In this document: in pieces, positions 1 through 64,000 of the stretch
Position numbering within the stretch: position 1 is the first letter of the stretch
Layout of the letters: the number at the start of each line of letters is the position of its first letter
Source: Planctomycetota bacterium
GTDB taxonomy: Bacteria; Planctomycetota; UBA8742; UBA2392
Length of the DNA stretch: 64,000 nucleotides
NCBI GenBank assembly: GCA_020848275.1
Contig: JADLAK010000073.1
Coordinates: 1-64,000, forward strand
Reading direction: 5' to 3'
Position numbers and translations under genes: made by a program
The notes under the pieces: model-generated
What the model was told of the DNA's origin: nothing
Seen by the model: the letters and a program-made list of their open reading frames with translations, nothing else
Database searches by the model: none

Positions 1-40
1 CGCGCCACTGGCGCGTTTTGAGGTGCGCGGCCTCTATAGC

Positions 41-70
41 AGCGAGCGGAATTTCGGTTCCGCTCGCTTT
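41..70. terminator. Hairpin, probable terminator of the upstream gene
   Basis: An 11-bp perfect stem, AGCGAGCGGAA (41-51) with TTCCGCTCGCT (58-68), encloses a 6-nt loop and is followed by a short T-rich stretch. It probably ends transcription of a gene left of the window. The T tract is short, so a processing or repeat role is also possible. Confidence 0.5.
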
Positions 71-106
71 GCATTTGCCGACACGTGTTCCTGAAATCAC
101 GACTTT

Positions 107-184
107 CAAGCGGATAGCAGTTAGCGGATAGCAACGGCCAAGACGCTTTTTGCTAACTGCTATCTGCTAACTGCTATCCGCTTG
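107..184. repeat. Iterated-word palindrome, word GCGGATAGC
   Basis: The left arm repeats the word GCGGATAGCAGTTA. The right arm carries the complementary words TGCTAACTGCTATC. CAAGCGGATAGCAGTTAGC (107-125) pairs perfectly with 166-184. The element lies just upstream of the ispG ribosome binding site, and another copy of the same word family lies at 4683-4767. Confidence 0.85.
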
Positions 185-224
185 TTCTATGATGGCTCGC
201 TCGCACCCGTAGAAGGACATCGCC

Positions 225-1364
225 TTGGCCTTCAAAGTCAAACGTCGCAAGACCCGCACCTGTACTGTCGGCAAGCTGCCCATTGGCGGCGATCACCTCG
301 TTTCCGTGCAAACAATGACGAAAACGAAGACCTGGGACGTCCCTGCGACGCTCAAGCAGATTCACGCCGCACAGGACGTCGGCGTCGATGTCGTGCGCGT
401 GGCCGTGCCTGATGAAGAAAGCGCCGCGGCGCTGCCGGCGATCTTGAGCCAATGCCGCGTCCCGATCATCGCCGACATCCATTACGCCCACGGGCTGGCG
501 CTCAAGGCGCTGGAGGGCGGCGTGCATTGCGTGCGCATGAACCCCGGCAATGTGAAGCTCGACCTGATGAAGAAGATCGTCGATATGGCGCGCGACAAGG
601 GCCGCGCCATGCGCATCGGCATCAACGCGGGCAGCATTGAGCCGCGCAAAGGCCTCGAGCCGCAAAAAGGCGACGAAGCGCCTGACATGGAAAGCGAAAT
701 GGCGGACCTGATGGTCGAAACCGCCATCCAGTGGTGCGAGAAGTTCGACGGCTGGGGCTTCCACAACTTCAAGGTCTCGCTGAAGTCGAGCGACCCGCTG
801 ACCACGATCTACACCAACCGCCGCTTTGCCAGGCTCACGGACGTGCCGCTGCACCTCGGCGTCACCGAAGCCGGAACGCTCGAGGCCAGCACGATTAAGT
901 CGTCAGTCGGCCTTGGCACGCTGCTGAGTGAAGGCATCGGCGACACCATCCGCATTTCGATCACCGGCAATCCCGTCGACGAAGTGCGAGTCGGCCTCGA
1001 TATGCTTGCGGCCCTGCGCCTGCGCAAGAAAAACGTCGATATCGTCGCCTGCCCGAGTTGCGGCCGCGACGAAGTGGACGGCGGCGTCGAGGTGCTGGCG
1101 CGCGAAGTTGAAAACGCGCTCAAGGACTACAAGGGGAACATCACCGTCAGCGTGCTGGGCTGCATCGTCAACGGCCCGGGCGAAGCGGGCGAGGCGGACC
1201 TCGGCATAGTCGGCGCCAAGGACGCGGGCTATTTGTTCAAGGGTTCGACGTTGCTGCGCCGCGTGCCGAACAACCAGCTCGTGACCGAAATGATGAAAGA
1301 GTTGCGCATCCTCGAAGCCGAACGCGCGGCAGTAGGGACACGCGGCAGCGTGTCCGTGAAATAG
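225..1364 (+). CDS. ispG: 4-hydroxy-3-methylbut-2-enyl diphosphate synthase (IspG/GcpE)
   Basis: This enzyme of the MEP isoprenoid pathway reduces MEcPP to HMBPP with a [4Fe-4S] cluster and is cytosolic. The 379-aa protein has the family N-terminus (RRKTRTCTVGKLPIGGDHLVSVQTMT), the core RMNPGN, and the cluster motifs CPSCGR near residue 284 and GCIVNGPGE near 313. The length is that of the compact bacterial form. The start is a TTG at 225, chosen because AGAAGGAC lies 7 nt upstream and family homology begins there. The last residues, AVGTRGSVSVK, are encoded by a dispersed palindrome (1332-1361), so the C-terminus is repeat-derived. No operon partner is seen; a long repeat-filled gap follows. 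Confidence 0.97.
   Translation: MAFKVKRRKTRTCTVGKLPIGGDHLVSVQTMTKTKTWDVPATLKQIHAAQDVGVDVVRVAVPDEESAAALPAILSQCRVPIIADIHYAHGLALKALEGGVHCVRMNPGNVKLDLMKKIVDMARDKGRAMRIGINAGSIEPRKGLEPQKGDEAPDMESEMADLMVETAIQWCEKFDGWGFHNFKVSLKSSDPLTTIYTNRRFARLTDVPLHLGVTEAGTLEASTIKSSVGLGTLLSEGIGDTIRISITGNPVDEVRVGLDMLAALRLRKKNVDIVACPSCGRDEVDGGVEVLAREVENALKDYKGNITVSVLGCIVNGPGEAGEADLGIVGAKDAGYLFKGSTLLRRVPNNQLVTEMMKELRILEAERAAVGTRGSVSVK
1332..1361. repeat. Dispersed palindrome inside the 3' end of ispG
   Basis: Bases 1332-1355 begin GTAGGGACACGC and end GCGTGTCC. They are the exact reverse complement of 58723-58746. In the ispG frame they encode VGTRGSVS. A 22/24 copy lies inside another gene at 5424-5447 and encodes AGTPGSVS on the minus strand. 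Confidence 0.9.
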
Positions 1365-1382
1365 GTTGAGGGGAACAACAGC

Positions 1383-1520
1383 GGCAACTGCCTGCGCGAA
1401 GAAGGCAAAGATCGCGAAGCAAATTTAGCCGCGAATGAACACGAATTCCCACGAATTGGATTCGTATCTAATCGTGGCTCAAAGGCAGTTGCCTTCCCCG
1501 CGTCTCTGCGTCTCCGCGGC
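1383..1520. repeat. Composite intergenic repeat region between ispG and the YetA-like gene
   Basis: This fills much of the 364-bp gap 1365-1728. The outer inverted repeat is GGCAACTGCC (1383-1392) with GGCAGTTGCC (1484-1493). Inside it is a CACGAAT-word palindrome (about 1427-1479) of the kind also found at 42462-42544, and after it a CTCTGCGTCTCCGCGG word. I see no gene here. The rest of the gap, 1521-1728, shows nothing clear. Confidence 0.7.
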
Positions 1521-1728
1521 AGGATGCCGACCACTGGCAATCAAGTGACCATTCAGCATGTGCATTTTGGGGTGGCTGCGGCTATGCTTTAGGCCGCGGT
1601 TTGACCCCCTAGCGTAACCGAATTCCCTGAAAGCAGTTACACGTCGCGTGTTTGCCAGGCTGTTGTGGCGTTGAATTTGCTGACATTACGGCGCGTGACG
1701 ATGGCAGGTCTTTTCCGGGGGCACATTA

Positions 1729-4677
1729 ATGATGCGCAAGTTCTCGACGTATATCTACGCCTCGCTCTCAGTGGCGGTGTTCCTATTGGCCGTTGGTTGC
1801 CCCCTCGGCGCCAAGAGTTCCCTGCCCCCCGGCGGCAATGCGCCGGTAGCAGGCGTGCGCGTGGATGTCACGCCGCTCACCACCAGCGTGCAGCTCAGCG
1901 ACACGCGTGACTTCAACGCCGTTGTCGTCAACAGCGTCGACCAAAATGTGACCTGGAGCGTCATTGGCGGCGTCAACAACGGCAGCATCGACATCAGCGG
2001 CCTTTACCAGGCGCCCGGCACCATGCCCGCCAGCACCGCGGTCAAAGTTCGCGCGACATCGAATGCGTTTCCCACGGAATACGGCGAAGCGACGGTGACG
2101 CTCGTTCCTGGCCAGAGTTTCGGCGGCTTCCCAATCGAACTTCAAGTCGGCAACGCCGGCAACTGGCAGGCGCCCAACGTGCCTGTGACTTCCGGCGTGC
2201 CGCTGCCCAAGGGCCTGGTGCCGAGCATCAACGCGCTGCGCGTGACGACTTCCGGGGGCGCCTATGTGCCCGCGCAATTCACGGTGTTGTCAACGTGGGA
2301 CGACAACTCCGTGCGCTGGCTGCTGGTTGACTTCCTTGCGAACCTTTCGGGCGGCGTGATCTCCTATTACCTGAACAACGGCGGCACCGGCAACGCCACG
2401 GGCACACAACTTACGGTCATCACCGGCGGCGGCGTCATTACTGTCTCAACGGGCCCCCTTGAATTCACCGTGGGCAGTTCGGCGTTCCGGCTGTTCCAGA
2501 GCGTCAAGGTCGACCGTGACGGCGATGCGCAGGTCGACGACGAATGCCTCGAACCCGCGGCGCTCACGGGCGTAGTCGTCACCGAGGGCGTAACCGACTA
2601 CACCATGGACAAAGACCCCGCCGACAGCGTGGTGGTCGAGGAATCAGGGCCCATGCGCTGCTGTATCCGCGCCGAGGGCCGCTACCGTTCGATTTCCGCC
2701 GGGCCCGACAAGCTGCGCTGGATCGCACGCATCCACGCCTACACCGGGCAGCCCTACGTCAAGGTTGTCTACAGCATCGTCAACCGGGAACACGACGGCG
2801 AGGATAATAACGACATCCCTGCCAACGAAGCTGCACAGCTTGCCGACCACCAGGACGCTGACCAGATACGCTACACGCTGCCGGTTCGCAAAATCGCGCC
2901 AACCGACGACGTGCAGGCGCTGATCTCCGGCGACTCGGGCAACCACACAGGCACTTTGATCAACCCCGGCGAATACGGCGAGCTTCGCCAGACCTACGTC
3001 GGCAGCCATGACACAACGGCCGACAGTGGCAACCCGCAGCCCGCGGGCTACACAGGCCCCGATGGCAGCAGCGACCCGATGACGCGCATTTATCCTTCGG
3101 GCCCTGACGCCGACATCACCTACGTGTTGCAGGGCAACCTGACCGCGGTCAGCGGCGACCGCTGTCCGGGCTACATGCAGGTTGCGCTCGCCAATGGCAT
3201 TGACCAGTTGCGCGTGACCGCCGCGGTGCGCGACTTCTGGCAGAACTTTCCCAAGCAGTTCAACATCGAGTACGCCGGCAACATGCATATCGACCTGTGG
3301 CCCAACATCGGCGGCTGGCCCTGCCAGATGTTCGAGGGCGTGATGAAGACGCACGATATGCTGTTTGCGTTTGAGCCCATTGCGCAGGTTGACGCGGGGA
3401 CCGGCATCGTGCTCACCAACCTGATCAATGACCCGCCCTGTGCAACGGTGCACCCGCGGCACTTCAAGACCACGCAGGTGTGGGGCAACATCGCCACCAC
3501 CGATAGCGCCATGGACGACGTGTCGCGCTTCGCCGCACCTTATCGCACCAAGGTCCAGGCGTACCTGACGCAGTTGAAGCTGTGGTTCAGCGACATCGTC
3601 GCCGACCGCGACAACGGCAACGGCCTGGCGGGCGGCCACGCCTACAGCTTCTTTAACTGGGGCGATTGCAAGTCGGAGGATGTCAGCCACTCATGGGACA
3701 ACCACGACTGGAGCATTGCTCAGGCTTGTTTCAACTGGTACGCCGCTTCGCGAAGGCGCGACATGATGTTGTTCGGCGATGTTGCCCTGCGCCATTACCG
3801 CGACATCTGCGTCATCCACAGCGACGTCGGCCGGCGTTACAACTACACCGAGCCCTCCAACCCCGGCGTCGGGCCCTACGGCGCCACCCAAAAGGGCAAG
3901 AGCCGCGCGGCGGACAACAACCGCCAGCACAACATGGGCAACTTCGATTCCGGCTTGCCCAACCTTGAGGGCATCCAGGGCGAGGCGCTGGCTCACCATT
4001 ATCTGTTGACGGGCGATCGGCTCTCGCTGGACGTGCTTACCGAGTGCTACAACTTCACACGGGGCACCTGGAAGCGCTTCTTCGATAGCGCCAACGGCGG
4101 CACCGACACCATCCTGACCGCGCCCCTGCGCCAGGTCAGCGCCGCGTTGATGCTTGCGGCGGCCTACCACATGGCAACCAACGACGTGAACGCCAAGAAC
4201 TTTGCGATCTACGTGTTGTTCAAAGCGCGGGCGCGCCAAACGTCGACGGCGCCGCACGACCCGACGGGCCGCGGCTTTGACGACAGTTCGGGTTATTTCC
4301 AGAGTTACATCGTGGGGCACATGGTCGAGGCGCTGGAGTATTACCGCTGGGCGATCCAGGACAGCACGCTGGATAACAACATCCTCGAAGCCATGAGCTG
4401 GATTATAAGCTCGGACGCCGCCGTCTGGAGCAACGGCAACTTCGGCGAAAGTTACGGATCAACAGTCAATGCGGGGGGCCAGAACCTGCTGCTGGGCGCC
4501 GGATTTGCGGGCGCCAAACGCGCGGCCAGCGGAGGCAACTGGGTGCTGGACGCCGAGGATTTCCTCGATGCACAGTTGACGTCATTGGGGACCAGTTCGG
4601 ACGTAAACACGCGCCACACGACCTTTGCACAGCGCTTCCGCAACGGCCCGCAATTCCTGGCGGTGTTTGAACCGTAA
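1729..4677 (+). CDS. Lipoprotein with Ig-like domain and PcRGLX/YetA-like fold
   Basis: The 982-aa exported protein has a signal peptide and a probable lipobox ending at Cys24 (LLAVGC; Ala rather than Leu at -3 makes this slightly atypical). Residues 43-127 look like a bacterial Ig-like domain (TWSV..GSIDISGLYQAPG). From about 135 the sequence matches the N-terminal RIFT barrel of the PcRGLX/YetA family: GVPLPKGLV, VPAQFTVLSTW, NSVRWLLVDF. The rest, rich in aromatic and His residues (HAYSFFNWGD, RQHNMGNFDSG), fits the alpha-barrel catalytic part of that family, whose founding enzyme is an exo-rhamnogalacturonan lyase (PL26). A polysaccharide-degrading role at the cell surface is inference. 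The start is the first of two adjacent ATGs. Confidence 0.7.
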   Translation: MMRKFSTYIYASLSVAVFLLAVGCPLGAKSSLPPGGNAPVAGVRVDVTPLTTSVQLSDTRDFNAVVVNSVDQNVTWSVIGGVNNGSIDISGLYQAPGTMPASTAVKVRATSNAFPTEYGEATVTLVPGQSFGGFPIELQVGNAGNWQAPNVPVTSGVPLPKGLVPSINALRVTTSGGAYVPAQFTVLSTWDDNSVRWLLVDFLANLSGGVISYYLNNGGTGNATGTQLTVITGGGVITVSTGPLEFTVGSSAFRLFQSVKVDRDGDAQVDDECLEPAALTGVVVTEGVTDYTMDKDPADSVVVEESGPMRCCIRAEGRYRSISAGPDKLRWIARIHAYTGQPYVKVVYSIVNREHDGEDNNDIPANEAAQLADHQDADQIRYTLPVRKIAPTDDVQALISGDSGNHTGTLINPGEYGELRQTYVGSHDTTADSGNPQPAGYTGPDGSSDPMTRIYPSGPDADITYVLQGNLTAVSGDRCPGYMQVALANGIDQLRVTAAVRDFWQNFPKQFNIEYAGNMHIDLWPNIGGWPCQMFEGVMKTHDMLFAFEPIAQVDAGTGIVLTNLINDPPCATVHPRHFKTTQVWGNIATTDSAMDDVSRFAAPYRTKVQAYLTQLKLWFSDIVADRDNGNGLAGGHAYSFFNWGDCKSEDVSHSWDNHDWSIAQACFNWYAASRRRDMMLFGDVALRHYRDICVIHSDVGRRYNYTEPSNPGVGPYGATQKGKSRAADNNRQHNMGNFDSGLPNLEGIQGEALAHHYLLTGDRLSLDVLTECYNFTRGTWKRFFDSANGGTDTILTAPLRQVSAALMLAAAYHMATNDVNAKNFAIYVLFKARARQTSTAPHDPTGRGFDDSSGYFQSYIVGHMVEALEYYRWAIQDSTLDNNILEAMSWIISSDAAVWSNGNFGESYGSTVNAGGQNLLLGAGFAGAKRAASGGNWVLDAEDFLDAQLTSLGTSSDVNTRHTTFAQRFRNGPQFLAVFEP

Positions 4678-4682
4678 GGCCG

Positions 4683-4767
4683 CAGCGGATAGCGGATAGC
4701 GGATAGCGGTTAGCGGAAAGTGGATAGCACGAAAACAAGCCGCTATCTGCTATCTGCTTTCCGCTCG
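4683..4767. repeat. Iterated-word palindrome GCGGATAGC, overlapping a gene end
   Basis: Five GGATAGC/GGTTAGC-type words (4683-4728) are followed by complementary CTATCTGC words (4741-4758). The right arm is translated on the minus strand as the last residues (GERKADSR) and stop of the gene at 4743-5966. It is the same word family as 107-184. Confidence 0.85.
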
Positions 4768-5966
4768 CCAGTGTCGTCCCACTCAGGATCGTTCTCGGAT
4801 GCCTTCGGCGTTGACCGTTCTTTCTCCTTGGTCGCCCGCTCCGCTTTTTTTTTCAACTCGGCCATTTCGTCGGCGTTGAACACCGCGCCAAGGATCTGTT
4901 CCTTGGCGGGCGGCGCGTCCTGCGGGCGGGGCTCAAAACGCGAGAGAGCTTTCTTTTCAAGCTCCGCCATCTCGCCCTGGCTAAACGCGTTTTCGCGTGT
5001 GGCGGCGCCCGGCGCCGGCGCCGATGACGCGGGTGCGACGCCCTGCTTGCGACGTTCCTGCGCCTTGCGTTTGAGCTCGGCGATTTTCTCAGGCGAGAAG
5101 TCCTTCAACTTGCCGAGTGGGTCGTCCGGGTCGGTTTCGCGTCCGCCGGCCTGACGCCACTTCTCGTACTCGGCCTTGCGCTGCGCCGCCAGCGCCTTGA
5201 ATTTGGCCACCTCCTCCTCTGAAAGCGCCGATCTTGGCGAACCGGAGCCCGTTGCGTCAGCGACGGGTGTTTTTTGTTCAGTTTGCGTAACCGGCGCCAA
5301 TACTGGTTCCGACGCGGCCCGTTCCGCGAGCTCTGCGACAGGAACCACTGGAGGCGTAATTTCAGCCGCTTCGTCGGCGGGTGTTGGGGACATGCCGTCC
5401 GACTTGGCCGGAGTTTCGTCGGTGGACACGCTGCCGGGTGTCCCTGCTTTCCGTGCAGTTTTCTCGGCTTCCGCCTTGCGCACGGCGACCATTGGCGAGC
5501 CGCCCATGCTCTCCAGCAATGCCTCCGCCAGCCACAGCAGGTACTCGACGTCGTGGTCGTCGAAGTCCAGCGGCTTGAGCCATCCCTTGATGCTGCTGTC
5601 GCTGCCGCCCGCCCCGACCGCCGCAACAAGCTGGTCGAACTTCTTTGCGCCGAGCTTGGCCAGCAGGTAGCGGCGGTATTCCTCTTCGCCGATTTCTTCG
5701 TGCACGCTCCTGGCGGCCGTCCGCACCTGCCGCCACACGGACAGGCCGTTGTAGACAAGGATCACGCCGCCCACGCCGGGCAGAATCCAGAACGGAAACA
5801 GCATCGGCACGGCGACAAACGCCAGCACCGCGATGCCGAAGCAGAAGAACGCCAGGATGAACTTCGGCCCGGGCTGGTTGGCCTCGACCTGCTTTTGCAG
5901 CGATTCCGTCTCCGCCGCGCGACGCACGAGAAGGCGGTCCAGCAACTTGTGATACTCAATGGCCAT
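4743..5966 (-). CDS. Membrane protein with a repeated charged-helix motif in the tail
   Basis: The 407-aa protein has no family I recognise. Residues about 36-80 hold two membrane segments (ILAFFCFGIAVLAFVAVPML and FWILPGVGGVILVYNGLSV). Residues 80-170 form a soluble region (EYRRYLLAKLGAKKFDQL). The rest is low complexity, Ala/Pro/Glu-rich, and carries four spaced copies of a short helix: LSEEEVAKFKALAAQR, FSPEKIAELKRKAQER, FSQGEMAELEKKA and FNADEMAELKKKAERA. A dispersed palindrome (5424-5447) is read in frame as AGTPGSVS, and the final residues come from the repeat at 4683-4767. A scaffold or docking role for the repeated helices is inference. Confidence 0.75.
   Translation of the reverse strand: MAIEYHKLLDRLLVRRAAETESLQKQVEANQPGPKFILAFFCFGIAVLAFVAVPMLFPFWILPGVGGVILVYNGLSVWRQVRTAARSVHEEIGEEEYRRYLLAKLGAKKFDQLVAAVGAGGSDSSIKGWLKPLDFDDHDVEYLLWLAEALLESMGGSPMVAVRKAEAEKTARKAGTPGSVSTDETPAKSDGMSPTPADEAAEITPPVVPVAELAERAASEPVLAPVTQTEQKTPVADATGSGSPRSALSEEEVAKFKALAAQRKAEYEKWRQAGGRETDPDDPLGKLKDFSPEKIAELKRKAQERRKQGVAPASSAPAPGAATRENAFSQGEMAELEKKALSRFEPRPQDAPPAKEQILGAVFNADEMAELKKKAERATKEKERSTPKASENDPEWDDTGERKADSR
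5424..5447. repeat. Dispersed palindrome within a coding region
   Basis: This copy matches 22 of 24 bases of 58723-58746 and its reverse complement in ispG. On the minus strand it encodes AGTPGSVS within the disordered tail of the 407-aa membrane protein, the same reading frame as the ispG copy. Confidence 0.85.
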
Positions 5967-5980
5967 GGCCAGAGAATAAC

Positions 5981-6062
5981 AGGGGTTGGGGGTCCGGGGT
6001 CAGGGGTTTGGGAAATCGGGAACAGGGAATTGTCCTGATCCGGCCGTTCCCAATTCCCGCTC
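5981..6062. repeat. Iterated G-rich word repeat (GGGAACAGGGAATTG type)
   Basis: Words such as GGGGTTGGGG, CGGGGTCAGGGG and GGGAACAGGGAATTG are followed by a short complementary stretch, CGTTCCCAATTCCCG. It resembles the palindromes at 29069-29158 and 43309-43375 but is more degenerate. It sits upstream of the minus-strand membrane-protein gene. Confidence 0.6.
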
Positions 6063-6147
6063 GCCGTTGTTCACGACTGACCCGTTATCAGCATCGCAGG
6101 AATTTGTAGCCCCGCTCGCGCCGCGCCCTTCCTAGACTGTCGCGACT

Positions 6148-6807
6148 ATGGGCAAGGGGCTTCAAGACAAGTTGCTGCTGAGACCGGCGGCCCTGGACCG
6201 TATCGAGGCCGCGGTTGCGGCAGCCGAGAAGTCCACCTGCTGCGAAATCATCGTCGTGATCGCGCCTGCGTCCTCGCGCTACGAGGGCCGCGGGCTGCGC
6301 GCGGCCGCGGCGGTTTCGCTGCTGGTTTTCCTGGCGCTCTACAACGTCAACGTGCTGGCTTTTGGCTATTACCCCGACGCCCTGATGTTGCTGGTCGAAG
6401 CGGTCGTGCTGGGCGCCGTTGCTGCGATTGCCTTTTCACGCTGGGCGCCGCTGCGCCGCCTGCTGACGACGCGCGCGCAGCGCAACGCCGCAGTGCAACG
6501 CGCCTCGGGCGCGACCTTCTTTGAAGAGCGCGTGGGGTCCACCAAAGACCGCAATGCCGTGCTGCTTTACCTCAGCGTGCTCGAGGGCGGCTGCCGCGTG
6601 CTTGCCGATGTCGGGCTTGTCGCGCGCGCCCACGATGCGCCCTTTGGCGAGGTGCAGGGCGCCTTGGACAACGCCGCCGGAGGCGACGCGGTGCAACTGG
6701 TTTGCGACGCCATAGCGAAAATCGGTGCGATCTGCGCCGTGCACTTCCCCATGCAACCCGGGGACATCAACGAGCTTCCCGACCGGCCGCAAGTCCGCCT
6801 TCCCTGA
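6148..6807 (+). CDS. TPM-domain membrane protein
   Basis: The 219-aa protein begins with a conserved stretch (RIEAAVAAAEKSTCCEIIVVIAPASSRY) of the TPM domain (YgcG/TLP18.3/Psb32). Two hydrophobic segments follow (about residues 52-70 and 74-97). A second TPM-like part contains RASGATFFEERVGSTKDRNAVLLYLSVLEGG and VLADVGL. TPM proteins are membrane-anchored; some have phosphatase activity or help repair membrane complexes, but the role here is unknown. It is followed after 3 nt by a Tim44-domain gene, so the two are almost certainly co-transcribed and may form one membrane assembly. Confidence 0.75.
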   Translation: MGKGLQDKLLLRPAALDRIEAAVAAAEKSTCCEIIVVIAPASSRYEGRGLRAAAAVSLLVFLALYNVNVLAFGYYPDALMLLVEAVVLGAVAAIAFSRWAPLRRLLTTRAQRNAAVQRASGATFFEERVGSTKDRNAVLLYLSVLEGGCRVLADVGLVARAHDAPFGEVQGALDNAAGGDAVQLVCDAIAKIGAICAVHFPMQPGDINELPDRPQVRLP

Positions 6808-6810
6808 CCC

Positions 6811-8340
6811 ATGCGCAGACGCTTCTACATCTGGCTGCTGGTGCTGACGCCGCTGCTTGTGCTGCTGGCCGGTGAACTCATGGCCCGCGCCGGCGGCGGC
6901 GGTGGTTATAGCGGCGGGGGCGGCGGGGGCGGCGGCGGAAGCGGTGGCGGAGGCGGAGGCGGAGGAGGCGGTGGCGACCTGGCCGCGCTGATCTGGATCG
7001 TGTTCAAACTGTTCGAGCTGTTGTTCTGGCTGTGGCAGAGCGGCCCCGTCGGCAAGGTCATCGCCATCCTGATAGTCGTCGGCATCATTGCCGGCATTGT
7101 CTACTGGTGGCGCAAACCCGCGCTGAATGCCCGCGAATTGCGCGGCCGCGGCCAGATACTCGAGTCCGCCGCGGGCAGCCAATCGCGCCGCGATGCCATG
7201 GCCGCCATCAAGCGCGCCGACCCCAACTTCTCGCGTGTGATGTTCCTCGACTTCGCTCACCTGGTGTACGTGAAGCTGCACGAATCTCGCGGCGGCGTCG
7301 CCAAGAGCGCCGTCATGCCCTATTTGGCCGAGGGCTTGCGCGAGCGCATCAAGCAGGATCCTGCTCAGGTGCGCGAGGTCATCGTCGGTGCGCTCAAGAT
7401 CGTGCGCAGCGGGGCAACCCAGGATGCCTCGCGCATCGTTGTCGAGTACAAGTCCAACGTCGTGACGGAGGAAGGCGGCCAGCGCGTCCGGCTTTACCTC
7501 GAGCAGCGGCTGAGCTTCGTTCGGCCCGTCGGTGTGATCACCCAGCCGCCGGAAAAGACGCTGGCGCTCGGCTGCCCCAATTGCGGCAGCGCCGAGGAGC
7601 CCGGCGTCGACGGCAAATGCCCCAGTTGCGGCAGCGTGACAGGCCGCGGCGAGATGAGCTGGCAGGTCAAGGCGCTCGAAACCATGGTGACGCGGCGCGT
7701 GCCCGAGGCGCTGCCGGACAGCGGCGGAGTCGAGGCCGGCACACTGGCGCCGACAGTGTTTTCGGGCGACCTCAACGCGCAATTGCGCGAACTGCGCATG
7801 CGCGATGGCGGGTTCACGCTTGAGGCGTTCACGGGCCGTGTGCGCCACATATTCACGGAAATCCAGGCGGGCTGGAGCGCCGTCGACGAGTCGCGGTTGC
7901 GGCCCTACGAGACCAACACGCTCTTTGACAGCCATCGCTTCTGGCTTGAACGCTACCGGCAGGAGGGCAAGCGCAACGTCATCGACGACCTTGTCGTCGA
8001 CCGCATCCAGCTTGCGAAGTTTGAGCACGACGCGTTCTTTGACGCGGCCACCGTGCGCATTTTCGCAAGCTGCAAGGACTACACGGTCGACAGCAAAGGC
8101 AGCGTGCTCTCGGGCAACAAATCGCAGGCGCGCAAGTTCTCGGAGTACTGGACGCTGGTCCGGCGCTCCGATGAATCCGTCAAGCCGTCGGGCGATCCGT
8201 CGAAGTGTCCCAAGTGCGGGGCTCCGCTGGACAAGGTCAACCGCGCAGGCGTGTGCGAGTATTGCAACAGCCTGATCGTGAACGGAAAGTTCGATTGGGT
8301 TGCCGCGATCATCGAGCAGGATGAAGAATACGTAGGCTAA
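6811..8340 (+). CDS. Tim44-like membrane protein with zinc ribbons and poly-Gly linker
   Basis: The 509-aa protein has an N-terminal membrane segment (residues about 5-25), an almost pure Gly/Ser linker (about 28-55) and further hydrophobic segments (57-100). A first Tim44-like domain follows (about 110-245), then a zinc ribbon, CPNCGS..CPSCGS (about 254-275), a second Tim44-like domain (about 310-455) and a second ribbon, CPKCG..CEYC. Tim44-like domains are NTF2-like modules used for docking at membranes. The gene starts 3 nt after the TPM-domain gene, which argues for a shared function. The poly-Gly stretch is encoded by GGC/GGA/GGG repeats, so its length could vary between strains. Confidence 0.75.
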   Translation: MRRRFYIWLLVLTPLLVLLAGELMARAGGGGGYSGGGGGGGGGSGGGGGGGGGGGDLAALIWIVFKLFELLFWLWQSGPVGKVIAILIVVGIIAGIVYWWRKPALNARELRGRGQILESAAGSQSRRDAMAAIKRADPNFSRVMFLDFAHLVYVKLHESRGGVAKSAVMPYLAEGLRERIKQDPAQVREVIVGALKIVRSGATQDASRIVVEYKSNVVTEEGGQRVRLYLEQRLSFVRPVGVITQPPEKTLALGCPNCGSAEEPGVDGKCPSCGSVTGRGEMSWQVKALETMVTRRVPEALPDSGGVEAGTLAPTVFSGDLNAQLRELRMRDGGFTLEAFTGRVRHIFTEIQAGWSAVDESRLRPYETNTLFDSHRFWLERYRQEGKRNVIDDLVVDRIQLAKFEHDAFFDAATVRIFASCKDYTVDSKGSVLSGNKSQARKFSEYWTLVRRSDESVKPSGDPSKCPKCGAPLDKVNRAGVCEYCNSLIVNGKFDWVAAIIEQDEEYVG

Positions 8341-8573
8341 GCAGTCGATTTAACTCTTGGCCGCGTGGCAAGTTATGGATTGCTAACTTGCGCTTAACAT
8401 CCGGCGCTGCGGGAGTCGCCGCCCCTGCTGGCATCTTCAATGGCAACGTATAGGTCAGAGTTACCAGTAAATGTATATTTTGTGCACATGGCGCAAATGT
8501 CAGGAAGTCAATGTTACCGTGGATATCCCTCGGAAGCCCTTGAAATAGAGCCTTTCAGGCTGTTTGGCGTGAT

Positions 8574-8589
8574 TGGCACGCGGGTTGCA
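8574..8589 (+). promoter_or_regulatory. Sigma-54 promoter core with no obvious downstream gene
   Basis: TGGCACG (8574-8580), 4 nt, TTGCA (8585-8589) is a perfect match to the -24/-12 core, with GG and GC 12 nt apart. Transcription would start near 8600, pass through the hairpin at 8638-8661 and run antisense into the aminotransferase 3' end. No convincing protein gene follows on the plus strand before 10393. The surrounding gap 8341-8765 otherwise holds only a weak 76-aa ORF. Confidence 0.6.
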
Positions 8590-8637
8590 ATACTAGTCTA
8601 TTGGAAGACCGGCCCCCAAGCCGTTTTCTACGCCGAG

Positions 8638-8661
8638 CAAGCCCAGGGTGACCTGGGCTTG
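8638..8661. terminator. Perfect 10-bp hairpin in the 8341-8765 gap
   Basis: CAAGCCCAGG, loop GTGA, CCTGGGCTTG. There is no T tract on either side, so it is not a classical terminator. It lies about 40 nt after the predicted sigma-54 start and could be the structured part of a small RNA. Confidence 0.45.
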
Positions 8662-8765
8662 TATCGTTAACGACGCCCGCCGCCGGAAGCGTGATCGCCA
8701 AGGCCTCCCAATCATGGTGGGGCGTCCAACCAACTACTTTGGCCGTGATCGCAACCGGACACCCT

Positions 8766-10088
8766 TTACGCGGGTTTCGGGGTGAACCAGGCGCACACGC
8801 GGTCAATGGCCGTGGTCACGTTGCGCATATGATTGCGCAGGAACTCTTCGCCCAGCGGCTGTTCGCGAGGCGTTTCGTCGGCCGCAGACAACGCCTGGGC
8901 TCCGTCGAAATCGACATAAGCCAGCCGGGCTGACAGCTCTTCCGGGCCGCGCCCGAATTCGCTGCCCGGCAGCGTCGCTACGCCCGTGTCCTTCAACAGT
9001 TGCTCGCACATCGCCGCCGAATTGCGGATCTTGCGCGCGCGTAACGCCTCGCGCAGGCCGCTGAAATCCGGGAACAGGTAAAACGCCCCTTGCGGCTCCG
9101 GCACGGTTGCGCCCGCCGCACGCAGCTTGGCCGCCGACCACGTTCCTAACGCTTTGAGCACGCGCCGCGCACTCGCGAGATAATGTTCGATCTCCGTGCC
9201 GCCGCGAAAGGCGCGCACGGCGGCAAACTGGATCGGCGCGCTGGTGCTGGTGTAGGTCTCGCTGCCGACGGCGGCCATGGCCTGCAGCAGCCAGTTCAGG
9301 CTGCGCGGGAAAGTGAAGGCGCCAAGCCGCCAGCCGCCGGCCCCGCACCACTTCGACAGGCCGGTGCTGACAATCGTGCCCTCGGGATAAAAACGTGCGA
9401 TGGACGTGTGCGCGCCCTCGAAGTTCAGTTCGCCGTAGATTTCATCGGACAAGACAATCACGCGGAATTCCGAGGCGACCGCGGCCAGCGCCTCGAGTTC
9501 CGGCTGGGCGTAGGTCACGCCCGTGGGATTGCCGGGATAATTCAAGATCAAGATGCGCGGGCGCGCCGGGTCGGCCTCGCAATGGCCGCGCAACTGGTCG
9601 GCGGTAAGGCGGAAGTTGTCCTCGGCGCGGGTGGGCAGCCAGACGATGTGCCGGCCGATGATGTGCGCTTGCGGCGCGTACGAAACCCACGCCGGCGTCG
9701 GGATCAGGATGTCGCCGTAATAAACCAGTTGCAGCAAGAACATCAGCTCTTTGGAGCCCGGGCCGATCAGCACGTCCTCGGCGGTCGACTGCACGCCCTG
9801 TGTGCGCCGGTGGTAATCGCTGACGGCCTCGCGCAGGGCAAGCAAACCCTTCACCGGCAGATAGTCCTTCTGGAAGGCGTTGACGCGCAGTTCTTCGATC
9901 ACCGGTTGCGGCACGGGAAACGGCGACTGGCCCAGGCCAAGCTTAAAGACCTCGCGGCCTTCGCGCCGCATTGCGTCGCTGCGTTCGTTGATGGCGACCG
10001 TGGCGGAGGGCTTCATGCCGCGGACGTTGAGGTTGAGATGGACGTCGGGTTTGCGTCGTTCCGTCGGCATCGCGCGAAAGTTTGCCAT
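8766..10088 (-). CDS. PLP-dependent class I/II aminotransferase
   Basis: The 440-aa protein of the aspartate aminotransferase fold should transfer amino groups between an amino acid and a 2-oxo acid in the cytosol. Visible landmarks are GSKEL (111-115), the cofactor-binding NYPGNPTG (183-190), SDEIYGEL (214-221) and the Schiff-base lysine K246 in STGLSKWCGAGGWRLG. The residues between 260 and 440 follow the small domain, with an extra acidic stretch (QALSAADETPREQPLG) near the end. Substrate cannot be read from sequence. An alternative start at Met7 (MPTERRK) is possible. It is divergent from the KamA-like gene. Confidence 0.9.
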   Translation of the reverse strand: MANFRAMPTERRKPDVHLNLNVRGMKPSATVAINERSDAMRREGREVFKLGLGQSPFPVPQPVIEELRVNAFQKDYLPVKGLLALREAVSDYHRRTQGVQSTAEDVLIGPGSKELMFLLQLVYYGDILIPTPAWVSYAPQAHIIGRHIVWLPTRAEDNFRLTADQLRGHCEADPARPRILILNYPGNPTGVTYAQPELEALAAVASEFRVIVLSDEIYGELNFEGAHTSIARFYPEGTIVSTGLSKWCGAGGWRLGAFTFPRSLNWLLQAMAAVGSETYTSTSAPIQFAAVRAFRGGTEIEHYLASARRVLKALGTWSAAKLRAAGATVPEPQGAFYLFPDFSGLREALRARKIRNSAAMCEQLLKDTGVATLPGSEFGRGPEELSARLAYVDFDGAQALSAADETPREQPLGEEFLRNHMRNVTTAIDRVCAWFTPKPA

Positions 10089-10392
10089 CGCGCGTGCGGC
10101 GCCGCGAGCGAAAGTTTTTTCTTCATTGTCGGCGGTTGTGCTTCGGGAAGTTGCGTGCGTCTGCTAAACTTCGGCGTCGCGCGGGTTTTCGGTGATTAGC
10201 CCGGAAGCCGCGCGGCAGGCCGGTTGCGGGTCAGCGTCTTGAACCGGCTCTTAAGTAACATCGGCGGCAATTCACGCGTGGGTCGCATTCGCTTCGCCGC
10301 GTGAGCAACCGCCAACACGACAACCAGGTTGTTTGCGCCGCGCACGCCGCCGTTGGCAAGGCTGTGTTCCCGGCGCCCGAAGGAGGCTCGCA
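10089..10392. other. Intergenic region between divergent genes, no feature recognised
   Basis: This 304-bp stretch separates the aminotransferase and KamA-like starts and must hold both promoters. I see no convincing -35/-10 pair, repeat or RNA gene. The plus-strand ribosome binding site GAAGGAGG lies at its right edge (10379-10386). Confidence 0.6.
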
Positions 10393-11784
10393 ATGCCCAC
10401 CGAGACCACGCCGCGTCAGTTGAAGATCATTTCGCAATTGCGCGTTGACCAGGTTCCACAATTATCGCGGTTGACGCCGGATCAACTGCTCGACATGCAG
10501 GCCGTTGCGTCGGTGCTGCCCTTTCGCGTCAACAATTACGTGCTTGAGGATTTGATCGACTGGGACAACATCCCCGCCGACCCGATTTACCAGCTCGTGT
10601 TCCCGCAACCGGGTATGCTTGCGCCCGCCGATTTCGCGCGCATGCGCGCGCTGATCGCGTCGGGTGCGGCGCGGCCCGAGGTCACCGCCGCAGCCCGGGA
10701 AATCCAGCACCAAATGAATCCTCATCCCGCGGGTCAGAAACAGCTCAATGTGCCCGCGCAGGACGGCAAGCCCGTGCCGGGCATGCAGCATAAATATCGC
10801 GAGACCGTGCTGTTTTTCCCGCTGGCGGGCCAGACTTGCCACGCGTATTGCACCTATTGCTTCCGCTGGGCACAGTTCGTCGGCATCGAAGACCTCAAGT
10901 TTGCCAGCGGTGAACCCGAGGTGCTCGTGCGTTACCTGCGCGCGCACCCCGAAGTGACCAGCGTGTTGTTTACGGGCGGCGACCCGATGGTCATGAACGC
11001 CAGCGTGCTGCGGCGCTACATCGAGCCGCTCCTCGATCCTTCGCTGAACCTGCTCAGCATCCGTATCGGCACCAAGTCGCTCGCGTATTGGCCCTACCGC
11101 TTCGTTACTGACCCGGACGCCGACGACGTGTTGCGGCTGTTTGAGCAGGTACGCCAGAGCGGCCGCAACATGGCAATCATGTCGCACTACACACATCCGC
11201 GCGAACTTCAGCGCGATATCGCGCGCATTGCAGTTGCACGCGTGCGTAGCGCCGGAGCGCTGGTGCGATGTCAGGCGCCGATTATCCGCCACGTCAACGA
11301 CAGCGCCGAGATCTGGGCCGAGCTGTGGCGCGAACAGATCCGCAACAACACCGTGCCGTATTACGCCTTTGTCGAGCGCGACACCGGTCCCAAGGAATAT
11401 TTCCGCGTGCCGTTGGCGCGCTGCCTCGACATCTACAACGGCGCGCTGCGCAAGGTCTCGGGCCTGGGCCGCACGGTGCGCGGCCCGTCGATGAGTTGCA
11501 CGCCGGGCAAAGTGGTGGTGGACGGCGTGGCGGAAATCGGCGGCGAAAAAGTGTTCGTGCTGAAATTCCTCCAGGGCCGCAATCCCGCGTGGACGGGACA
11601 AGTTTTCTTCGCGGCTTATGACGAACAGGCTGCGTGGCTGGACGAACTGAAGCCGGCGTTTGGCGAAAGCGAGTTTTTCTATGAGGCGGAACTGCGCGAG
11701 ATGCAAGCGCGCGGCAACGCACAGGTGTGGGTCGATGCGCCGGAGGCCGCCGCCGTCGCCGCCGCGCTGATCGAAGAAAACTAG
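10393..11784 (+). CDS. KamA-family radical SAM aminomutase
   Basis: The 463-aa protein resembles lysine 2,3-aminomutase and relatives, which use a [4Fe-4S] cluster, S-adenosylmethionine and PLP to move an amino group. The radical SAM motif CHAYCTYCFRW (Cx3Cx2C) lies near residues 151-161, FTGGDPMVMN follows, and a C-terminal SCTPGKVVVDG stretch lies where the family binds PLP. The start is the ATG at 10393 with a strong GAAGGAGG 7 nt upstream; a longer reading frame upstream lacks support. The substrate (lysine, glutamate or a protein) is not determined. Its stop directly abuts the stop of the convergent pyruvate phosphate dikinase gene. Confidence 0.88.
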   Translation: MPTETTPRQLKIISQLRVDQVPQLSRLTPDQLLDMQAVASVLPFRVNNYVLEDLIDWDNIPADPIYQLVFPQPGMLAPADFARMRALIASGAARPEVTAAAREIQHQMNPHPAGQKQLNVPAQDGKPVPGMQHKYRETVLFFPLAGQTCHAYCTYCFRWAQFVGIEDLKFASGEPEVLVRYLRAHPEVTSVLFTGGDPMVMNASVLRRYIEPLLDPSLNLLSIRIGTKSLAYWPYRFVTDPDADDVLRLFEQVRQSGRNMAIMSHYTHPRELQRDIARIAVARVRSAGALVRCQAPIIRHVNDSAEIWAELWREQIRNNTVPYYAFVERDTGPKEYFRVPLARCLDIYNGALRKVSGLGRTVRGPSMSCTPGKVVVDGVAEIGGEKVFVLKFLQGRNPAWTGQVFFAAYDEQAAWLDELKPAFGESEFFYEAELREMQARGNAQVWVDAPEAAAVAAALIEEN

Positions 11785-14613
<2,829 letters not shown>

Positions 14614-14683
14614 GAAAACTCCGTTGCTGTGGATGCGCCCTTATCGCACGCCGCCGCATCCACGCAAATATGTGGATAAGTAG

Positions 14684-16972
14684 TTAGTCACGCCAGCTTT
14701 TGTCGCGGCCCGACGACGGAACCGGTTCGTTCTTGCCGATTTTCACGGCCCCGGGCAAAGCTTTGAACCACTCGGGGTTATTGGGTCGCCTGTCACTGTC
14801 CAGCAGGGCTTGAAACTCGGTGTCCGTGAGCGGCGTGGCGTGAACAAACTCGCGGTAGGGCATAATCGCGCCACGGCAGAGCACGTCACCATCGGGCGAT
14901 GGATAGAGGACATAAATCGCGCGCGGCCGGTCGACGCCAACGTGCAGATAACCGCTCGCGGCGCCCAATTCGTGATTGGCGAACACGCCGCACGCTCTCG
15001 GCGCATCGTCAAAGGGAAACAACCAGCTATTGCCGATGTACATCATGCACTCGCCGAGGGCGCCTCCAAAGTCGAGGATGTACTTCTCCTCGTCCTCGTT
15101 GAACTTGATCTTTCGCAGTTGTTTGTGGGCCAGCGTTTCCAGTCGGCGACAAATCTGCTCGAGCTTCGGCCACAGCGACTCGCAATCCTGTCCGTGATTC
15201 CAGAGAAGCTGCTTGTACTGCTGCCTCAGGTCAAACTTCCCCGCGGCGACGTCGTCAGCCAGGCCTCCAAGCTTTTCCGCGAGTACTTTCGCGCCCGCTT
15301 TTTCATACCAATACGTGTCTTTCAACCCGAGCAGGACTCTTGCGAATGACTCACCCATATCCAGCATGCGGCTGTCTTCCCCAGTCATCCCGTCGATGTC
15401 CACCTCAAGGGCACTTCTTTCCGTAAGTTTGAACTTTGCGATGGCTTCCTTGGCCCGGCGCAGCATTTCTGCCAGTCCTTCGGTATCGGGTTCAAAGGCC
15501 GGGGTGTCTTTGAGCAATGACGCGGTTGAGTGAACGAGGCCGGCTAGCCGGCAATAAAACTCGGGTTCTGGTTCGACGAAACCGGCGGGCATCTTCGTCG
15601 CCAGCCGCCAGTACGCGTTGTCTTTCGCCTGCAATGCCCACGTGTGCCGCATCTGCGCCCAACTCGCGAGCAACGTGTTGCAGTTCTTGGCCTGCCACAG
15701 TTCCTTTGACATAAATTCCGGCGCGTCGGGCTCCGGTTTGTCTACAAGGGTCCGTAGCGTGTTCATGTATTGCGCGTAAATGCTTGTGCCTTTGAACAGC
15801 GGCTTGGATGCCTCAACGATTGGCAATACTTTCTCGCGGTCGCTTTGCGGCAATTGTTTAGCGGCAAACTCGGAGCCTAGCGCAGCTGCGACTTCGAGCC
15901 CACTTGGCCAATCGCGCTTGATCGTTCGCAGGTCCGTCGAGCGGCCAAACATCACCGCATCGGGCAGTCTGTACGCCGAAATGACGCGATAGTGCGGTTC
16001 GGCGACTTGTGTTGGATCGTCGGGCAGGTAGCGGAGTTGGTCGTTGACCGCCGGAAAGCATTCATTGACAAACCGTTCGCGAAATTCCTTGAGTTCGTCC
16101 TTCCCGAAAACCTGAAACTCATATGGTGCCTTGGTGATGTCCAGGTCGTCACCCGTACCAAGAAAAGCGCTGTAGCCTTGGACAAGGCGTTTGCCCCGGT
16201 TTTCGTTGGCGCGACTTTCTTTGTAGTTGGTGTGTAGCGCGTCGCGCAGCCAGGCAATCGCCGCCAACTCTTCATCGTTCACGAGCCGGAACGGAATCGA
16301 CTGAAACCACGAAAGCGCGCGGAAGTGGCGCTGGAGATTCTCACGCTTGGTGTAGAAGCCGCGCGGTTTGAAACGCTGCCAGTCGAGCGAAAGAAAGCCC
16401 GGGTCGGGTTTGCCCAGCCATGCGGGTTTGCCTTCACCTGTTGCGGCGAGGACGAGTTTCACCGTGTCGTCGGCGGATTTCCTGATCGTTTCGTCCTCGA
16501 TCTTGATTTCGAGTTCGAGCAGCTTGATCGCAACGGCAACGACAATCTTCGCGCGCTGCAAACCCTTGATGCCGAACTCGGGTACTTCGGCGTCGGGCTT
16601 GGTTTCGAGAAGACGTGTCCACAAATAGCCGACCAGCCACTTCAGTTCACGCGCGTTGGCGATTTCCAGCCGCATGACGGATTCTTCGAGCAGCACGTGA
16701 TATGCGTTGAGCACGGCGTCGCTTGTGATGAAGACGGGCAGCGGCGCGGCGACGTAGGCCGAGAAAATCTGCTTGAAGGTTTCGTTGGTGACCCTGACGC
16801 GATCGGCGGCAAAGGCTTTGATTTCGGCTTCGGTCCAACCGTTCTTCGCCGCACGTTCCTGCCATGCCTTCGGTTTCTTGGGTTCTTCGGGGGGCGGTGC
16901 ATCCTGCGCAGTCGTCGATGAGACAGCCGCCAGCGCGGCAAGCAGACACAACGCGAGCATGATCCGGCGCAT
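14684..16972 (-). CDS. Secreted DUF3160-family protein
   Basis: The 762-aa exported protein starts at the ATG at 16972, which has GGAGG 6 nt upstream and is followed by a clean signal peptide (MRRIMLALCLLAALAAVSS). An upstream in-frame ATG at 17047 would bury that signal. The mature part has the DUF3160 signature PVFITSDAVLNAYHVLLEESVMRLE and a C-terminal section with HVGVDRPRAIYVLYPSPDGDVLCRGAIMPYREF. The family is extracytoplasmic and of unknown function. The gene lies 70 nt upstream of ppdK on the same strand, but there is no functional link I can name. Confidence 0.8.
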   Translation of the reverse strand: MRRIMLALCLLAALAAVSSTTAQDAPPPEEPKKPKAWQERAAKNGWTEAEIKAFAADRVRVTNETFKQIFSAYVAAPLPVFITSDAVLNAYHVLLEESVMRLEIANARELKWLVGYLWTRLLETKPDAEVPEFGIKGLQRAKIVVAVAIKLLELEIKIEDETIRKSADDTVKLVLAATGEGKPAWLGKPDPGFLSLDWQRFKPRGFYTKRENLQRHFRALSWFQSIPFRLVNDEELAAIAWLRDALHTNYKESRANENRGKRLVQGYSAFLGTGDDLDITKAPYEFQVFGKDELKEFRERFVNECFPAVNDQLRYLPDDPTQVAEPHYRVISAYRLPDAVMFGRSTDLRTIKRDWPSGLEVAAALGSEFAAKQLPQSDREKVLPIVEASKPLFKGTSIYAQYMNTLRTLVDKPEPDAPEFMSKELWQAKNCNTLLASWAQMRHTWALQAKDNAYWRLATKMPAGFVEPEPEFYCRLAGLVHSTASLLKDTPAFEPDTEGLAEMLRRAKEAIAKFKLTERSALEVDIDGMTGEDSRMLDMGESFARVLLGLKDTYWYEKAGAKVLAEKLGGLADDVAAGKFDLRQQYKQLLWNHGQDCESLWPKLEQICRRLETLAHKQLRKIKFNEDEEKYILDFGGALGECMMYIGNSWLFPFDDAPRACGVFANHELGAASGYLHVGVDRPRAIYVLYPSPDGDVLCRGAIMPYREFVHATPLTDTEFQALLDSDRRPNNPEWFKALPGAVKIGKNEPVPSSGRDKSWRD

Positions 16973-17098
16973 GGCAGCCTCCAATGGTCGAGTGATTGTA
17001 TTAACGGGCGAACACGTCGCAGGTGCGATTAAGAGCCACGCGCGCAAGCAAGTGGCCTCGTTAGTTCAACGGGACTGCTTGCTGGCGCGCGGCTCTGA

Positions 17099-18508
17099 TT
17101 ACCCCACCAGCGCGGCGATTTCGGCGTCGTGGGTCGGGTCTTTTTCGCCGAGCAGGAAATCAATCAGCGCGTTGCCCTCGTTAAACACGTCGCCCGCAAG
17201 CAGGCTCGTGATGCTGCTTTGCAGCAGCGGGCGGCGGCGGCTGGTCACCATCTTCTGCAAAAACTCGCGGTTATAGAACGCGTCGATGAACGACCAGAAC
17301 ACTTTGGTGCCGTGCTGCACCTTCTTCTCATAGTCCACAAACATCTTGCGCGAAAAGTTCTTCTTCTTGAACGCATTGTCGATGGCGGCCGCCGCGAGTT
17401 CCGCGGCTTTGGTCGATAGAAACACGCCGCTGCTGAAGATCGGGTCGACAAACGCGCCTGCGTCGCCGACTTTAATCAGGCGGTCGTCGGCGTGTTTAAC
17501 GCTCGTGTAGCTGAAATCGGCTTCGTGGCGTACCTCGCAGCAGGCCTTTGCGCCTTGCATGCGCGGCGCCATCGCGCGGCTCTCGCCGATGCTCTTGTTG
17601 AGGAACTGCTCCGGCGTCAGGCCGCTCTGGCGGTAATAATCGGCGTCGGCCACCACGCCCACGCTGGTCGTGCCGTCGGCGAACGGGATCAGCCAGAACC
17701 AACCCTTTTTTGTGTCGCCATAACGGATGATGATGATGTTACTCGGGTCCTGCTCGCAGCGTTTGACGCCCGTGTAATGCGCAAAGGCCGTGACTTTGCG
17801 GTGCGACGGGTGAACCCTGCGCTGGTGTGTGCGGCTGGACATAAAGGTCCAGCGGCCGGAAACGTCGGCGACAATCGCGCATTCAATCTCGCCCGCCGTC
17901 GTCGAGAGAATAGCGCGGTCTTTCTCGGCGCGAAAGTCGGTCGCGCTCGCGGGCTGGAAGACTTTCGCGCCCATTTCGCGCGCGTGATCGAGCAGCAGCT
18001 TGTCGAAGGGCGCGCGTTGCACCTGGAAGGCGTAGGGGTGGTCTTTGTCCAACCCGTTCTTGAACCAGAAGCACTCGTCCTCGAGCGTTTCATCGATCAC
18101 AAAGCGCGCGCCGCGTTTGACGAGGTAGCCGGCGGCGTGAATCTTCTCGAGCACGCCGGTTTTCTTCCAGATATCGATCGAAAACGGCAAAAGTGATTCG
18201 CCAATCCTAAAACGCGGGAACTCCTGGCGCTCGACGATGCACACGCTGCGGCCCTGTTGAATCAGCAGTGCGGCGAGCGTGCTGCCGCCGGGGCCGCCGC
18301 CAACGATGGCGACGTCGAATTTCTGGGGATTGCGTGGCACGGGCCTTTGGCCCGTGGGTGTTGGTGTTTTCTTTTGCGCCTTTTTGGGACTCTGTTTCGC
18401 GGGCTCGCCGCGGCGAGCCCCTATGGGTTTTTTCGCGGTGGTTTTACGCGCGGTCTGCGTCTTCGCGGACACGCTTGCGCGTGCCCGTACAGCGGCCCTC
18501 TTCTTCAT
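17099..18508 (-). CDS. FAD-dependent halogenase-like oxidoreductase
   Basis: The 469-aa flavoprotein has an N-terminal dinucleotide-binding motif VGGGPGGS (69-76), then FRIGESLLP (100-108), WFWLIP (270-275) and a second FAD motif, KVGDAGAFVDPIFSSGVFLS. WxWxIP together with GESLLP is typical of flavin-dependent halogenases, but related reductases and monooxygenases share them, so halogenation is not established. The first about 60 residues are Lys/Ala/Pro-rich and overlap dispersed palindromes (18338-18356, 18401-18420). A GTG at 18340 (VPRNPQKFDV) just before the FAD motif is an alternative start that would remove them. It is divergent from lgt. Confidence 0.8.
   Translation of the reverse strand: MKKRAAVRARASVSAKTQTARKTTAKKPIGARRGEPAKQSPKKAQKKTPTPTGQRPVPRNPQKFDVAIVGGGPGGSTLAALLIQQGRSVCIVERQEFPRFRIGESLLPFSIDIWKKTGVLEKIHAAGYLVKRGARFVIDETLEDECFWFKNGLDKDHPYAFQVQRAPFDKLLLDHAREMGAKVFQPASATDFRAEKDRAILSTTAGEIECAIVADVSGRWTFMSSRTHQRRVHPSHRKVTAFAHYTGVKRCEQDPSNIIIIRYGDTKKGWFWLIPFADGTTSVGVVADADYYRQSGLTPEQFLNKSIGESRAMAPRMQGAKACCEVRHEADFSYTSVKHADDRLIKVGDAGAFVDPIFSSGVFLSTKAAELAAAAIDNAFKKKNFSRKMFVDYEKKVQHGTKVFWSFIDAFYNREFLQKMVTSRRRPLLQSSITSLLAGDVFNEGNALIDFLLGEKDPTHDAEIAALVG
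18338..18420. repeat. Two palindromes in the 5' part of the halogenase-like gene
   Basis: CACGGGCC-TTT-GGCCCGTG occupies 18338-18356. GGGCTCGCCGCGGCGAGCCC (18401-18420) is a perfect 20-bp palindrome continued by CCTATGGG. The second recurs between genes at 57106-57150 as GGGCTCGTCGCGGCGAGCCC followed by CTGCGGG. Confidence 0.75.
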
Positions 18509-18574
18509 TGATTTGCCTTAGTTTGCCCGCGGCAAGTATGGAATTGCGGCGCGACGGCGCAAGGCTTCTAGGGA

Positions 18575-18632
18575 AACGGCTGAGCCGCGTCCGCCGTGAA
18601 CGGGCCGCAGACCGTGGACGCGGCTAAGGCGA
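18575..18632. repeat. GACGCGGCT inverted repeat upstream of lgt
   Basis: GGCTGAGCCGCGTCC is followed about 30 nt later by GGACGCGGCTAAGG. It belongs with the element GGACGCGGCTGAGCCGCGTC at 57686-57710. It lies in the divergent gap between the halogenase-like gene and lgt. Confidence 0.6.
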
Positions 18633-18647
18633 CCGAAGGAAGCGATT

Positions 18648-18672
18648 CAAATGGACGCATTGCGTCCATTTG
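18648..18672 (+). promoter_or_regulatory. Perfect 12-bp inverted repeat at the lgt ribosome binding site
   Basis: CAAATGGACGCA (18648-18659) pairs with TGCGTCCATTTG (18661-18672) around one central base. The right arm ends where the lgt ribosome binding site GAAAGG begins (18672-18677), with the GTG start at 18686. It could be an operator or an RNA hairpin that affects translation. It might equally be one more intergenic palindrome. Confidence 0.5.
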
Positions 18673-18685
18673 AAAGGTCCCTACA

Positions 18686-19870
18686 GTGCAATCCGTGCTA
18701 GGCCTTCTCCAACATCCCAATCTCGACCCGGTGATATTGAACGTCGCGGGCCCGCTCGCGCTGCGCTGGTACGGCCTGATGTACGTGCTGGCGTTTGTGT
18801 ACGGCTTCTTCGTGTTTCGCTGGTTGCAACGAATCGGCTACCTGCGCATGAAGCCCGAAGACGTGACCAATTACATCGTGGTCGGTGTGCTCGGCACGTT
18901 CCTTGGCGGCCGCATCGGCTATCTGCTGTTCTACCAGTTCGATTACCTCTTCATGGGAATCGGCGCGGCGGGGCAGGACACATCGCTCGGCGCCCGGCTT
19001 GGCAGCGCACTGAAGGTCTGGGAAGGCGGCATGAGCTTCCACGGCGGTGTGATCGGTGTGGCGCTGGCGGTGTTCATTTACGCGAAGCTGCACAAGCACA
19101 ACTTCCTCAACATCATGGACGGCTCAGTGCACATTGTGCCTGCGGGCGTGGCGCTGGTGCGCGTGGGCAATTTTATCAACGGCGAGCTTTATGGCCGGGC
19201 GATCACCGACGAAGCCGGCAAGGCCATTACCGAATCCGACAAGCTGCCGTGGTACGCGATGAAGTTCCCGACCGACGACCAGAGCCCGGGCTACCGCATG
19301 CTGGTTGATGCGGCGCAAAGCGACTACCTCGCGACCAGGAACGTCAAGGCACTGCCGGCTGACTGGCACATCCTGCCCGTAAAACCGGAACTCTGGGAGC
19401 GCTATCAGGATTACTTCTACGGTCGCTACCCGAGCCAGATTATCCAATTTTTGTTCGAGGGCGTACTGCTGCTGCTGATCGTCTGGGTTGCGCGGCGCTG
19501 GGTCAAACGACCGGGTGTGATGTGTTCGCTGTTCCTGGCGGGCTATGCGATTTTCCGCATCCCCGCCGAGATGATCCGCCAGCCGGACAAGCAGATCGAC
19601 CCCACCAAAGCCGGCGAACTCACGGGCACAGCCGCATTTTTGCACAGCATGGGCCTGACCATGGGCCAACTGTTGTCGGTGTTGATCTTCGTCTGGGGCG
19701 CGGGAATGATCGTCGCATTCAGCGGCTTCAAGAAGCCTTACACCGGCGAATTCTATGACCCCGGCGTGCGTCGCTGGCCGTTTATGAAGGCGAAGTCCGG
19801 AGTCTCGAGTCCGGAGTCCGGAGTCAAGATTGAGGAAGGCGACAGCCGTCAGGCTTCAGGCGAGAGTTAA
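18686..19870 (+). CDS. lgt: Prolipoprotein diacylglyceryl transferase (Lgt)
   Basis: This inner-membrane enzyme transfers diacylglycerol from phosphatidylglycerol to the lipobox cysteine of prolipoproteins, which fits the many lipoproteins in the window. The 394-aa protein shows LRWYGLMYVLAF, GGRIGYLLFYQ, WEGGMSFHGGVIG (the catalytic-region signature), RVGNFINGELYGR and PSQIIQFLFEG. It is longer than the usual 260-300 aa. A roughly 90-aa insertion follows the ELYGR motif, and a hydrophilic tail (SGVSSPESGVKIEEGDSRQASGES) is encoded by the repeat at 19794-19913. The start is GTG at 18686, preceded by GAAAGG. Confidence 0.96.
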   Translation: MQSVLGLLQHPNLDPVILNVAGPLALRWYGLMYVLAFVYGFFVFRWLQRIGYLRMKPEDVTNYIVVGVLGTFLGGRIGYLLFYQFDYLFMGIGAAGQDTSLGARLGSALKVWEGGMSFHGGVIGVALAVFIYAKLHKHNFLNIMDGSVHIVPAGVALVRVGNFINGELYGRAITDEAGKAITESDKLPWYAMKFPTDDQSPGYRMLVDAAQSDYLATRNVKALPADWHILPVKPELWERYQDYFYGRYPSQIIQFLFEGVLLLLIVWVARRWVKRPGVMCSLFLAGYAIFRIPAEMIRQPDKQIDPTKAGELTGTAAFLHSMGLTMGQLLSVLIFVWGAGMIVAFSGFKKPYTGEFYDPGVRRWPFMKAKSGVSSPESGVKIEEGDSRQASGES

Positions 19871-19913
19871 AGGCCTTAACTGCCGCCTGCCGCCTGTTGC
19901 CTGACGCCCGCTA
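19794..19913. repeat. Iterated GTCCGGA and TGCCGCC words at the lgt 3' end
   Basis: Three to four GTCCGGAGT words (19794-19824) are followed by CGTCAGGCTTCAGGCG, then AACTGCCGCCTGCCGCCTG and TTGCCTGACGCC. The left part is translated as the C-terminal tail of Lgt. The rest fills the gap to the ClpP-like gene. Confidence 0.75.
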
Positions 19914-19991
19914 ACATGTTTAAGTCGCGCGCCTTGCGGAATAAGCGCCAAAGTGCGCCTGTTAAGCACAGAAGTGCGCCCGGAGACAGCC

Positions 19992-20639
19992 ATGAACAAA
20001 GACTACGAAATCAGCTACGAAAACCCCTTCCTTGCTGAAGAAGACGAGGACGAAGACGAGGAGAAGGGCGAAAAGAAGGGCAAGGAGCAGGGTCCCAAGG
20101 ACCTTACCTCCAAACTCCTCAAGACCCGCACGATCATCGTCAGCAAGTCCGTCGACGACAAACTGGCCGCGAGCATCATCAGCCAGCTCACGCTGCTTGA
20201 AGCCGATGACGCGGACAAACCGATCACCTTCATCATCAACAGCCCCGGCGGCAGCGCCGACAGCGGTTTTGCGATTCTCGATTACATGCGCTTCGTCAAC
20301 CCGCCGATCCGCAGCTTCGTGATCGGCATTTGCGCCAGCGCCGCGGTGATGATCCACCTCGGCAGCGACAAGGGCATGCGTTATTGCACGCCCAACAGCC
20401 GCTTTTTGCTGCATCAGCCGTCGATGCGCGCCCAGGGCCAGGCGAGCGACCTTGAAATCCTGTCCCGTGAAATCGACCGCATGAAGGAGCAGTACAACAA
20501 GATCGTCGCCGAGGAAACCGGCCAGAGCGAAAAGCAGGTCGCCAAGGATGTGCACCGCGATTTCTGGCTCGACGCCGGCGCCTCGCAGAAATACGGCCTG
20601 GTCAACAAGGTCGTAGTCAGCCGCAAAGAAGTGGAATAA
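19992..20639 (+). CDS. clpP: ClpP-like serine protease with acidic N-terminal insert
   Basis: The 215-aa protein is a ClpP-family peptidase that would form a barrel fed by a Clp ATPase; clpC lies at the other end of the window. The triad is recognisable: Ser116 in GICASAAVM, His141 in FLLHQPSM and Asp190 in HRDFWLDA. INSPGGSADSG (82-92) forms the oxyanion strand. Residues 16-34 are a run of Asp/Glu/Lys (EEDEDEDEEKGEKKG) not found in standard ClpP, which also lacks GICAS (usually GQAAS). The start at 19992 has GGAGAC upstream. This may be a second, specialised ClpP of the genome; the true count is unknown. Confidence 0.88.
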   Translation: MNKDYEISYENPFLAEEDEDEDEEKGEKKGKEQGPKDLTSKLLKTRTIIVSKSVDDKLAASIISQLTLLEADDADKPITFIINSPGGSADSGFAILDYMRFVNPPIRSFVIGICASAAVMIHLGSDKGMRYCTPNSRFLLHQPSMRAQGQASDLEILSREIDRMKEQYNKIVAEETGQSEKQVAKDVHRDFWLDAGASQKYGLVNKVVVSRKEVE

Positions 20640-20660
20640 CGATTTGAACTGCAACAGCTT

Positions 20661-20738
20661 CCCACAGATGTCGCAGATGTGCGCAGATAACTGCCATCCA
20701 TTCGCCGCTTATCTGCGCTAATCTGCGTCATCTGTGGG
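20661..20738. repeat. CAGATGACGCAGATTAGCGCAGAT palindrome without an ORF
   Basis: The left arm 20661-20690 starts CCCACAGATG, and the right arm 20709-20738 ends CATCTGTGGG. They pair at 27 of 30 positions around an 18-nt loop. The same arms flank the GxxExxY remnant at 49436-49751, so this is a repeat-only relative. It lies in the leader of the lipoprotein gene that starts at 20758. Confidence 0.9.
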
Positions 20739-20757
20739 TTGCCGTTTTGGGAGTTAG

Positions 20758-22062
20758 ATGAAGCGTCTGTCGCCCCTGTTGCTGTTGCTTTTGATCGCCG
20801 GTTGCACCGGCGACTTCGACCAGCGCGTCGACATCGCACGCAAAATCGGCGCGGGCGGGGCCTCCATCGGATCCACGACCAATCCCGCGGCGGGCACCTT
20901 CATCACGGGGCAGATCAGCACCGGCGGCGTCGTGCGCGATGCGCTTGTCACGTTGCGCCGCGTGCGCGATGACGGCCAGATCGACCTGGATGACAACAAT
21001 GCGTTGGGCGTCAGCGTCAGCCTCAGCAACGGCGCCTACCAGGTGAACCTGCGCGACAATTCTTACCGCGGCGCGATCGTGGTCGAGGTCCGCGGCCGCA
21101 ACATCAACGGCATCCAGAGCACCGGCGCCAACCCGGCGACGGCGGTATCGAATCTCACGCACATCATGCGCGACGACCACGTGTTATGGACGGTCGCGCC
21201 AAACTACGAGGGGCGCTCGATCTTTGGCGTGCAGGTCACGCCGCTGACGACGTTTGCAGTCAGGCGCGGCGAGTTTCTCGGCGGCGTCTCGGCGGGCATG
21301 TTCGGCCTTTGTTCGCAGCAGACGGCGGAGTTTTTCGGGCTGCCGCGCATCCGCGAGGGCGTGCCGACGGATTTCTGCGGAACGGTATCGTTTGGCAACG
21401 ATTTTTCATACGGTTGCGTGATGGCGGCATTGAGCCAGGTTGCGGCCAACGCGGGCATCGCCAACGTGTGGGATTTTTACCTTGGCATGGCGCAAGACGG
21501 CCGCGACGACGGCATCTTGAACGGCAGCATCGGCTTTGTGCCCAATACCGGCGTAGTGATGCCCAATCTGTCTGCGGCAAATTTGATCGGGCAGGCTTTT
21601 GAAGACGACTTTCTCGCGCCGATCAATCCTGAGCGCAGCGGCGTGGCCTTTGACAACACATTTGCGACGCCCGGCACCGAGTTGCGCATCCTGATCGACC
21701 ACCTCAATACCTCGCGCAACATCAACAACTATTCGCGCACTTACGAGCACATCGTGCGCGTACCCGAGTTCATTGAACTTGTGCGCGGCCAGGTTTATCC
21801 CACGCACTTCCTGGCCATTGACCAGATCGACGTGCCGATTTTCGAGGCCTACGGCGACTCCGGCGGCCCGTGCTTCGTCGATTTCGATTTCACCTCAAGC
21901 GCGCCCGGCAGCGTCGACGTGCTGCCCTTTGGCCGCATTGCCGTCGATGCCGGCGCCGCGCCGGGATTCTATACGCTGACGCTGACGGTCAGTCCCGCCT
22001 CGGCGCAGGTGTTCGTCGACGGCCCGACGCAGACCTTCACTATCGGCGTGCAAGTAAGGTAG
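20758..22062 (+). CDS. Lipoprotein of unknown function
   Basis: The 434-aa protein has a textbook lipoprotein signal (MKRLSPLLLLLLIAGC, Cys16). Residues about 46-120 look like a carboxypeptidase-regulatory-type beta sandwich (GQISTGGVVRDALVTLRRV). The central part, with VTPLTTFAVRRGEFLGG and a C-terminal beta-rich section, matches no family I can name. The presence of FGLCSQQTAEFFGLP and many Asn/Gly turns suggests an extracytoplasmic domain. The ATG at 20758 is preceded by GGGAG and follows directly on the palindrome at 20661-20738. Confidence 0.75.
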   Translation: MKRLSPLLLLLLIAGCTGDFDQRVDIARKIGAGGASIGSTTNPAAGTFITGQISTGGVVRDALVTLRRVRDDGQIDLDDNNALGVSVSLSNGAYQVNLRDNSYRGAIVVEVRGRNINGIQSTGANPATAVSNLTHIMRDDHVLWTVAPNYEGRSIFGVQVTPLTTFAVRRGEFLGGVSAGMFGLCSQQTAEFFGLPRIREGVPTDFCGTVSFGNDFSYGCVMAALSQVAANAGIANVWDFYLGMAQDGRDDGILNGSIGFVPNTGVVMPNLSAANLIGQAFEDDFLAPINPERSGVAFDNTFATPGTELRILIDHLNTSRNINNYSRTYEHIVRVPEFIELVRGQVYPTHFLAIDQIDVPIFEAYGDSGGPCFVDFDFTSSAPGSVDVLPFGRIAVDAGAAPGFYTLTLTVSPASAQVFVDGPTQTFTIGVQVR

Positions 22063-22073
22063 CGAAAACCAGC

Positions 22074-22146
22074 GCCCGAGCGTAAGCGGCGGGACAAAGC
22101 CATTGTCGTTCGTCCGTGACAATATCCCATCGCTGACGCGATGGGC
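22074..22146. repeat. Palindrome sharing GGGAYAAAGCCATTGTCG with 60146-60221
   Basis: The left part 22074-22109 contains GGGACAAAGCCATTGTCGT. The right part 22123-22146 is ATCCCATCGCTGACGCGATG. The related copy upstream of the ArsR operon has GGGATAAAGCCATTGTCGT. It separates convergent genes. Confidence 0.75.
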
Positions 22147-22187
22147 TCAAGTTTAATGGGGGACGCCTTAATTACACGCGCTTGCGT

Positions 22188-22859
22188 TTAGACCTCGGAA
22201 GGCACGGCGGTCCACTGCGGGTCGATCAGCAGCGGCAGTTTCAATTCGACGCTCTTTTCCACCAGGCCGCGCAGCGCAATCAATCCGAATTTCGCCCAGA
22301 AGCGCCGGCCAACGCCTTCCTTGCGCTCAAAGGCTTCCATCTGTGTCTTGCTGGCGTCGACGAAATCCGGGAAGTGCTCGATGCCCAGTGTCTTTTCGAC
22401 GGCGACGTATTCGTTCAGGGCCTCGAGTTCTTTTTTCATCTTGAGGCTGCTGACTATCACGTACTTGTGGATGCGACCGGGCACCTCGACGTCGTAGGGC
22501 ACGGTAAAGTCAAAGGGCACGGCGATCGCGTCGTTCTGGCCGATCAGCACGGTGTGCAGGCTGGCGGTCCAGGCGTTTTCGCGCGCGACTTCCTCGGGCG
22601 TAGTGCCATCGAGGAAGCAGGCGTAATCCTGCAACGGTTTCAAGAGCTGGAAGCGGTCGCAGCGAAAATGGGCGGCAATGGCGCCTGCGCGGTCGAAGAA
22701 GCTGACAACGTCTTTGGACTGCGGCGCGAGCTTGGCCATGAGCTTGGCGCGGGCGGCCTCGAACTTGGCCTGTTCCTGGGCGTAGTCCTTTTTCGACAGG
22801 CCTTTCTGTGCCTGCGTGAGGTGATCAGGCAGACCAATGACTCGAGCGTCAAATCGCAT
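22188..22859 (-). CDS. Conserved-looking protein of unknown function
   Basis: The 223-aa soluble protein starts at the ATG at 22859 (MRFDARVIGLPDHLTQAQK); the longer reading frame upstream is basic low-complexity sequence overlapping the rplM leader. It begins with a Lys/Gln-rich helical part (QAQKGLSKKDYAQEQAKFEAARAKLMAKLAP). A mixed domain follows with PFDFTVPYDVEVPGRIHKYVIVSSLKMKKELEALNEY and WAKFGLIALRGLVEKSVELKLPLLID. No signal peptide or membrane segment is seen. I do not recognise the family. It is divergent from rplM. Confidence 0.65.
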   Translation of the reverse strand: MRFDARVIGLPDHLTQAQKGLSKKDYAQEQAKFEAARAKLMAKLAPQSKDVVSFFDRAGAIAAHFRCDRFQLLKPLQDYACFLDGTTPEEVARENAWTASLHTVLIGQNDAIAVPFDFTVPYDVEVPGRIHKYVIVSSLKMKKELEALNEYVAVEKTLGIEHFPDFVDASKTQMEAFERKEGVGRRFWAKFGLIALRGLVEKSVELKLPLLIDPQWTAVPSEV

Positions 22860-23017
22860 GCAGGGCCCGCTCCCACGGGGCGCAGAGAGACTACAGATTC
22901 CAATTGGTCGAGGGCAAGAGATTGCTTTGGAAATGCTGGCGTACTTGACATATCCCCCTTGTCTGTTACCTTTTCCGCCCCTCGGAGAGCTGCTCCGGGA
23001 CGCTAAAGGACGCAACA

Positions 23018-23506
23018 ATGATCGCGAAGTCGCAGAAGACATGGGTCGCCAAGCCGGGTGAAGTCGCCCGCGCGTGGCACGTGGTTGACGCCCAGGGACA
23101 GACTCTCGGCCGCATGGCCAACAAGATTGCCGTGCTGCTGATGGGCAAACACAAGCCCAACTATACGCCGCACACCGATACCGGCGACTTCGTGGTGGTC
23201 ACCAACGTCGAGAAGCTCACGGTGACGGGCCGCAAGTTCAAGGAAAAGATCTACGATACCTTCACGGGCTATCCGGGCGGCCACAAGTTCGAGACCTTTG
23301 AGCAGTTACAGGACCGCAAGCCCGAGGAAATCCTCATGCTTGCCGTGCGCCGCATGCTGCCCAAGACCAAGATGGGCCACCAGATACTGAACAAGCTGAA
23401 GCTGTACAAGGGCGCTGAGCATCCGCACAAGGCCCAGAACCCGGTCGAATACAAGATCACTTACGGCCGCAACGCCGGTCTCGCCGCCACCAGCGGCAAA
23501 AAGTAA
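23018..23506 (+). CDS. rplM: 50S ribosomal protein L13
   Basis: The 162-aa early-assembly protein of the large ribosomal subunit shows KTWVAKPGEVARAWHVVDAQGQTLGRMA, the LMGKHKPNYTPHTDTGDFVVV signature and AVRRMLPKTKMGHQILNKLKLY. The C-terminal extension (NPVEYKITYGRNAGLAATSGKK) is slightly longer than in E. coli. It is paired with rpsI 36 nt downstream, the usual L13-S9 operon. A TTGACA at 22945-22950 may be a -35 element, but no well-spaced -10 is visible. Confidence 0.98.
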   Translation: MIAKSQKTWVAKPGEVARAWHVVDAQGQTLGRMANKIAVLLMGKHKPNYTPHTDTGDFVVVTNVEKLTVTGRKFKEKIYDTFTGYPGGHKFETFEQLQDRKPEEILMLAVRRMLPKTKMGHQILNKLKLYKGAEHPHKAQNPVEYKITYGRNAGLAATSGKK

Positions 23507-23542
23507 ACATCAAGCGCCGGCAAGACCGGTTGGGAGAACACA

Positions 23543-23941
23543 GTGGAAGCTACCAAGACTTACACGTGGGGACTGGGACGCCGCAAGACTTCAACCGCGC
23601 GCGTTCGCGTGCGTGGCGGCAGCGGCAAGTTCGAAGTGAACGATAAGCCGCTTGAACAGTACTTCGTGAACAAGCGTGAGCAGAACGCGTTCACCCTGCC
23701 GCTAAAGACCGCGGGCCTCGAGGGCAAGTTTGACATATTCGTCAACGTCAGCGGCGGCGGCATCGCCAGCCAGGCGGAAGCCGCGAGTCTCGGGATTGCG
23801 CGCGCGCTGTGCAAGATCAACCTCGAGCTCGAGCCCAAGCTCAAGGAACAGAACCTTCTGACGCGCGACGGCCGCCGCAAGGAGCGCAAGAAGTACGGCC
23901 GCAAGGGCGCTCGCCGCGGCTTCCAGTTCAGCAAGCGCTAG
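23543..23941 (+). CDS. rpsI: 30S ribosomal protein S9
   Basis: The 132-aa small-subunit protein has a C-terminal tail that reaches the P site. Landmarks are GLGRRKTSTARVRVRGGSGKF, the GGGIASQAEAASLGIARAL core and the conserved end LLTRDGRRKERKKYGRKGARRGFQFSKR. It starts with GTG at 23543, preceded by GGGAGA. It is the second gene of the rplM-rpsI operon and is followed by a hairpin at 23965-23990. Confidence 0.98.
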   Translation: MEATKTYTWGLGRRKTSTARVRVRGGSGKFEVNDKPLEQYFVNKREQNAFTLPLKTAGLEGKFDIFVNVSGGGIASQAEAASLGIARALCKINLELEPKLKEQNLLTRDGRRKERKKYGRKGARRGFQFSKR

Positions 23942-23964
23942 TCAAAGCGGCATTGCGAAATACT

Positions 23965-23990
23965 ACCGGCGCCCTTCATCGGGCGCCGGT
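23965..23990 (+). terminator. Hairpin after rpsI
   Basis: ACCGGCGCCC (23965-23974), loop TTCATC, GGGCGCCGGT (23981-23990), followed by TTCGTT. The stem is strong but the T tract is poor. It also lies only a few bases before the GGAGG of the next gene. Confidence 0.55.
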
Positions 23991-24004
23991 TCGTTGGAGG
24001 GCAT

Positions 24005-24577
24005 ATGGCGCGCGTGTTTGTTACCGGCGGCGTTCATGGCGACGAGCCCAGCGGCGCGCTGGCGCTTCAGTCGCTGCGCAAAGCGGGCCTCGCATGCTTT
24101 GGCCCGTGTAATCCCTGGGGACTCGTCCACGGCACGCGCGCGCTCGAAAACGGGCGCGATCTCAACCGAAGTTTCGCGCGCCTCGATTGCCCGGAGGCGG
24201 CGACTGTGCGCGACGCGGTTTGCGCAGCGCAGCCGCGACTGCTGGTTGACCTGCATGAAGACTGCCGCGCCGCGCTGCCCTACTTCATCCAGTTTGGCGA
24301 AGGAGACATCGGCCTGCGCCTGGTGGCGGTGCTGCGGCAATACGAATTCGAGCCGCGGCCCGGCTATTTCGTGCTGCGCGGGAACCAGGGCGTGTTGCAA
24401 CCGGGCCGCATCGCACGAGGGCTGGTCGGCTTGTCCCGGCGCTGGCCGCTGGCGTACTGGTTCTGGCGCAGCTTTGCGCGCGCCGGGCTGGTCGTGGAGG
24501 CGCCTGCGGCGTGGCCGCTGGAGCGACGCGTGGCCTTCCATCGCGAAGTGGTCGAGATGGCTACTTCACTGGAGTGA
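24005..24577 (+). CDS. AstE/aspartoacylase-like zinc carboxypeptidase
   Basis: The 190-aa protein resembles the succinylglutamate desuccinylase/aspartoacylase branch of M14-type zinc peptidases. It has the metal ligands H and E in GGVHGDEPSG (residues about 8-17), the third ligand His in LLVDLHED, and the substrate-binding GRDLNRSF. It is shorter than typical AstE proteins (over 300 aa), consisting mainly of the catalytic core. The ATG at 24005 follows GGAGGG. It overlaps the convergent lipoprotein gene by 17 bp at its 3' end. The substrate is unknown. Confidence 0.8.
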   Translation: MARVFVTGGVHGDEPSGALALQSLRKAGLACFGPCNPWGLVHGTRALENGRDLNRSFARLDCPEAATVRDAVCAAQPRLLVDLHEDCRAALPYFIQFGEGDIGLRLVAVLRQYEFEPRPGYFVLRGNQGVLQPGRIARGLVGLSRRWPLAYWFWRSFARAGLVVEAPAAWPLERRVAFHREVVEMATSLE

Positions 24578-25991
24578 ACATCACCAACAACTCGGGAATG
24601 CGCGGCGCCGGCTCGCCCGCGCGGTGGTCGAAGAGTTCACCGGGTTTGTTGCCGGCGAGATCCTCAAGCTGCTGGCGTGCGTAAAAGAAGTAGGCTCGGT
24701 CGGACCAGGGCTCGGCGGGAACAAAGCTCCAGGTTTTCTCGGCGCCGCCCAGCGTCATCTCGCCGAGCACGACCTTGCGGTTGGCGTCCTGGACCTCGAT
24801 GCACGACAGCGCCAGCACGTAGTCGAGGGATTCGCCGAACTTCAGCACCAGCGGCTCGCGCGTTCCGGCCTTGGGGATGTCCTTCTTCCAGTGTTCCGGC
24901 ACCGGAAATTCACGGTCTTCCGCTGCCACCGTGTACTCGCGCCTGAATTCGTGCTCCATCGCCGCACCCAGGGCGCTCTTCAGCCCCGCGGCGATCACGA
25001 GGGTGTATTTCCGTCCCTCGACCAGGACAGGGCCGTGAGGGTCCGCATCGCGCAAGTCACGCTTGATGCGGCCGGGGTGGATGACCAGCTTCAGGCGCGC
25101 GCGGTCGACGCTCCAGATTTCCTTCTCCTGCCACGGTTGCCAGACCTCCGCGCCCTTGTCGTCGAGGATGCGGCATTGCTTCAGCACCTCGCCCTGCATG
25201 GGCTCGCTGAAACAGACGTAAAACTTCAGATTGTTGGCCGGGATTTCCGTCGACGACGGATAGACATTGGCGATCACCGGCTTGCGATCGTTCGGGCGCG
25301 GCGGCGTGATGTAGGGCTGTACAAACGTGCGGCCATCCTCAAGCGTGAGCGAGCCCGTGTATTGGGTATCCCATTGCAAAGGTTCGTTGGGGCGGAACAG
25401 CAGGCGCGCCCCGTCAGGCCGCAAAGTTCCCTCCACGAACTTCTTGTCACCTGCTGAATATCGCAGGCCAAGCCGGGCTCCTTTCGTTTGCGTGATGACG
25501 GGCGCAAGGAACTTCGACGGCACTTCCGCACTCACGGTGACGACCAGCGGGTCCAGCGGGCTCAACACGTCAACGTTCACTTTGATGGGAACGATGTCAG
25601 CATCAGTTATCGGCGCCTCCGGCGCGGTGTATTCGGCCGAATAGACGCTGCCGTCAGGCAGCCGCAACGTCGCGCGATAAGTCTTTTCGTGATCGAGCGC
25701 CATCGCGGGCGTGAAGGTGACCTGGTCGCCGTTGAGGGCGTACTCGCCGCGCACGATCGCTTCGTCCGGCCCCTGCAGGGTCAACCAATAGTCGAGCCCC
25801 TTGCCCTCAACGACGGTGGCGCGCGGCGGGAATGTCGCCGTGACCACGACAAACGTGCCGTTGTGGGGCAACGGCGTTATCGCGACGCGGGCGGCATCGG
25901 CGGGCTTGTTGCAGGCGGCAACGATTGCAACCAACAATGCCGCGAGGCAGATCTGGGCTAACGGTGTGAAGCGGGTGGTGCTGAATCGCAT
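24561..25991 (-). CDS. Lipoprotein with repeated Ig-like (SbsA/Big_5-type) domains
   Basis: The 476-aa protein has a lipoprotein signal (ICLAALLVAIVAAC, Cys27). The mature part looks like three or four beta-sandwich repeats, each with a phrase such as VTFTPAMALDHEKTYRATL, LLFRPNEPLQWDTQYTGSL and LVIHPGRIKRDLRDAD. These resemble the Ig-like domains often annotated as SbsA Ig-like or Big_5 (LxPxxxLxxxTxYtvtl). It is probably surface or periplasmic, with no catalytic motif. A second secreted protein of unknown function is encoded upstream on the same strand. Confidence 0.7.
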   Translation of the reverse strand: MRFSTTRFTPLAQICLAALLVAIVAACNKPADAARVAITPLPHNGTFVVVTATFPPRATVVEGKGLDYWLTLQGPDEAIVRGEYALNGDQVTFTPAMALDHEKTYRATLRLPDGSVYSAEYTAPEAPITDADIVPIKVNVDVLSPLDPLVVTVSAEVPSKFLAPVITQTKGARLGLRYSAGDKKFVEGTLRPDGARLLFRPNEPLQWDTQYTGSLTLEDGRTFVQPYITPPRPNDRKPVIANVYPSSTEIPANNLKFYVCFSEPMQGEVLKQCRILDDKGAEVWQPWQEKEIWSVDRARLKLVIHPGRIKRDLRDADPHGPVLVEGRKYTLVIAAGLKSALGAAMEHEFRREYTVAAEDREFPVPEHWKKDIPKAGTREPLVLKFGESLDYVLALSCIEVQDANRKVVLGEMTLGGAEKTWSFVPAEPWSDRAYFFYARQQLEDLAGNKPGELFDHRAGEPAPRIPELLVMFTPVK

Positions 25992-26048
25992 CGGGCGGGC
26001 TCCGTGCCTGACAGATTAAGGGCGGGCCCGCCGCGACGCAACCGGGGT

Positions 26049-27197
26049 TTACTTGGTTTCGAGCGTAACGGCCTCAAGCTCCATGTCGCCGTTTGCCACA
26101 CGCATGACCAGCACCTGCTTGTCGCCAAGCGGCATCAGGCCTTCAGCCTTGGCAAGCTTCGGGACGACCTGCGCCATGCTCGCGACGGATTTCACGAGTT
26201 CGTTGCGGCCGTCCTTTTCCTGCGTGATGGTGGGGGCCTTTTCATCGATGCCCTTGCCACCCGCAATCAGATCTTTGCTGATGCGCACGACGTACGGTTC
26301 TTCCCAGCCGTCGACGTTGCAATAAAGCGCTCCGCCCGCGACAAACATGTCGATGGGCTGCTGGCCGCCGCCGAAGTCGAAGGGGGTCTTGCCCTTGAGT
26401 TGCGCGCCCTGCTTGATGTCCTTGAGCGCATACTTCACGACCGGGGTGCACGTCAGGCCTGCGACGATGTAACTTTCGCCGCCCTCCTCCCACAGCGCCA
26501 TCTTCTCCAGCGGCGCGTTGGTTTCCCAGCCGCCGTGCGTGACGTGGAAGCTGCTGGCGCTGACCACGGTGCATTCGTTCTTGAACGGCACCGGCACCGT
26601 CATCACGTGTGCTGCAAAAGATGCGTCGGCCGTCGCCGAGGCGACAATCTGTGTGGGCGTGTAGAGCAGGGCGTTGAAGATCGCGTTGCCCGCGGCCTTG
26701 GGCATGTTGATCTTGACCGCGCTGTAGGTGACGTCATTGAGCTTGATTTCCTCGATGCTGCCGTCGGGCTTGACCTGCGCCAGCATGTGGCCGCGGCCGT
26801 CCTGGCGATTGATCGCGAAGTAGGCGCAGCCCGACTCGCGGTTGGCGGCATAGGCCGTGACCATGATGTCCGAGGCGCGCAGTTTGAACTTCGCGGCCAG
26901 CTTGGCGTGCAGGCCCGTGAGTTTCTTGAATTCGCCCAGCGGCTTGATGTCGGCGGTCTGGATCGCGACCAGTTGTGCGCCCTTTCCGTCGCCGATGAGC
27001 AGCAAACCCTTGGGGCCGAAGCTCATGCATTGGATGCTCTGGATGCCCGGGTCGCCTTTGACCGCGTCCTTAAGCAGTTCGGCAGTTGGTTCTTCGCGGG
27101 ATTCGCGGTCCCGTGGTTTGTCTCCGTTGGCGTTGGCAGGAATGCCCAGCAGTCCAATCAGCATCAATGATGCTGCGGCGATCAGCAGTCGACTCAT
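26049..27197 (-). CDS. Secreted protein of unknown function
   Basis: The 382-aa protein starts at the ATG at 27197, giving a signal peptide MSRLLIAAASLMLIGLLGIPANA. The mature part is rich in short beta phrases (LLLIGDGKGAQLVAIQTADIKPLG, CAYFAINRQDGRGHMLAQVKPDGS, GALYCNVDGWEEPYVVRISKD). This suggests a beta-propeller-like repeat, but I cannot name a family. It lies upstream of the Ig-like lipoprotein gene with a 57-bp gap, so they may be co-transcribed. Confidence 0.65.
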   Translation of the reverse strand: MSRLLIAAASLMLIGLLGIPANANGDKPRDRESREEPTAELLKDAVKGDPGIQSIQCMSFGPKGLLLIGDGKGAQLVAIQTADIKPLGEFKKLTGLHAKLAAKFKLRASDIMVTAYAANRESGCAYFAINRQDGRGHMLAQVKPDGSIEEIKLNDVTYSAVKINMPKAAGNAIFNALLYTPTQIVASATADASFAAHVMTVPVPFKNECTVVSASSFHVTHGGWETNAPLEKMALWEEGGESYIVAGLTCTPVVKYALKDIKQGAQLKGKTPFDFGGGQQPIDMFVAGGALYCNVDGWEEPYVVRISKDLIAGGKGIDEKAPTITQEKDGRNELVKSVASMAQVVPKLAKAEGLMPLGDKQVLVMRVANGDMELEAVTLETK

Positions 27198-27259
27198 GGT
27201 TTGTCCTCGGTCAGGTTTGCACAGGGTAATACGCGGCGTCGGGGGCGCGCCCGTAACCA

Positions 27260-28003
27260 TTAACCGAATGAAGACGAGGGGAGGGGTTCAAGAAAACGCG
27301 AGATTGTAGCTGCAACGACCTGTTGCTCGCGCGGCGGCAGGGCGTGGGAGACTTCGGCCAGCTCAGCCCATCGAACCGCCGGGAAATCGCGTTTGAATGC
27401 GGCAACATCATCGTCCACAGACAAAGACTTTTGCAGTGTCCGCACGACAAGGATGTTTGTCGCTTGCAGATGCGGCCAGACAGCCGCCGGGTATGTGGGC
27501 CAGGCATACTGCAGATATTGAGTAAGCTGTGCGGGATTGAATCGAAGCAGAAAAGATCCGTCGTCCTGCACCTCCCACCAATCCCACCGCACATCGTTGC
27601 CAGATCGTGCATAAAGGGCGATCATCTCGGCTTTGCCGGCCACCCTGGTCGGGGCGTCGAAGGTCGCGTGTGGTGTCGTACGGGAGCGAAGCCGGGGATC
27701 GATTTCAATCAGCGTCGGCGTGCCGTATTTGCGGGCAAATGCTCGTGCAAGGTGACACCCCCAGGAATGGCCAATCAGGACTGAAAGTGAATCCTGGCGG
27801 TGCGTCGCTGCGTCCTGGATAAGGCTGTCGGCATCGCCACCCCACGTATCTTCGCGGCGTTGGGCGACACCCGGAGGACAATAAACTTCAACGAGCAGCC
27901 CCGTCTGCGCAAGAGATTCGACCAGCGACGCATAGTAATCCGGCGGACTCGCAAAGCCGGGAAACAACAGAACCGAGCGCCTGCCTTGAGCGCGGTGGGG
28001 CAA
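27260..28003 (-). CDS. Alpha/beta hydrolase
   Basis: The roughly 247-aa protein begins just past the accA stop. The most plausible start is a TTG at 28003, although the open frame continues upstream inside accA and contains an ATG at 28132. It shows SVLLFPGFASPPDYYASLV, the nucleophile elbow IGHSWGCHLA (Ser), EIDPRLR after it, and a C-terminal HALPPREQQVV supplying the catalytic His. The specific ester or amide substrate is unknown. The gene is coupled to accA on the minus strand. Confidence 0.75.
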   Translation of the reverse strand: MPHRAQGRRSVLLFPGFASPPDYYASLVESLAQTGLLVEVYCPPGVAQRREDTWGGDADSLIQDAATHRQDSLSVLIGHSWGCHLARAFARKYGTPTLIEIDPRLRSRTTPHATFDAPTRVAGKAEMIALYARSGNDVRWDWWEVQDDGSFLLRFNPAQLTQYLQYAWPTYPAAVWPHLQATNILVVRTLQKSLSVDDDVAAFKRDFPAVRWAELAEVSHALPPREQQVVAATISRFLEPLPSSSFG

Positions 28004-28004
28004 G

Positions 28005-29003
28005 TTACACCGGCACTTCCTGGTACTTGCCCATTTTGCGCAGCTTCTCGTAGCGCTGGTCGAGCAGTGTGTTGATGTCGAGTGCCGTGAGGTCAGCAAG
28101 GTGCCGCAGCAAGGTGGTCTTAACGATTTCAATGGCCTTGCGGGGGTCGCGGTGCGCGCCGCCGTAAGGCTCAGGCACGATTTCGTCCATCACGCCAAGT
28201 TCAATCAGGTCGTTTGGCGTCAGGCGCAGGACCTTCGCGGCGTCGCTGGCCTTCTTGGCGTCGTGCCACAAAATCGCCGCGCAACCCTCGGGCGAAATCA
28301 CGCTGTAATAGGCGTTCTCCATGATCAGGTAGCGGTCGCCAATGCCGATTCCGAGAGCGCCGCCGCTGCCGCCTTCGCCGATGGTCAGGCAGATCACGGG
28401 CACTTTCAGGCCGGCCATCTCGCGGATGTTTTCGGCAATGGCCATGCTCTGGCCGCGTTCTTCGGCTTCCAGCCCGGGGTAAGCGCCGGGTGTATTGATG
28501 AAGGAGATGATCGGCAGGCCGTACTTCTCGGCGAGTTTCATCTTGCGAAGGGCCTTGCGGTAGCCTTCCGGGTGCGCGCAGCCAAAATTGCAGGCCAGGC
28601 GTTCCTTAAGCGTCTTGCCCTTGCGATGGCCCAGCACGAACACCTTGTTGCCGGCCAGCGTAGCAAAGCCGCAAACGATGGCGGGATCGTCGCCATAGGC
28701 GCGGTCGCCGAAGAGCTCCTGCCAGTCGTCGAACAGGGCTTTGATGTAATCGGTCGCCAACGGGCGATTGGGGTGGCGAGCGAGCTGTACGCGGTTCCAC
28801 GGGTCGAGATTGGCAAACACGCTCTCCGTCAACTTCTTGAGGTCTTTCTCGAGCGACTTGATCTCGGATTCTTTGTCTTTGAGGGCGTCGCCGTCCTTGG
28901 CGTCGGCGAGTTCGCGGCGGGCTTCTTCAAGGCGCATCTCGAGCTCGACGATGGGGCGCTCGAAATCAGGCACGTTCAGGCGGTCAACTCCGGACATGGG
29001 CAT
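28005..29003 (-). CDS. accA: Acetyl-CoA carboxylase carboxyltransferase subunit alpha
   Basis: This subunit of the biotin-dependent acetyl-CoA carboxylase makes malonyl-CoA for fatty acids. The 332-aa protein has a coiled N-terminus (EMRLEEARRELADAKDGDALKDKESEIKSLEKDLKKL), then WNRVQLARHPNRP, FGDRAYGDDPAIVCGFA, the crotonase-fold core SFINTPGAYPGLEAEERGQ and GEGGSGGALGIGIGDR, and the end of the domain at ISPEGCAAILWHDAKKA. Length is normal. accD and the biotin carrier are not in the window. It is followed within 2 nt by the alpha/beta hydrolase frame. Confidence 0.97.
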   Translation of the reverse strand: MPMSGVDRLNVPDFERPIVELEMRLEEARRELADAKDGDALKDKESEIKSLEKDLKKLTESVFANLDPWNRVQLARHPNRPLATDYIKALFDDWQELFGDRAYGDDPAIVCGFATLAGNKVFVLGHRKGKTLKERLACNFGCAHPEGYRKALRKMKLAEKYGLPIISFINTPGAYPGLEAEERGQSMAIAENIREMAGLKVPVICLTIGEGGSGGALGIGIGDRYLIMENAYYSVISPEGCAAILWHDAKKASDAAKVLRLTPNDLIELGVMDEIVPEPYGGAHRDPRKAIEIVKTTLLRHLADLTALDINTLLDQRYEKLRKMGKYQEVPV

Positions 29004-29068
29004 CCTCCGTTGTGCGGCTGGCGTATGAGACTAGTTAGCGGCGTGAGGCGGTGCAATGCGTGATCGAA

Positions 29069-29158
29069 CGAGGGGAACAGGGAATGGCGATTAGGGATCG
29101 GAACTTTCTTGAAGGGGTTATTGAGACCTATTCCCCAATCCCTATTCCCTAGTCCCGA
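29069..29158. repeat. Iterated-word palindrome (GGGATT/AATCCC) overlapping the ubiE 3' end
   Basis: GGGGAACAGGGAATGGCGATTAGGGATC is mirrored by CTATTCCCCAATCCC and TATTCCCTAGTCCC. The right edge contains the TAG stop codon of ubiE (29142). The same words appear at 43309-43375. Confidence 0.85.
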
Positions 29159-29897
29159 CATGTATAGCCACCGTGCCGAAGTTCAGTTTGCGGAAGTGGA
29201 CGTTGTTCAGGCCCGCGGCTTCCATACGCGCGGCGAGCGCGCTCGCGTCGGGGAAAACGCCGATGCTTTCGGGCAGGTACTTGTAGGCCTGGTGACGCGA
29301 GCGGCTGACGAGCTGGCCGATGCGCGGCACGATCTTGTTAACGTAAAAGTTCGTCAGCGCGCGCCACAGGCCGCGTTTGACGGGCGTGAACTCCAGAATC
29401 ACGAGACGGCCGCCCGGCCGCAACGTGCGCACGAGTTCTCTCAAACCGGCGTTGACGTCCTGCACGTTGCGCAGGCCAAAGGCGACACTGACGACGTCGA
29501 ATTCCGCGTTGCGAAATGGCAGATGTAACGCGTCGGCGGCGGTGTAGGGCGGCATGTCGGGCCCGCCGACGCTGAGGGTTTTGCGCCGCGCGATGTGAAG
29601 CATCTCGGGCGTGAAGTCGCCACCGACGACGAAACTTGGCTGGGGCTTGGCCGCCCAGAACGCGAGGGTCAGGTCGCCCGTGCCGCAACAGCAGTCCAAG
29701 ATGCGCTCGCCGCCTTTGAGCTTGGCCATCTTCACGGCTTTGCGGCGCCAGCTCTGGTCGCGCCCGACGCTGAGCACCCTGTTGAGCGCGTCGTAACGGT
29801 CGGCGATGCCCGCGAACATCTCACGAACCTGCGCGCCCTTGTGCGGATCGCTGGGATCTATGTGAACCGGCGGCTCTTGCGTGCTTGCTTCAGGCAT
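29142..29897 (-). CDS. ubiE/menG: Demethylmenaquinone/ubiquinone C-methyltransferase
   Basis: This SAM-dependent enzyme methylates the quinone ring in the last step of menaquinone (or ubiquinone) synthesis. The 251-aa protein has VREMFAGIADRYDALNRVLSVGRDQSWRR, the SAM motif LDCCCGTGDL, FDVVSVAFGLRNV, RPGGRLVILEF and the end FGTVAIHVG. The length fits. The stop codon (TAG at 29142-29144) lies inside the palindrome at 29069-29158. Menaquinone as product is likelier if the organism is planctomycete-like. comEC lies 17 nt downstream on the same strand in the opposite order (comEC 5'). Confidence 0.94.
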   Translation of the reverse strand: MPEASTQEPPVHIDPSDPHKGAQVREMFAGIADRYDALNRVLSVGRDQSWRRKAVKMAKLKGGERILDCCCGTGDLTLAFWAAKPQPSFVVGGDFTPEMLHIARRKTLSVGGPDMPPYTAADALHLPFRNAEFDVVSVAFGLRNVQDVNAGLRELVRTLRPGGRLVILEFTPVKRGLWRALTNFYVNKIVPRIGQLVSRSRHQAYKYLPESIGVFPDASALAARMEAAGLNNVHFRKLNFGTVAIHVGTRE

Positions 29898-29913
29898 CGA
29901 AAGGATTTTGGGT

Positions 29914-32388
29914 TTATTGGCGTTGAATGAAAGGGCGCGCTTCGATCTTGCCGTCGGCGCCGATCAAAAACGTGATCGCGCCCTGGTCGTATGTTCGCCA
30001 GAGTTTGCCCGGCGCCGCGGCGTAGGTCTCCAGCGCGCCTTCGTCAGGGAAGGTCTCGCGCGCGCTGATCACGATGTGCTGCGGCGACAGTCGTTCCAGC
30101 AGCCCTTTTAAACCTTCGACCGCGCTGCCCTGGTGCGGCGCCAGCAGGATATCCGGCTGCACGAGTTGATTGAGGATCGGCGCGAGACCCGAGTTCTCAA
30201 CATCCGCGGGCAGGAGTACGCGGCGCGGGCCCGCCGCGAGTTCCAGCACCATGCCCGCGTTGTTGCGGCGCTCACCCTCGGGAATCATCGCGCCGACGTA
30301 AGCCCTGTCGGGCCACAGGCAGCGCAGGCTTACGCCCGGTGAAATCTCGAAACTGTCGCCGCGCTTGAACACCATCACGCGCGTGCGAGCCGCGAGCCAC
30401 GCCTGCAAAGCGCGGCCGGTGTCGTCGTCGGCCAGCGACTCGCCGACCAGCACGGTGCCCACGGCAAAACGCTCAAACAGTTGCGGCAGGCCGTTGACGT
30501 GGTCAGCGTCGGCGTGGCTGACCGCCAGCACATCGATGCGCTTGCGGCCGCGCGACCACAGGTAGGGCGCCAGCACGCGTTCGCCGGGGCTGCCGAGACT
30601 CGTGCTGCCGCAATCAATCACGACCGTCGGCCCTCCGGGGACTTCAGCGACGGCGCAGATGCCCTGGCCGACGTCGAGCGCCGTCAGCCGCAACGGCCCC
30701 GGTGGCTCGTTCGAAACCAGCGCGGTTGCGGGGAGCAGGCACAGCCACAGCGACCAAGCCGCCGCACCGGCGACACGCGGCAGGCGCAATCGCGGCGCGA
30801 CCAGCGCGGCGATCAGCAGCGCGTAATCGCCAACGAGCCACCACACCGGCGGCGCAGCGACGTAGATGTGCCCAAAGGGGATGCTCGCAAACAGGCGCGA
30901 GAGCCACTCGAGCAAACCCGCGAGCAGGCCCATGACCCACGCGAGCACGCCGCCGACGCCGGGAATCAGCGCCAAGGGCAATGCGAGGCCGAGGATGAGA
31001 ATCACGCTGACCAGCGGGCCGGCCACTAAATTCGAAACCAGCATCACGGGGCTGAGCATGTGCATGAACAAAGCCAGCAGCGGCCACGTGCAGAGCCCCA
31101 CGCCGAGGGAAATCCGCAACGACGCGCCGAGCCAGCGCAGCAGCGCGCGGCTCGCGGTACGCGGCGGTCGCGGCTCGAACACGCGCAGCGCCGGCGCGAC
31201 CGCAACGATGCCGAGCACGGCCAGATAACTCAGCGCAAAGCCGATTTCGGCAACCTGCATCGGGTCAAACGCGAGCGACAGCAGCGCGCTCGCGCCAAGC
31301 ACGTTCAGCGTGTCCGGCTTGCGCTCAACCATATGTCCAAGCGCGTAAATCAGCACCATCAGCGTCGCACGCAGCGTGCTGGGCTGAATGCCCGTCACAA
31401 AGAAGTACGCCAGCGCCGCAAGGCCCGCGACCGCCCAGCACCAGCGCAGGTCGACGCCGAAGATTCGCAGCGCGAGCACGATCGCCGCCGCAAGCAACGC
31501 AACGTGCATGCCGCTGACCACCAGCAGGTGAACCGTCCCGCTTTGCACGAAGTGCGTGCGCTGGCTCGCGCTCAGCGTCCCGCGTTCGCCCAGCAGCGCC
31601 GCGCCGAGCACCGCCGCGTTGGCGCGTTCGATGCGCGAGCCCACCGCGCCGTGGAAGAATTCGTGCACACGCGCGGGCCAGGCCCAGCCGCCGGCGTCGC
31701 CGATAATCGTCACGGCGCGGGCGTCGTCGACGGTCATGGTGTGCGTGACACCGCGCAGGGCGTAGCGGCGCGCGCTGTCGACTTCGCCTTCGTTGCCCGC
31801 ACGGCGCGGCGTGCGCAGGCGGCCAAGCAGCTCGACCTCGCTCAGCAACGGCAGCCGCGTTTCCGGCGGCAGGTACAACTTCACCGCGCCGCTCGCGGAC
31901 ACACCGAGGTCCGGCAGCGAGTGGACCTCAAGCAGATAGCTCACGCCGCGGCGGGGATCGGCGCCGACGGGGAAGCCGTGAATGGGTGCGGGCTGTTCGG
32001 GATATTCAAACGCTGCGGGATCGCGCTTGAGGTAGTCGCCGCCCTCGACGATCACGCCGCGCAGTCGCACGAGTTCGGCGCCGTCGGGATAACGTGCAGC
32101 GAGGCTGTCGGCGGCGGGGGTTGCGCGAAACACTCCATAGCCAACGAAAGCCAGCGCGACAGCCAGTACCCCTAATAAGGACGCAACCCGACCCCAGCGT
32201 GATGCTGCGAACGCGCCAGCCATCAGCACAGCGCCGCCAATGACCGCGACCAGCGGCCAGGGGCCTTCGACGGGGTTGATGGCCGCTACAGCGCTTCCGA
32301 CGACGGCTGCTATGCCGGCCGCGAGCGCGGGACGGCGCGGCAGTCCGTCGTAGGGTTTAAGGTCGGAGGTCACGCCGTGAGCCAACAA
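29914..32388 (-). CDS. comEC: ComEC/Rec2-type DNA internalisation protein
   Basis: The 824-aa multispanning protein should form the inner-membrane channel for single-stranded DNA uptake. It has an N-terminal DUF4131-like region with several membrane segments, the Competence domain (GTLSASQRTHFVQSGTVHLLVVSGMHVAL, residues about 265-300, then polytopic), and a C-terminal metallo-beta-lactamase-like domain (LDVGQGICAV, SHADADHVNG, LLPADVE). The late motif reads LLAPHQGS instead of the usual APHHGS, so one metal-ligand position is Gln. No other com genes are visible nearby, though pilin-like genes occur at 38448 and 47537. Confidence 0.92.
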   Translation of the reverse strand: MLAHGVTSDLKPYDGLPRRPALAAGIAAVVGSAVAAINPVEGPWPLVAVIGGAVLMAGAFAASRWGRVASLLGVLAVALAFVGYGVFRATPAADSLAARYPDGAELVRLRGVIVEGGDYLKRDPAAFEYPEQPAPIHGFPVGADPRRGVSYLLEVHSLPDLGVSASGAVKLYLPPETRLPLLSEVELLGRLRTPRRAGNEGEVDSARRYALRGVTHTMTVDDARAVTIIGDAGGWAWPARVHEFFHGAVGSRIERANAAVLGAALLGERGTLSASQRTHFVQSGTVHLLVVSGMHVALLAAAIVLALRIFGVDLRWCWAVAGLAALAYFFVTGIQPSTLRATLMVLIYALGHMVERKPDTLNVLGASALLSLAFDPMQVAEIGFALSYLAVLGIVAVAPALRVFEPRPPRTASRALLRWLGASLRISLGVGLCTWPLLALFMHMLSPVMLVSNLVAGPLVSVILILGLALPLALIPGVGGVLAWVMGLLAGLLEWLSRLFASIPFGHIYVAAPPVWWLVGDYALLIAALVAPRLRLPRVAGAAAWSLWLCLLPATALVSNEPPGPLRLTALDVGQGICAVAEVPGGPTVVIDCGSTSLGSPGERVLAPYLWSRGRKRIDVLAVSHADADHVNGLPQLFERFAVGTVLVGESLADDDTGRALQAWLAARTRVMVFKRGDSFEISPGVSLRCLWPDRAYVGAMIPEGERRNNAGMVLELAAGPRRVLLPADVENSGLAPILNQLVQPDILLAPHQGSAVEGLKGLLERLSPQHIVISARETFPDEGALETYAAAPGKLWRTYDQGAITFLIGADGKIEARPFIQRQ

Positions 32389-32502
32389 AGATCACGGCAA
32401 AGGTCAACGCTTGCCGCGCTCGTGCGTTACAAGTGCCGGTGGTGGCTTGTATGCACGGGCGGCACCCCTATTATGCCGACGACACGCTGAGGCGAGGCGG
32501 AC

Positions 32503-33165
32503 GTGAGCGAGATTGCAGTGGCCAATATTGGACACGGGGATCACACCGGCAAAGTGCTCAAGATGAGCAAGGCCGCGGTCGTGCCGCTTGAGAGCCTCGA
32601 CGATTACGAACTTGTCAAGCGCTTCACGCGCGGCAGCGAAGCGGCTTTTGAAACGCTGGTCCACCGGCACAAACGCCAGGTCTATAACTTCATCTACAAG
32701 ATGGTGGGCAAGCCCGAACCGGCGGATGATCTCTTTCAGGAGACGTTCCTGCGCGTGCTTAAAAACGCGCACACCTACCGCCCGCGCGCTAAGTTCACGA
32801 CCTGGGCGCTGCAGATCGCTCGCAACATCACGCTCGATTACTTCAAGCGCGAAAACCTGCGCCAGCACGTGAGCCTCGACGCGAACATCCCCGGCGACGA
32901 AAAGCCGCTGTCGCACGTGATTCCCGGCCAGGGCCCCGTCGCGCAGGAAGTGCTGCTTTCGAAGGAAATGCTCGAGGAAGTCCAGACCGCGATCAAGCGC
33001 CTGCCCATCAACCAGCAGGAGGCGCTGGTGTTGCGCGTGAACCAGGAAATGCCGTATTCCGAGATCAGCGAAATCCTCGGTAGCCCCGAAGGCACAATCA
33101 AATACTGGGTACACGAGGCCGTGCAGATGTTGACGAAGTACCTGGAAAAGCGCGGCCTCGCGTAA
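32503..33165 (+). CDS. RNA polymerase ECF-type sigma factor
   Basis: The 220-aa protein has sigma region 2 (AFETLVHRHKRQVYNFIYKMVGKPEPADDLFQETFLRVL, then FTTWALQIARNITLDYFKRE) and region 4 (IKRLPINQQEALVLRVNQEMPYSEISEILGSPEGTIKYWVHEAV). The linker between them (SLDANIPGDEKPLSHVIPGQG) is typical of RpoE-like proteins. The start is a GTG at 32503 preceded by GAGGCGG; an internal ATG at 32563 is an alternative. The FecR-like membrane protein encoded next is the likely anti-sigma partner. comEC is divergent. Confidence 0.93.
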   Translation: MSEIAVANIGHGDHTGKVLKMSKAAVVPLESLDDYELVKRFTRGSEAAFETLVHRHKRQVYNFIYKMVGKPEPADDLFQETFLRVLKNAHTYRPRAKFTTWALQIARNITLDYFKRENLRQHVSLDANIPGDEKPLSHVIPGQGPVAQEVLLSKEMLEEVQTAIKRLPINQQEALVLRVNQEMPYSEISEILGSPEGTIKYWVHEAVQMLTKYLEKRGLA

Positions 33166-33225
33166 AGTAGGGCTGGTAACGGCAGCGATGGGGCTGGAAA
33201 AAACAAAGGCAGGCGTGTCGGGGCG

Positions 33226-33262
33226 TAGTTCTAACCCTAGCCCTAACCCCGGCCCTGAAAAC
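33226..33262. repeat. Iterated CCCTAACCC-type words
   Basis: CTAACCCTAGCCCTAACCCCGGCCCTG occurs between the sigma factor and anti-sigma genes. It is a C-rich word repeat with no clear partner arm, similar in style to 43309-43375. Confidence 0.5.
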
Positions 33263-33333
33263 AAAACTGCCAACGAAGTTGCAACGCAGGCGTTTCACAG
33301 TTGGGGGAAGTGGAAGCAAGATAGGACACACTC

Positions 33334-34746
33334 ATGGACACTCGCGAAGCATTGGTTCAGTTGCCCAGCTACCTTGTCGGCGATCTTTCGCCCAAGGAAG
33401 CCGCGATCCTTGAGGGCCACCTCGATGTCAATCCCGAGGCCAAGGAAGCCAAGGAGAAGATGGCGCGCCAGTTGACGCCGCTGATCAATCTCCAGGCGCC
33501 GGAAGTCGGCGAAGTCGCCCTCAACCAGTTGTTTGCCAAAGCCAAAGTTGAAATTCCCAAGCTCGAGCCCCAACCGGTTCGCGACTTCTTCTATATGGTC
33601 GCGCAACCCAGCGTCGCGCGCTTCATCGCGCGCGCCGCGGCGGTCGTCATCGCCGCTGTCGCGATCACGATGATCGCCGGCAAAGTGCTCAGCCCCGATA
33701 GCAGCATCGTCGGACAGATGATGGCCCTTGACGGCCGCGTCATGCAGATCCGCGAAGGCGAAACAGTTGAGGCGCGCCAGGGCACGCCGCTGACCCTGCG
33801 CCTGCCTGAAGGCACCGTTCAGCTTGACGGTTCTTCGAGCGTTCGTGTGCGCCGCAGCGCCGGCGCCTCGGCGGTCGAGATCCAGCGTGGCCGCGTGATT
33901 GTCGACGCCGCCACTCGCGGCATGACGGTCAGCCTGCAGACGCACACCTTCAATGTCGAGGCGCGTTCGGTCGGCGCGTTTGAACTCGACACGGCCTACG
34001 AGAAGATCCAGGGCGGCGGCACGGTGATCGAACTTCAGCGCCAGCCGCTGTCACGCGTTGCCCGCATCGGCGAAGACCTCTACGGCGTCAACCTCAACAC
34101 CAGCCGCCTGCCAGCGGAAGTCGCCAACCGGCGCATCAGCATCTACGGCGCGGGTTTGGGGCAGAAGGAATTCATTTCCAGCTTCAAGAACGCCGCCCAG
34201 CGTTACGGCGTGGTCTTCAACGCCGCCGACAAGGGCTTTGACCTGGCCTACCAGGCTGGCGCCGCGGCGGACGAAATGGACCAGCAGGAAAGCGTGCTGA
34301 GTGTTGCGAGCGTGCAGGGCGTGGTGAGCTATTCGCGCGGCACGCTGGCGAATGTGACGCTGAAGCTTGAAAGCGAAAAGGGAAACTTCGCCCGCATTAT
34401 CGACGGCGAGGCCCTGCCCGCGCACCGCGACGACATGGTGCAGCACATGGTGGTGTGGGCCACGCGCAACGATCTCGGCGGCAACTTCAAGGCCAACGAC
34501 TCGGTCAAGAACTTCGGCAAGGTCTACACCGTGGGCGGCGCGCTGCCCGTGGGCTCGGTGATTTCGAGCGATCACCTGCAGGTTCCGGTTACCGGCGGCG
34601 AGCCGCGCATCTACAAGCTTGGCGGCTCGGAGTACAACTATCCCGTAGGCGGCGGGAAGTTCGGCAAAGTCGTGAGCCTGACCAGTGGTGGCGTCGAACT
34701 TGAGGTCAAAGGCGAAACTGGCCGCGTTTACATGCCCCTGAAGTAA
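33334..34746 (+). CDS. FecR-domain membrane protein, probable anti-sigma factor
   Basis: The 470-aa protein starts with a short cytosolic part (MDTREALVQLPSYLVGDLSPKEAAILEGHL) resembling zinc-finger anti-sigma domains but without their Cys/His. A single membrane segment (97-117) is followed by a FecR-like beta region (GQMMALDGRVMQIREGE, LTLRLPEGTVQLDGSSSVRVRR, GRVIVDAATRGMTVSLQT, residues 120-225) and a long extracytoplasmic domain unknown to me. Position 169 nt after an ECF sigma gene supports a role in membrane signalling, but the signal is unknown. It ends in a clear terminator. Confidence 0.8.
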   Translation: MDTREALVQLPSYLVGDLSPKEAAILEGHLDVNPEAKEAKEKMARQLTPLINLQAPEVGEVALNQLFAKAKVEIPKLEPQPVRDFFYMVAQPSVARFIARAAAVVIAAVAITMIAGKVLSPDSSIVGQMMALDGRVMQIREGETVEARQGTPLTLRLPEGTVQLDGSSSVRVRRSAGASAVEIQRGRVIVDAATRGMTVSLQTHTFNVEARSVGAFELDTAYEKIQGGGTVIELQRQPLSRVARIGEDLYGVNLNTSRLPAEVANRRISIYGAGLGQKEFISSFKNAAQRYGVVFNAADKGFDLAYQAGAAADEMDQQESVLSVASVQGVVSYSRGTLANVTLKLESEKGNFARIIDGEALPAHRDDMVQHMVVWATRNDLGGNFKANDSVKNFGKVYTVGGALPVGSVISSDHLQVPVTGGEPRIYKLGGSEYNYPVGGGKFGKVVSLTSGGVELEVKGETGRVYMPLK

Positions 34747-34766
34747 ACCGCATCATCACGTAATGC

Positions 34767-34797
34767 AAAGAGCCCGCACTCGCGGGCCTTTTTGTTT
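34767..34797 (+). terminator. Rho-independent terminator of the sigma/anti-sigma unit
   Basis: AAAGAGCCCGC, loop ACTC, GCGGGCC and then TTTTTGTTT. It lies 21 nt after the anti-sigma stop and cleanly separates it from the S8 protease gene. Confidence 0.9.
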
Positions 34798-34912
34798 CGC
34801 CTGTCCTTGATTCATTCAGGCATAAAGCAATCCCAAGTGTGCGAAGTGTGCTTTTTATGTTTACGCCCCGGTCGGTTCACGCGACAATGCCAGCGTCTTT
34901 CAGATCCAAACC

Positions 34913-37900
34913 ATGCGCGCCACGGCAATAATCTTGAGCCTTGCGACGGCCCTGCTCGTATTTGCGGCGGGCCGCGGGCATTCCACCGACGCGCAGCCTT
35001 ACTCTCCGCAGCCGGTAAAAGCGCAGCAGCAATCGGTGCAAGCCGTCAAGCTTCATAACCGGACAGTCATTGCCGACGATGGGGCGACGCAGACGAGCAC
35101 GTTTTATCTAAAGCTCAAGAAGCCGATGACGGCGGCTTTGCGTGCGCAGATCGAAGCCGCGGGCTTTTGCGTGTTTGGTTACCTGGGCGAGCAAACCTAT
35201 GTCGTGGGATCGCTGACCGGGCAATCGGATGCGCGTTCGCTGCGCGCGGTGCTGCAACGCCAAGCCAATGTGGTCAGCACGGCGGGCCGCGTAGACGACG
35301 ATGCCATATCGCCTGCACTGGCCGACGCGCTTAAGGGCGGCGGGGTACTCGCACTGCGCGTGATGTTCTGGCCCGGGGTGCCCGCCAAGCACATGGACCA
35401 GGCCCTGCGCGCCGCCAATGGGCGTGACGCGCAGGTTTCGCGCGATGTCGCCAATCTGCCGCGCACCGACGTGCCGTATTACGACATCGAAAGCGACGCT
35501 GCGGGCGCGCGGACACTGTTGCGCAATCCCCTGGTTCAATTCGTCGACATTGTCGGCGCACCGCGCACCGCCAACCAGACGGCTGTGGCGGTGGCGCGCG
35601 CCAACCTGATCGCGCCTCCGAGTGCGCCGTATAACCTGGACGGCGCCGGCATTGTGGTGGGTGTGTGGGACGGCCGAGGTGCCCAGGCCCATGTGGACTT
35701 CGCCGGGCGAGTCACGGTCGCCGATCCTTACATCAGTAACAACGGCGGCAGTCAGCATGCGACGGAAGTAATCGGCACGTTGCTGGGCAGCGGGTTGGGG
35801 AATTCAACGGCGCGAGGATTCGCCCCGGCCGCCACGGCGTTCAGCTACGACTTCTTTGGCAGCATTACCATGGAGCGCAGGGCGCTTCGCCACGCGAGCC
35901 AGCATGTAATCGAGAATCACAGTTGGAACTACGGCCTTAGCGTCGGCGGCTATGACGCCGCCGCCAACGAGTTCGACTTCGACGCCCAGGACCTGCAAAT
36001 TGTGATGTGCCGTGCGGCGGGCAACGAGGGCCCCGGCGACACGACGATCTACAGCGACCTCGGCTCGAAGAACAGCATCGTTGTAGGCGCAGTCGATGAC
36101 AACGGGTTGCACACCGCCAACACCGCCTTCTCTTCGCGCGGGCCGATGAATGACGGGCGCATGCTGCCGCACATATGCGCCAACGGTGTCAGCGTTACCA
36201 CCACCTTTCCCGAAGACATCTATTCGACTACCGGCGGCACAAGCTTCGCCGCGCCCGGTGTTGCCGGAACCTGTGCGCTGCTGGGAGAGCTCTGGAAGCG
36301 CGGGCGCAACAATATGCAATTCTGGCCCGACTGCGCGATGGCGGTGCTCTACCAGACCGCCGCCGATCGCGGCAATCCCGGCCCAGACTATCAGTACGGT
36401 TTTGGCGTGGTTGACGCCAAGGCAGCGGCCGACCTCATTCTTGCCGACGAAGCCGGCGGTGGAAGCTACATCGTGCGCGGCGTCGCGCGCCAGGACGACT
36501 CGGTCGAGTACGACCTGAATGTGTCGTCTTCGGCTACGCCCTTGAAGATCACGCTTTGCTGGCTGGATACGCCGGCCTCGCCCGGCGCCGCTGTGGCGTT
36601 GGTCAACGATCTGGACCTTGAACTGACTGATCCCTCGGGGGGCATCCATTATCCTTACAGCGGCCTTACGGGGCCGGGTAGTCAGGCGACCCAGTTCACG
36701 CAGACTGTTCCCAACCGCCGCGACAACGCTGAACAGGCGGTGATCGCATCGCCCGCCGTGGGGCTGTGGCGCGTCCGCGTGCGCGGCTATTCAGTTGCCG
36801 ATCCTTCGCGGCCTGTGGGCTTCGTGCTCGCCTGCGACCGCGCGCTGACGCACAACCATGCCTTCTACGAGGACGCCCTGGCGGCGCCCAACAACGGCAC
36901 GCCAGTCAATATCCCCGACAACGACGTCAACGGGCTTGTTTACACCTTCAATGTTTCCGAGACCGACGAGATCGAACATGTGCGGCTGTACGTCGGCCTG
37001 GTTCATGCTTTGCGCGGGCAGATCGACATTCGCCTGACGCATCCCGACGGCACGGAAGTGCGTTTGGAACAAGACGAAAACGGCGTGCCCGACGGCAATC
37101 GTGAGGACATCTTTGCGATCTACCCGGAGACCCGCCCCGGCTTTGAAGATGTCACGCCGTTCTACGGCAAACCCGCCAACGGCCTGTGGGCGGTTCGCAT
37201 TTCGGATCGCCAGCCGGGACAGCCCATTGGCACGCTGCGATATGTCGCGCTCGAACTTGAATTCGATTCATCGCCCTCCAATGACGCACCGATCGCAGAC
37301 GCGGGGGCCGACCAGGCCGCTGATGAACTCGAAGTCGTCAACCTTGACGGCAGCGGCAGCAGCGACCCCGACCTGCAGGCGTTGACCTACAACTGGACTC
37401 AACTTTCAGGCCCCGCGGTGACTCTGACCGGCGCAGACACCGCAACGCCGTCGTTCACCGCGCCGCTGGTTGCGACAACGACGCCGCTGGTGTTCAAGTT
37501 GATCGTGACCGACACGTTGTTCAGCACCGACAGCGACACGGTGGCGGTCAACGTGCAAAAGGCTCCCAATGTGGCGCCGGTGGCCGATGCCGGCCCGGAC
37601 CAGAACGCCGACGAAGGCACGTCGGTGGCGCTCGACGCCACGGCAAGCAGCGATGCGGACTTGCATCCGCTTACCTATAGCTGGACGCAGCAGTCTGGCC
37701 CTGCCGTAACGTTGTCCGATGCGACTGCTGCAAGCCCGACGTTTTTCTCGCCGTTTGTGGCGGCGGACACGCCCTTGGTATTCCGCGTGCAGGTCTACGA
37801 CATCTATATGGCCGGTGATTTCGACACGGTGACGGTGACCATTGCCGACACCGGCGCCAATAATCAGCCGCCGATTGCATCTGCGGGGCCTGACCAAGCT

Positions 37901-38290
37901 GTCGACGCGGCGCAAGTTGTCGTTCTAGATGCATCGGCCAGCAGCGACCCGGAGGGCGGCCCGCTGACTTATTCGTGGCAGCAAATCAGCGGCGCAGCAC
38001 CGGTGTCGATCTCGGGTGCGGGCAGTGCGGTCGCCAGTTTTGTCGCGCCGAACATTAATGGCGATCTGGTGTTTCGCATCACCGTTAACGACGCCAATAT
38101 GGGCTTGAGCACCGACACCGTGACGATCACCGTGGCTGGCGGCATTACACCCACAAAACAGGGAAAAGGCGACAACGCTGGAGGGGGCTGTACGACGGAT
38201 GAGAATGCGTCGTGGTCGATGATGCTTTTCTTACTTGTTTTGACGATTGGTCTGATGCGATTGAGGCATCATTGGCGAAGCAACGCTTGA
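34913..38290 (+). CDS. Large secreted S8 (subtilisin-like) protease with P domain and PKD-like repeats
   Basis: The 1125-aa exported protein has a signal peptide (residues 1-20), a propeptide and a subtilisin domain with catalytic Asp253 (VVGVWDGRG), His282 (GGSQHATEV), oxyanion Asn371 (AAGNEGPGD) and Ser444 (GGTSFAAPGVAG). A proprotein-convertase P domain follows (about 660-790, YTFNVSETDEIEHVRLYVGLVH..GLWAVRISD), then three PKD/REJ-like repeats beginning APIADAGADQ, APVADAGPDQ and PPIASAGPDQ. The end, GGGCTTDENASWSMMLFLLVLTIG, then RLRHHWR, has a Cys-containing, membrane-plus-basic form like CTERM sorting tails (MYXO/Synerg type). Surface processing is inference. The start ATG at 34913 gives the clean signal. 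Confidence 0.88.
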   Translation: MRATAIILSLATALLVFAAGRGHSTDAQPYSPQPVKAQQQSVQAVKLHNRTVIADDGATQTSTFYLKLKKPMTAALRAQIEAAGFCVFGYLGEQTYVVGSLTGQSDARSLRAVLQRQANVVSTAGRVDDDAISPALADALKGGGVLALRVMFWPGVPAKHMDQALRAANGRDAQVSRDVANLPRTDVPYYDIESDAAGARTLLRNPLVQFVDIVGAPRTANQTAVAVARANLIAPPSAPYNLDGAGIVVGVWDGRGAQAHVDFAGRVTVADPYISNNGGSQHATEVIGTLLGSGLGNSTARGFAPAATAFSYDFFGSITMERRALRHASQHVIENHSWNYGLSVGGYDAAANEFDFDAQDLQIVMCRAAGNEGPGDTTIYSDLGSKNSIVVGAVDDNGLHTANTAFSSRGPMNDGRMLPHICANGVSVTTTFPEDIYSTTGGTSFAAPGVAGTCALLGELWKRGRNNMQFWPDCAMAVLYQTAADRGNPGPDYQYGFGVVDAKAAADLILADEAGGGSYIVRGVARQDDSVEYDLNVSSSATPLKITLCWLDTPASPGAAVALVNDLDLELTDPSGGIHYPYSGLTGPGSQATQFTQTVPNRRDNAEQAVIASPAVGLWRVRVRGYSVADPSRPVGFVLACDRALTHNHAFYEDALAAPNNGTPVNIPDNDVNGLVYTFNVSETDEIEHVRLYVGLVHALRGQIDIRLTHPDGTEVRLEQDENGVPDGNREDIFAIYPETRPGFEDVTPFYGKPANGLWAVRISDRQPGQPIGTLRYVALELEFDSSPSNDAPIADAGADQAADELEVVNLDGSGSSDPDLQALTYNWTQLSGPAVTLTGADTATPSFTAPLVATTTPLVFKLIVTDTLFSTDSDTVAVNVQKAPNVAPVADAGPDQNADEGTSVALDATASSDADLHPLTYSWTQQSGPAVTLSDATAASPTFFSPFVAADTPLVFRVQVYDIYMAGDFDTVTVTIADTGANNQPPIASAGPDQAVDAAQVVVLDASASSDPEGGPLTYSWQQISGAAPVSISGAGSAVASFVAPNINGDLVFRITVNDANMGLSTDTVTITVAGGITPTKQGKGDNAGGGCTTDENASWSMMLFLLVLTIGLMRLRHHWRSNA

Positions 38291-38447
38291 AAAGCTTTGT
38301 GCCGATGGGGTTACGCGAAATTGTTGTTTATTGTTGTGATCTTTCAAAGTGCACAATTTCGTATAGTCAAAATGGTAATTTTGGTGTTGTGACGGTATAG
38401 TTACATTACATCGACGACCTGACGCATTACCGGGGAGGGCTCGCCCA

Positions 38448-39953
38448 ATGCGCAACTTTGCAAACACCAGTCGTAACCGCCGCAGGGGCGCGGCGGTCGG
38501 CTACGCTATGCTGTTTTTTGTGGCGGTGACTATTTCCGGCTCGACGTTTTTGGCCATCACGGCGCAGCATCAGCTTCAATTGATGCACTACGGCCTGACC
38601 GCGCGGTTGCGCGCGGCGACGGAAAACGCACTCGAGACCACTCGCGGGCGTTTCACGCTCGTTGCGGGAACCCAGGAGAACTGGGACACCCTGTTGCCCA
38701 ATTCAGGTTGGAACACGATCCAGACCGTTGTCATCGACAGCGTAAGCGTTGTCGTCTCGGGTCAGAGCGTGGGTACTGCAAGTTCACCCCAGTGCCAGCT
38801 TCGCGCCATTGGTACGCTTTCCGGTCGCCAGTGGGCTTGCCTGTATGAATTCAAGATGACGTCATTGGGCGATTTCTCGATGTACTCCGGCGGCAATAAT
38901 ACCCAGACACTGCCGAGCCATCTCCATGTCAACGGCGGCTACTACAGCAAGACCACCATTAACATGAATAACGCATCCGATATCCACTTCTACAAAGGGG
39001 TGGCCACGGCGGGATCCGTTGTCAGCCCCAGCAGCGCCACGTTCGCCGAGGGTTACACCGAGAACGCCACCGTCATTGATTTTCAGCCCGCGCTCACGAC
39101 CTTCCCCGATGCGAAGGCGGCGGCTGCCAGCGCCAACATCCACTATTCAAACACGTGGAAGATTGAACTTCGTGGAACCAGCTATCGTCGCTATTACGAA
39201 CACAAAACAGGCAACAACAGCTACACCCAACTGACACAGGACATCGCCATTCCGAACAACGGCATAATCTATATCGAGAATGACGGTTGTCCTGCATCAG
39301 GCATCGACGCGAACATCGGCTATACCAACTCCAGAGCCAGTCGCGGAAACGGCGCCAGCGCCGCTCTGAAACTTTTTGGGTGGCTTGGCAACGGTACCGA
39401 CCAATGCAGGGTGTCAATCTATTGCGAAGACGGAGTGGACCTTGTCAACAACATCACCTACCAGTCCCTGATGAGCACGCCTGACCTTCGCCGTGTCGGC
39501 CAGAAAAAATCGCCCGCAGCCAAGGCCATCCCGGAAATGCTGGCGGTGATCAGCGAGGACAATATTGCGCTGTGCCACAGTGATTGGACTCCATTGCCGA
39601 CCGCCTACGAGGTCACTAACGATCCGGCATTTGTCGCATGGGACGGCACGGTCTATGACGACGACGAGCACAAGGACAATCAGTATGCTTTCGATGGCGT
39701 GTTCGTGGGCTACTCCGTGATTGATCGCGGTACCGGAAACCTTGCTGGTTCGGGAACCACGGAGTTCTGGCTCTGCGGCAGCATTATTTCGGGCAATGCG
39801 CCGTTCAACAACACGCTGGATATCTGCGATCGCACCAACATCGACTGGGACTGGCGCCTTGAGGACGAAGAGCCCCCGTTCTTGATCAAGACTTACGGCT
39901 CGGCTCCCCCGGTCATTGCCGGTTCGTTCCGGTCCTACAACCCCGCTAATTAG
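38448..39953 (+). CDS. Surface protein with pilin/PilX-like N-terminal membrane segment
   Basis: The 501-aa protein starts MRNFANTSRNRRRGAAVGYAMLFF, a basic stretch followed by one long hydrophobic segment (residues 15-36), like the N-termini of PilX-type minor pilus proteins. The next roughly 470 residues are Asn/Ser/Thr/Gly-rich and beta-like (LPSHLHVNGGYYSKTTINMNNASDIHFYKGVA), with phrases reminiscent of DUF4900-type pilus-associated proteins. There is no prepilin GFTLIE motif. I cannot assign a function. Upstream DNA 38291-38447 is markedly AT-rich for this genome and probably contains the promoter, but no firm -35/-10 pair is seen. Confidence 0.65.
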   Translation: MRNFANTSRNRRRGAAVGYAMLFFVAVTISGSTFLAITAQHQLQLMHYGLTARLRAATENALETTRGRFTLVAGTQENWDTLLPNSGWNTIQTVVIDSVSVVVSGQSVGTASSPQCQLRAIGTLSGRQWACLYEFKMTSLGDFSMYSGGNNTQTLPSHLHVNGGYYSKTTINMNNASDIHFYKGVATAGSVVSPSSATFAEGYTENATVIDFQPALTTFPDAKAAAASANIHYSNTWKIELRGTSYRRYYEHKTGNNSYTQLTQDIAIPNNGIIYIENDGCPASGIDANIGYTNSRASRGNGASAALKLFGWLGNGTDQCRVSIYCEDGVDLVNNITYQSLMSTPDLRRVGQKKSPAAKAIPEMLAVISEDNIALCHSDWTPLPTAYEVTNDPAFVAWDGTVYDDDEHKDNQYAFDGVFVGYSVIDRGTGNLAGSGTTEFWLCGSIISGNAPFNNTLDICDRTNIDWDWRLEDEEPPFLIKTYGSAPPVIAGSFRSYNPAN

Positions 39954-39975
39954 GCGCATGGCCAGCATATGATCC

Positions 39976-39997
39976 AAGGCCGCCTTCGGGCGGTCTT
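39976..39997 (+). terminator. Hairpin after the pilin-like gene
   Basis: AAGGCCGCC, loop TTC, GGGCGGTCTT, followed by GTTCGTTT. It is a moderately convincing terminator (one mismatch region, partial T tract) and lies 23 nt after the stop. Confidence 0.65.
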
Positions 39998-40038
39998 GTT
40001 CGTTTGCAGCCGCGCAAAAAACTCACGAAACCCGTATT

Positions 40039-40067
40039 TTGTTCTTTTTATGTTTTTTGGATATTAT
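40039..40067 (+). promoter_or_regulatory. Candidate sigma-70 promoter for the double-PAS gene
   Basis: TTGTTC (40039-40044), 17-nt spacer, TATTAT (40062-40067), in an AT-rich island upstream of the gene that starts at 40131. TATATA overlaps the -10 and is an alternative hexamer. Confidence 0.55.
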
Positions 40068-40130
40068 ATAGTATTGGTAAGAATGGCAGTCGAACCGGGC
40101 AGACAACCGAACAGCAAGGAAAACCTCGCC

Positions 40131-40853
40131 ATGCTTCAACAGACCCCGCAAAAAGAAACCGCACTTCCGGCCTTGATTGAAAACTCCGCTGATCCTGTCT
40201 TCGCGCTCGACGGGCTCGGCCGCTTCACCTTTGCCAACGCCCGCATGCGCTCGCTGGTCGGCACCGAAAACGTCGCCGGTTTGCCTCTCAGCCGCTTCGT
40301 GACGCCCCAGGACCACATCGTGCTCGATGAAGCACTGGCTACCGTCGCTTGCGGCGAGCGCGGCGAAATCGACCGCGTCAATATCCAGGGCGCGCGCCGC
40401 GCCTCGCTGTCGATCAGTTATTCACCCGCGCCGACGGGCATGTTCTGCATCGCCCACGAAATCACCGGCGTCGCCGAGGTTGAATCCGACCTGTGGCTCA
40501 AGGGCAAGGCGCTGATGTCGGTCAGCGACGCCGTGATTATTTGCGACGCGCTGCTTCCCAACCTGCCTATCCGCTTTGTGAACCCGGCGTTCACCGAGCT
40601 CACGGGCTATGCCGCCGCACAGGTATTAGGCCGCGATGCCCGTTTGTTGGAGGGGCCCGCGACGGATCTTTCGACGGTTGAGAGGATGTGCGAGGCCTTT
40701 GCCGACGGCCGCCGCTTCCAGGGCGAAGTGATGATCCACCGTGGCGACGGAAGCTCTGTGCGCACGAAACTCACCATCGCACCGGTCTACCGCGAGGGCA
40801 ACCTGACGCACTTCGTGATCTCGGTGTGCGACATCTCGAAGGTAGCAGCGTAG
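40131..40853 (+). CDS. Double PAS-domain protein; second PAS is LOV-like without the cysteine
   Basis: The 240-aa protein consists of two PAS domains with no output domain. The ATG at 40131 has AAGGA upstream; an earlier in-frame ATG at 39969 lies in the hairpin of the previous gene. PAS1 (12-115) has ADPVFALDGLGRFTFANARM. PAS2 (122-236) has IRFVNPAFTELTGYAAAQVLGRDARLLEGP, the LOV pattern GRNCRFLQGP with Ala170 in place of the photoactive Cys, then HRGDGSSVRTKLTIAPVYREGNLTHFV. A sensory or protein-binding role is likely; ordinary flavin-cysteinyl photochemistry is not. Generic PAS is the alternative. It may be co-transcribed with glmM (44 nt). Confidence 0.75.
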   Translation: MLQQTPQKETALPALIENSADPVFALDGLGRFTFANARMRSLVGTENVAGLPLSRFVTPQDHIVLDEALATVACGERGEIDRVNIQGARRASLSISYSPAPTGMFCIAHEITGVAEVESDLWLKGKALMSVSDAVIICDALLPNLPIRFVNPAFTELTGYAAAQVLGRDARLLEGPATDLSTVERMCEAFADGRRFQGEVMIHRGDGSSVRTKLTIAPVYREGNLTHFVISVCDISKVAA

Positions 40854-40897
40854 GCGTCCTTGACCTGTCCCCTGCGCGCTCGCAAACTGACGCGCTC

Positions 40898-42451
40898 ATG
40901 TCCAGGACCACCGCCAAGACAGGCCGCAAGAAGCCGACCAAACCGGTCACCGGCAAGCCCACGCACAAATCCGCGCCGCGGGGCGCCGTCGAGCGTATTT
41001 TCGGCACCGACGGCGTGCGCGCCGTCGCCGGTGAAGGACCGCTCAATCCTGAAAACGTCCTGCGGCTGGGCCGCGCCCTGGGCCGTTACCTGCAAAGCCA
41101 CAGCAAGAGCAAAGATCGCCCCGTTGTGCTGCTCGGCGTCGACCCGCGGCCCAGCGCCGACATGGTCGGCACCTCGATGGCCGCGGGGCTGATCGCCGAG
41201 TGCTGCGACGTCCATTGGCCCGGCATGATGAGCACTCCGGAAGTCGCGTTCTTGACAAACCACGGTCCGTTTGCGGCGGGCGTGATGATTACCGCCAGCC
41301 ACAACCCGGCCACGGACAACGGCATCAAGATTTTCGGCAAGGACGGCGGCAAGCTGCCCGACGCCGTCGAGCGCGAGTTCGAGAAGTTGATATTGACCTC
41401 GGGCGGAGACGCCGAGCCCGACAAAAGCCGCTTTGGCTGGCTCAAGCTTGCGCGCGAAAAACATTACGAGGAGTTCATCGTCAAGACGTTCCGCGCAAGC
41501 TTCGCGTCGCTGGGCAAGAAGCCGCTGCGCGTCGTCTTCGACTGCGCCTTTGGCGCACGCAGCATCGACCTGCAGGTCGTCAGCCGCCTTGCGCGCAGCG
41601 TCGCGCTTGGCCGCACCAACCCGGAATTCCGTGTCGGCGCGTCGATGAAAACCGGCGGCGACCACGCTGACAACAAGCTGGAGATTGTGTTTCTCAACGC
41701 GGCGTCGCCGAACCAGCCCGACAATCACCACCTCATCAATGACAATGTGGGCTCGCTTTACCCCGAGGCCTGCGCCGAAGCCGTCAAGAAGATGAAAGCC
41801 GACCTGGGCGTGTGCTTTGACGGTGACGGAGACCGCTGCATCCTGATCGATGAAAACGGCGGCATCCGCGACGGCGACTACATGCTGGCTTTGCTTGCGG
41901 CGGACCTGCATGCGCGCAACAAGCTGGCGAAAAATACCGTGATCTCGACGGTGATGGCGAATTACGGCCTGCAGGAAGCGATGGAGGCGCTGGGCGCAAA
42001 GCTCGTGCGCACCGACGTCGGCGACCGCTACGTGGTGGAGGCGATGAAACAGGCCGGCGCGGTGCTGGGCGGCGAGCCCAGCGGCCACGTGATCATCAAC
42101 GATGAAGGCCATCCCTTTGGCGACGGCCTGTACACGGCGCTACGCATCATTGAAGTAATGCTGGAGAGCGGCAAGCCGCTTTCGGCGATGTGCGAAAGCC
42201 TGACGAAATACCCGCAGTTGCTGACCAATGTGAAGGTGTCGAGCAAGCCGCCGCTGGGAACGTTGTCAAAGTTCCAGAAGGTGCTGGCGCGGGCGCAGGA
42301 AAAACTTGAGGGCGTCGGGCGCGCGGTGGTGCGCTACTCGGGCACGGAGCCGGTGCTGCGAGTGATGGTCGAGGGCAAGGATTCGAAGCTGGTGGAGTCT
42401 GTCGCCCGCAACCTTGCCGATGAAGCCGCAAAGGCCCTGGGCGTGAAGTAG
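40898..42451 (+). CDS. glmM: Phosphoglucosamine mutase (GlmM-type alpha-D-phosphohexomutase)
   Basis: The enzyme interconverts glucosamine-6-P and glucosamine-1-P for UDP-GlcNAc. The 517-aa protein starts at the ATG at 40898, giving a 30-residue Lys/Pro/Thr-rich lead, then IFGTDGVRAVAGEGPLNPENVLRLG. It has the phosphoserine loop VMITASHNPATDNGIK, metal-binding DGDGDRCIL, sugar-binding GGEPSGHVI and phosphate-binding RYSGTEPVLRVM. It is longer than E. coli GlmM (445 aa), with an insertion around 245-290 (SVALGRTNPEFRVGASMKTGG). tsaB follows after a palindrome-filled gap. Confidence 0.93.
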   Translation: MSRTTAKTGRKKPTKPVTGKPTHKSAPRGAVERIFGTDGVRAVAGEGPLNPENVLRLGRALGRYLQSHSKSKDRPVVLLGVDPRPSADMVGTSMAAGLIAECCDVHWPGMMSTPEVAFLTNHGPFAAGVMITASHNPATDNGIKIFGKDGGKLPDAVEREFEKLILTSGGDAEPDKSRFGWLKLAREKHYEEFIVKTFRASFASLGKKPLRVVFDCAFGARSIDLQVVSRLARSVALGRTNPEFRVGASMKTGGDHADNKLEIVFLNAASPNQPDNHHLINDNVGSLYPEACAEAVKKMKADLGVCFDGDGDRCILIDENGGIRDGDYMLALLAADLHARNKLAKNTVISTVMANYGLQEAMEALGAKLVRTDVGDRYVVEAMKQAGAVLGGEPSGHVIINDEGHPFGDGLYTALRIIEVMLESGKPLSAMCESLTKYPQLLTNVKVSSKPPLGTLSKFQKVLARAQEKLEGVGRAVVRYSGTEPVLRVMVEGKDSKLVESVARNLADEAAKALGVK

Positions 42452-42461
42452 AGGCGAAGTG

Positions 42462-42544
42462 AGCCACGAATGCGCACGAATAAACACGAATGATAAAGAG
42501 AGTCAGGTTTGTAAATTCGTGCTGACTCGTGTCCGTTCGTGGCT
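42462..42544. repeat. CACGAAT-word palindrome between glmM and tsaB
   Basis: The left arm 42462-42492 repeats CACGAAT, starting AGCCACGAATGCGCACGAAT. The right arm 42514-42544 is complementary and ends CGTTCGTGGCT. It is followed by a GACCACTGACCACTGA word (about 42555-42572). The same type is at 1427-1479. Confidence 0.85.
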
Positions 42545-42582
42545 AACACCCTTTCTGACCACTGACCACTGATAATCGACCT

Positions 42583-43308
42583 ATGGAAGGCGTGATCCTT
42601 GCAATCGAAACATCGGGCGAAACCGGCGGCGCGGCTGTGCTGCGCGCCGGCCAGGTGCTCGCCGATTTTTCCGTCAGCGCCGCCAAAAAACACGGCGGCG
42701 AGATCACGCATTGCGTCGACCGCGCGATGGCTGTAGCCAAGCTCGAGCGCGGCGCCATCGACGTGGTGGTCGCCAACTGCGGGCCCGGCAGCTACACCGG
42801 CCTGCGCATCGGGCTCACTACCGCGATCACGCTCAGTTATGCGCTGGACCGGCCCGCCGTCGGCGTGCCGTGCTTCGACGTGATGGCCACGCACTACAGC
42901 CTTAGCGGCGACCTGGACATGCGTTACAAGGGCGAGCTGTGGCCCGTGCTCGATGCGCGGCGCGACGAGGTCATGACCGCGAAGTTCATGTACGACAAGG
43001 GCGTGCTGGAGCGCGTGGGCGGCGACGAACTGATTAACCCTGCCGAGTTTGGCAAGAAGGCCGCGCCGGGCAGCATTGTGTTTGGCAGCGGCATTGCGCC
43101 CTACATTGACGTCTTCAAAACCCAGCCGGTGAAACTGGGGCCGGACGTGTTCAACTTGTCTGCCTCGAGCCTTGCGTTGCAGGCCTATCGCCAGCTTTTG
43201 AACGTGGCCGGCCACGACAAGATCGAGCGCCGCCTGATCGAGCCGAGATACTTCCGGCGCGTGCTCGCCAAGACCACTGCGCAACGCGCCGCCGAAAATG
43301 CCCCTTAG
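42583..43308 (+). CDS. tsaB: tRNA threonylcarbamoyladenosine biosynthesis protein TsaB
   Basis: This ASKHA-fold partner of TsaD stabilises the complex that makes t6A37 on ANN-decoding tRNAs. The 241-aa protein has ILAIETSGETGGAAVL, the conserved VVANCGPGSYTGLRIGLTTAITLSYAL, and PVLDARRDEVMTAKF. The second half is divergent and degenerate, as usual for TsaB. tsaD and tsaE are not in this window. It is flanked on both sides by palindromic repeats, and the last residues (NAP) lie at the edge of the repeat at 43309-43375. Confidence 0.93.
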   Translation: MEGVILAIETSGETGGAAVLRAGQVLADFSVSAAKKHGGEITHCVDRAMAVAKLERGAIDVVVANCGPGSYTGLRIGLTTAITLSYALDRPAVGVPCFDVMATHYSLSGDLDMRYKGELWPVLDARRDEVMTAKFMYDKGVLERVGGDELINPAEFGKKAAPGSIVFGSGIAPYIDVFKTQPVKLGPDVFNLSASSLALQAYRQLLNVAGHDKIERRLIEPRYFRRVLAKTTAQRAAENAP

Positions 43309-43375
43309 GGATCAGGGAATAGGGATCGGGGATTAGATGCACCCAAATCCCTGATCCCAAATCCCTAACCCCTTG
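43309..43375. repeat. Iterated GGGATCAGGGA/AATCCCTGA palindrome
   Basis: GGGATCAGGGAATAGGGATC and GGGGATTAG are followed by the complementary AAATCCCTGATCCC and AAATCCCTAACCCC. It begins at or just past the tsaB stop. It is the same word family as 29069-29158. Confidence 0.85.
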
Positions 43376-43433
43376 CATTCGAACACTGTCATTTGGACTA
43401 ATCTGTGGCATCTAATCAACACAGGAACCCGAC

Positions 43434-44888
43434 ATGCCTCTTATCGCCCGTCCCGCCGCATTCCCGACCAAACTCTTCATCAATAACGAATTCGTCGACG
43501 CAAAGGACAAGCGCACTTACGACAGCATCAACCCCGCTACCGAAGACGTCGTCGCGCCCATTGCGTGTGCCGGCAAAGCCGACCTCGACGCCGCAATCGC
43601 CGCCGGCAAGGCCGCGCTTGCGGGCAAGTGGGGGACAATGTCGCCCGCGCAACGCAGCGGTTTAATCTTCAAGGTCAGCGCGGAAATCATGAAACGCAAA
43701 GAGCAGTTTGCGGCGCTGGAGGCGATGGACGCGGGCAAGCCCTACAGTGAATCGCTGATGATCGACGTGCCGATGACCGCCGATCACTTCGCGTACTACG
43801 CGGGCGTTCTGCGCTCGCTGCAGGGCGAGACCATCCCGGTCAATGACGCGCTCTTTGTCTACACGCTGCGCGAGCCCCTGGGCATCGTCGCGGGCATCAC
43901 GCCCTGGAACTTCCCGATGATCATGGCCGCGCGCAAAATCGCGCCCGCGATCGCCGCCGGCAACTGCGTGATCCTGAAGCCGGCCAACCCGACCCCGCTG
44001 ACGGCGCTGCTGATCGCCGAGTGCTGCGCCGCCGCAGGCATCCCGCCGGGCGTGGTCAGCGTACTGCCGGGCAAGGGCAGCGAAATCGGCCAGCAGATCG
44101 TCGAGCACCCGGACATCGCCGCGATCAGCTTCACCGGCAGCACGGAAATCGGCGTCAAGATGGTGCGCGATGCGGCGCCGACGCTGAAAAAGCTGACGAT
44201 GGAGTTGGGTGGAAAATCCCCGAACGTTGTGTTCGCTGACGCCGATATTGAGAACGCTGTTAAAGGAGCAACCGCGGCGATCTTTTACAACAAGGGCGAG
44301 GTCTGCACCGCGGGCTCGCGCTTGTTTGTCGAGGCGAAGGTCCACGACGAAGTCGTCGAGAAGCTCGGCCAGCGAGCAGCCAAGATGGTAGGCGGCGACC
44401 CGATGGACGACGCGACGCGCCTGGGCCCGCAGAACAACAAGCAGCAGTTCGAGACCACGCTGAAGTTTATCGAAGAAGGCAAGAAGGCCGGCGCCAAGCT
44501 TGTGGCCGGCGGCGAGCGTCAGGGCAGCAAGGGCTATTTCGTGAAACCCACGGTGTTCGCCGACACCAAACCGGAAATGAGCATCGTGAAGGAGGAAATC
44601 TTCGGCCCCGTGCTCGCTGTGCAAAAGTTCGAGACCTTCGACGAACTCGTGGCCAAGGCTAACGACTCGCGTTACGGGCTTGCGGCGGGCGTCTGGACGA
44701 AGGACGTCAGCAAGGCCCACAAGTACGCCAAGGCCGTCAAGGCCGGCAGCATCTGGGTCAACTGCTACAACTGGTACGACAGCGCCGTGCCCTACGGCGG
44801 CTACAAGCAAAGCGGCTACGGCCGCGAAATGGGGTTGACCGGCCTGACGCAGCTCACGCAATCCAAGAGCGTCTGGGTGCAGTTGTAA
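43434..44888 (+). CDS. NAD(P)-dependent aldehyde dehydrogenase
   Basis: The 484-aa protein oxidises an aldehyde to its acid. It shows GITPWNFPMIMAARKIAPAIAAGNCVILKPA, the Rossmann ISFTGSTEIG, the general base Glu in TMELGGKSPN, the nucleophile Cys in NKGEVCTAGSR and the C-terminal VPYGGYKQSGYGREMG. This pattern fits betaine/aldehyde dehydrogenase-like members; the substrate is not clear. The gene's last about 45 bp are repeated 600 bp downstream (45443-45497), with two small genes between the copies. Confidence 0.93.
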   Translation: MPLIARPAAFPTKLFINNEFVDAKDKRTYDSINPATEDVVAPIACAGKADLDAAIAAGKAALAGKWGTMSPAQRSGLIFKVSAEIMKRKEQFAALEAMDAGKPYSESLMIDVPMTADHFAYYAGVLRSLQGETIPVNDALFVYTLREPLGIVAGITPWNFPMIMAARKIAPAIAAGNCVILKPANPTPLTALLIAECCAAAGIPPGVVSVLPGKGSEIGQQIVEHPDIAAISFTGSTEIGVKMVRDAAPTLKKLTMELGGKSPNVVFADADIENAVKGATAAIFYNKGEVCTAGSRLFVEAKVHDEVVEKLGQRAAKMVGGDPMDDATRLGPQNNKQQFETTLKFIEEGKKAGAKLVAGGERQGSKGYFVKPTVFADTKPEMSIVKEEIFGPVLAVQKFETFDELVAKANDSRYGLAAGVWTKDVSKAHKYAKAVKAGSIWVNCYNWYDSAVPYGGYKQSGYGREMGLTGLTQLTQSKSVWVQL

Positions 44889-44889
44889 G
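44832..44889 (+). repeat. Direct repeat, copy 1 (ALDH 3' end)
   Basis: This holds GACGCAGCTCACGCA, CCAAGAGCGTCTGGGTGCAG and TTGTAAGGAA, the coding end of the aldehyde dehydrogenase. Copy 2 at 45443-45497 matches, with a 5-nt gap and a few substitutions. Confidence 0.85.
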
Positions 44890-44897
44890 GAATTCTT

Positions 44898-45155
44898 GTG
44901 CCGAAATGGCCGGACTGGTGGGAGTGGGAGCTGGATGTCTCCAACCCGCATTTGCGGGACAACATGGTTATTCGACGCTTTAGCGAAGTCGATTTGCGCG
45001 ATATGATGGAAAACGCGCGCAAATTAGCGCGTGACGTTGTGCCGGGCCGCTGGATCGTGGAGACACGGTTCGACAGCGCAGACTGGGAAGTCATCGTTGA
45101 ACCTGATGCGGTCAAACAACGTCTGATCGTGGTTACCGCCTACGAAGTGTACTGA
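44898..45155 (+). CDS. DUF4258-type small protein, possible toxin of a TA-like pair
   Basis: The 85-aa protein begins with a GTG at 44898, and its ribosome binding site TAAGGA overlaps the aldehyde dehydrogenase stop. It has WPDWWEWELDVSNPHLRDNM, FSEVDLRDMMENARKL, GRWIVETRF and WEVIVEPD..LIVVTAYEV, the pattern of DUF4258 proteins, small basic-and-acidic proteins of the RelE/BrnT-like toxin world. It is coupled to the next gene by TGATG. Together they sit between duplicated ends of another gene. A toxin role is inference from the family and context. Confidence 0.65.
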   Translation: MPKWPDWWEWELDVSNPHLRDNMVIRRFSEVDLRDMMENARKLARDVVPGRWIVETRFDSADWEVIVEPDAVKQRLIVVTAYEVY

Positions 45156-45421
45156 TGAGTGACTATCCGTATCTCCACGTGACCTTTAGAAACGGCAAGT
45201 TCTTTGCCGCGTACCTTTATTTGGCTGAACCGCGCGGCAAAGGACGCCCGAAGACCAAGCGCCTGTCTGGCTCAGTGTTGCTCGATGTTGATGAAAACGG
45301 CACTCCCATCGGCGTGGAGATTCTGTCGCGCGAGGGCCTGGATGCAGCAACACTAAACAGGCTTTTGAAACCTCATGGTGTCCGCACGATCGAACCGCGC
45401 GAGCTTGAAACGGCCGCCTGA
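45155..45421 (+). CDS. DUF2283-type small protein, possible antitoxin partner
   Basis: The 88-aa protein starts at ATG 45155, overlapping the previous stop by one base (TGATG), so translation is coupled. It contains FFAAYLYLAEPRGKGRPKTKRL, SVLLDVDENGTPIGVEILS and LNRLLKPHGV. The stretch D-V-D-E-N-G-x-x-I-G-x-E-I-L is the signature of DUF2283. DUF4258 and DUF2283 genes are found next to each other in many genomes, and an antitoxin role has been proposed for such partners; here it is inference. Confidence 0.65.
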   Translation: MSDYPYLHVTFRNGKFFAAYLYLAEPRGKGRPKTKRLSGSVLLDVDENGTPIGVEILSREGLDAATLNRLLKPHGVRTIEPRELETAA

Positions 45422-45442
45422 CCTTCGTTTCTCAGCGCAATC

Positions 45443-45497
45443 GGGTTTGACCGACGCAGCTCACGCAGACCAAGAGCGTCTGGGTGCAGCTGTAACG
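45443..45497 (+). repeat. Direct repeat, copy 2 (ALDH 3'-end duplicate)
   Basis: GACGCAGCTCACGCA, CCAAGAGCGTCTGGGTGCAG and CTGTAACGG recreate the last codons (SKSVWVQL-like, here TKSVWVQL) and stop of the aldehyde dehydrogenase. It is followed at once by a strong terminator, so this may be the original gene end. Confidence 0.85.
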
Positions 45498-45539
45498 GAA
45501 CATTCGCACTTGCCGTTACACGACTGAAACAAAACGTTC

Positions 45540-45571
45540 ACGACGCCCCGGGTTCTCCCGGGCGTCGCTTT
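45540..45571 (+). terminator. Rho-independent terminator
   Basis: CGACGCCCCGGG, loop TTCT, CCCGGGCGTCG and then CTTTGTTT. It lies downstream of the duplicated aldehyde dehydrogenase end and before the MRDD-family gene. Confidence 0.85.
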
Positions 45572-45574
45572 GTT

Positions 45575-45590
45575 TGGCACGGCGGTTGCA
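45575..45590 (+). promoter_or_regulatory. Sigma-54 promoter core before the MRDD-family gene
   Basis: TGGCACG (45575-45581), GCGG, TTGCA (45586-45590) is a perfect -24/-12 match, continued by ATATCGC. The predicted start of transcription (about 45601) is only a few bases before the ATG at 45606, so the message would be nearly leaderless. The flanks resemble those of the site at 8574-8589. Confidence 0.65.
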
Positions 45591-45605
45591 ATATCGCGCC
45601 GCGCT

Positions 45606-46412
45606 ATGCGTGACGACCTTGACCGAGTCATTATTAACAAGCCCCGCTGGAATCCTCGCGATGACAGCTCGCGCCTACGTTGGTGCGATCTCGAGGACGC
45701 TCCCGCGCGCGAGCCGATCAATCCCTACAACAACCGCAAGGGATTCACGGACCGGCTTGGACCGCTGCGCCGCTGGCTTGACGCGCAGGTCGGCCGCCAT
45801 TGGGACAAGGTCTACGGCGACCTCTGCGGCAGTCTGGATCGCCGCAAGGTTTCCGCGGACCACGTCTTTCTGCACGCCATGCGCTGGATTGCGCTGAACA
45901 CGCGTAAGGTCGACGGCGAGATTGTTGATTCGGCGGGCAACCCGCTCGTGGGGCGCTATCGCCCGTATGACTTTTACGTTTGTCCGCTGAGCGGAATGTT
46001 CCGGCGTGTGCCGGTTCGGCGCGAGAGTCGCCCGAAGAAGCTGACGATTGGCAATGCGCTTCTCTATCGGCCGGTGAGGTTCCGCAACACCATTGCCGTC
46101 CGACTGGAGGACCCGCAGGAGCGCTGGTACCGGATCAACGGGGCGTGGTACTTCGCTGAACTGGTCAGCCGCTGGAAGCACGAGTATCGCGACCGTCGGA
46201 AGTTCGACGAACCGTGGAATCTCGTCGAGGACGGTGTGCTTCGCCTGGTCCTTGGCCGTGCGACGGTCACCCGCTTACCGCAAGCGCTGGGCGAGGACTT
46301 CCTCGAAGACCTTCACGGCCGTGAGGGCAACTGGGTTTGGTTGGCGAACGAAGTCCGTCAACTCAAGCATGAGGAGATTCGTGACCTCGGCCTGCACAAG
46401 CGGGCGGCATAA
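45606..46412 (+). CDS. MRDD-family protein, unknown function (planctomycete-associated)
   Basis: The 268-aa protein starts at ATG 45606 (MRDDLDRVIINKPRWNPRDD), which is the conserved start of a multicopy family I know from planctomycete genomes. Other hallmarks are DLEDAPAREPI, LGPLRRWLDAQVGRHWDKVYGDLC and YDFYVCPLSGMFRR. The protein is basic, with no signal peptide, membrane segment or catalytic motif I recognise; the family's function is not known to me. The second half (LQALGEDFLEDLHGREGNWVWLANEVRQLKHEE-like) appears specific to this copy. It is preceded by a sigma-54 promoter core at 45575-45590. Confidence 0.75.
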   Translation: MRDDLDRVIINKPRWNPRDDSSRLRWCDLEDAPAREPINPYNNRKGFTDRLGPLRRWLDAQVGRHWDKVYGDLCGSLDRRKVSADHVFLHAMRWIALNTRKVDGEIVDSAGNPLVGRYRPYDFYVCPLSGMFRRVPVRRESRPKKLTIGNALLYRPVRFRNTIAVRLEDPQERWYRINGAWYFAELVSRWKHEYRDRRKFDEPWNLVEDGVLRLVLGRATVTRLPQALGEDFLEDLHGREGNWVWLANEVRQLKHEEIRDLGLHKRAA

Positions 46413-46476
46413 AATCTCCGATATCGGGGTCCGAAAGCGGCCAGAAGTGTGGCCGCTTTCGTGTTATTAAAGAGAT

Positions 46477-47028
46477 ATGCAGCTCGACGCCGACATCTGT
46501 TATGCCGCACTGCTCAAACGCGACCGCCGCTTCGACGGCCAGTTCTTCGTTGCGGTGAAGACCACGCGTATCTACTGCCGGCCGATCTGTCCTGCGCGCA
46601 CCGCCAAACGCGAGAACGTGACGTTCTACGCGACCGCCGCCGAGGCCCAGCGCGGGGGTTTTGTCCCCTGCCTGCGCTGCCGCCCCGACCTCGCGCCGGG
46701 TTCTTCCAGCGTCGACGCCAAGGCGACGCTCGCCAAACGCGCAACTGCGGTGATCAACAAGAACTGGCGGCTGGGCGTCGAAACTCTTGCGGCGACGCTG
46801 GGCGTCACGGCGCGGCACCTGCGCCGTGCGCTGCACGACGAGCTCGGCATCGCGCCGCTGGCATTTTTGCGCACTCAGCGTCTGGCTGTGGCAAAGCGGC
46901 TGCTGCGCGAAACCAACCTGACCGTCGCGCGCGTCGCGTTCGCCAGCGGATTTAACAGCGTGCGCCGCTTCAACGCCGCATTTCGCCAACACGTCGGCCA
47001 TGCGCCCAATACCTTGAGGAGACCATGA
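46477..47028 (+). CDS. Ada-type methylphosphotriester sensor with AraC-like HTH (AdaA-like)
   Basis: The 183-aa protein joins the N-terminal Ada domain, with zinc-binding cysteines in TRIYCRPICPAR and FVPCLRCRPD, to an AraC-type DNA-binding domain (LGVTARHLRRALHDELGIAPLAFLRTQRLAVAKRLL..VAFASGFNSVRRFNAAF). The first of these cysteines accepts methyl groups from phosphotriesters, turning the protein into an activator of alkylation repair. It overlaps ogt by 4 nt (ATGA). The organisation is the split AdaA/AdaB type rather than the fused Ada. Confidence 0.9.
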   Translation: MQLDADICYAALLKRDRRFDGQFFVAVKTTRIYCRPICPARTAKRENVTFYATAAEAQRGGFVPCLRCRPDLAPGSSSVDAKATLAKRATAVINKNWRLGVETLAATLGVTARHLRRALHDELGIAPLAFLRTQRLAVAKRLLRETNLTVARVAFASGFNSVRRFNAAFRQHVGHAPNTLRRP

Positions 47029-47489
47029 ACTATTTCCTCGAAGTCGAAAGCCCGATCGGCCCTCTGTTGCTGACCTGCAACGACGAGGGTTTGACTAGCC
47101 TGCACATGGGCGGCGGCAACCCGCCCACCGGCGCGACCCGCGGTCACGCGATCCTCGATAAGGCGCGCAGACAGCTCGACGAATATTTTGCGGGCAAACG
47201 GCGCGACTTCGACCTGCCGCTCGCTGCCGAGGGCACGCCCTTCCAGCGCAAAGTCTGGAAGGCGCTGTGTACCATTCCCTTTGCCGCGACCGCAAGTTAC
47301 GGCGAGGTCGCCCGCAAGGTCGGACAGCCGCAGGCGTCGCGCGCGGTGGGGGGCGCGAACAACCGCAACCCCATCGGGATTATCGTGCCGTGCCATCGGG
47401 TGATCGGCGCCGACGGCTCGCTGACGGGTTACGGCGGCGGCATAAAGCGCAAGCAGTGGCTGCTCGAGCACGAACGCGGCGCGAGTTAA
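47025..47489 (+). CDS. ogt: Methylated-DNA--[protein]-cysteine S-methyltransferase
   Basis: The suicidal repair enzyme moves the methyl group from O6-methylguanine to its own cysteine. The 154-aa protein has FQRKVWKALCTIPFAATASYGEVARKVGQP, ANNRNPIGIIVPCHRVIG with the active PCHR cysteine, and the end GYGGGIKRKQWLLEHE. It is coupled to the AdaA-like gene by a 4-nt overlap, so it is probably induced by alkylation damage. Confidence 0.95.
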   Translation: MNYFLEVESPIGPLLLTCNDEGLTSLHMGGGNPPTGATRGHAILDKARRQLDEYFAGKRRDFDLPLAAEGTPFQRKVWKALCTIPFAATASYGEVARKVGQPQASRAVGGANNRNPIGIIVPCHRVIGADGSLTGYGGGIKRKQWLLEHERGAS

Positions 47490-47536
47490 ATGAACACAGC
47501 GGGGCCGCAAAGCGGCTCCCGCCGTTTCAACATCGA

Positions 47537-47932
47537 TCAGGGACTGCTAAGCGTCACCGAGCCCGCCGTGATGTTGCTGATCGTAAGCGTTACTTGCGGC
47601 GACTGGTTATTGGTGTTGGCCGAGGCGCGCAAGGTGGCTGTCGTGGCAGCCAGGGACACTAGGCTGTAGTCGCCGGACCCATAATACTTGCCCGCGAGTT
47701 CCGTCGTGTTGACGATGTCCGCCAACGTCCACGACGTGTTGATTGTCATGTTGTTTTGGACGTACTTCGCGCGCAGGCGGTCCTTGATGGTGCCTAGGGC
47801 GGCCCGGGCCTCCGATGACTTGGCCTCCTCGGTGTTGGCGCTGATCAGCGGGATTGCGGCCATGGCCAGAATTCCGATGATCACCACGACGATCAACAAC
47901 TCGATGAGGGTGAAGCCTCTTTCTTTCCGCAT
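47537..47932 (-). CDS. Type II/IV pseudopilin-like protein
   Basis: The 131-aa protein starts at ATG 47932 (MRKERGFTLIELLIVVVIIGILAMAAIPL), giving a classical prepilin peptidase site G-FTLIE and N-methylated Phe. The rest is a small globular domain (ARAALGTIKDRLRAKYVQNN, ITAGSVTLSSP) like major pseudopilins of the GspG/PilE type, though without a clear calcium loop. The longer frame to 47968 has no support. No other pilus or secretion genes are nearby. The start is preceded by a GGGG-type ribosome site. Confidence 0.85.
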   Translation of the reverse strand: MRKERGFTLIELLIVVVIIGILAMAAIPLISANTEEAKSSEARAALGTIKDRLRAKYVQNNMTINTSWTLADIVNTTELAGKYYGSGDYSLVSLAATTATLRASANTNNQSPQVTLTISNITAGSVTLSSP

Positions 47933-48251
47933 GTTTGCCCCAATCTGCTGGTTGAACGAATGGTTCACTCAAGGCAATAGGTGCACTTGCCCGGCATCCT
48001 TTGATCTAACTCGCAGTCGCCTGTGAGTGAAACGACCATAACACTGAAGTGTCATCAAATTATCACACGGTTTCGTACTCGACAAATCTTTTTGTACAGA
48101 ATCTTGCAATACAAATCGAGCCCCAAGAGGGCGTTTCTGACATCGCGCATCAGGATTGAATGAATTGCCTTATCGAGACTTGAACGCGCATTCAAGTTTG
48201 CGGACCCCGTCTGCTTTGGCGTTTCAACCCCGGCGCGCTAACCTGACTGCC
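47933..48251. other. AT-rich intergenic region between divergent genes
   Basis: This 319-bp gap separates the pseudopilin and Rieske genes and is less GC-rich than the surroundings. It contains CACTGAAGTG-like short palindromic sequence near 48040 and must hold both promoters. I could not find a well-spaced promoter pair. Confidence 0.5.
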
Positions 48252-49427
48252 ATGCTTGAGATTCACCCGGACATTTGCGAGGCCAGGACACCGCCAACGG
48301 AGTTCTATACCGACTCTGCGATCTTCGCGGCCCTGAAGGAACGAGTGCTGGCGCGATGCTGGCATTTAATAGGCGACCTGATTCCAGACCCAGAGCCCAC
48401 TGCGGCGACCGCAGGGAGCGATTTGCTGAAACGCGCCAGCGGGGTGTTTCAACAAAATGCGGGTGTTTTTGCCGGAGGAGCGGCTACGAAAGAAAAGACG
48501 ACACACCTTCGTCCGTTCACCCTGCTGCCGGGTTGTCTCGATGAGCCGTTGCTGATTGTACAGGACGAAGAAATGCGCTGCATGTCGAACGTTTGCACTC
48601 ATCGCGGGACGATCCTTGTTGAGGAAGCGGCGCCGGCCGGGACGAACCTGCGCTGCCGCTATCACGGGCGGCAATTCGGCCTCGACGGCGGGTTTAAACA
48701 CATGCCGGAGTTCGAGGGGTGCAGGCACTTCCCATCTGAAACAGACAATCTTTCAAAAGTTCCGCTGCGAAACTGGCGCGGACTGACCTTCGTGTCGCTG
48801 AAACCAGCCCACGACCTTGCACAATTGACGGCGGCGATGGACGCCCGCGTGGGTTTTCTGCCGATCGAGAAGTTCAAACTCGACCGTGCACGTTCGCGCG
48901 AGTACGTCGTGAAGGCGCACTTTGCGCTGTACTGCGACAACTACCTTGAAGGTTTCCACGTGCCGTTCGTACACGCGTCGCTGGCCCAGACGCTCGAATA
49001 CGGCGCGTACACGACCGAACTGTTCGAACTCTCGAACCTGCAACTCGGCATTGCGCGGCCGGGCGAACCCTGTTTTGACCTGCCGGTGGGCCACCCTGAC
49101 CACGGCAAGCGCGTGGCGGGCTACTATTTCTGGCTGTTCCCGTGCACGATGTTGAATTTTTATCCGTGGGGCCTAAGCGTGAACGCCGTGCGGCCGGTCA
49201 CGCCCGAACTCACGCGTGTGCAGTTCCTGAGTTACGTCTGGGACGAAAGCAAGCTCGACAAGGGCGCGGGCGCCGACCTGCATCGCGTGGAGATGGAAGA
49301 CGAGGCGGTGGTCGAGGCCGTGCAACGCGGCCTCAAGGGCCGGTTTTATACCCGCGGGCGCTACTCGCCGACGCGCGAAACCGGCACGCATCACTTTCAT
49401 CGCCTGCTTTCTTCAATGCTTCATTAG
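48252..49427 (+). CDS. Rieske non-heme iron oxygenase, ring-hydroxylating type
   Basis: The 391-aa protein is the catalytic subunit of a two-component oxygenase. Its Rieske cluster ligands are Cys115 and His117 in CTHRG and Cys135 and His138 in CRYHGRQ. The mononuclear iron site is in DNYLEGFHVPFVHASL, with a distal Asp. The start is the ATG at 48252 (MLEIHPDICEARTPP); the longer frame is not supported. Residues about 45-85 (EPTAATAGSDLLKRASGVFQ and on) look like an insertion before PFTLLPGCLDEPLL. No reductase is adjacent. The substrate is unknown. Confidence 0.88.
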   Translation: MLEIHPDICEARTPPTEFYTDSAIFAALKERVLARCWHLIGDLIPDPEPTAATAGSDLLKRASGVFQQNAGVFAGGAATKEKTTHLRPFTLLPGCLDEPLLIVQDEEMRCMSNVCTHRGTILVEEAAPAGTNLRCRYHGRQFGLDGGFKHMPEFEGCRHFPSETDNLSKVPLRNWRGLTFVSLKPAHDLAQLTAAMDARVGFLPIEKFKLDRARSREYVVKAHFALYCDNYLEGFHVPFVHASLAQTLEYGAYTTELFELSNLQLGIARPGEPCFDLPVGHPDHGKRVAGYYFWLFPCTMLNFYPWGLSVNAVRPVTPELTRVQFLSYVWDESKLDKGAGADLHRVEMEDEAVVEAVQRGLKGRFYTRGRYSPTRETGTHHFHRLLSSMLH

Positions 49428-49435
49428 AAAGGCGC

Positions 49436-49751
49436 CCCACAGATGACGCAGATTGGCGCAGATGACATTCGCGATCCCCAGACCTATGCCATCATTGGCG
49501 CGTCGCGGCGAAAAATTGGATGTGATCTTCAGGGCGGACTTTATGTGTTTTGACGATGTTGTCGTAGAGTTCAAGGCCATCCCAAGGCTTGGCGATGCCG
49601 AGATGTCCCAAATGATCAACGAGCTTTCTGCGAGCAAGATCCGCCGGGGCCTCCTTATCAACTTTGGCTCCAAGCGCCTTGAATACAAACGAGTCGTCTG
49701 GGGCAGCGAGCCCGAGCCAAGCCCATCTGCGTAATCTGCGCCATCTGTGGG
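49436..49751. repeat. TIR-bounded element carrying a GxxExxY remnant
   Basis: The left arm 49436-49465 (CCCACAGATGACGCAGATTG) and the right arm 49724-49751 (ending GCCATCTGTGGG) are inverted copies, matching the hairpin-only element at 20661-20738. Between them lies the 3' half of a GxxExxY gene. It has the form of a small mobile-like unit of 316 bp. I did not find clear target duplications. Confidence 0.75.
49453..49734 (+). pseudogene. Truncated GxxExxY protein (PDDEXK-like)
   Basis: The open frame encodes 93 residues, of which the part from about LDVIFRADFMCFDDVVVEFKA matches the C-terminal half of the GxxExxY family. It retains the Asp of RADF, the E-x-K of EFKA, then GLLINFGSKRLEYKRVV. 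The N-terminal half, with the family's GxxExxY motif, is missing, so this is probably a remnant. The first residues and the last (SEPEPSPSA) come from repeat sequence. The family is found widely in bacteria and its function is not settled. Confidence 0.7.
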
Positions 49752-49836
49752 CAGCAGTTCGCGTCTTCCCGTTGCCAAAGGCTGCCCCTGACGGCACAAT
49801 CGCGCCCCTTACTTCAGAGAGTCCAGAGGAAGAATC

Positions 49837-50670
49837 ATGGCGATCAGACAGCCCAGCGTAGACAAAGAACGCGAAAAGATGACGGTCATTAAAACCAGCC
49901 GCCCGGTCCCGGGCGTGCTCATGATCGAACTTTCCGACCCGCCCGCCAACACCTACACGCACCAGATGTTCCGGCAGATGGACGCCGCGATTCTGGAAGC
50001 CCGCTTCGATGACGAAATCAGCGTCATCTTCATCACCGGCGAAGGCGAAAAGTTCTTCTGCGCCGGCGCGAACATCAAGATGCTCGAGGAATCCAACCCG
50101 CACTGGAAGTACTTCTTCTGCCTGCACGCCAACGAAACCCTGAGCCGTCTCGAACAATCACCCAAGCTCGTCGTCGCCGGTTTAAATGGCCACAGCGTGG
50201 GCGGCGGTTTGGAGATTGCGATGGCCGCTGATATTCGCATCGCTCGCCGCGACGCGGGCCGTTGCGGCCTGCCGGAAGTGAACCTGGGCGTGCTGCCCGG
50301 CACCGGCGGCACCCAGCGCCTGCTGCGCATGGTCGGCAAGAGCAAAGCCATCGAACTGATGGTGACGGGCCGCCTGTTCAGCTTCGAGGAAGCGAACGAG
50401 ATGGGCATCGTCAACGAAGTGTACGAAGGCGACGCGAAGTCCTTCCGCCAGCAGTGCCTCGACTATTGCAAGCAGTTCACGCTGCCGAACAAGGCCACCA
50501 AAGTTGTGGGCAACATCAAGCGCAGCGTGCAGAGCGGCGGCGAGATGGCATTCGAAAGCGGCCTTACACTGGAACGCGAGTTGCAGAAGGCACTGTTCGA
50601 CAGCCAGGACGCGAAGGAAGGTTTAAACGCGTTCAACAGCAAACGCACGCCCCAGTTCAAGGGCGTCTAG
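49837..50670 (+). CDS. Enoyl-CoA hydratase/isomerase family protein
   Basis: The 277-aa crotonase-fold protein is likely active on acyl-CoA. The oxyanion-hole segments are FCAGANIKML and GHSVGGGLEIAMAADIRIA. A catalytic Glu position is retained in GLPEVNLGVLPGTGGTQRLLRMVG. The ATG at 49837 follows AGAGGAAG; an alternative Met17 exists. A 70-aa C-terminal part (FRQQCLDYCKQFTLPNKATKVVG) is usual for hydratases. The terminator at 50752-50782 follows. Which fatty-acid or aromatic pathway it serves is not clear; the Rieske gene is nearby but separate. Confidence 0.9.
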   Translation: MAIRQPSVDKEREKMTVIKTSRPVPGVLMIELSDPPANTYTHQMFRQMDAAILEARFDDEISVIFITGEGEKFFCAGANIKMLEESNPHWKYFFCLHANETLSRLEQSPKLVVAGLNGHSVGGGLEIAMAADIRIARRDAGRCGLPEVNLGVLPGTGGTQRLLRMVGKSKAIELMVTGRLFSFEEANEMGIVNEVYEGDAKSFRQQCLDYCKQFTLPNKATKVVGNIKRSVQSGGEMAFESGLTLERELQKALFDSQDAKEGLNAFNSKRTPQFKGV

Positions 50671-50751
50671 GAACGCGGCTCGGCCTTGTGGTGCGGCGCG
50701 AAGAAGACTCAATGGGTTACTGTGACGGGGCGCCGAGCCCCGCCGCAAAAG

Positions 50752-50782
50752 CCAGGGACGACACAAGTCGTCCCTGTTTTTA
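50752..50782. terminator. Terminator between convergent genes
   Basis: CAGGGACGAC, loop ACAA, GTCGTCCCTG, then TTTTTA. It serves the enoyl-CoA hydratase gene on the plus strand and overlaps the minus-strand stop (TAA at 50782-50780) of the regulator. Confidence 0.85.
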
Positions 50783-52297
50783 TCCTTCGGCTGGTGCGGG
50801 TGGCCCAATCCACTTCTCGAACAAGCGACAGCCCCCGGCAATAGCGCGCTTGAAAAATCGGCGCGCACGGGCCTGCTGCCTCGCGGTCGCGAGTTCAGAC
50901 CGCAGCCGCAAGCGGTGGTAGAGCGCGAGCAGCGGCCACGGCAGGCGCTGAGCCTTATCCAGGGTTGCCGCCATGTCATCGTAATGGTCAAGTTCGAGCC
51001 GCGCGGCCTTGATCTCGTCGTGAAATGCAAGCACGTCGGCACGTCGCAAGACGACACCGGCGTTCAGCAACGGCGCCGGAGGCGCGAGCGGATCCTTGTT
51101 TGCGGCAGCGTCGTCAAAGACCTGCATCGCGGCCATCGGGTTTGCGGCGAGCATAGCGCGTGCGTGGACGACCCAGTAAACACGCGCTTGCGTCTGGCCG
51201 GCGGCATCGCCGACGCGCTCGGCCAGCAGCCTGGTCATTACCTCGCGGTTCTGCTCAAGGCACGCGATCATGAAGAGCACCATGCCCCCCGCGGACGACC
51301 TTCTGGGCATCGTGGCCAGCGCGCCGTGGAGGTCGGTGATGCCCGCGAGATACTCCACTTGAACACGTGTTGGCCATAGGCTGCCATCGCGGAAGGACTG
51401 CTCAACACGCGAGAACGCGTCGGCCACAAGCGGCACACCCTTGCGTGGGTGAAAGAATTCGGCGTGCAACAGCCCCTCGAGCGCCTGGATTTTCGCGACG
51501 TGTTTGTCCTCAAGCTCCGAGCCCTCCAGCAGGATGCGCGCCGCCCGTGCGACCTTCAGCGCCTCGGCGCCGCGCCCGGTGATATGCAGCAGCATCACCA
51601 GGTTGTGCACACCCGAGCCAAAAAAGGTGCCCAGTTGCTGCGCGGAAGTCGGGAAACTCAGGAAAGCGCGGCGGTGCAGGTCAACGGCCAGCGGCATGTT
51701 GCCTTGCATTTGTGCAAGGTTGCCTCGCAGCGAAAGCAGCGACTGGCGGGTTTGCTCGTCCTCGACCAGCCGCGACAGCTCAACCAGCGGCCCCTCCAGC
51801 GCGGCGGCCGTCTTTGCGTCCCGCTTGGCCAGGGCGTCGTAGAATTTTTTGAGCAGGTCCGCCATCACCGGCTTGGATTGTGCGCTGAGCTGGGTGCGCG
51901 CCTTGTCCAGCGCGTTGAGCGCGTCGCTGAGGTCGGCGAGCACCATCTTGTCGCGGTCTCCAAGCAGCGCGCCAAGCCTTTGGCGCATCACCGCACGCAG
52001 TGACTGCACCAGCGTCAGCATTTTTTCTGCGGTGGCGGTGGTGTCAGCCGACACGGCATCGAGGCGCGAGTGGCCCTCGCCCGCCAAGGTCCATGCCGGG
52101 TTGAGCGCAAACGCCTCGGTCACGGAGGCCACGAAATCCGCTGGCAATTTCGCGCCGCGCAGGTACCGGTTCACGCTCGATACGTTGATGCCGACGCGGC
52201 GGGCGATCTCGGTGTGCGAGATGCCTGCAAGGGCGCTGTTGAGGCGGTCGCGGATGCCGGCCTCGCGGTCGGGTTTGCGGGTCGGCGTTTGGCTCAT
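50780..52297 (-). CDS. XRE-type HTH regulator with TPR-like C-terminal region
   Basis: The protein of about 505 aa starts at MSQTPTRKPDREAG (ATG 52297; another ATG at 52303). Residues 12-60 are an HTH of the XRE/cro type (SHTEIARRVGINVSSVNRYLRGAKLP). The rest is helical and repeat-like, Leu/Ala-rich (LSLRGNLAQMQGNMPLAVDLHRRAFLSF, LVMLLHITGRGAEALKVARAARILLEG), in the manner of TPR-containing signal-sensing regulators. No peptide pheromone gene is visible. It is divergent from the LRR-like paralogs; the 118-bp gap holds ATTGCAGA twice (52317, 52360), a possible operator. Confidence 0.75.
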   Translation of the reverse strand: MSQTPTRKPDREAGIRDRLNSALAGISHTEIARRVGINVSSVNRYLRGAKLPADFVASVTEAFALNPAWTLAGEGHSRLDAVSADTTATAEKMLTLVQSLRAVMRQRLGALLGDRDKMVLADLSDALNALDKARTQLSAQSKPVMADLLKKFYDALAKRDAKTAAALEGPLVELSRLVEDEQTRQSLLSLRGNLAQMQGNMPLAVDLHRRAFLSFPTSAQQLGTFFGSGVHNLVMLLHITGRGAEALKVARAARILLEGSELEDKHVAKIQALEGLLHAEFFHPRKGVPLVADAFSRVEQSFRDGSLWPTRVQVEYLAGITDLHGALATMPRRSSAGGMVLFMIACLEQNREVMTRLLAERVGDAAGQTQARVYWVVHARAMLAANPMAAMQVFDDAAANKDPLAPPAPLLNAGVVLRRADVLAFHDEIKAARLELDHYDDMAATLDKAQRLPWPLLALYHRLRLRSELATARQQARARRFFKRAIAGGCRLFEKWIGPPAPAEG

Positions 52298-52415
52298 GTG
52301 CAAAGATTACGGCGCGATTGCAGAGTTGCAAAACGATATCCGGCAACTTTTTGCTTCGCATTGCAGATCGGATAATCTTTCTGCGTTGGCTTCTCTAACC
52401 CACAGGAGGAATGAC

Positions 52416-53600
52416 ATGCATTCAATTTCGAGCCTGCGCCGCCAGGCCTGCTGGACGCTCATCGCGCTTGTCGCGCTGAGCCTCCTGCCGGCCTGCCTCA
52501 GCGCGCAGTCCTACGAGTATCGGCCGGTACTCACCGATGCCGATGCCGCAAAGGTCAGCGAACGTTGCGAGGGCGTGATCGTCTATCCCGCCGTGACGGT
52601 CGCCGGCGCACAACTGCTCGCCAAGCTGAAACTCAAAGCCGTCTGCGTCTATCCCGACGACAGCAAGTTCGAGGTCTCGGGCGGCGTGGTGCGCGAACTG
52701 CTGAAATGCCCCACGCTTGAAAACGTCTCGGTGCGCAACTTCGCCGGGCTTTTTGACCATGACTTTGCGGGGCTGGCCGACCTTCAGCACCTCAACGTGC
52801 TTGAGTTGCGCGCTCTGCCCGGTATCACCGCCGAAACCATCACGTACGCCGCCAGGCCGAGGACGCTGGCGTACCTCACCCTGGTGGAGTGCCAGAAGGT
52901 AGGCCCCGCGGCGCTCGATTGCATCGCGAATATGCCGCTGGCGGGCCTTACCCTCGAGGGCAAGCAATTCAGCCTTTGCGGGATGTTGTTCACGGGCTCG
53001 GCGAATCTGTCCTACCTCGATTTACAGGCGATTGCCGCCGTGGACGACGCGTTCCTCTGCGGCCTGGCCCGCTTTCCGCTGGCGAATGTTTCGATCACTT
53101 CGACCCCGGGTTCGCTGCCGGGCGTTAGCGATGCCGGGCTGTTCGCGCTTGCCGGCATCGGAACGCTTGAGGGGCTGAGCATCGACGGCGTGGGCAACAT
53201 CAGCGACCGCGCACTGCAGCGGCTGGGCGCGATGACCCGCCTGTCGCACCTTTCTTTGACCGCGGGCAAGGCGCCCTCGGTGCTGTTGACGTCGGGCGGC
53301 GTCAACGCCCTGCTGCGTTCGAACTCGCTCGTGTCACTGTCGCTTGGCGGCCAGAACAAAATCAGTTGGGCGATTGGCAAAAATTTCGGCGCGGGCGGCA
53401 GCATCCAGAACATCGATCTTTCCGCAACCAGCATCGACGACGCAAACCTGAAGCTGGTCGCCGAGCGCCTCGTGAAGGCCAACGTGAAATCAGTCGACAC
53501 GACGGGTTGCGGCAATGTCAGCGAAGCGGGCCGCCTTATCGCCAACCGGATCAACAATTGCATCGACGCCAACGGGCTGGATTGCGGCGTCCGGCAGTAA
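52416..53600 (+). CDS. Secreted LRR-like protein, paralog 1
   Basis: The 394-aa exported protein starts at ATG 52416 with AGGAGGA upstream and a signal sequence SLRRQACWTLIALVALSLLPACLSAQS. The last residues LLPACLSA are ambiguous between a lipobox (Pro at -2 is unusual) and signal peptidase I. The mature part consists of leucine-rich-like repeats (LQHLNVLELRALPGITAET, LAYLTLVECQKVGPAAL, LSYLDLQAIAAVDDAFL, LEGLSIDGVGNISDRAL). It resembles LRR protein-interaction modules of planctomycetes. The second paralog follows 93 nt downstream. Function is unknown. Confidence 0.8.
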   Translation: MHSISSLRRQACWTLIALVALSLLPACLSAQSYEYRPVLTDADAAKVSERCEGVIVYPAVTVAGAQLLAKLKLKAVCVYPDDSKFEVSGGVVRELLKCPTLENVSVRNFAGLFDHDFAGLADLQHLNVLELRALPGITAETITYAARPRTLAYLTLVECQKVGPAALDCIANMPLAGLTLEGKQFSLCGMLFTGSANLSYLDLQAIAAVDDAFLCGLARFPLANVSITSTPGSLPGVSDAGLFALAGIGTLEGLSIDGVGNISDRALQRLGAMTRLSHLSLTAGKAPSVLLTSGGVNALLRSNSLVSLSLGGQNKISWAIGKNFGAGGSIQNIDLSATSIDDANLKLVAERLVKANVKSVDTTGCGNVSEAGRLIANRINNCIDANGLDCGVRQ

Positions 53601-53618
53601 CCCCGACATCAATCAAGC

Positions 53619-53638
53619 GGGCGGCGAGCATGCCGCCC
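53619..53638 (+). terminator. Short GC hairpin between the LRR-like paralogs
   Basis: GGGCGGC, loop GAGCAT, GCCGCCC, without a T tract. It may attenuate readthrough between the two paralogs or may be another minor palindrome. Confidence 0.35.
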
Positions 53639-53693
53639 TCGGTCGCAGTGAACACTGTTGCTTTAGACGTACCTCAAACACAGGAGAGAAAGC

Positions 53694-54899
53694 ATGACGC
53701 ACAATCGCAGCCTGCCCTCGCGGGCCCGCTGGACGCTCACCGCCCTGCTGGCGCTGAGCCTCTTGCCGGCCTGCCTCGGGGCCCAGAGCATGGGTACCGC
53801 CGCCGTCGAGTTCGTTTCGGTGAAGCAGGATTCCGATATCGACAAGCTGCCCGCGACCACCTCCGCCGTCTCGGTCTTGGGAACCAGCTATACCGCTGTA
53901 GCGGGCCGCAAGCTGGCGCAGCTTACACAGCTGACCAACCTCGAGTTTCAGTGGACGGGGGTGAAAGCCGTCAGCGCCGACTTCTTGCGAGAAGCGGTAA
54001 AGTGCAAGTCATTGAAGGAACTTTTTGTGGCGGGTGGCGAAAATCTGCGCGATGCTGATTTCGGCGGTCTGGCAGGCCTGCAAAATCTGTTTTCGCTCCA
54101 GCTGGCGGGACTGTCGGGCATTACGGTCGAGACACTGAAGAGCGCCGCCAAGGGCGGCAAATTGTCGTGCCTGGTGCTGACAGGCTGCACGGCGATAGCG
54201 GGTGCTGCCGCCTTAAAAACAATCGGCACCCTGCCCCTGAAAACGATGATGCTCAAGAAGTCGCCGATTAACCTGGCATCGCTGGAATTTTCTCCTTCAT
54301 CCAGCCTGACCTACCTTTCCCTGATCGATGTTGAAGGCATCAATGACGCGCTTCTCGAAAATATCGCAAAAAAGATGACAGTCGAACAACTGGTGCTGCG
54401 TGGCACCGGCGGGTCGACACCCGGCATTACCGACAAGGGCGTTGCGGCCCTCGGCGCGTTGCCCGGCCTTCGCCGACTTTACATCGGTGGCGCTTCCAAA
54501 CTGACTGATGCGGCCGCGGCCACGCTGGCGGCCATGCCCGGATTGTGCGACCTCACGCTTGCGGGCGGCAAGTCCCCCGCCGCCAAGCTGACTTCCAAGG
54601 GTGCGCTGATGCTGCTTGCGTCAGACAACCTGACCTTCGTGTCGCTGGCCGAGCAGACGAAGCTGACGCTGGAAGTACCCGCGGATTTCAAGGCCGGCGC
54701 AAAACTAATGCGCTTTAACCTTTCGAAGACAGCATTCGACGACAAGGCCCTTTTGGCAATGGCGGGCAAGCTTGACCAGCTTGACTGCGTTTTCATCCAT
54801 GGTTGCGCCAAGGTGACACAAAAGGGAATAGACAAATTGAAGGCTGCCCATCCAAAGCTGTATGTGGACTTGGCCGACAGAAACCAGGAGCCCTTCTAG
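53694..54899 (+). CDS. Secreted LRR-like protein, paralog 2
   Basis: The 401-aa protein has the ATG at 53694 preceded by AGGAGAG. It has the same signal as paralog 1 (RWTLTALLALSLLPACLGAQS) and the same LRR-like frame (LTNLEFQWTGVKAVSADFL, LKELFVAGGENLRDADF, LSCLVLTGCTAIAGAAAL, LTYLSLIDVEGINDALL). The two differ enough in sequence to be old duplicates. A divergently encoded XRE-TPR regulator upstream of paralog 1 may control both. The C-terminal TQKGIDKLKAAHPKLYVD recurs in the remnant downstream. Confidence 0.8.
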   Translation: MTHNRSLPSRARWTLTALLALSLLPACLGAQSMGTAAVEFVSVKQDSDIDKLPATTSAVSVLGTSYTAVAGRKLAQLTQLTNLEFQWTGVKAVSADFLREAVKCKSLKELFVAGGENLRDADFGGLAGLQNLFSLQLAGLSGITVETLKSAAKGGKLSCLVLTGCTAIAGAAALKTIGTLPLKTMMLKKSPINLASLEFSPSSSLTYLSLIDVEGINDALLENIAKKMTVEQLVLRGTGGSTPGITDKGVAALGALPGLRRLYIGGASKLTDAAAATLAAMPGLCDLTLAGGKSPAAKLTSKGALMLLASDNLTFVSLAEQTKLTLEVPADFKAGAKLMRFNLSKTAFDDKALLAMAGKLDQLDCVFIHGCAKVTQKGIDKLKAAHPKLYVDLADRNQEPF

Positions 54900-54905
54900 G
54901 CACAG

Positions 54906-55058
54906 ATGCGCGTGACACAATGCAAGCCTGCTGAAGTTCCTTGCCGTGGAAAGTCCCGAGGTACCAAGGCGGGCCTGGACGCCGCAAAGAAGGCCAACCC
55001 CAAGCTGCAGGTGGACTGGAGAGAAGAAGAAGGCGCCTGCATGGGGCTGCCGGGGTAA
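54906..55058 (+). pseudogene. Remnant of a third LRR-like paralog
   Basis: A 50-residue open frame includes GTKAGLDAAKKANPKLQVD, clearly similar to TQKGIDKLKAAHPKLYVD at the end of paralog 2, followed by WREEEG and a stop. The first residues (MRVTQCKPAEVPCRGKSR) show no match. It starts 7 nt after the paralog 2 stop and ends before the terminator at 55108. It is most simply the 3' stump of a deleted tandem copy. Confidence 0.7.
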
Positions 55059-55107
55059 TCTAGCGAAGCAATCGGCGCGTCCGCCGCTAAATCCAACCGT
55101 ATCGAGT

Positions 55108-55138
55108 AAAGAGGCGGCCGGCAGGCCGCCTCTTTTTT
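55108..55138 (+). terminator. Rho-independent terminator after the LRR-like genes
   Basis: AAAGAGGCGGCC, loop GGCA, GGCCGCCTC, then TTTTTT. A strong, near-symmetric stem with a good T tract. Confidence 0.93.
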
Positions 55139-55193
55139 GCAAGAAACGGCCGTGGGCACTCGTTAGGTTGATATTGGTTTGCCGGGAGTCGCC

Positions 55194-55460
55194 ATGTGCC
55201 GCAACATCAAGACGTTGTTTAATTTTGAGCCGCCCGCGACGGAGGAAGAAATCCGTGCTGCGTCGCTGCAGTTCGTGCGCAAGTTGTCCGGATTCACCGA
55301 GCCGTCGCAGGCTAACGAGGTCGCGTTTGCGCAGGCCATCGACCACGTATCGGCTGCGGCGCGGCAGCTTATTCGCTCGTTGAAAACTAACGCGCCGCCC
55401 AAGGACCGCGAAATCGAAGCGGCCAAAGCCCGCGAACGCGCCAAGCTACGCTTCGGCTAG
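55194..55460 (+). CDS. DUF2277 family protein
   Basis: The 88-aa protein begins MCRNIKTLFNFEPPATEEEIRAA, and the rest (LQFVRKLSGFTEPSQANEVAFAQAIDHV) follows the DUF2277 pattern throughout. The ATG at 55194 has GGGAG 7 nt upstream. The family is a compact, probably cytosolic protein widespread in soil and marine bacteria, with no function known to me; the CRNIK start may hold a conserved Cys. Confidence 0.9.
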   Translation: MCRNIKTLFNFEPPATEEEIRAASLQFVRKLSGFTEPSQANEVAFAQAIDHVSAAARQLIRSLKTNAPPKDREIEAAKARERAKLRFG

Positions 55461-55732
55461 GCTCCGTCTGTGCGGCTTGCCGGCGGCGCTCTCGGTCCGT
55501 GCGGTCCTCAACGGGGCTACGGCCCCGCCGCCGGTCCGCCCCAACTTCGTCCTTGCTGGTCAGGCCTGCTCGCACGGGCTCGCGACGAAGTACTCACGAG
55601 ACAGAACCTAACGTGGCGCGCGCTTTTGGCGCATGGGCGTGGAGTCTTGGTAGGAGCGACGCGTGCGTCACCCTCGACGAAGCAACGCTTAGCGAGGGGC
55701 GAGGCACGCCTCGCCCCTACAACAAGCAGATA
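55461..55732. repeat. Repeat-bearing gap with GGGGCGAGGC palindrome
   Basis: AGGGGCGAGGC (55695-55705) pairs with the complementary GCCTCGCCCCT (to 55718), followed by ACAAC. A second element of the type GTAGGAGCGACGCGTGCGTCACC lies near 55650. The gap otherwise holds no gene I can support. Confidence 0.65.
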
Positions 55733-56086
55733 CTACGCCTCGACGATGGCTTTGAAACCGCCGTAAGCCATGCGCTTCATGTCAAAGGGCATTTCCTTGG
55801 GCGGTTGGGTCATGCGCGGATCGGACATGACCTTTTTGTTCACGGCGTCGCGGTGCGCCTTGGACTTGTAGACGATATACGAGAAAACCGGCACCTCGCC
55901 TGGCTTGAGTTTCATCTGTTTCGGAAAAGGCAGGCCAAAGGGCGGATTAAGGTCGTCGCCCACGCACTCTTTGTAGTCCAACGCTCCGTGATCGAGCCAA
56001 ACCTTCGCGCCCACTTTCGCCATCTTGGCGTAGGCTTTGAGGTTTTTCTTGGGTACCGGCAGCAAAAATCCATCGACATAAGCCAT
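55733..56086 (-). CDS. DUF1428 family protein, copy 2
   Basis: The 117-aa protein has MAYVDGFLLPVPKKNLKAYAKMA, ECVGDDLN, VFSYIVYKSKAHRDAVNKKVM, MPFDMKRMAYGGFK. DUF1428 is a dimeric alpha/beta-barrel-like family (YbaA-related), often encoded beside SRPBCC and ArsR genes; its chemistry is unknown. It is a tandem paralog of 56150-56509. Confidence 0.9.
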   Translation of the reverse strand: MAYVDGFLLPVPKKNLKAYAKMAKVGAKVWLDHGALDYKECVGDDLNPPFGLPFPKQMKLKPGEVPVFSYIVYKSKAHRDAVNKKVMSDPRMTQPPKEMPFDMKRMAYGGFKAIVEA

Positions 56087-56149
56087 GATCGTCTCCTGTT
56101 TTCGCCCCGTTGAACATCAAGCCCGATAAGACTTTTACCGGCCGATGGA

Positions 56150-56509
56150 TTACACGTCCACGAAGACCTTGAAGCCGCCGGTGCACATGCTGTTCATGTC
56201 AAAGGGCATGGTCTTAGGCGGGTTGGCAAGGCGCTTGTCGGACATCACGTTTTTGTTGACGGCGTCGCGATGTTTGCGCGATTTGTAGACGATGAACGAG
56301 AACACCGCCACGTGGCCGGGCTTCAGCTTCATAAGGTCAGGAAATGCCAGGCCGCAACCGGGCATCACGTTCATGTCGTCGCCGACGCATTCCCGGTACG
56401 CGAGTGCGCCGTGTTCGCGCCAGATTTTGCCCATCTTCTTTGATAACGCCGCATAGGCCTTGAGTTTTTTCTTTGGCACCGGCAGCAGAAATCCGTCTAC
56501 GTAAGCCAT
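56150..56509 (-). CDS. DUF1428 family protein, copy 1
   Basis: The 119-aa protein is about 65 percent similar by eye to its neighbour: MAYVDGFLLPVPKKKLKAYAALSKKMGKIW, ECVGDDMNVMPGCGLAFP, VFSFIVYKSRKHRDAVNKNVM, MPFDMNSMCTGGFKVF. It is likely in the same minus-strand unit as DoxX and the SRPBCC genes, although a palindrome (56523-56592) separates it from doxX. Confidence 0.9.
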   Translation of the reverse strand: MAYVDGFLLPVPKKKLKAYAALSKKMGKIWREHGALAYRECVGDDMNVMPGCGLAFPDLMKLKPGHVAVFSFIVYKSRKHRDAVNKNVMSDKRLANPPKTMPFDMNSMCTGGFKVFVDV

Positions 56510-56522
56510 GTTGTCTCCTGAC

Positions 56523-56592
56523 GTGGCTTGGGTTTCCTAACCCAAGCCGAAGATCCCTGAGCCGGGGAGCCCGGATTGGAAATCCAAGCCAC
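56523..56592. repeat. GTGGCTTGG palindrome between doxX and DUF1428
   Basis: GTGGCTTGGGTTTCC (56523-) pairs with the complementary GGAAATCCAAGCCAC (ending 56592). An inner TAACCCAAGCC also matches. It is another iterated-word element, with a distinct word. Confidence 0.75.
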
Positions 56593-56595
56593 ATT

Positions 56596-57087
56596 TCATT
56601 TCGCCGCCTTTTTCTGGCGCATGCGGGCGAACACCTTCGGCCAGTTCACTAAGCCGTCCAGTGAAAGTTTTCCCGCGCCGGTGAAGATCAGCGCGAGGAA
56701 TGGAAACAGGAACATCAATGCCGGCTGTTTGCTCATGGGCATTTTGGTTTTGCCCGTCATGAACAGCTCAAACGCCTCGCCCATCGTCAGCGGGTCGTTG
56801 GCGTGGCCGACGAACGCTGCAACCAACATGGTGAACGCGATGGGCGCCGCCGCAAAGCGCGTGCCCAGCCCGATAATCACGAGGATGGCGCAAACGAACT
56901 CGGCCAGCATCGGCAGGATCAGGCTGAACGGCGGCGGGATGCCGATGATCGTACCCATCATCTCGGCCTGGTTGTTCAGCAGCATTTGCAACTTCTGCCA
57001 GCCGTGGGTGACCATATAGCTGCCTATGCCCGCACGGAGAATGAGCAAGCCAATCGAGTTGGTGAGATCCTGTTTTTTCGCGTCCAT
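56596..57087 (-). CDS. DoxX family membrane protein
   Basis: The 163-aa protein is a four-helix membrane protein of the DoxX/YphA type: NSIGLLILRAGIGSYMVTHGWQKL, LPMLAEFVCAILVIIGLGTRFAAAPIAFTMLVAAFVGH, and a last hydrophobic part before LIFTGAGKLSLDG. The DoxX family contributes to oxidative and electrophile stress tolerance in some bacteria. It lies in the ArsR/SRPBCC cluster, where DoxX genes commonly occur. Confidence 0.85.
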   Translation of the reverse strand: MDAKKQDLTNSIGLLILRAGIGSYMVTHGWQKLQMLLNNQAEMMGTIIGIPPPFSLILPMLAEFVCAILVIIGLGTRFAAAPIAFTMLVAAFVGHANDPLTMGEAFELFMTGKTKMPMSKQPALMFLFPFLALIFTGAGKLSLDGLVNWPKVFARMRQKKAAK

Positions 57088-57105
57088 GTGTGTCCCTTGG
57101 CTTTT

Positions 57106-57150
57106 GTAGGGCTCGTCGCGGCGAGCCCCTGCGGGTGTGGTTGCTCCTAC
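57106..57150. repeat. GTAGGGCTCG...CTCCTAC palindrome; supplies a stop codon
   Basis: GTAGGGCTCGTCGCGGCGAGCCC is followed by CTGCGGG and GTTGCTCCTAC. The TAG stop of the SRPBCC gene 57147-57620 lies in its right edge (57147-57149). Its core recurs at 18401-18420. Confidence 0.8.
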
Positions 57151-57620
57151 AGGCTCTCGGCCAGTTTATCGAGCGACGAGTTCCAGCCAACAGTTGCCCC
57201 GGCGGCGATATCCGTGGGTAGCCCCGAGTGCGTGATCGTCATTTTCGTTTTGCTGCCCTCGTTCTCGAACTCGACGCGCACCAACATTTCCATCGGGATG
57301 GTGTCGGGCATGCCGTAGTGCGTGGCGGGCACGAGGTTACCCTTGGCGTCGGCAAATGAACTCGTGTAGACGAGGCGGTCCATGGGCGTAACCTCGCGAT
57401 AAACGCCTGCGCTCCAGTGTTCGTTGCCGTCGGCTGCACGCATCGCCCAGTGGTATTTGCCGCCGACGCGCACATCCATTTTCGCCGTCGGGCAGGAAAA
57501 TTCCTTTGGGCCCCACCACTTCTTGAAATGGGCGGGCTCCGTCCATGCGCGCCACACCAGTTTGCGCGGCGCGTCGAAAATCCGCACGATCACGAGGTCT
57601 TTTGATTTTTGTTTAGTCAT
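57147..57620 (-). CDS. SRPBCC (AHSA1-type) protein
   Basis: The 157-aa single-domain START/Bet v1-like protein has VIVRIFDAPRKLVWRAWTEPAHFKKWWGPKEF, RVGGKYHWAMR, and MTITHSGLPTDIAAGATVGWNSSLDKLAESL. Its start ATG (57620) lies upstream of MTKQKSKDLV; a much longer frame extending to 58106 is spurious. It is closely similar to the second half of the neighbouring gene. Ligand and role are unknown. Confidence 0.9.
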   Translation of the reverse strand: MTKQKSKDLVIVRIFDAPRKLVWRAWTEPAHFKKWWGPKEFSCPTAKMDVRVGGKYHWAMRAADGNEHWSAGVYREVTPMDRLVYTSSFADAKGNLVPATHYGMPDTIPMEMLVRVEFENEGSKTKMTITHSGLPTDIAAGATVGWNSSLDKLAESL

Positions 57621-57636
57621 GTGTGTCCCTTGCTTG

Positions 57637-57710
57637 GTAGGGGCGATGGATGCGTCGCCCCTACGATTATGGTTCGGCGCGAGACGGACGCGGCTGAGCC
57701 GCGTCCCTAC
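57637..57710. repeat. Two GTAGGG/CCCTAC palindromes
   Basis: GTAGGGGCGATGGATGCGTC continues to CCCCTAC (57637-57664). GGACGCGGCTGAGCCGCGTC continues to CCTAC (57686-57710). The second contains the stop TAG of the gene at 57707. Confidence 0.85.
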
Positions 57711-58665
57711 AACGATGCTGCAAGTTTGTCGAAGGACTGGTTCCAGCCCGCGCCGGTCATCTCCGACATTTCGCCCGCCGGCAGGCCGGTGTGTTTCAGC
57801 GTCATCTTCGTGCGCTTGCCGTTGTCCTCGAGCGTAACTGTGACGAGCATTTTGCCCCACTTGCCCGTCATGCCGTATTTCTCGGGCGAGACGACGTTGC
57901 CTTTTTCGTCGGCGAAGTTGTCGGTGTAAACCAGCCGGCCCATCGGCGAGACTTCGAGGAACTCGCCCGTTGTCCAGTAGTCTTTGCCGTCGGGGCCGCG
58001 CATGCACCAGTGGTACTTGCCGCCCTTCTTGAGGTCCATCTTGGCGACGGGGCAGGTGAAATCCTTGGGTCCCCACCACTTCTTGAACGCCGCCGGGTCC
58101 GTCCACGCCTTCCAGACATCCTTGCGCGGTGCATCGAACAGCCGTGTGATGACGAGCGTGCCGGCCTGCTTTTCGCCCAGGTAGTCGGCCAGGCGCGCGA
58201 GCGTCTGCTTGCCGCCCTCGACAGCGTTGTATTCCTTGATGACCTTCTTGAGCTCGGCCTCGCTGGGGAACGTGGCGCGCATGGTGAGCCTGGTTTTGCC
58301 GCCGACATCTTCGAGCGTAAGCGTGGTATGGAAGTGCGCGGTTTCCTTCTCCACGGTGCCGTGGGCCCAGACCAGTTTTTCGGGCCGCTTTACCTCGATG
58401 TACGTCACGACGTTGGGATAATCGCGGCCGTCAGGCCCGTGCATGGTGAACTTCCACACGCCCTTGCGCGCAACTCCATGCTGTCGTTGGTGATGCTGAA
58501 GCCCGTCGGGCCCCACCAGTGCATCAGGTGTCTAACATCGGTGAAGGCGTCAAACACGAGTTCGCGCGGCGCGTCGATGATGCGCACATGGATGATCTCG
58601 CGTTCGGTTACTTTGGTTTCTTCAGCAGCGTCCGGCTTCTTGGGTTCTTTGGCTTTAGCGGCCAT
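57707..58665 (-). pseudogene. Double SRPBCC protein broken by a frameshift
   Basis: The start region (MAAKAKEPKKPDAAEETK, then EIIHVRIIDAPRELVFDAFTDVRHLMHWWGPTGF) is in one frame, but the rest (KGVWKFTMHGPDGRDYP, then a full second AHSA1 domain DAPRKDVWKAWTDPAAFKKWWGP) is in another. The break is near 58461-58480. Adding one base restores a 319-aa double-domain protein, the length of the intact paralog (318 aa). It is a true pseudogene, a recent mutation or a sequencing error; which one needs raw reads. The stop lies in a palindrome. Confidence 0.8.
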
Positions 58666-58676
58666 GGGTTTTCTCT

Positions 58677-58746
58677 GTAGGGACATGCGGCAGCATGTCC
58701 GGGGTAAATGTGTGTTCTTGGTGGACACGCTGCCGCGTGTCCCTAC
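58677..58746. repeat. Paired palindromes with a copy identical to ispG 1332-1355
   Basis: 58677-58700 (GTAGGGACATGCGGC...) and 58723-58746 (ending CGTGTCCCTAC) face each other. The second is the exact reverse complement of the 24 bp in ispG. Its CCCTAC edge provides the TAG stop of the ArsR remnant at 58743. Confidence 0.9.
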
Positions 58747-58823
58747 GTGATTGATTTCAAATACGCGTCAAGTCGGTCCAGGCGCTCACTCCAGAGACGC
58801 CAGTAAATTGCAATCCAGGTCAT
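58743..58823 (-). pseudogene. C-terminal remnant of a second ArsR regulator
   Basis: A 26-residue frame starts at ATG 58823, overlapping the SRPBCC stop as ATGA, and reads MTWIAIYWRLW, then SERLDRLDAYLKSIT. RLWSERLDRLDAYLK matches KLWEERFDRLDAYLK of the intact ArsR. The DNA-binding part is missing. It ends in the palindrome at 58723-58746. It suggests that an ArsR-SRPBCC block was once duplicated. Confidence 0.75.
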
Positions 58824-59776
58824 GAAAGCCTCGCGAGCTTGGGCAGGTACTGCTGAAGCTGGTCGAACGTGTCGTTGAGGCCTTGAGTGATATCGCCAAA
58901 CGCCGCCTCAAAGGCTTTACGCTCTTCTTCGGTGCAGTTGATCGCGACGGCGCGCAGCGTCAGCGTGGTCTTGCCGCCGCTTTCTTCCAGCGTGACCGTG
59001 TCGATACTCTCAAGGGGCCACCCTGGAACGCAGGGAATAGCCGCGCCTTTTTCGTCGCAGAATGAACTGATCCAGACGATGCGGTCCTGCGGCGAGATTT
59101 CGCGGTAGGCAAGGCGGCCCCACGCCTTTACGGGCAGGGCGTCCATGGCGAAAAGGAACGAGCCGCCCGGCCTGAAATCAAACTTGAGCGTGCGCAAGTT
59201 GCCGGGGCCCCACCACTGCGCCATGTGTTCGGCTTCGGCCAGCGTGCGCCAGACCATCTTACGCGGGGCGTTGAATGTGCGGCTGACCGTCAATTCCTGT
59301 CCCTGCGCAATCACGGGCACGGTTTTGGCCGCTGTTTGTGCTTCTTTCAGGATCGACTCGAGACGGTCGAAGTTTTCTTCGTTGGCCTGGGGCACGAATT
59401 TCATCATCGCTTCGCGCTGCTCGGGCGTGTCGTGCAGTTGCACCCAGGTCATGGCCGTCTTGCCGGCTTTTTCTTCCAGCGTGATGGTCATGGTGAAGTG
59501 GTGCGCCGTGCCGAGGTGGTCGAACACAAGGCGGCCGGGCGAGATTTCGTTAAAACGCCACTCGTTGGGATACTTCTCGCCCTTGGGGCCGATCATGGTG
59601 ATCTTCATCGTGCCGCCGGCGCGGAAATCGAAGTGGTGGAACTCGTTGCTGAAACCTTTGGGTCCCAGCCAGCGTGCGAACAGTTGCGGGTCGCGGTAGG
59701 CGTCGAGGATCTGTTCGCGCGTCGCGTTAAAAACTCGCGTGCTGACGATCTCGCGGTCTTTAGTCTTTGCGGTCAT
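58820..59776 (-). CDS. Double-domain SRPBCC (AHSA1-type) protein
   Basis: The 318-aa protein has two START-like domains. Domain 1 (about 5-150) has FNATREQILDAYRDPQLFARWLGPKGF, and domain 2 (about 160-315) has TFNAPRKMVWRTLAEAEHMAQWWGPGNL. Each ends in a helix (NFDRLESILKEA; LNDTFDQLQQYL). It overlaps arsR by 17 bp (59760-59776), so it is translated from the same message. It is likely a ligand-binding protein; the ArsR-regulated SRPBCC operons known to me have no agreed ligand. Confidence 0.9.
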   Translation of the reverse strand: MTAKTKDREIVSTRVFNATREQILDAYRDPQLFARWLGPKGFSNEFHHFDFRAGGTMKITMIGPKGEKYPNEWRFNEISPGRLVFDHLGTAHHFTMTITLEEKAGKTAMTWVQLHDTPEQREAMMKFVPQANEENFDRLESILKEAQTAAKTVPVIAQGQELTVSRTFNAPRKMVWRTLAEAEHMAQWWGPGNLRTLKFDFRPGGSFLFAMDALPVKAWGRLAYREISPQDRIVWISSFCDEKGAAIPCVPGWPLESIDTVTLEESGGKTTLTLRAVAINCTEEERKAFEAAFGDITQGLNDTFDQLQQYLPKLARLS

Positions 59777-60122
59777 CTTTGTTGTCCTTGTTTTCTTTGG
59801 CTTGAAGTTCTTTCAGGTACGCGTCGAGGCGGTCGAAGCGTTCTTCCCAGAGCTTGCGGTAGTGCTCCACCCAGTCGGAAACTTCCTTCATCGGCAGCGC
59901 CTTGAGCGCGCAGAAATGGCGGCGGCCCTCTTTGCGTTTTTCGATCAGCCGGGCGCGTTCGAGGTACGACAGGTGCTTGCTGATCGCCTGCTGCGAAATC
60001 TTGAACGGCTTGGCGAGTTCGTTGACGTAGGCCGGGCCCTGCGCAAGGCGGTCGATGATCGCGCGGCGGGTGGGGTCGGAGAGCGCCGCAAGCGTCGCAT
60101 CGAGGGTCGCTGTGAGTGTCAT
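59760..60122 (-). CDS. ArsR-family transcriptional regulator
   Basis: The 120-aa winged-helix repressor starts at ATG 60122 (MTLTATLDATLAALSDPTRRAIIDRLAQGPAYVNELAKPF), with recognition region ISQQAISKHLSYLERARLIEKRKEGRRHF. No classical CxC metal-binding motif of ArsR/SmtB is present; this subgroup is linked to SRPBCC genes. It heads the minus-strand cluster and overlaps the next gene by 17 bp. A 16-bp palindrome 109 nt upstream of its start is a good operator candidate (60231-60246). Confidence 0.92.
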   Translation of the reverse strand: MTLTATLDATLAALSDPTRRAIIDRLAQGPAYVNELAKPFKISQQAISKHLSYLERARLIEKRKEGRRHFCALKALPMKEVSDWVEHYRKLWEERFDRLDAYLKELQAKENKDNKDDRKD

Positions 60123-60145
60123 TGTTGCCTCCGTCCAGGTCTGCA

Positions 60146-60221
60146 AGCCCACTGCGTGAGCGGTGGGATAAAGCCATTGTCGTGCTACCGTGATGCCATC
60201 CCACCGCTTACGCAGTGGGCT
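60146..60221. repeat. AGCCCACTGCGTGAGCGGTG palindrome in the ArsR leader
   Basis: The left arm 60146-60183 includes GGGATAAAGCCATTGTCGT. The right arm 60196-60221 is complementary at its end (CGCTTACGCAGTGGGCT). It is related to 22074-22146. It lies between the operator and the arsR start. Confidence 0.8.
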
Positions 60222-60230
60222 TTCCAATCC

Positions 60231-60246
60231 ACAACCATATGGTTGT
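60231..60246 (-). promoter_or_regulatory. ACAACCATATGGTTGT operator-like palindrome
   Basis: A perfect 16-bp palindrome next to TATATTATCC, which on the minus strand reads as a -10-like GGATAATATA. The form AACCATATGGTT is familiar from ArsR/SRPBCC operons, so it is probably the operator where ArsR blocks its own promoter. Binding is inferred. Confidence 0.75.
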
Positions 60247-60302
60247 ATATTATCCGGCACACGCCGGCAGTCAAAAGGGATTTGCGAAAAAAGTTAAATG
60301 AA

Positions 60303-60330
60303 CGAGGGCGGCCGCACGGGCCGCCCTCGG
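60303..60330 (-). terminator. Terminator of clpC
   Basis: CGAGGGCGGCC pairs with the complementary GGCCGCCCTCG around a 4-5-nt loop, followed on the minus strand by TTCATTT. It lies 19 nt beyond the clpC stop. Confidence 0.75.
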
Positions 60331-60348
60331 GTTGATTGCTTCTACTTA

Positions 60349-62961
60349 TTAGTTGCTGCCGCTGGCGCCGGCGACGGCGGTTTCCTTCTTGGACTCCGCC
60401 GGCTTTTCGGATTGCTCAAACGCGAGGCTGGTCTTGTCGTCCTTCTTGACGACCTTGACCGTCACCAGCACGTTATGCTTGAGCTGGCCCTTGAGCAGTT
60501 CCTCGGACAGCGGGTTCTCGACGTACTTCTCGATCGCACGGCGCAACGGACGGGCGCCGAACTCGAGGTTCTCGCAGTCCTTGCTGTCGAGCACCCAGTT
60601 TTTGACCTCAAGCGGGATATTGATCTCGATGCCGTGCTGGGCCAGGCGTTTGCGCACGCCGGTAATCTCGATGTCGAAGATCTTGTACAGGTCTTCGCGC
60701 GTCAACGGCTTGAACACGATGATGTCGTCCAGGCGGTTGAGGAATTCCGGCTTGAAGTGGCGCTCGATCTCGTGCATCAGAGCTTCCTTCATCTGGTCAA
60801 ACTGGCGCTCCTTGGTGCGCTGCACAAAGGTGAGGCCCGTCTGGTTCTTGATGATGTTGGCGCCGATGTTCGAGGTCAAAATCAGGATCACGTTCTTGAA
60901 ATCGACCACGCGGCCGAAGCTGTCCGTCAACTTGCCTTCTTCCATCACTTGCAAAAGCATGTTGTAGACGTCCGGGTGCGCTTTTTCGATTTCGTCCATG
61001 AGCACGACGGCGTAGGGGCGGCGGCGGATTTTCTCGGTCAGTTGACCGCCTTCCTCATAACCGACGTAGCCCGGGGGCGCGCCGACCAGTCGCGAGACGT
61101 TGAACTTCTCCATGTACTCGGACATGTCGATGCCGATCAGCGCATCGTCGGTGCCGAACATGAACTGGGCCAGCGCCTTGCACAGCAGCGTTTTGCCGAC
61201 GCCGGTCGGGCCGACGAACAGGAAGCAGCCGATCGGGCGGCGCGGGTCTTTGAGGCCCGCCCTCGAGCGGCGAACCGCACGCGCGATTTGCGCAATCGCT
61301 TCTTCCTGGCTGATGACGCGCTTGTGCAGCTCGGCTTCCATCTGCATCAAGCGTTCCGATTCCTTCTGGTCGATGCGCGTGAGCGGGATGCCGGTCATCT
61401 TGCTGACGGTTTCGCAGATCACATCCTCATCAACTGTCCCGGAGATCACGTTGGCCTGCTCGCGCCACTCGCGCTGCTGGCGTTCCTTCTCCTTGCGCAA
61501 CTGCATAGCCTTGTCGCGCAACTGCGCGGCCTTTTCGTATTCCTGGTTGCTGATGGCCTCGTCCTTCTCGGCCTCCAGGCGATCGATCTCTTTCGAGATG
61601 TCGGTCAAATCCGGCGGCTTGGCCATGCTGCGCAGGCGGATGCGTGCACCCGCTTCGTCGAGCACGTCAATGGCTTTGTCCGGCAGGAAGCGGCTGGGAA
61701 TGTAGCGCGACGAAAGCTCGACGCACTGCTTGAGTGCTTCTTCGGTGTAACGCACGCGGTGGTGCGCTTCGTAGCGGCTCTTGAGACCCTTGAGGATCGC
61801 CAGCGCGTCTTCGGGCGACGGCGGCTCCACCATCACCTGCTGGAACCTGCGTTCGAGCGCGCCGTCCTTTTCGATGTAGCGGCGATACTCATCAAGCGTG
61901 GTCGCGCCGATGACCTGGACCTCGCCGCGCGATAGCGCGGGTTTAAGCACGTTGCTGGCGTCAATGGCGCCTTCCGCGCCGCCGGCGCCGACCAGCGTGT
62001 GCAGTTCGTCGATGAACAAGATGACGTTGCGCGCGCGGCGCACTTCGGTCATCACGGCCTTGATGCGTTCCTCGAACTGGCCGCGGTACTTGGTGCCCGC
62101 GACCATCATCGCGAGGTCGAGCACCACGATGCGGCGGTCACGCAGCAGCTCCGGGACAATCCCATTGACGACTTCCTGCGCGAGGCCTTCGACAATCGCG
62201 GTCTTGCCCACGCCCGCTTCGCCGATCAGCACCGGGTTGTTCTTGGTGCGGCGGCACAGAACCTGGACCACGCGTTCGATTTCGTTCTTGCGACCGATCA
62301 CCGGGTCGAGCTGGCCTTCGCGTGCGAGCTCGGTGAGGTCGCGGCCAAAGGCATCGAGCGCCGGGGTCTTGGATTTTTCGTTGCCCGCGGCTCCGCCCTG
62401 GCCGGCTTGGCCCAGGTTGCTGGTGTCGCGTTGCGTGCGCGGACGACGTTCACTTTCGTTGCTGGGGCCGCTCGCCGGGCCGCCTTGGCCCGGGGGCTGC
62501 GCGCCGCCCTTGCCGCCTTGCTCGGGGCTGAGCAGTTCAAGCACTTCTTCGCGTACTTCATCAAGGCGCACGCCGAGGTTCATCAGGACCTGCGCGGCGA
62601 TGCCTTCGTTTTCACGCAGCAGTCCGAGCAACAGGTGCTCGGTGCCGACGTGTTCGTGATTGAGGGATGCGGCTTCTTCCTTGGCGAGGTCGATCACGCG
62701 CTTGGCGCGTGGCGTGAACGGCAGCTTGCTGGGCGCGGTCATAACCTGCGGCCCCTGCTGCACGAGCTTTTCGATCTCGAGGCGGATCTTGCGCAGGTCG
62801 ACGTCCATGTTGCGAAGGACTGTCGCGGCGACGCCGGAACCCTCGAGGATCAGGCCAAGCAGGATGTGCTCGGTGCCGATGTACTCGTGGTTGAACTTCT
62901 GCGCCTCTTGACGAGCCAGGCCCAGGACTTTACGAGCGCGCTCAGTGAATTGTTCGAACAT
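60349..62961 (-). CDS. clpC: ATP-dependent Clp protease ATPase subunit ClpC
   Basis: The 870-aa HSP100 unfoldase feeds substrates to ClpP. It has two Clp-N repeats (residues 1-150, ARKVLGLARQEAQKFNHEYIGTEHILLGLI and the paired KRVIDLAKEEAASLNHEHVGTEHLLLGLL), a Gly/Pro-rich linker (about 150-200), AAA1 (GEAGVGKTAIVEGLA, DELHTLVGAGGAEGAIDASN), a UVR-like helical middle (AISNQEYEKAAQLRDKAMQL), AAA2 (GPTGVGKTLLCKALAQ) and the C-terminal D2-small domain. The tail is slightly extended (KPAESKKETAVAGASGSN). No mcsA/mcsB/ctsR is adjacent. The genome also has a ClpP-like gene at 19992. Confidence 0.97.
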   Translation of the reverse strand: MFEQFTERARKVLGLARQEAQKFNHEYIGTEHILLGLILEGSGVAATVLRNMDVDLRKIRLEIEKLVQQGPQVMTAPSKLPFTPRAKRVIDLAKEEAASLNHEHVGTEHLLLGLLRENEGIAAQVLMNLGVRLDEVREEVLELLSPEQGGKGGAQPPGQGGPASGPSNESERRPRTQRDTSNLGQAGQGGAAGNEKSKTPALDAFGRDLTELAREGQLDPVIGRKNEIERVVQVLCRRTKNNPVLIGEAGVGKTAIVEGLAQEVVNGIVPELLRDRRIVVLDLAMMVAGTKYRGQFEERIKAVMTEVRRARNVILFIDELHTLVGAGGAEGAIDASNVLKPALSRGEVQVIGATTLDEYRRYIEKDGALERRFQQVMVEPPSPEDALAILKGLKSRYEAHHRVRYTEEALKQCVELSSRYIPSRFLPDKAIDVLDEAGARIRLRSMAKPPDLTDISKEIDRLEAEKDEAISNQEYEKAAQLRDKAMQLRKEKERQQREWREQANVISGTVDEDVICETVSKMTGIPLTRIDQKESERLMQMEAELHKRVISQEEAIAQIARAVRRSRAGLKDPRRPIGCFLFVGPTGVGKTLLCKALAQFMFGTDDALIGIDMSEYMEKFNVSRLVGAPPGYVGYEEGGQLTEKIRRRPYAVVLMDEIEKAHPDVYNMLLQVMEEGKLTDSFGRVVDFKNVILILTSNIGANIIKNQTGLTFVQRTKERQFDQMKEALMHEIERHFKPEFLNRLDDIIVFKPLTREDLYKIFDIEITGVRKRLAQHGIEINIPLEVKNWVLDSKDCENLEFGARPLRRAIEKYVENPLSEELLKGQLKHNVLVTVKVVKKDDKTSLAFEQSEKPAESKKETAVAGASGSN

Positions 62962-63375
62962 GGTGACCTCGCTGCGAGTGTTGGGAATGCCCCGTCAACC
63001 CGCTTCTTACCACTAGTTTACGCCTGTGCGCACGCTACCGCGATGGCATTCAGGCGTCAATGAGAACGCAAATCAACGGGCTTTCATTGCACAAATTCCT
63101 TCCGCAATCTTTCCGCAAGCTGCGTCTTAACCAAGCGGAGATGGTGCAAAGTCCGTGCCGAGAGGGCCCGGAAGCGAGCTCGCTCGGAGTTGCGTTGAGA
63201 GCGCAAGCCATGAAGGCAGGGTCGCTGCGGCGCGGCTGCTGCTTTGGCATGGGCGCCGCGTAACGCGGGCCTCCGGGTCCGTCTGTGTCGCCGAGAAATA
63301 CTCACGGTCGGGACGACCGTGTTACTCCGCGCTCAACGCCTTGACTTCCCGGCGCGGGCGTTGCATCACACCAGC
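62962..63375. other. Intergenic region upstream of clpC, no gene recognised
   Basis: This 414-bp stretch holds the promoters of the divergent clpC and DUF6941-like genes. A CACGGTCG-GGA-CGACCGTG palindrome lies at 63303-63321. I saw no CIRCE or CtsR-type operator and no RNA gene. Confidence 0.55.
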
Positions 63376-63801
63376 ATGTCTACGAACCCCAAAGTTAAAG
63401 CCTTCTTGATCTGCGACCAGGTCATTCGTTCGACTGACGGCAAGTATTCGATTATTGGCATTTTTCGCCGAATCCATGCACCGAGTTTCCCGGTGTTCCA
63501 TGCCCGATTTGGCCTGTACATGATGCTGGGCGAACTGTCCGGCAAGTACGACTTCATCCTCCAGTTTGTAGACCCGCAAGACGGCTCGGTGCTCGGGCGC
63601 GCCGAGCTCAAGGGCGTCGACCACCGCAACGCGCTGGAGGATTTCGAGTCCGGGATCAACCTGCCCGGGCTACAATTCATGCGGCCGGGCACATTCGAGG
63701 TGCACCTGATCAGCAATGGTGACCTGTTGCACGTTGACACGCTGCAGGCCGTAGCGATGGACGTCAACCAGGGGCCCGCGACGCCGCCCGCTGAATCCTG
63801 A
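63376..63801 (+). CDS. DUF6941-like protein
   Basis: The 141-aa protein begins MSTNPKVKAFLICDQVIRSTDGKYSIIGIFRRIHAPSFPVFHARF, a pattern of small beta-rich proteins I know as DUF6941 (CDxV..DxxGKxSIIGvFd). The rest has GLYMMLGELSGKYDFILQFVD and GTFEVHLISNGDLLHVDTL. It is probably a cytosolic beta-sandwich with unknown function. The ATG at 63376 is chosen because the family starts there; a longer frame from 63244 reads through low-quality coding sequence. Confidence 0.75.
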   Translation: MSTNPKVKAFLICDQVIRSTDGKYSIIGIFRRIHAPSFPVFHARFGLYMMLGELSGKYDFILQFVDPQDGSVLGRAELKGVDHRNALEDFESGINLPGLQFMRPGTFEVHLISNGDLLHVDTLQAVAMDVNQGPATPPAES

Positions 63802-63907
63802 CGCGTTGTTGCCAACACCCACCGTTGAAACTGAACTTCGCCGGCGTATTATCCACCCCTCCGCGGGCTGGGGCAGGCCTGCATGCACTCCTAGGGAGCA
63901 ACTGAAG

Positions 63908-64000
63908 ATGAGCACGGCAACAGAGTCACCCCCGGCCGCAAATTCCAAGACCGAGGTCGTCAACGATTTCAGCTTCCACGTGGCCACGGCTAACGGTTCG
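63908..64000 (+). CDS. korA: 2-oxoacid:ferredoxin oxidoreductase alpha subunit (KorA-like), partial
   Basis: Only 31 residues are in the window: MSTATESPPAANSKTEVVNDFSFHVATANGS. VNDFSFHVATANGS matches the start of KorA subunits (VNDFsi.vAtvNGsGSqsaN). The ATG at 63908 has GGGAG about 10 nt upstream. The enzyme would oxidise 2-oxoglutarate with ferredoxin. The gene continues beyond the right end. Confidence 0.7.
   Translation, partial: MSTATESPPAANSKTEVVNDFSFHVATANGS

Follow-up and report, generated by a model that had tools for sequence, protein, structure and literature searches.

A putative toxin-antitoxin gene pair between two copies of an aldehyde dehydrogenase gene end in a Planctomycetota genome suggests acquisition anchored by gene-end homology

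How does a pair of small genes come to be framed exactly by two copies of a housekeeping gene's end? This arrangement is found in a 64,000-nucleotide stretch of a Planctomycetota genome (G000), which is called the window hereafter. An earlier note, made from these letters alone, had proposed that a small module inserted at the 3' end of an aldehyde dehydrogenase gene and restored the gene with its own copy, in the manner of integrative elements at tRNA genes. We compared the locus with 15 further genomes of the same family, with other loci carrying the same gene pair and with the rest of the host genome.

Results

The host gene that anchors the locus encodes an aldehyde dehydrogenase (ALDH; 43434-44888, plus strand; PF00171, E 4e-175). 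Its last 43 nt (copy 1, 44846-44888, plus strand, inside the gene) recur at 45453-45495 on the same strand as a second, probably displaced 3' end (copy 2), with 93% identity (40/43) and a spacing of 607, and both copies close with a TAA stop codon, which confirms that the ALDH end including its stop is repeated some 600 bp further on. This is the longest direct repeat within 43000-47000, and when the downstream DNA was shuffled 200 times no match exceeded 24/43, compared with the 40/43 observed. Gapped alignment extended the repeat to 44824-44892 and 45435-45500 (83% across 71 columns); a 5-nt gap in the upstream part of copy 2 disrupts its reading frame. Copy 1 carries CAATCC, as do two of the three genomes of the sister genus g6, and copy 2 carries CAGACC, which is common in g3 and g5. 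The earlier note had also placed a terminator past the distal copy. A terminator-like hairpin, gacgccccgggttctcccgggcgtc, can be read by eye there, 3' of copy 2 (about 45542-45566, plus strand), but the terminator scan of the window gave no flag at that position.

As had been noted, two small genes occupy the interval between the copies, a DUF4258-like gene for a putative RelE/ParE-type toxin (44898-45155, plus strand) and a gene for a DUF2283 protein, the putative antitoxin (45155-45421, plus strand). The first begins with GTG 9 nt past the ALDH stop, the two overlap by 1 nt, and the insert, of about 540 bp, contains nothing else. The DUF2283 protein matched PF10049 (E 1.7e-5; 25.4 bits, cut-off 23). 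The window's own DUF4258-like protein gave no match in a Pfam search, including PF14076 (DUF4258) at E 10; the DUF4258 assignment holds at the level of the family, since 29 of 31 aligned members match PF14076. The AlphaFold model of this protein (pLDDT 94.7) had RelE, RelBE and HigB as top PDB matches with modest scores (E 0.013-0.04, TM 0.46-0.56), and the fold search with the DUF2283 protein yielded nothing useful. We infer the toxin and antitoxin roles, because the fold scores are modest and DUF4258 is placed in the RelE/ParE superfamily as a family whose activity is unknown (PMC11980606). All 34 pairs from which the tree was built have the DUF2283 gene next to the DUF4258-like one. A multicopy mobile family was considered and rejected, as 38 of the 39 genomes searched contain a single copy. 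In addition, a search for plasmid relatives of the DUF4258-like protein found none, and a literature search found no paper with both DUF4258 and DUF2283.

In the family genomes, whose assemblies are drafts and mostly metagenome-derived, 12 of the 15 relatives had ALDH with no intact pair following it, the kind of site that the earlier note had suggested looking for. One of these 12 (G011) has a decayed DUF4258 remnant 3' of the ALDH stop codon. The pair lies directly behind the same ALDH in G007 and G014, and the ALDH search in G002 gave no match above threshold. Behind its pair, G007 has a second, degraded ALDH end; G014 has the pair but no second ALDH end there. The duplication is thus not obligatory for a pair at ALDH and the scar is not universal; the pair without duplication that the earlier note had named as evidence against its reading is found in this one genome. 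Four genomes belonging to two genera have the pair or its remnant beginning 0-9 nt past this ALDH stop.

The interval between the conserved ALDH and Ada genes (44889-46476, no strand assigned) is variable, with different content in G007, G013 and G014. Between G007 and G014, DNA identity is 95.4% for ALDH and 65.5% for the pair; the drop, from 98% to about 65%, coincides exactly with the ALDH stop, and identity rises again ahead of the Ada gene. Furthermore, the tree groups the three ALDH-site pairs in a single clade (support 100/100). This clade, together with the identity break at the stop, indicates that pair alleles moved between lineages separately from their flanks, yet to the same gene end, the address being unchanged. 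The ALDH end of any relative matched either G000 copy at no more than 34/43 positions (31/43 between G000 and G007), compared with 40/43 between the two copies, which makes the duplication younger than the split of the genera and places the event within the genus lineage.

The same scar was found at other loci. We compared 49 de-duplicated pair loci with themselves, using longest-ORF gene calls in the fetched loci, and counted repeats scoring at least 50 within 1.5 kb. Under these thresholds, which were set after a first look at the pair loci, 9 of the 49 were bracketed by repeats, against 0.98 expected from random placement in the same loci; other pairs flanked by duplicated gene ends, which the earlier note had proposed to seek, are therefore present. 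The nine include the window case and L049, which is part of an attC-like array, possibly an integron. BrnT modules were bracketed at 3 of 15 loci (0.07 expected), ParE and PIN modules of the family at 1 of 24 and 1 of 18, respectively, and the idea of an effect specific to DUF4258/DUF2283 was dropped, as BrnT loci show the scar too and ParE and PIN loci less often. Such repeats occur about 7-10 times per Mb by our own count, so not every one marks an insertion. A Nitrospirota sample gained no further pairs (1/296). attC-like sequences read by eye beside the pair at L049:2752-3566 and L050:443-500 suggest integron cassettes. For the window pair an integron cassette was rejected, as its repeat is the ALDH coding end and, by eye, no pair locus other than L049 and L050 showed attC-like sequences.

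In 1.49 Mb of G000 that we scanned, gene ends were copied across an insert at lepA, an FAD-oxidoreductase gene, nuoF (36 nt) and a gene on C15, the last at its 5' end. On contig 8 (L166:17291-18089), a Phd-ParE module (PF02604, E 1e-15; PF05016, E 5e-17) lies between two FAD-oxidoreductase 3' ends, and the copies of this end and of nuoF run on into different C-terminal tails. On contig 12 (L170:9190-11466), a PAS histidine kinase gene lies between two lepA 3' ends, whose differences are nearly all synonymous. In a Nitrospira locus (L061:3496-7284) the wecB 3' end occurs four times in total, and between these ends lie two different DUF4258/DUF2283 pairs as well as toxin-antitoxin-like DUF2442 and DUF2281 genes, a pattern as serial events would give. 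The pair at L095 (G304, reverse strand, 1380-2189) lies inside an FG-GAP gene, in its 3' coding part, and has a 98-bp repeat of 94% identity. Gene 5' ends are duplicated as well, around a trypsin-like gene on G000 contig 15 (L208:298-2498) and, for a metallo-beta-lactamase-fold gene, around a pair plus an MqsA-like gene (L087:3814-4911). The repeat at L059 (2805-2903 and 4402-4500) spans the region of the DUF2283 3' end, and its two copies enclose a DNA adenine methylase-like gene.

The differences between copies bear on whether they diverged before or after they were joined. If the target were copied at insertion, amino-acid changes should be frequent among the differences that the untranslated copy acquired afterwards, and we put the expected synonymous share at approximately 0.36. 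Counts of changed codons (synonymous/non-synonymous) were 9/3 for lepA, 4/0 for the FAD-oxidoreductase gene, 6/3 for the C15 gene, 9/4 for an ATP-grasp gene beside a PIN module in G012 and 3/3 for ALDH in G000, the last giving P 0.37 alone. Pooled, these five family sites gave 31/13 (31 of 44 synonymous; P 3.5e-6 against decay after duplication), a P value that is indicative, as the sites were picked as the clearest. The second ALDH copy of G007 showed 2/6, that is, plain decay. The mainly synonymous differences at the best-preserved sites indicate that the copies there diverged as working genes in different lineages before joining.

Discussion

The explanation that we favour, and regard as moderately probable, is an acquisition anchored by homology, in which an incoming gene end with its cargo displaced the resident end. 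DNA of a close relative, carrying its own ALDH end followed by the pair, would have entered the cell, and homology between the incoming and resident ALDH ends would have allowed recombination, either by a single crossover of a circularised fragment or by homology on one side and an illegitimate join on the other. ALDH would stay whole, the pair would land directly 3' of its stop, where ALDH transcription could read it, and the surplus ALDH end would stay downstream as a scar. Because it leaves the gene intact, integration at a gene end would also have the best chance of persisting. What we infer in this account is the donor, the circle, co-transcription and toxin-antitoxin activity. The competence gene comEC is found in all 16 family genomes and is also widespread in bacteria; in the window it lies at 30793-31596 on the minus strand. 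Several observations speak against homology-anchored acquisition: for a single crossover, about 50-100 bp is little homology, the start of the pair 0-9 nt past the stop in four genomes is tidier than random recombination needs, and at the ALDH site the synonymous test is weak, the G007 copy is decayed and G014 has no second end. Its application to this site would thus rest partly on analogy with the other sites.

That the module was inserted, as the earlier note had it, is borne out by the pair-less relatives, by the repeat-bracketed pairs elsewhere and by the pattern of differences at several sites, which also suggests that one copy arrived with the insert. How it was inserted is another matter. 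If a recombinase acting in trans had integrated the pair site-specifically at the 3' end of ALDH, the constant position past the same stop and the single clade of ALDH-site pairs would be explained, but the insert is only about 540 bp long, its terminal inverted repeats are at chance level and no recombinase was found among the neighbouring genes scanned. Moreover, repeat length, host gene and gene end differ from site to site, and the same scars flank unrelated cargo at both 3' and 5' gene ends, so that the integrative-element mode of the earlier note is unsupported and we consider it quite improbable. Insertion with a long target duplication, in which the target is copied on insertion as for restriction-modification systems, would fit the small toxin-antitoxin modules that are flanked by repeats of about 50-200 bp, the mixed changes in the L095 repeat and the duplications of about 100 bp described for those systems (PMC3874152). 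This explanation predicts copies that were identical at insertion. The five pooled sites instead show synonymous-biased divergence, and the mostly synonymous differences at the best-preserved sites, with the different tails of the FAD-oxidoreductase and nuoF copies, indicate that the copies diverged before they met; we regard target duplication as unlikely.

The pair could also be ancestral behind ALDH, with the repeat produced by a later local duplication or gene conversion, as its monophyly at this site and its presence, intact or as a remnant, in four genomes of two genera might suggest. This would require many losses, the divergence of the pairs is out of step with that of their flanks, and the G000 copies are 93% identical against 31/43 between the G000 and G007 ends, which makes an ancestral pair very hard to credit. 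That two strains of one metagenome bin were assembled into a chimera is hardly conceivable: the genome is in 111 contigs and the copies resemble alleles, but the structure is repeated in independent genomes and studies.

Displacement of gene ends has precedents. In rhs genes, C-terminal ends are pushed downstream, for which a circle and a single crossover have been proposed (Jackson 2009, PMC2935791); common to both cases are ends displaced downstream in arrays and exchange among close relatives only, whereas here ordinary housekeeping gene ends serve as anchors, the gene product changes little and an independent gene pair makes up the cargo. As in such displacement, the displaced end of the same gene lies downstream, a close relative is its probable origin, and L061 has an array of ends. 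In E. coli, incoming DNA with homology to the lacZ end left lacZ duplications of 109-950 bp (Amarir-Bouhram 2011, PMC3240628), and 56 of 60 Lac-minus recombinants gave a PCR product diagnostic of the duplicated end (PMC3240628). There too, gene-end homology of linear DNA led to a duplicated gene end, although with laboratory plasmids, whereas the present case is deduced from natural genomes and has shorter repeats. Immunity-gene arrays of the T6SS arise by homology-anchored insertion of toxin/immunity modules (Kirchberger 2017, PMC5361080) and likewise shift old 3' parts downstream, but are confined to T6SS loci. Restriction-modification systems (Nobusato 2000, cited in PMC3874152) are addiction-type modules that also lie between repeats of about 100 bp with no transposase; in contrast to such fresh target copies, the best-preserved copies here are diverged homologous ends.

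To our knowledge, the transposase-free spread of small chromosomal toxin-antitoxin modules is poorly understood. The same scar around other pairs in G000 and in distant bacteria suggests that spread without an enzyme of their own is possible. A wider proposal, which we offer tentatively as a doubtful but possible one, is that small toxin-antitoxin modules spread as recombinase-free cassettes which carry along part of a housekeeping gene end, use it as address and leave it as scar, and whose circles would leave and re-enter by homologous recombination. A displaced gene end is a readable scar that could be used to date events, to seek donors and to count homology-driven gene gain in any genome.

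Two further repeats were observed. On G000 contig 29 (L222), a 3.8 kb contig, a 94-bp direct repeat of 97% identity lies near both ends (288-380 and 3733-3826). In the window, two related genes in tandem share a 78-bp repeat (52431-52508 and 53709-53786) at their signal-peptide-like starts, which is ordinary.

Follow-up and report, generated by a model that had tools for sequence, protein, structure and literature searches.

A predicted sigma-54 promoter ahead of a phage-associated gene, and a sister promoter ahead of a conserved small RNA candidate, in a Planctomycetota genome

A −24/−12 sequence was found directly upstream of the MRDD gene in the 64,000-nucleotide stretch of Planctomycetota DNA analysed here (hereafter, the window). 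It is probably a working sigma-54 promoter that places this presumably captured phage-family gene under the control of the host and yields a near-leaderless message. The promoter itself is of an ordinary, known type; it is the gene behind it that is unusual. A sister promoter in the same window precedes a conserved small RNA (sRNA) candidate, and the family of this sRNA is the most valuable part of the results. The features identified are listed in Table 1.

Table 1. Features identified around the two sigma-54 promoters of the window
Feature	Position	Strand	Basis
Sigma-54 −24/−12 promoter of the MRDD gene, TTGGCACGGCGGTTGCA	45574..45590	+	sequence, pattern counts, matrix
Predicted transcript start, 5 nt ahead of the ATG	45601	+	standard sigma-54 spacing
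MRDD gene (268 aa; phage-associated family of unknown function)	45606..46412	+	ORF, homology
Candidate activator site, inverted repeat TGTAACGG-N14-CCGTTACA (GTAAC/GTTAC boxes)	45491..45520	.	sequence, box-pair count
G+C-rich hairpin bordering the −24 element on its upstream side, with CTTTGTTT after it	45541..45567	+	hairpin and terminator scans
Sister sigma-54 promoter, TTGGCACGCGGGTTGCA	8573..8589	+	sequence, pattern counts, matrix
Conserved sRNA candidate	8600..8671	+	DNA search, alignment, covariance model, folding
Palindrome ATGTATATTTTGTGCACA, candidate activator site upstream of the sRNA promoter	8471..8488	.	family comparison
GTTACC box upstream of the sRNA promoter	8460..8465	.	GGTAAC/GTTACC in 14 of 16 genomes

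The exact core TGGCAC-N5-TTGC occupies positions 45575–45589 on the forward strand (TTGC at 45586–45589), and both the GG of the −24 element and the GC of the −12 element are present at the correct spacing. The ten fixed bases of the core occur twice in the window, compared with 0.12 occurrences expected in 64 kb on both strands by our own arithmetic. A sequence-only reading of this DNA had proposed a sigma-54 promoter within 45575–45640, with the −12 element at 45586–45590, and had likened its core and flanks to those of the site at 8574. Both proposals agree with the present results: the 20-mers of the 45574 and 8573 sites (TTGGCACGGCGGTTGCAATA and TTGGCACGCGGGTTGCAATA) are mismatched at only two positions, the core is exact and scores highest in the window (see below), and the genome has genes for one RpoN and for about nine activators (strong matches). 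The longer pattern TTGGCACG-N4-TTGCWATA, which was derived from the very two sites that it matches, occurs nowhere else in the 4.41-Mb genome; both sites lie inside the window, and the reversed control has no match. When one mismatch was allowed in the sigma-54 motif, no enrichment was seen (112 matches versus 115 for the reversed motif), and thus only near-perfect sites are informative. The pattern TTGGCAYNNNNNTTGCW gave 6 matches in this genome versus 1 for the reversed control, and 86 versus 10 over the 16 genomes of the family (our own sums).

A 17-position matrix was built from 88 sites of the 16 family genomes, with the MRDD site left out. It ranked the 45574 site first in the window (28.0), followed by the 8573 site (26.8) and, at a distance, by a site scoring 15.6. 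The score of 28.0 compares with a maximum of 28.1 among the 88 training sites; as these sites were picked by pattern, it is a measure of typicality rather than an independent proof. The other family genomes lack the MRDD gene and thus offer no comparison for the conservation of its promoter.

It is unlikely that the −24/−12 sequence is a chance or dead match and that the MRDD gene is transcribed from another, unrecognised promoter or by read-through. The 10 reversed matches against 86 imply that about one in nine sites could be due to chance, and a gene pair on the same strand ends at 45421 and could supply read-through. Against this rival reading, the matrix score is among the highest of all sites, the core lies 16 nt ahead of the gene on the correct strand in a short intergenic gap, and a pair of GTAAC boxes is present at the right distance upstream. 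The hairpin at 45541–45567 also separates the promoter from the genes upstream of it; it is possibly the terminator of those genes, although it did not pass a strict terminator scan. In addition, no sigma-70-type promoter was found in 45380–45700. The region 44898–45421 contains two small ORFs in an overlapping-style arrangement resembling that of toxin–antitoxin genes, the second of which matches DUF2283.

With a working sigma-54 promoter at this site, RpoN-polymerase would wait at 45574–45590 as a closed complex, which an NtrC-type AAA+ activator, probably bound to the inverted repeat TGTAACGG-N14-CCGTTACA about 80 nt upstream, would open under its inducing condition. Because the C of the −12 GC is at 45589, the usual sigma-54 spacing would place the transcript start at about 45601, and the ATG is at 45606. 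The predicted leader thus consists of 5 nt (GCGCT) and carries no Shine–Dalgarno (SD) sequence, in line with the near-leaderless message, starting about 5 nt before the ATG, that had been suggested from the sequence. In many bacteria, a 5-nt leader lacking an SD sequence is expected to be translated poorly, which counts against this reading. From the SD-less mRNA, translation would begin at the conserved AUG at 45606 and would produce the 268-aa protein of the phage-associated family. Compared with other sigma-54 (RpoN) promoters activated by bacterial enhancer-binding proteins (bEBPs), that of the MRDD gene shares the −24/−12 core, the canonical spacing, an encoded RpoN with activators, and upstream dyads as candidate activator sites. 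No categorical difference was seen; what stands out is an unusually short predicted leader and a sporadic gene of a phage family.

The genes located downstream of the sigma-54 sites in the family include those for groEL (15 sites), an ECF sigma factor (12), dnaK (12), and clpB (9); the ECF factor was identified by Pfam and the chaperones by reading their sequences. A small RNA also recurs behind the motif, and the 24 remaining sites are mixed, with genes for CBS-domain and exported proteins among those downstream. Besides the MRDD and sRNA sites, the genome of the window has four more: one lies ahead of groEL, one ahead of dnaK, and one (G000:C58:56813, L102) ahead of a lone receiver-domain gene that precedes a second groEL, while the fourth is unclear. 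Sigma-54 promoters of groEL, dnaK, and other chaperone genes were predicted earlier in Planctomycetota (PMC12316311), and groEL and dnaK have such promoters in this family too, whereas the MRDD and sRNA promoters lack the chaperone dyad described below and seem to respond to another activator.

The upstream sequences suggest that the sigma-54 promoters of the family are split into candidate activator-specific subregulons. The strict dyad pattern CTGYCA-N3-TGGC was found at 15 of 15 groEL, 8 of 9 clpB, and 4 of 12 dnaK promoters. These chaperone dyads (within loci L135–L201), of which there are often two per promoter, form a candidate site for the activator of a chaperone regulon. Nine of the 12 ECF promoters carry CTCTTG...CAAGAG beside the −24 element. 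In 10 loci (L137, L146, L150, L157, L161, L169, L179, L182, L185, and L191), CTCTTG/CAAGAG palindromes were observed on both sides of the sigma-54 promoter of the ECF sigma factor gene. Paired GTAAC/GTTAC boxes, 4–30 nt apart in the zone from −110 to −35, were found at the MRDD promoter and at 6 of the 24 remaining promoters (expected 0.07); as the motif had been spotted ahead of the test, the probability is optimistic. One sRNA promoter also has such a pair, and none of the 48 chaperone or ECF promoters does. The boxes common to the MRDD gene and the six other promoters thus hint at a specific activator. Membership of the MRDD gene in the sigma-54 chaperone (proteostasis) regulon, with no separate subregulon, appears rather improbable: family sites do recur ahead of groEL, dnaK, and clpB, and the clpB sites have the same G/GTTGCA form as the core at the MRDD gene, but the CTGYCA-N3-TGGC dyad was not found upstream of the MRDD gene. 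More tentatively, a single GTAAC-recognising bEBP may run a sigma-54 subregulon in this planctomycete family that comprises the lineage-specific sRNA, exported and FHA-like proteins, and, here, the near-leaderless captured phage-family gene.

The proteins of the MRDD family share the pattern MR-DM-KVI-E-PR ... PLRR ... VGRPWDKVYSEI ... KRQL-KELR-LGL, and M1, R2, and D4 are invariant in an alignment of seven homologues. The ATG at 45606 is supported by this alignment, as the relatives also start with MR-D. No family passed the threshold in searches of Pfam, NCBIfam, PHROGs, and PDB sequences (Raf1_HTH matched below it and was disregarded), and neither a plasmid search nor a first scan of genome contigs with the window protein alone gave a match. 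Profile searches identified homologues sporadically in a few other planctomycete metagenome-assembled genomes (MAGs) and also on viral contigs. On one of the latter (L232), the ORF adjoining the homologue reads like a major capsid protein, in our own reading. The L232 protein in turn retrieved WNM70250.1 of Myxococcus phage Mx1 (28% identity, E = 4e-19), a hypothetical protein that is a full-length relative of the MRDD family but is borne by a phage, inside a run of hypothetical genes. AlphaFold2 modelling with 12 homologues gave a pLDDT of 63.5, with a confident region at about residues 50–135, and no fold in PDB or BFVD matched the model convincingly. These homologues make up an unnamed phage-associated protein family, and a host has apparently put one of its members under a conditional promoter.

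The upstream DNA of MRDD-family genes was searched for the core, as the sequence-only reading had proposed, and its suggestion that sigma-54 control is a trait of the whole family did not hold. Of 4 planctomycete and 6 distinct viral-contig loci whose homologue clearly starts with MR (the Mx1 relative is not among them), none has a sigma-54 core in the 160 nt upstream, and the best matrix scores ranged from −17.6 to 4.1, compared with 28.0 at the window gene. In addition, the gene is single-copy in its own genome, and the searches did not recover it from the other 15 genomes of the family. Family-wide control, in favour of which the window copy stands alone, is therefore very improbable, because the homologues with a clear start, both chromosomal and viral, have no core in the 160 nt upstream. 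The link to sigma-54 is instead a property of the window locus, and a conditional role remains a reasonable expectation for this copy of the protein. Because the distribution of the gene is patchy and homologues occur on phage, acquisition is the best reading; the window copy was probably acquired horizontally, to judge from these sequence comparisons, and would then have been placed under a sigma-54 programme of the host. Downstream of the MRDD gene, the region 46477–47489 contains a gene for Ada (metal-binding and AraC-type domains), followed by an ORF read as an Ogt-like methyltransferase gene, and alkylation repair is seemingly split over these two genes.

The sister site at 8573 and the RNA behind it are regarded as a new candidate sigma-54-dependent sRNA, with RpoN at the sister promoter expected to give rise to a conserved structured RNA of about 70 nt. 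A DNA search with positions 8540–8690 found matches in all 16 family genomes (L048–L063), each with the RNA of about 70 nt behind a sigma-54 promoter, and 15 of the copies are full-length. The promoter has the exact form TTGGCAY-N5-TTGC in 15 of the 16 genomes, at a near-constant distance from the RNA; in the exception (L063), the −12 element reads CTGC and the copy ends at the edge of the contig. In all copies, the −24/−12 promoter is followed by the invariant GGAAGACCGGCCCCCAAGCCGTTTTCTACGCC and then by a hairpin that is altered in sequence yet remains paired. RNAalifold predicted two hairpins, i.e. a 5′ hairpin with the loop CCCCAA in the invariant core and a covarying 3′ hairpin after it. 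All variation lies in the 3′ hairpin; the 5′ hairpin is invariant and thus carries no covariation information. In the alignment, 99.7% of the cells pair, and nine pairs have changed on both sides (32 cells), a level that none of 500 shuffles reached; slid versions dropped to 41–48%. Folding z-scores of five copies ranged from −4.9 to −7.1. In two genera, a clear T-run (TTTTT) comes after the 3′ hairpin; in the others, the genome of the window included, the run is weak, and termination at this hairpin is thus not assured.

In a set of 294 genomes of the phylum, a covariance model of the sRNA gave strong matches inside the family only. Weak matches outside the family (best E = 1.6e-5) were taken as chance hairpins. 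The exact 20-mer of the core was found in 14 records, all of them Planctomycetota MAGs, in a collection of 84,980 species with one genome each. The sRNA had no match in Rfam at the gathering score and no convincing match below it, and literature searches found no such sRNA in the phylum; the sRNA therefore adds a sigma-54 sRNA family that is absent from Rfam. The possibility that the sequence is a short ORF was rejected, given the frame-breaking indels in the 3′ part and the lack of synonymous variation in the core. In the window, the gene upstream encodes a Tim44-like protein, and several other genomes have a different sequence at this position, so that the sRNA looks like a separate gene. 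The candidate resembles Qrr (PMC10162802) and GlmY/GlmZ in that a short structured RNA is located right behind a −24/−12 promoter with candidate activator sites upstream, but no relation to them was found by sequence or in Rfam, and the window sRNA occurs in only one family of Planctomycetota. In 14 of the 16 genomes, 72 nt separate the −24 element from the end of TGTGTA-N6-TGCACA, the candidate activator palindrome of the sRNA set; in the genome of the window, the distance is 84 nt. The C-rich loop of the sRNA could pair with G-rich ribosome-binding sites.

In L092–L099 (G001, G002, G007, G008, G009, G010, G013, and G014), a REP-like palindrome, mostly CAGTCCACNGGACTG, lies downstream of the sRNA, and behind it the 3′ hairpin recurs as a second copy, in some cases together with the end of the core. 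In several genomes, the loop of the second copy is the same as that of the first, as if a target duplication or gene conversion had occurred.
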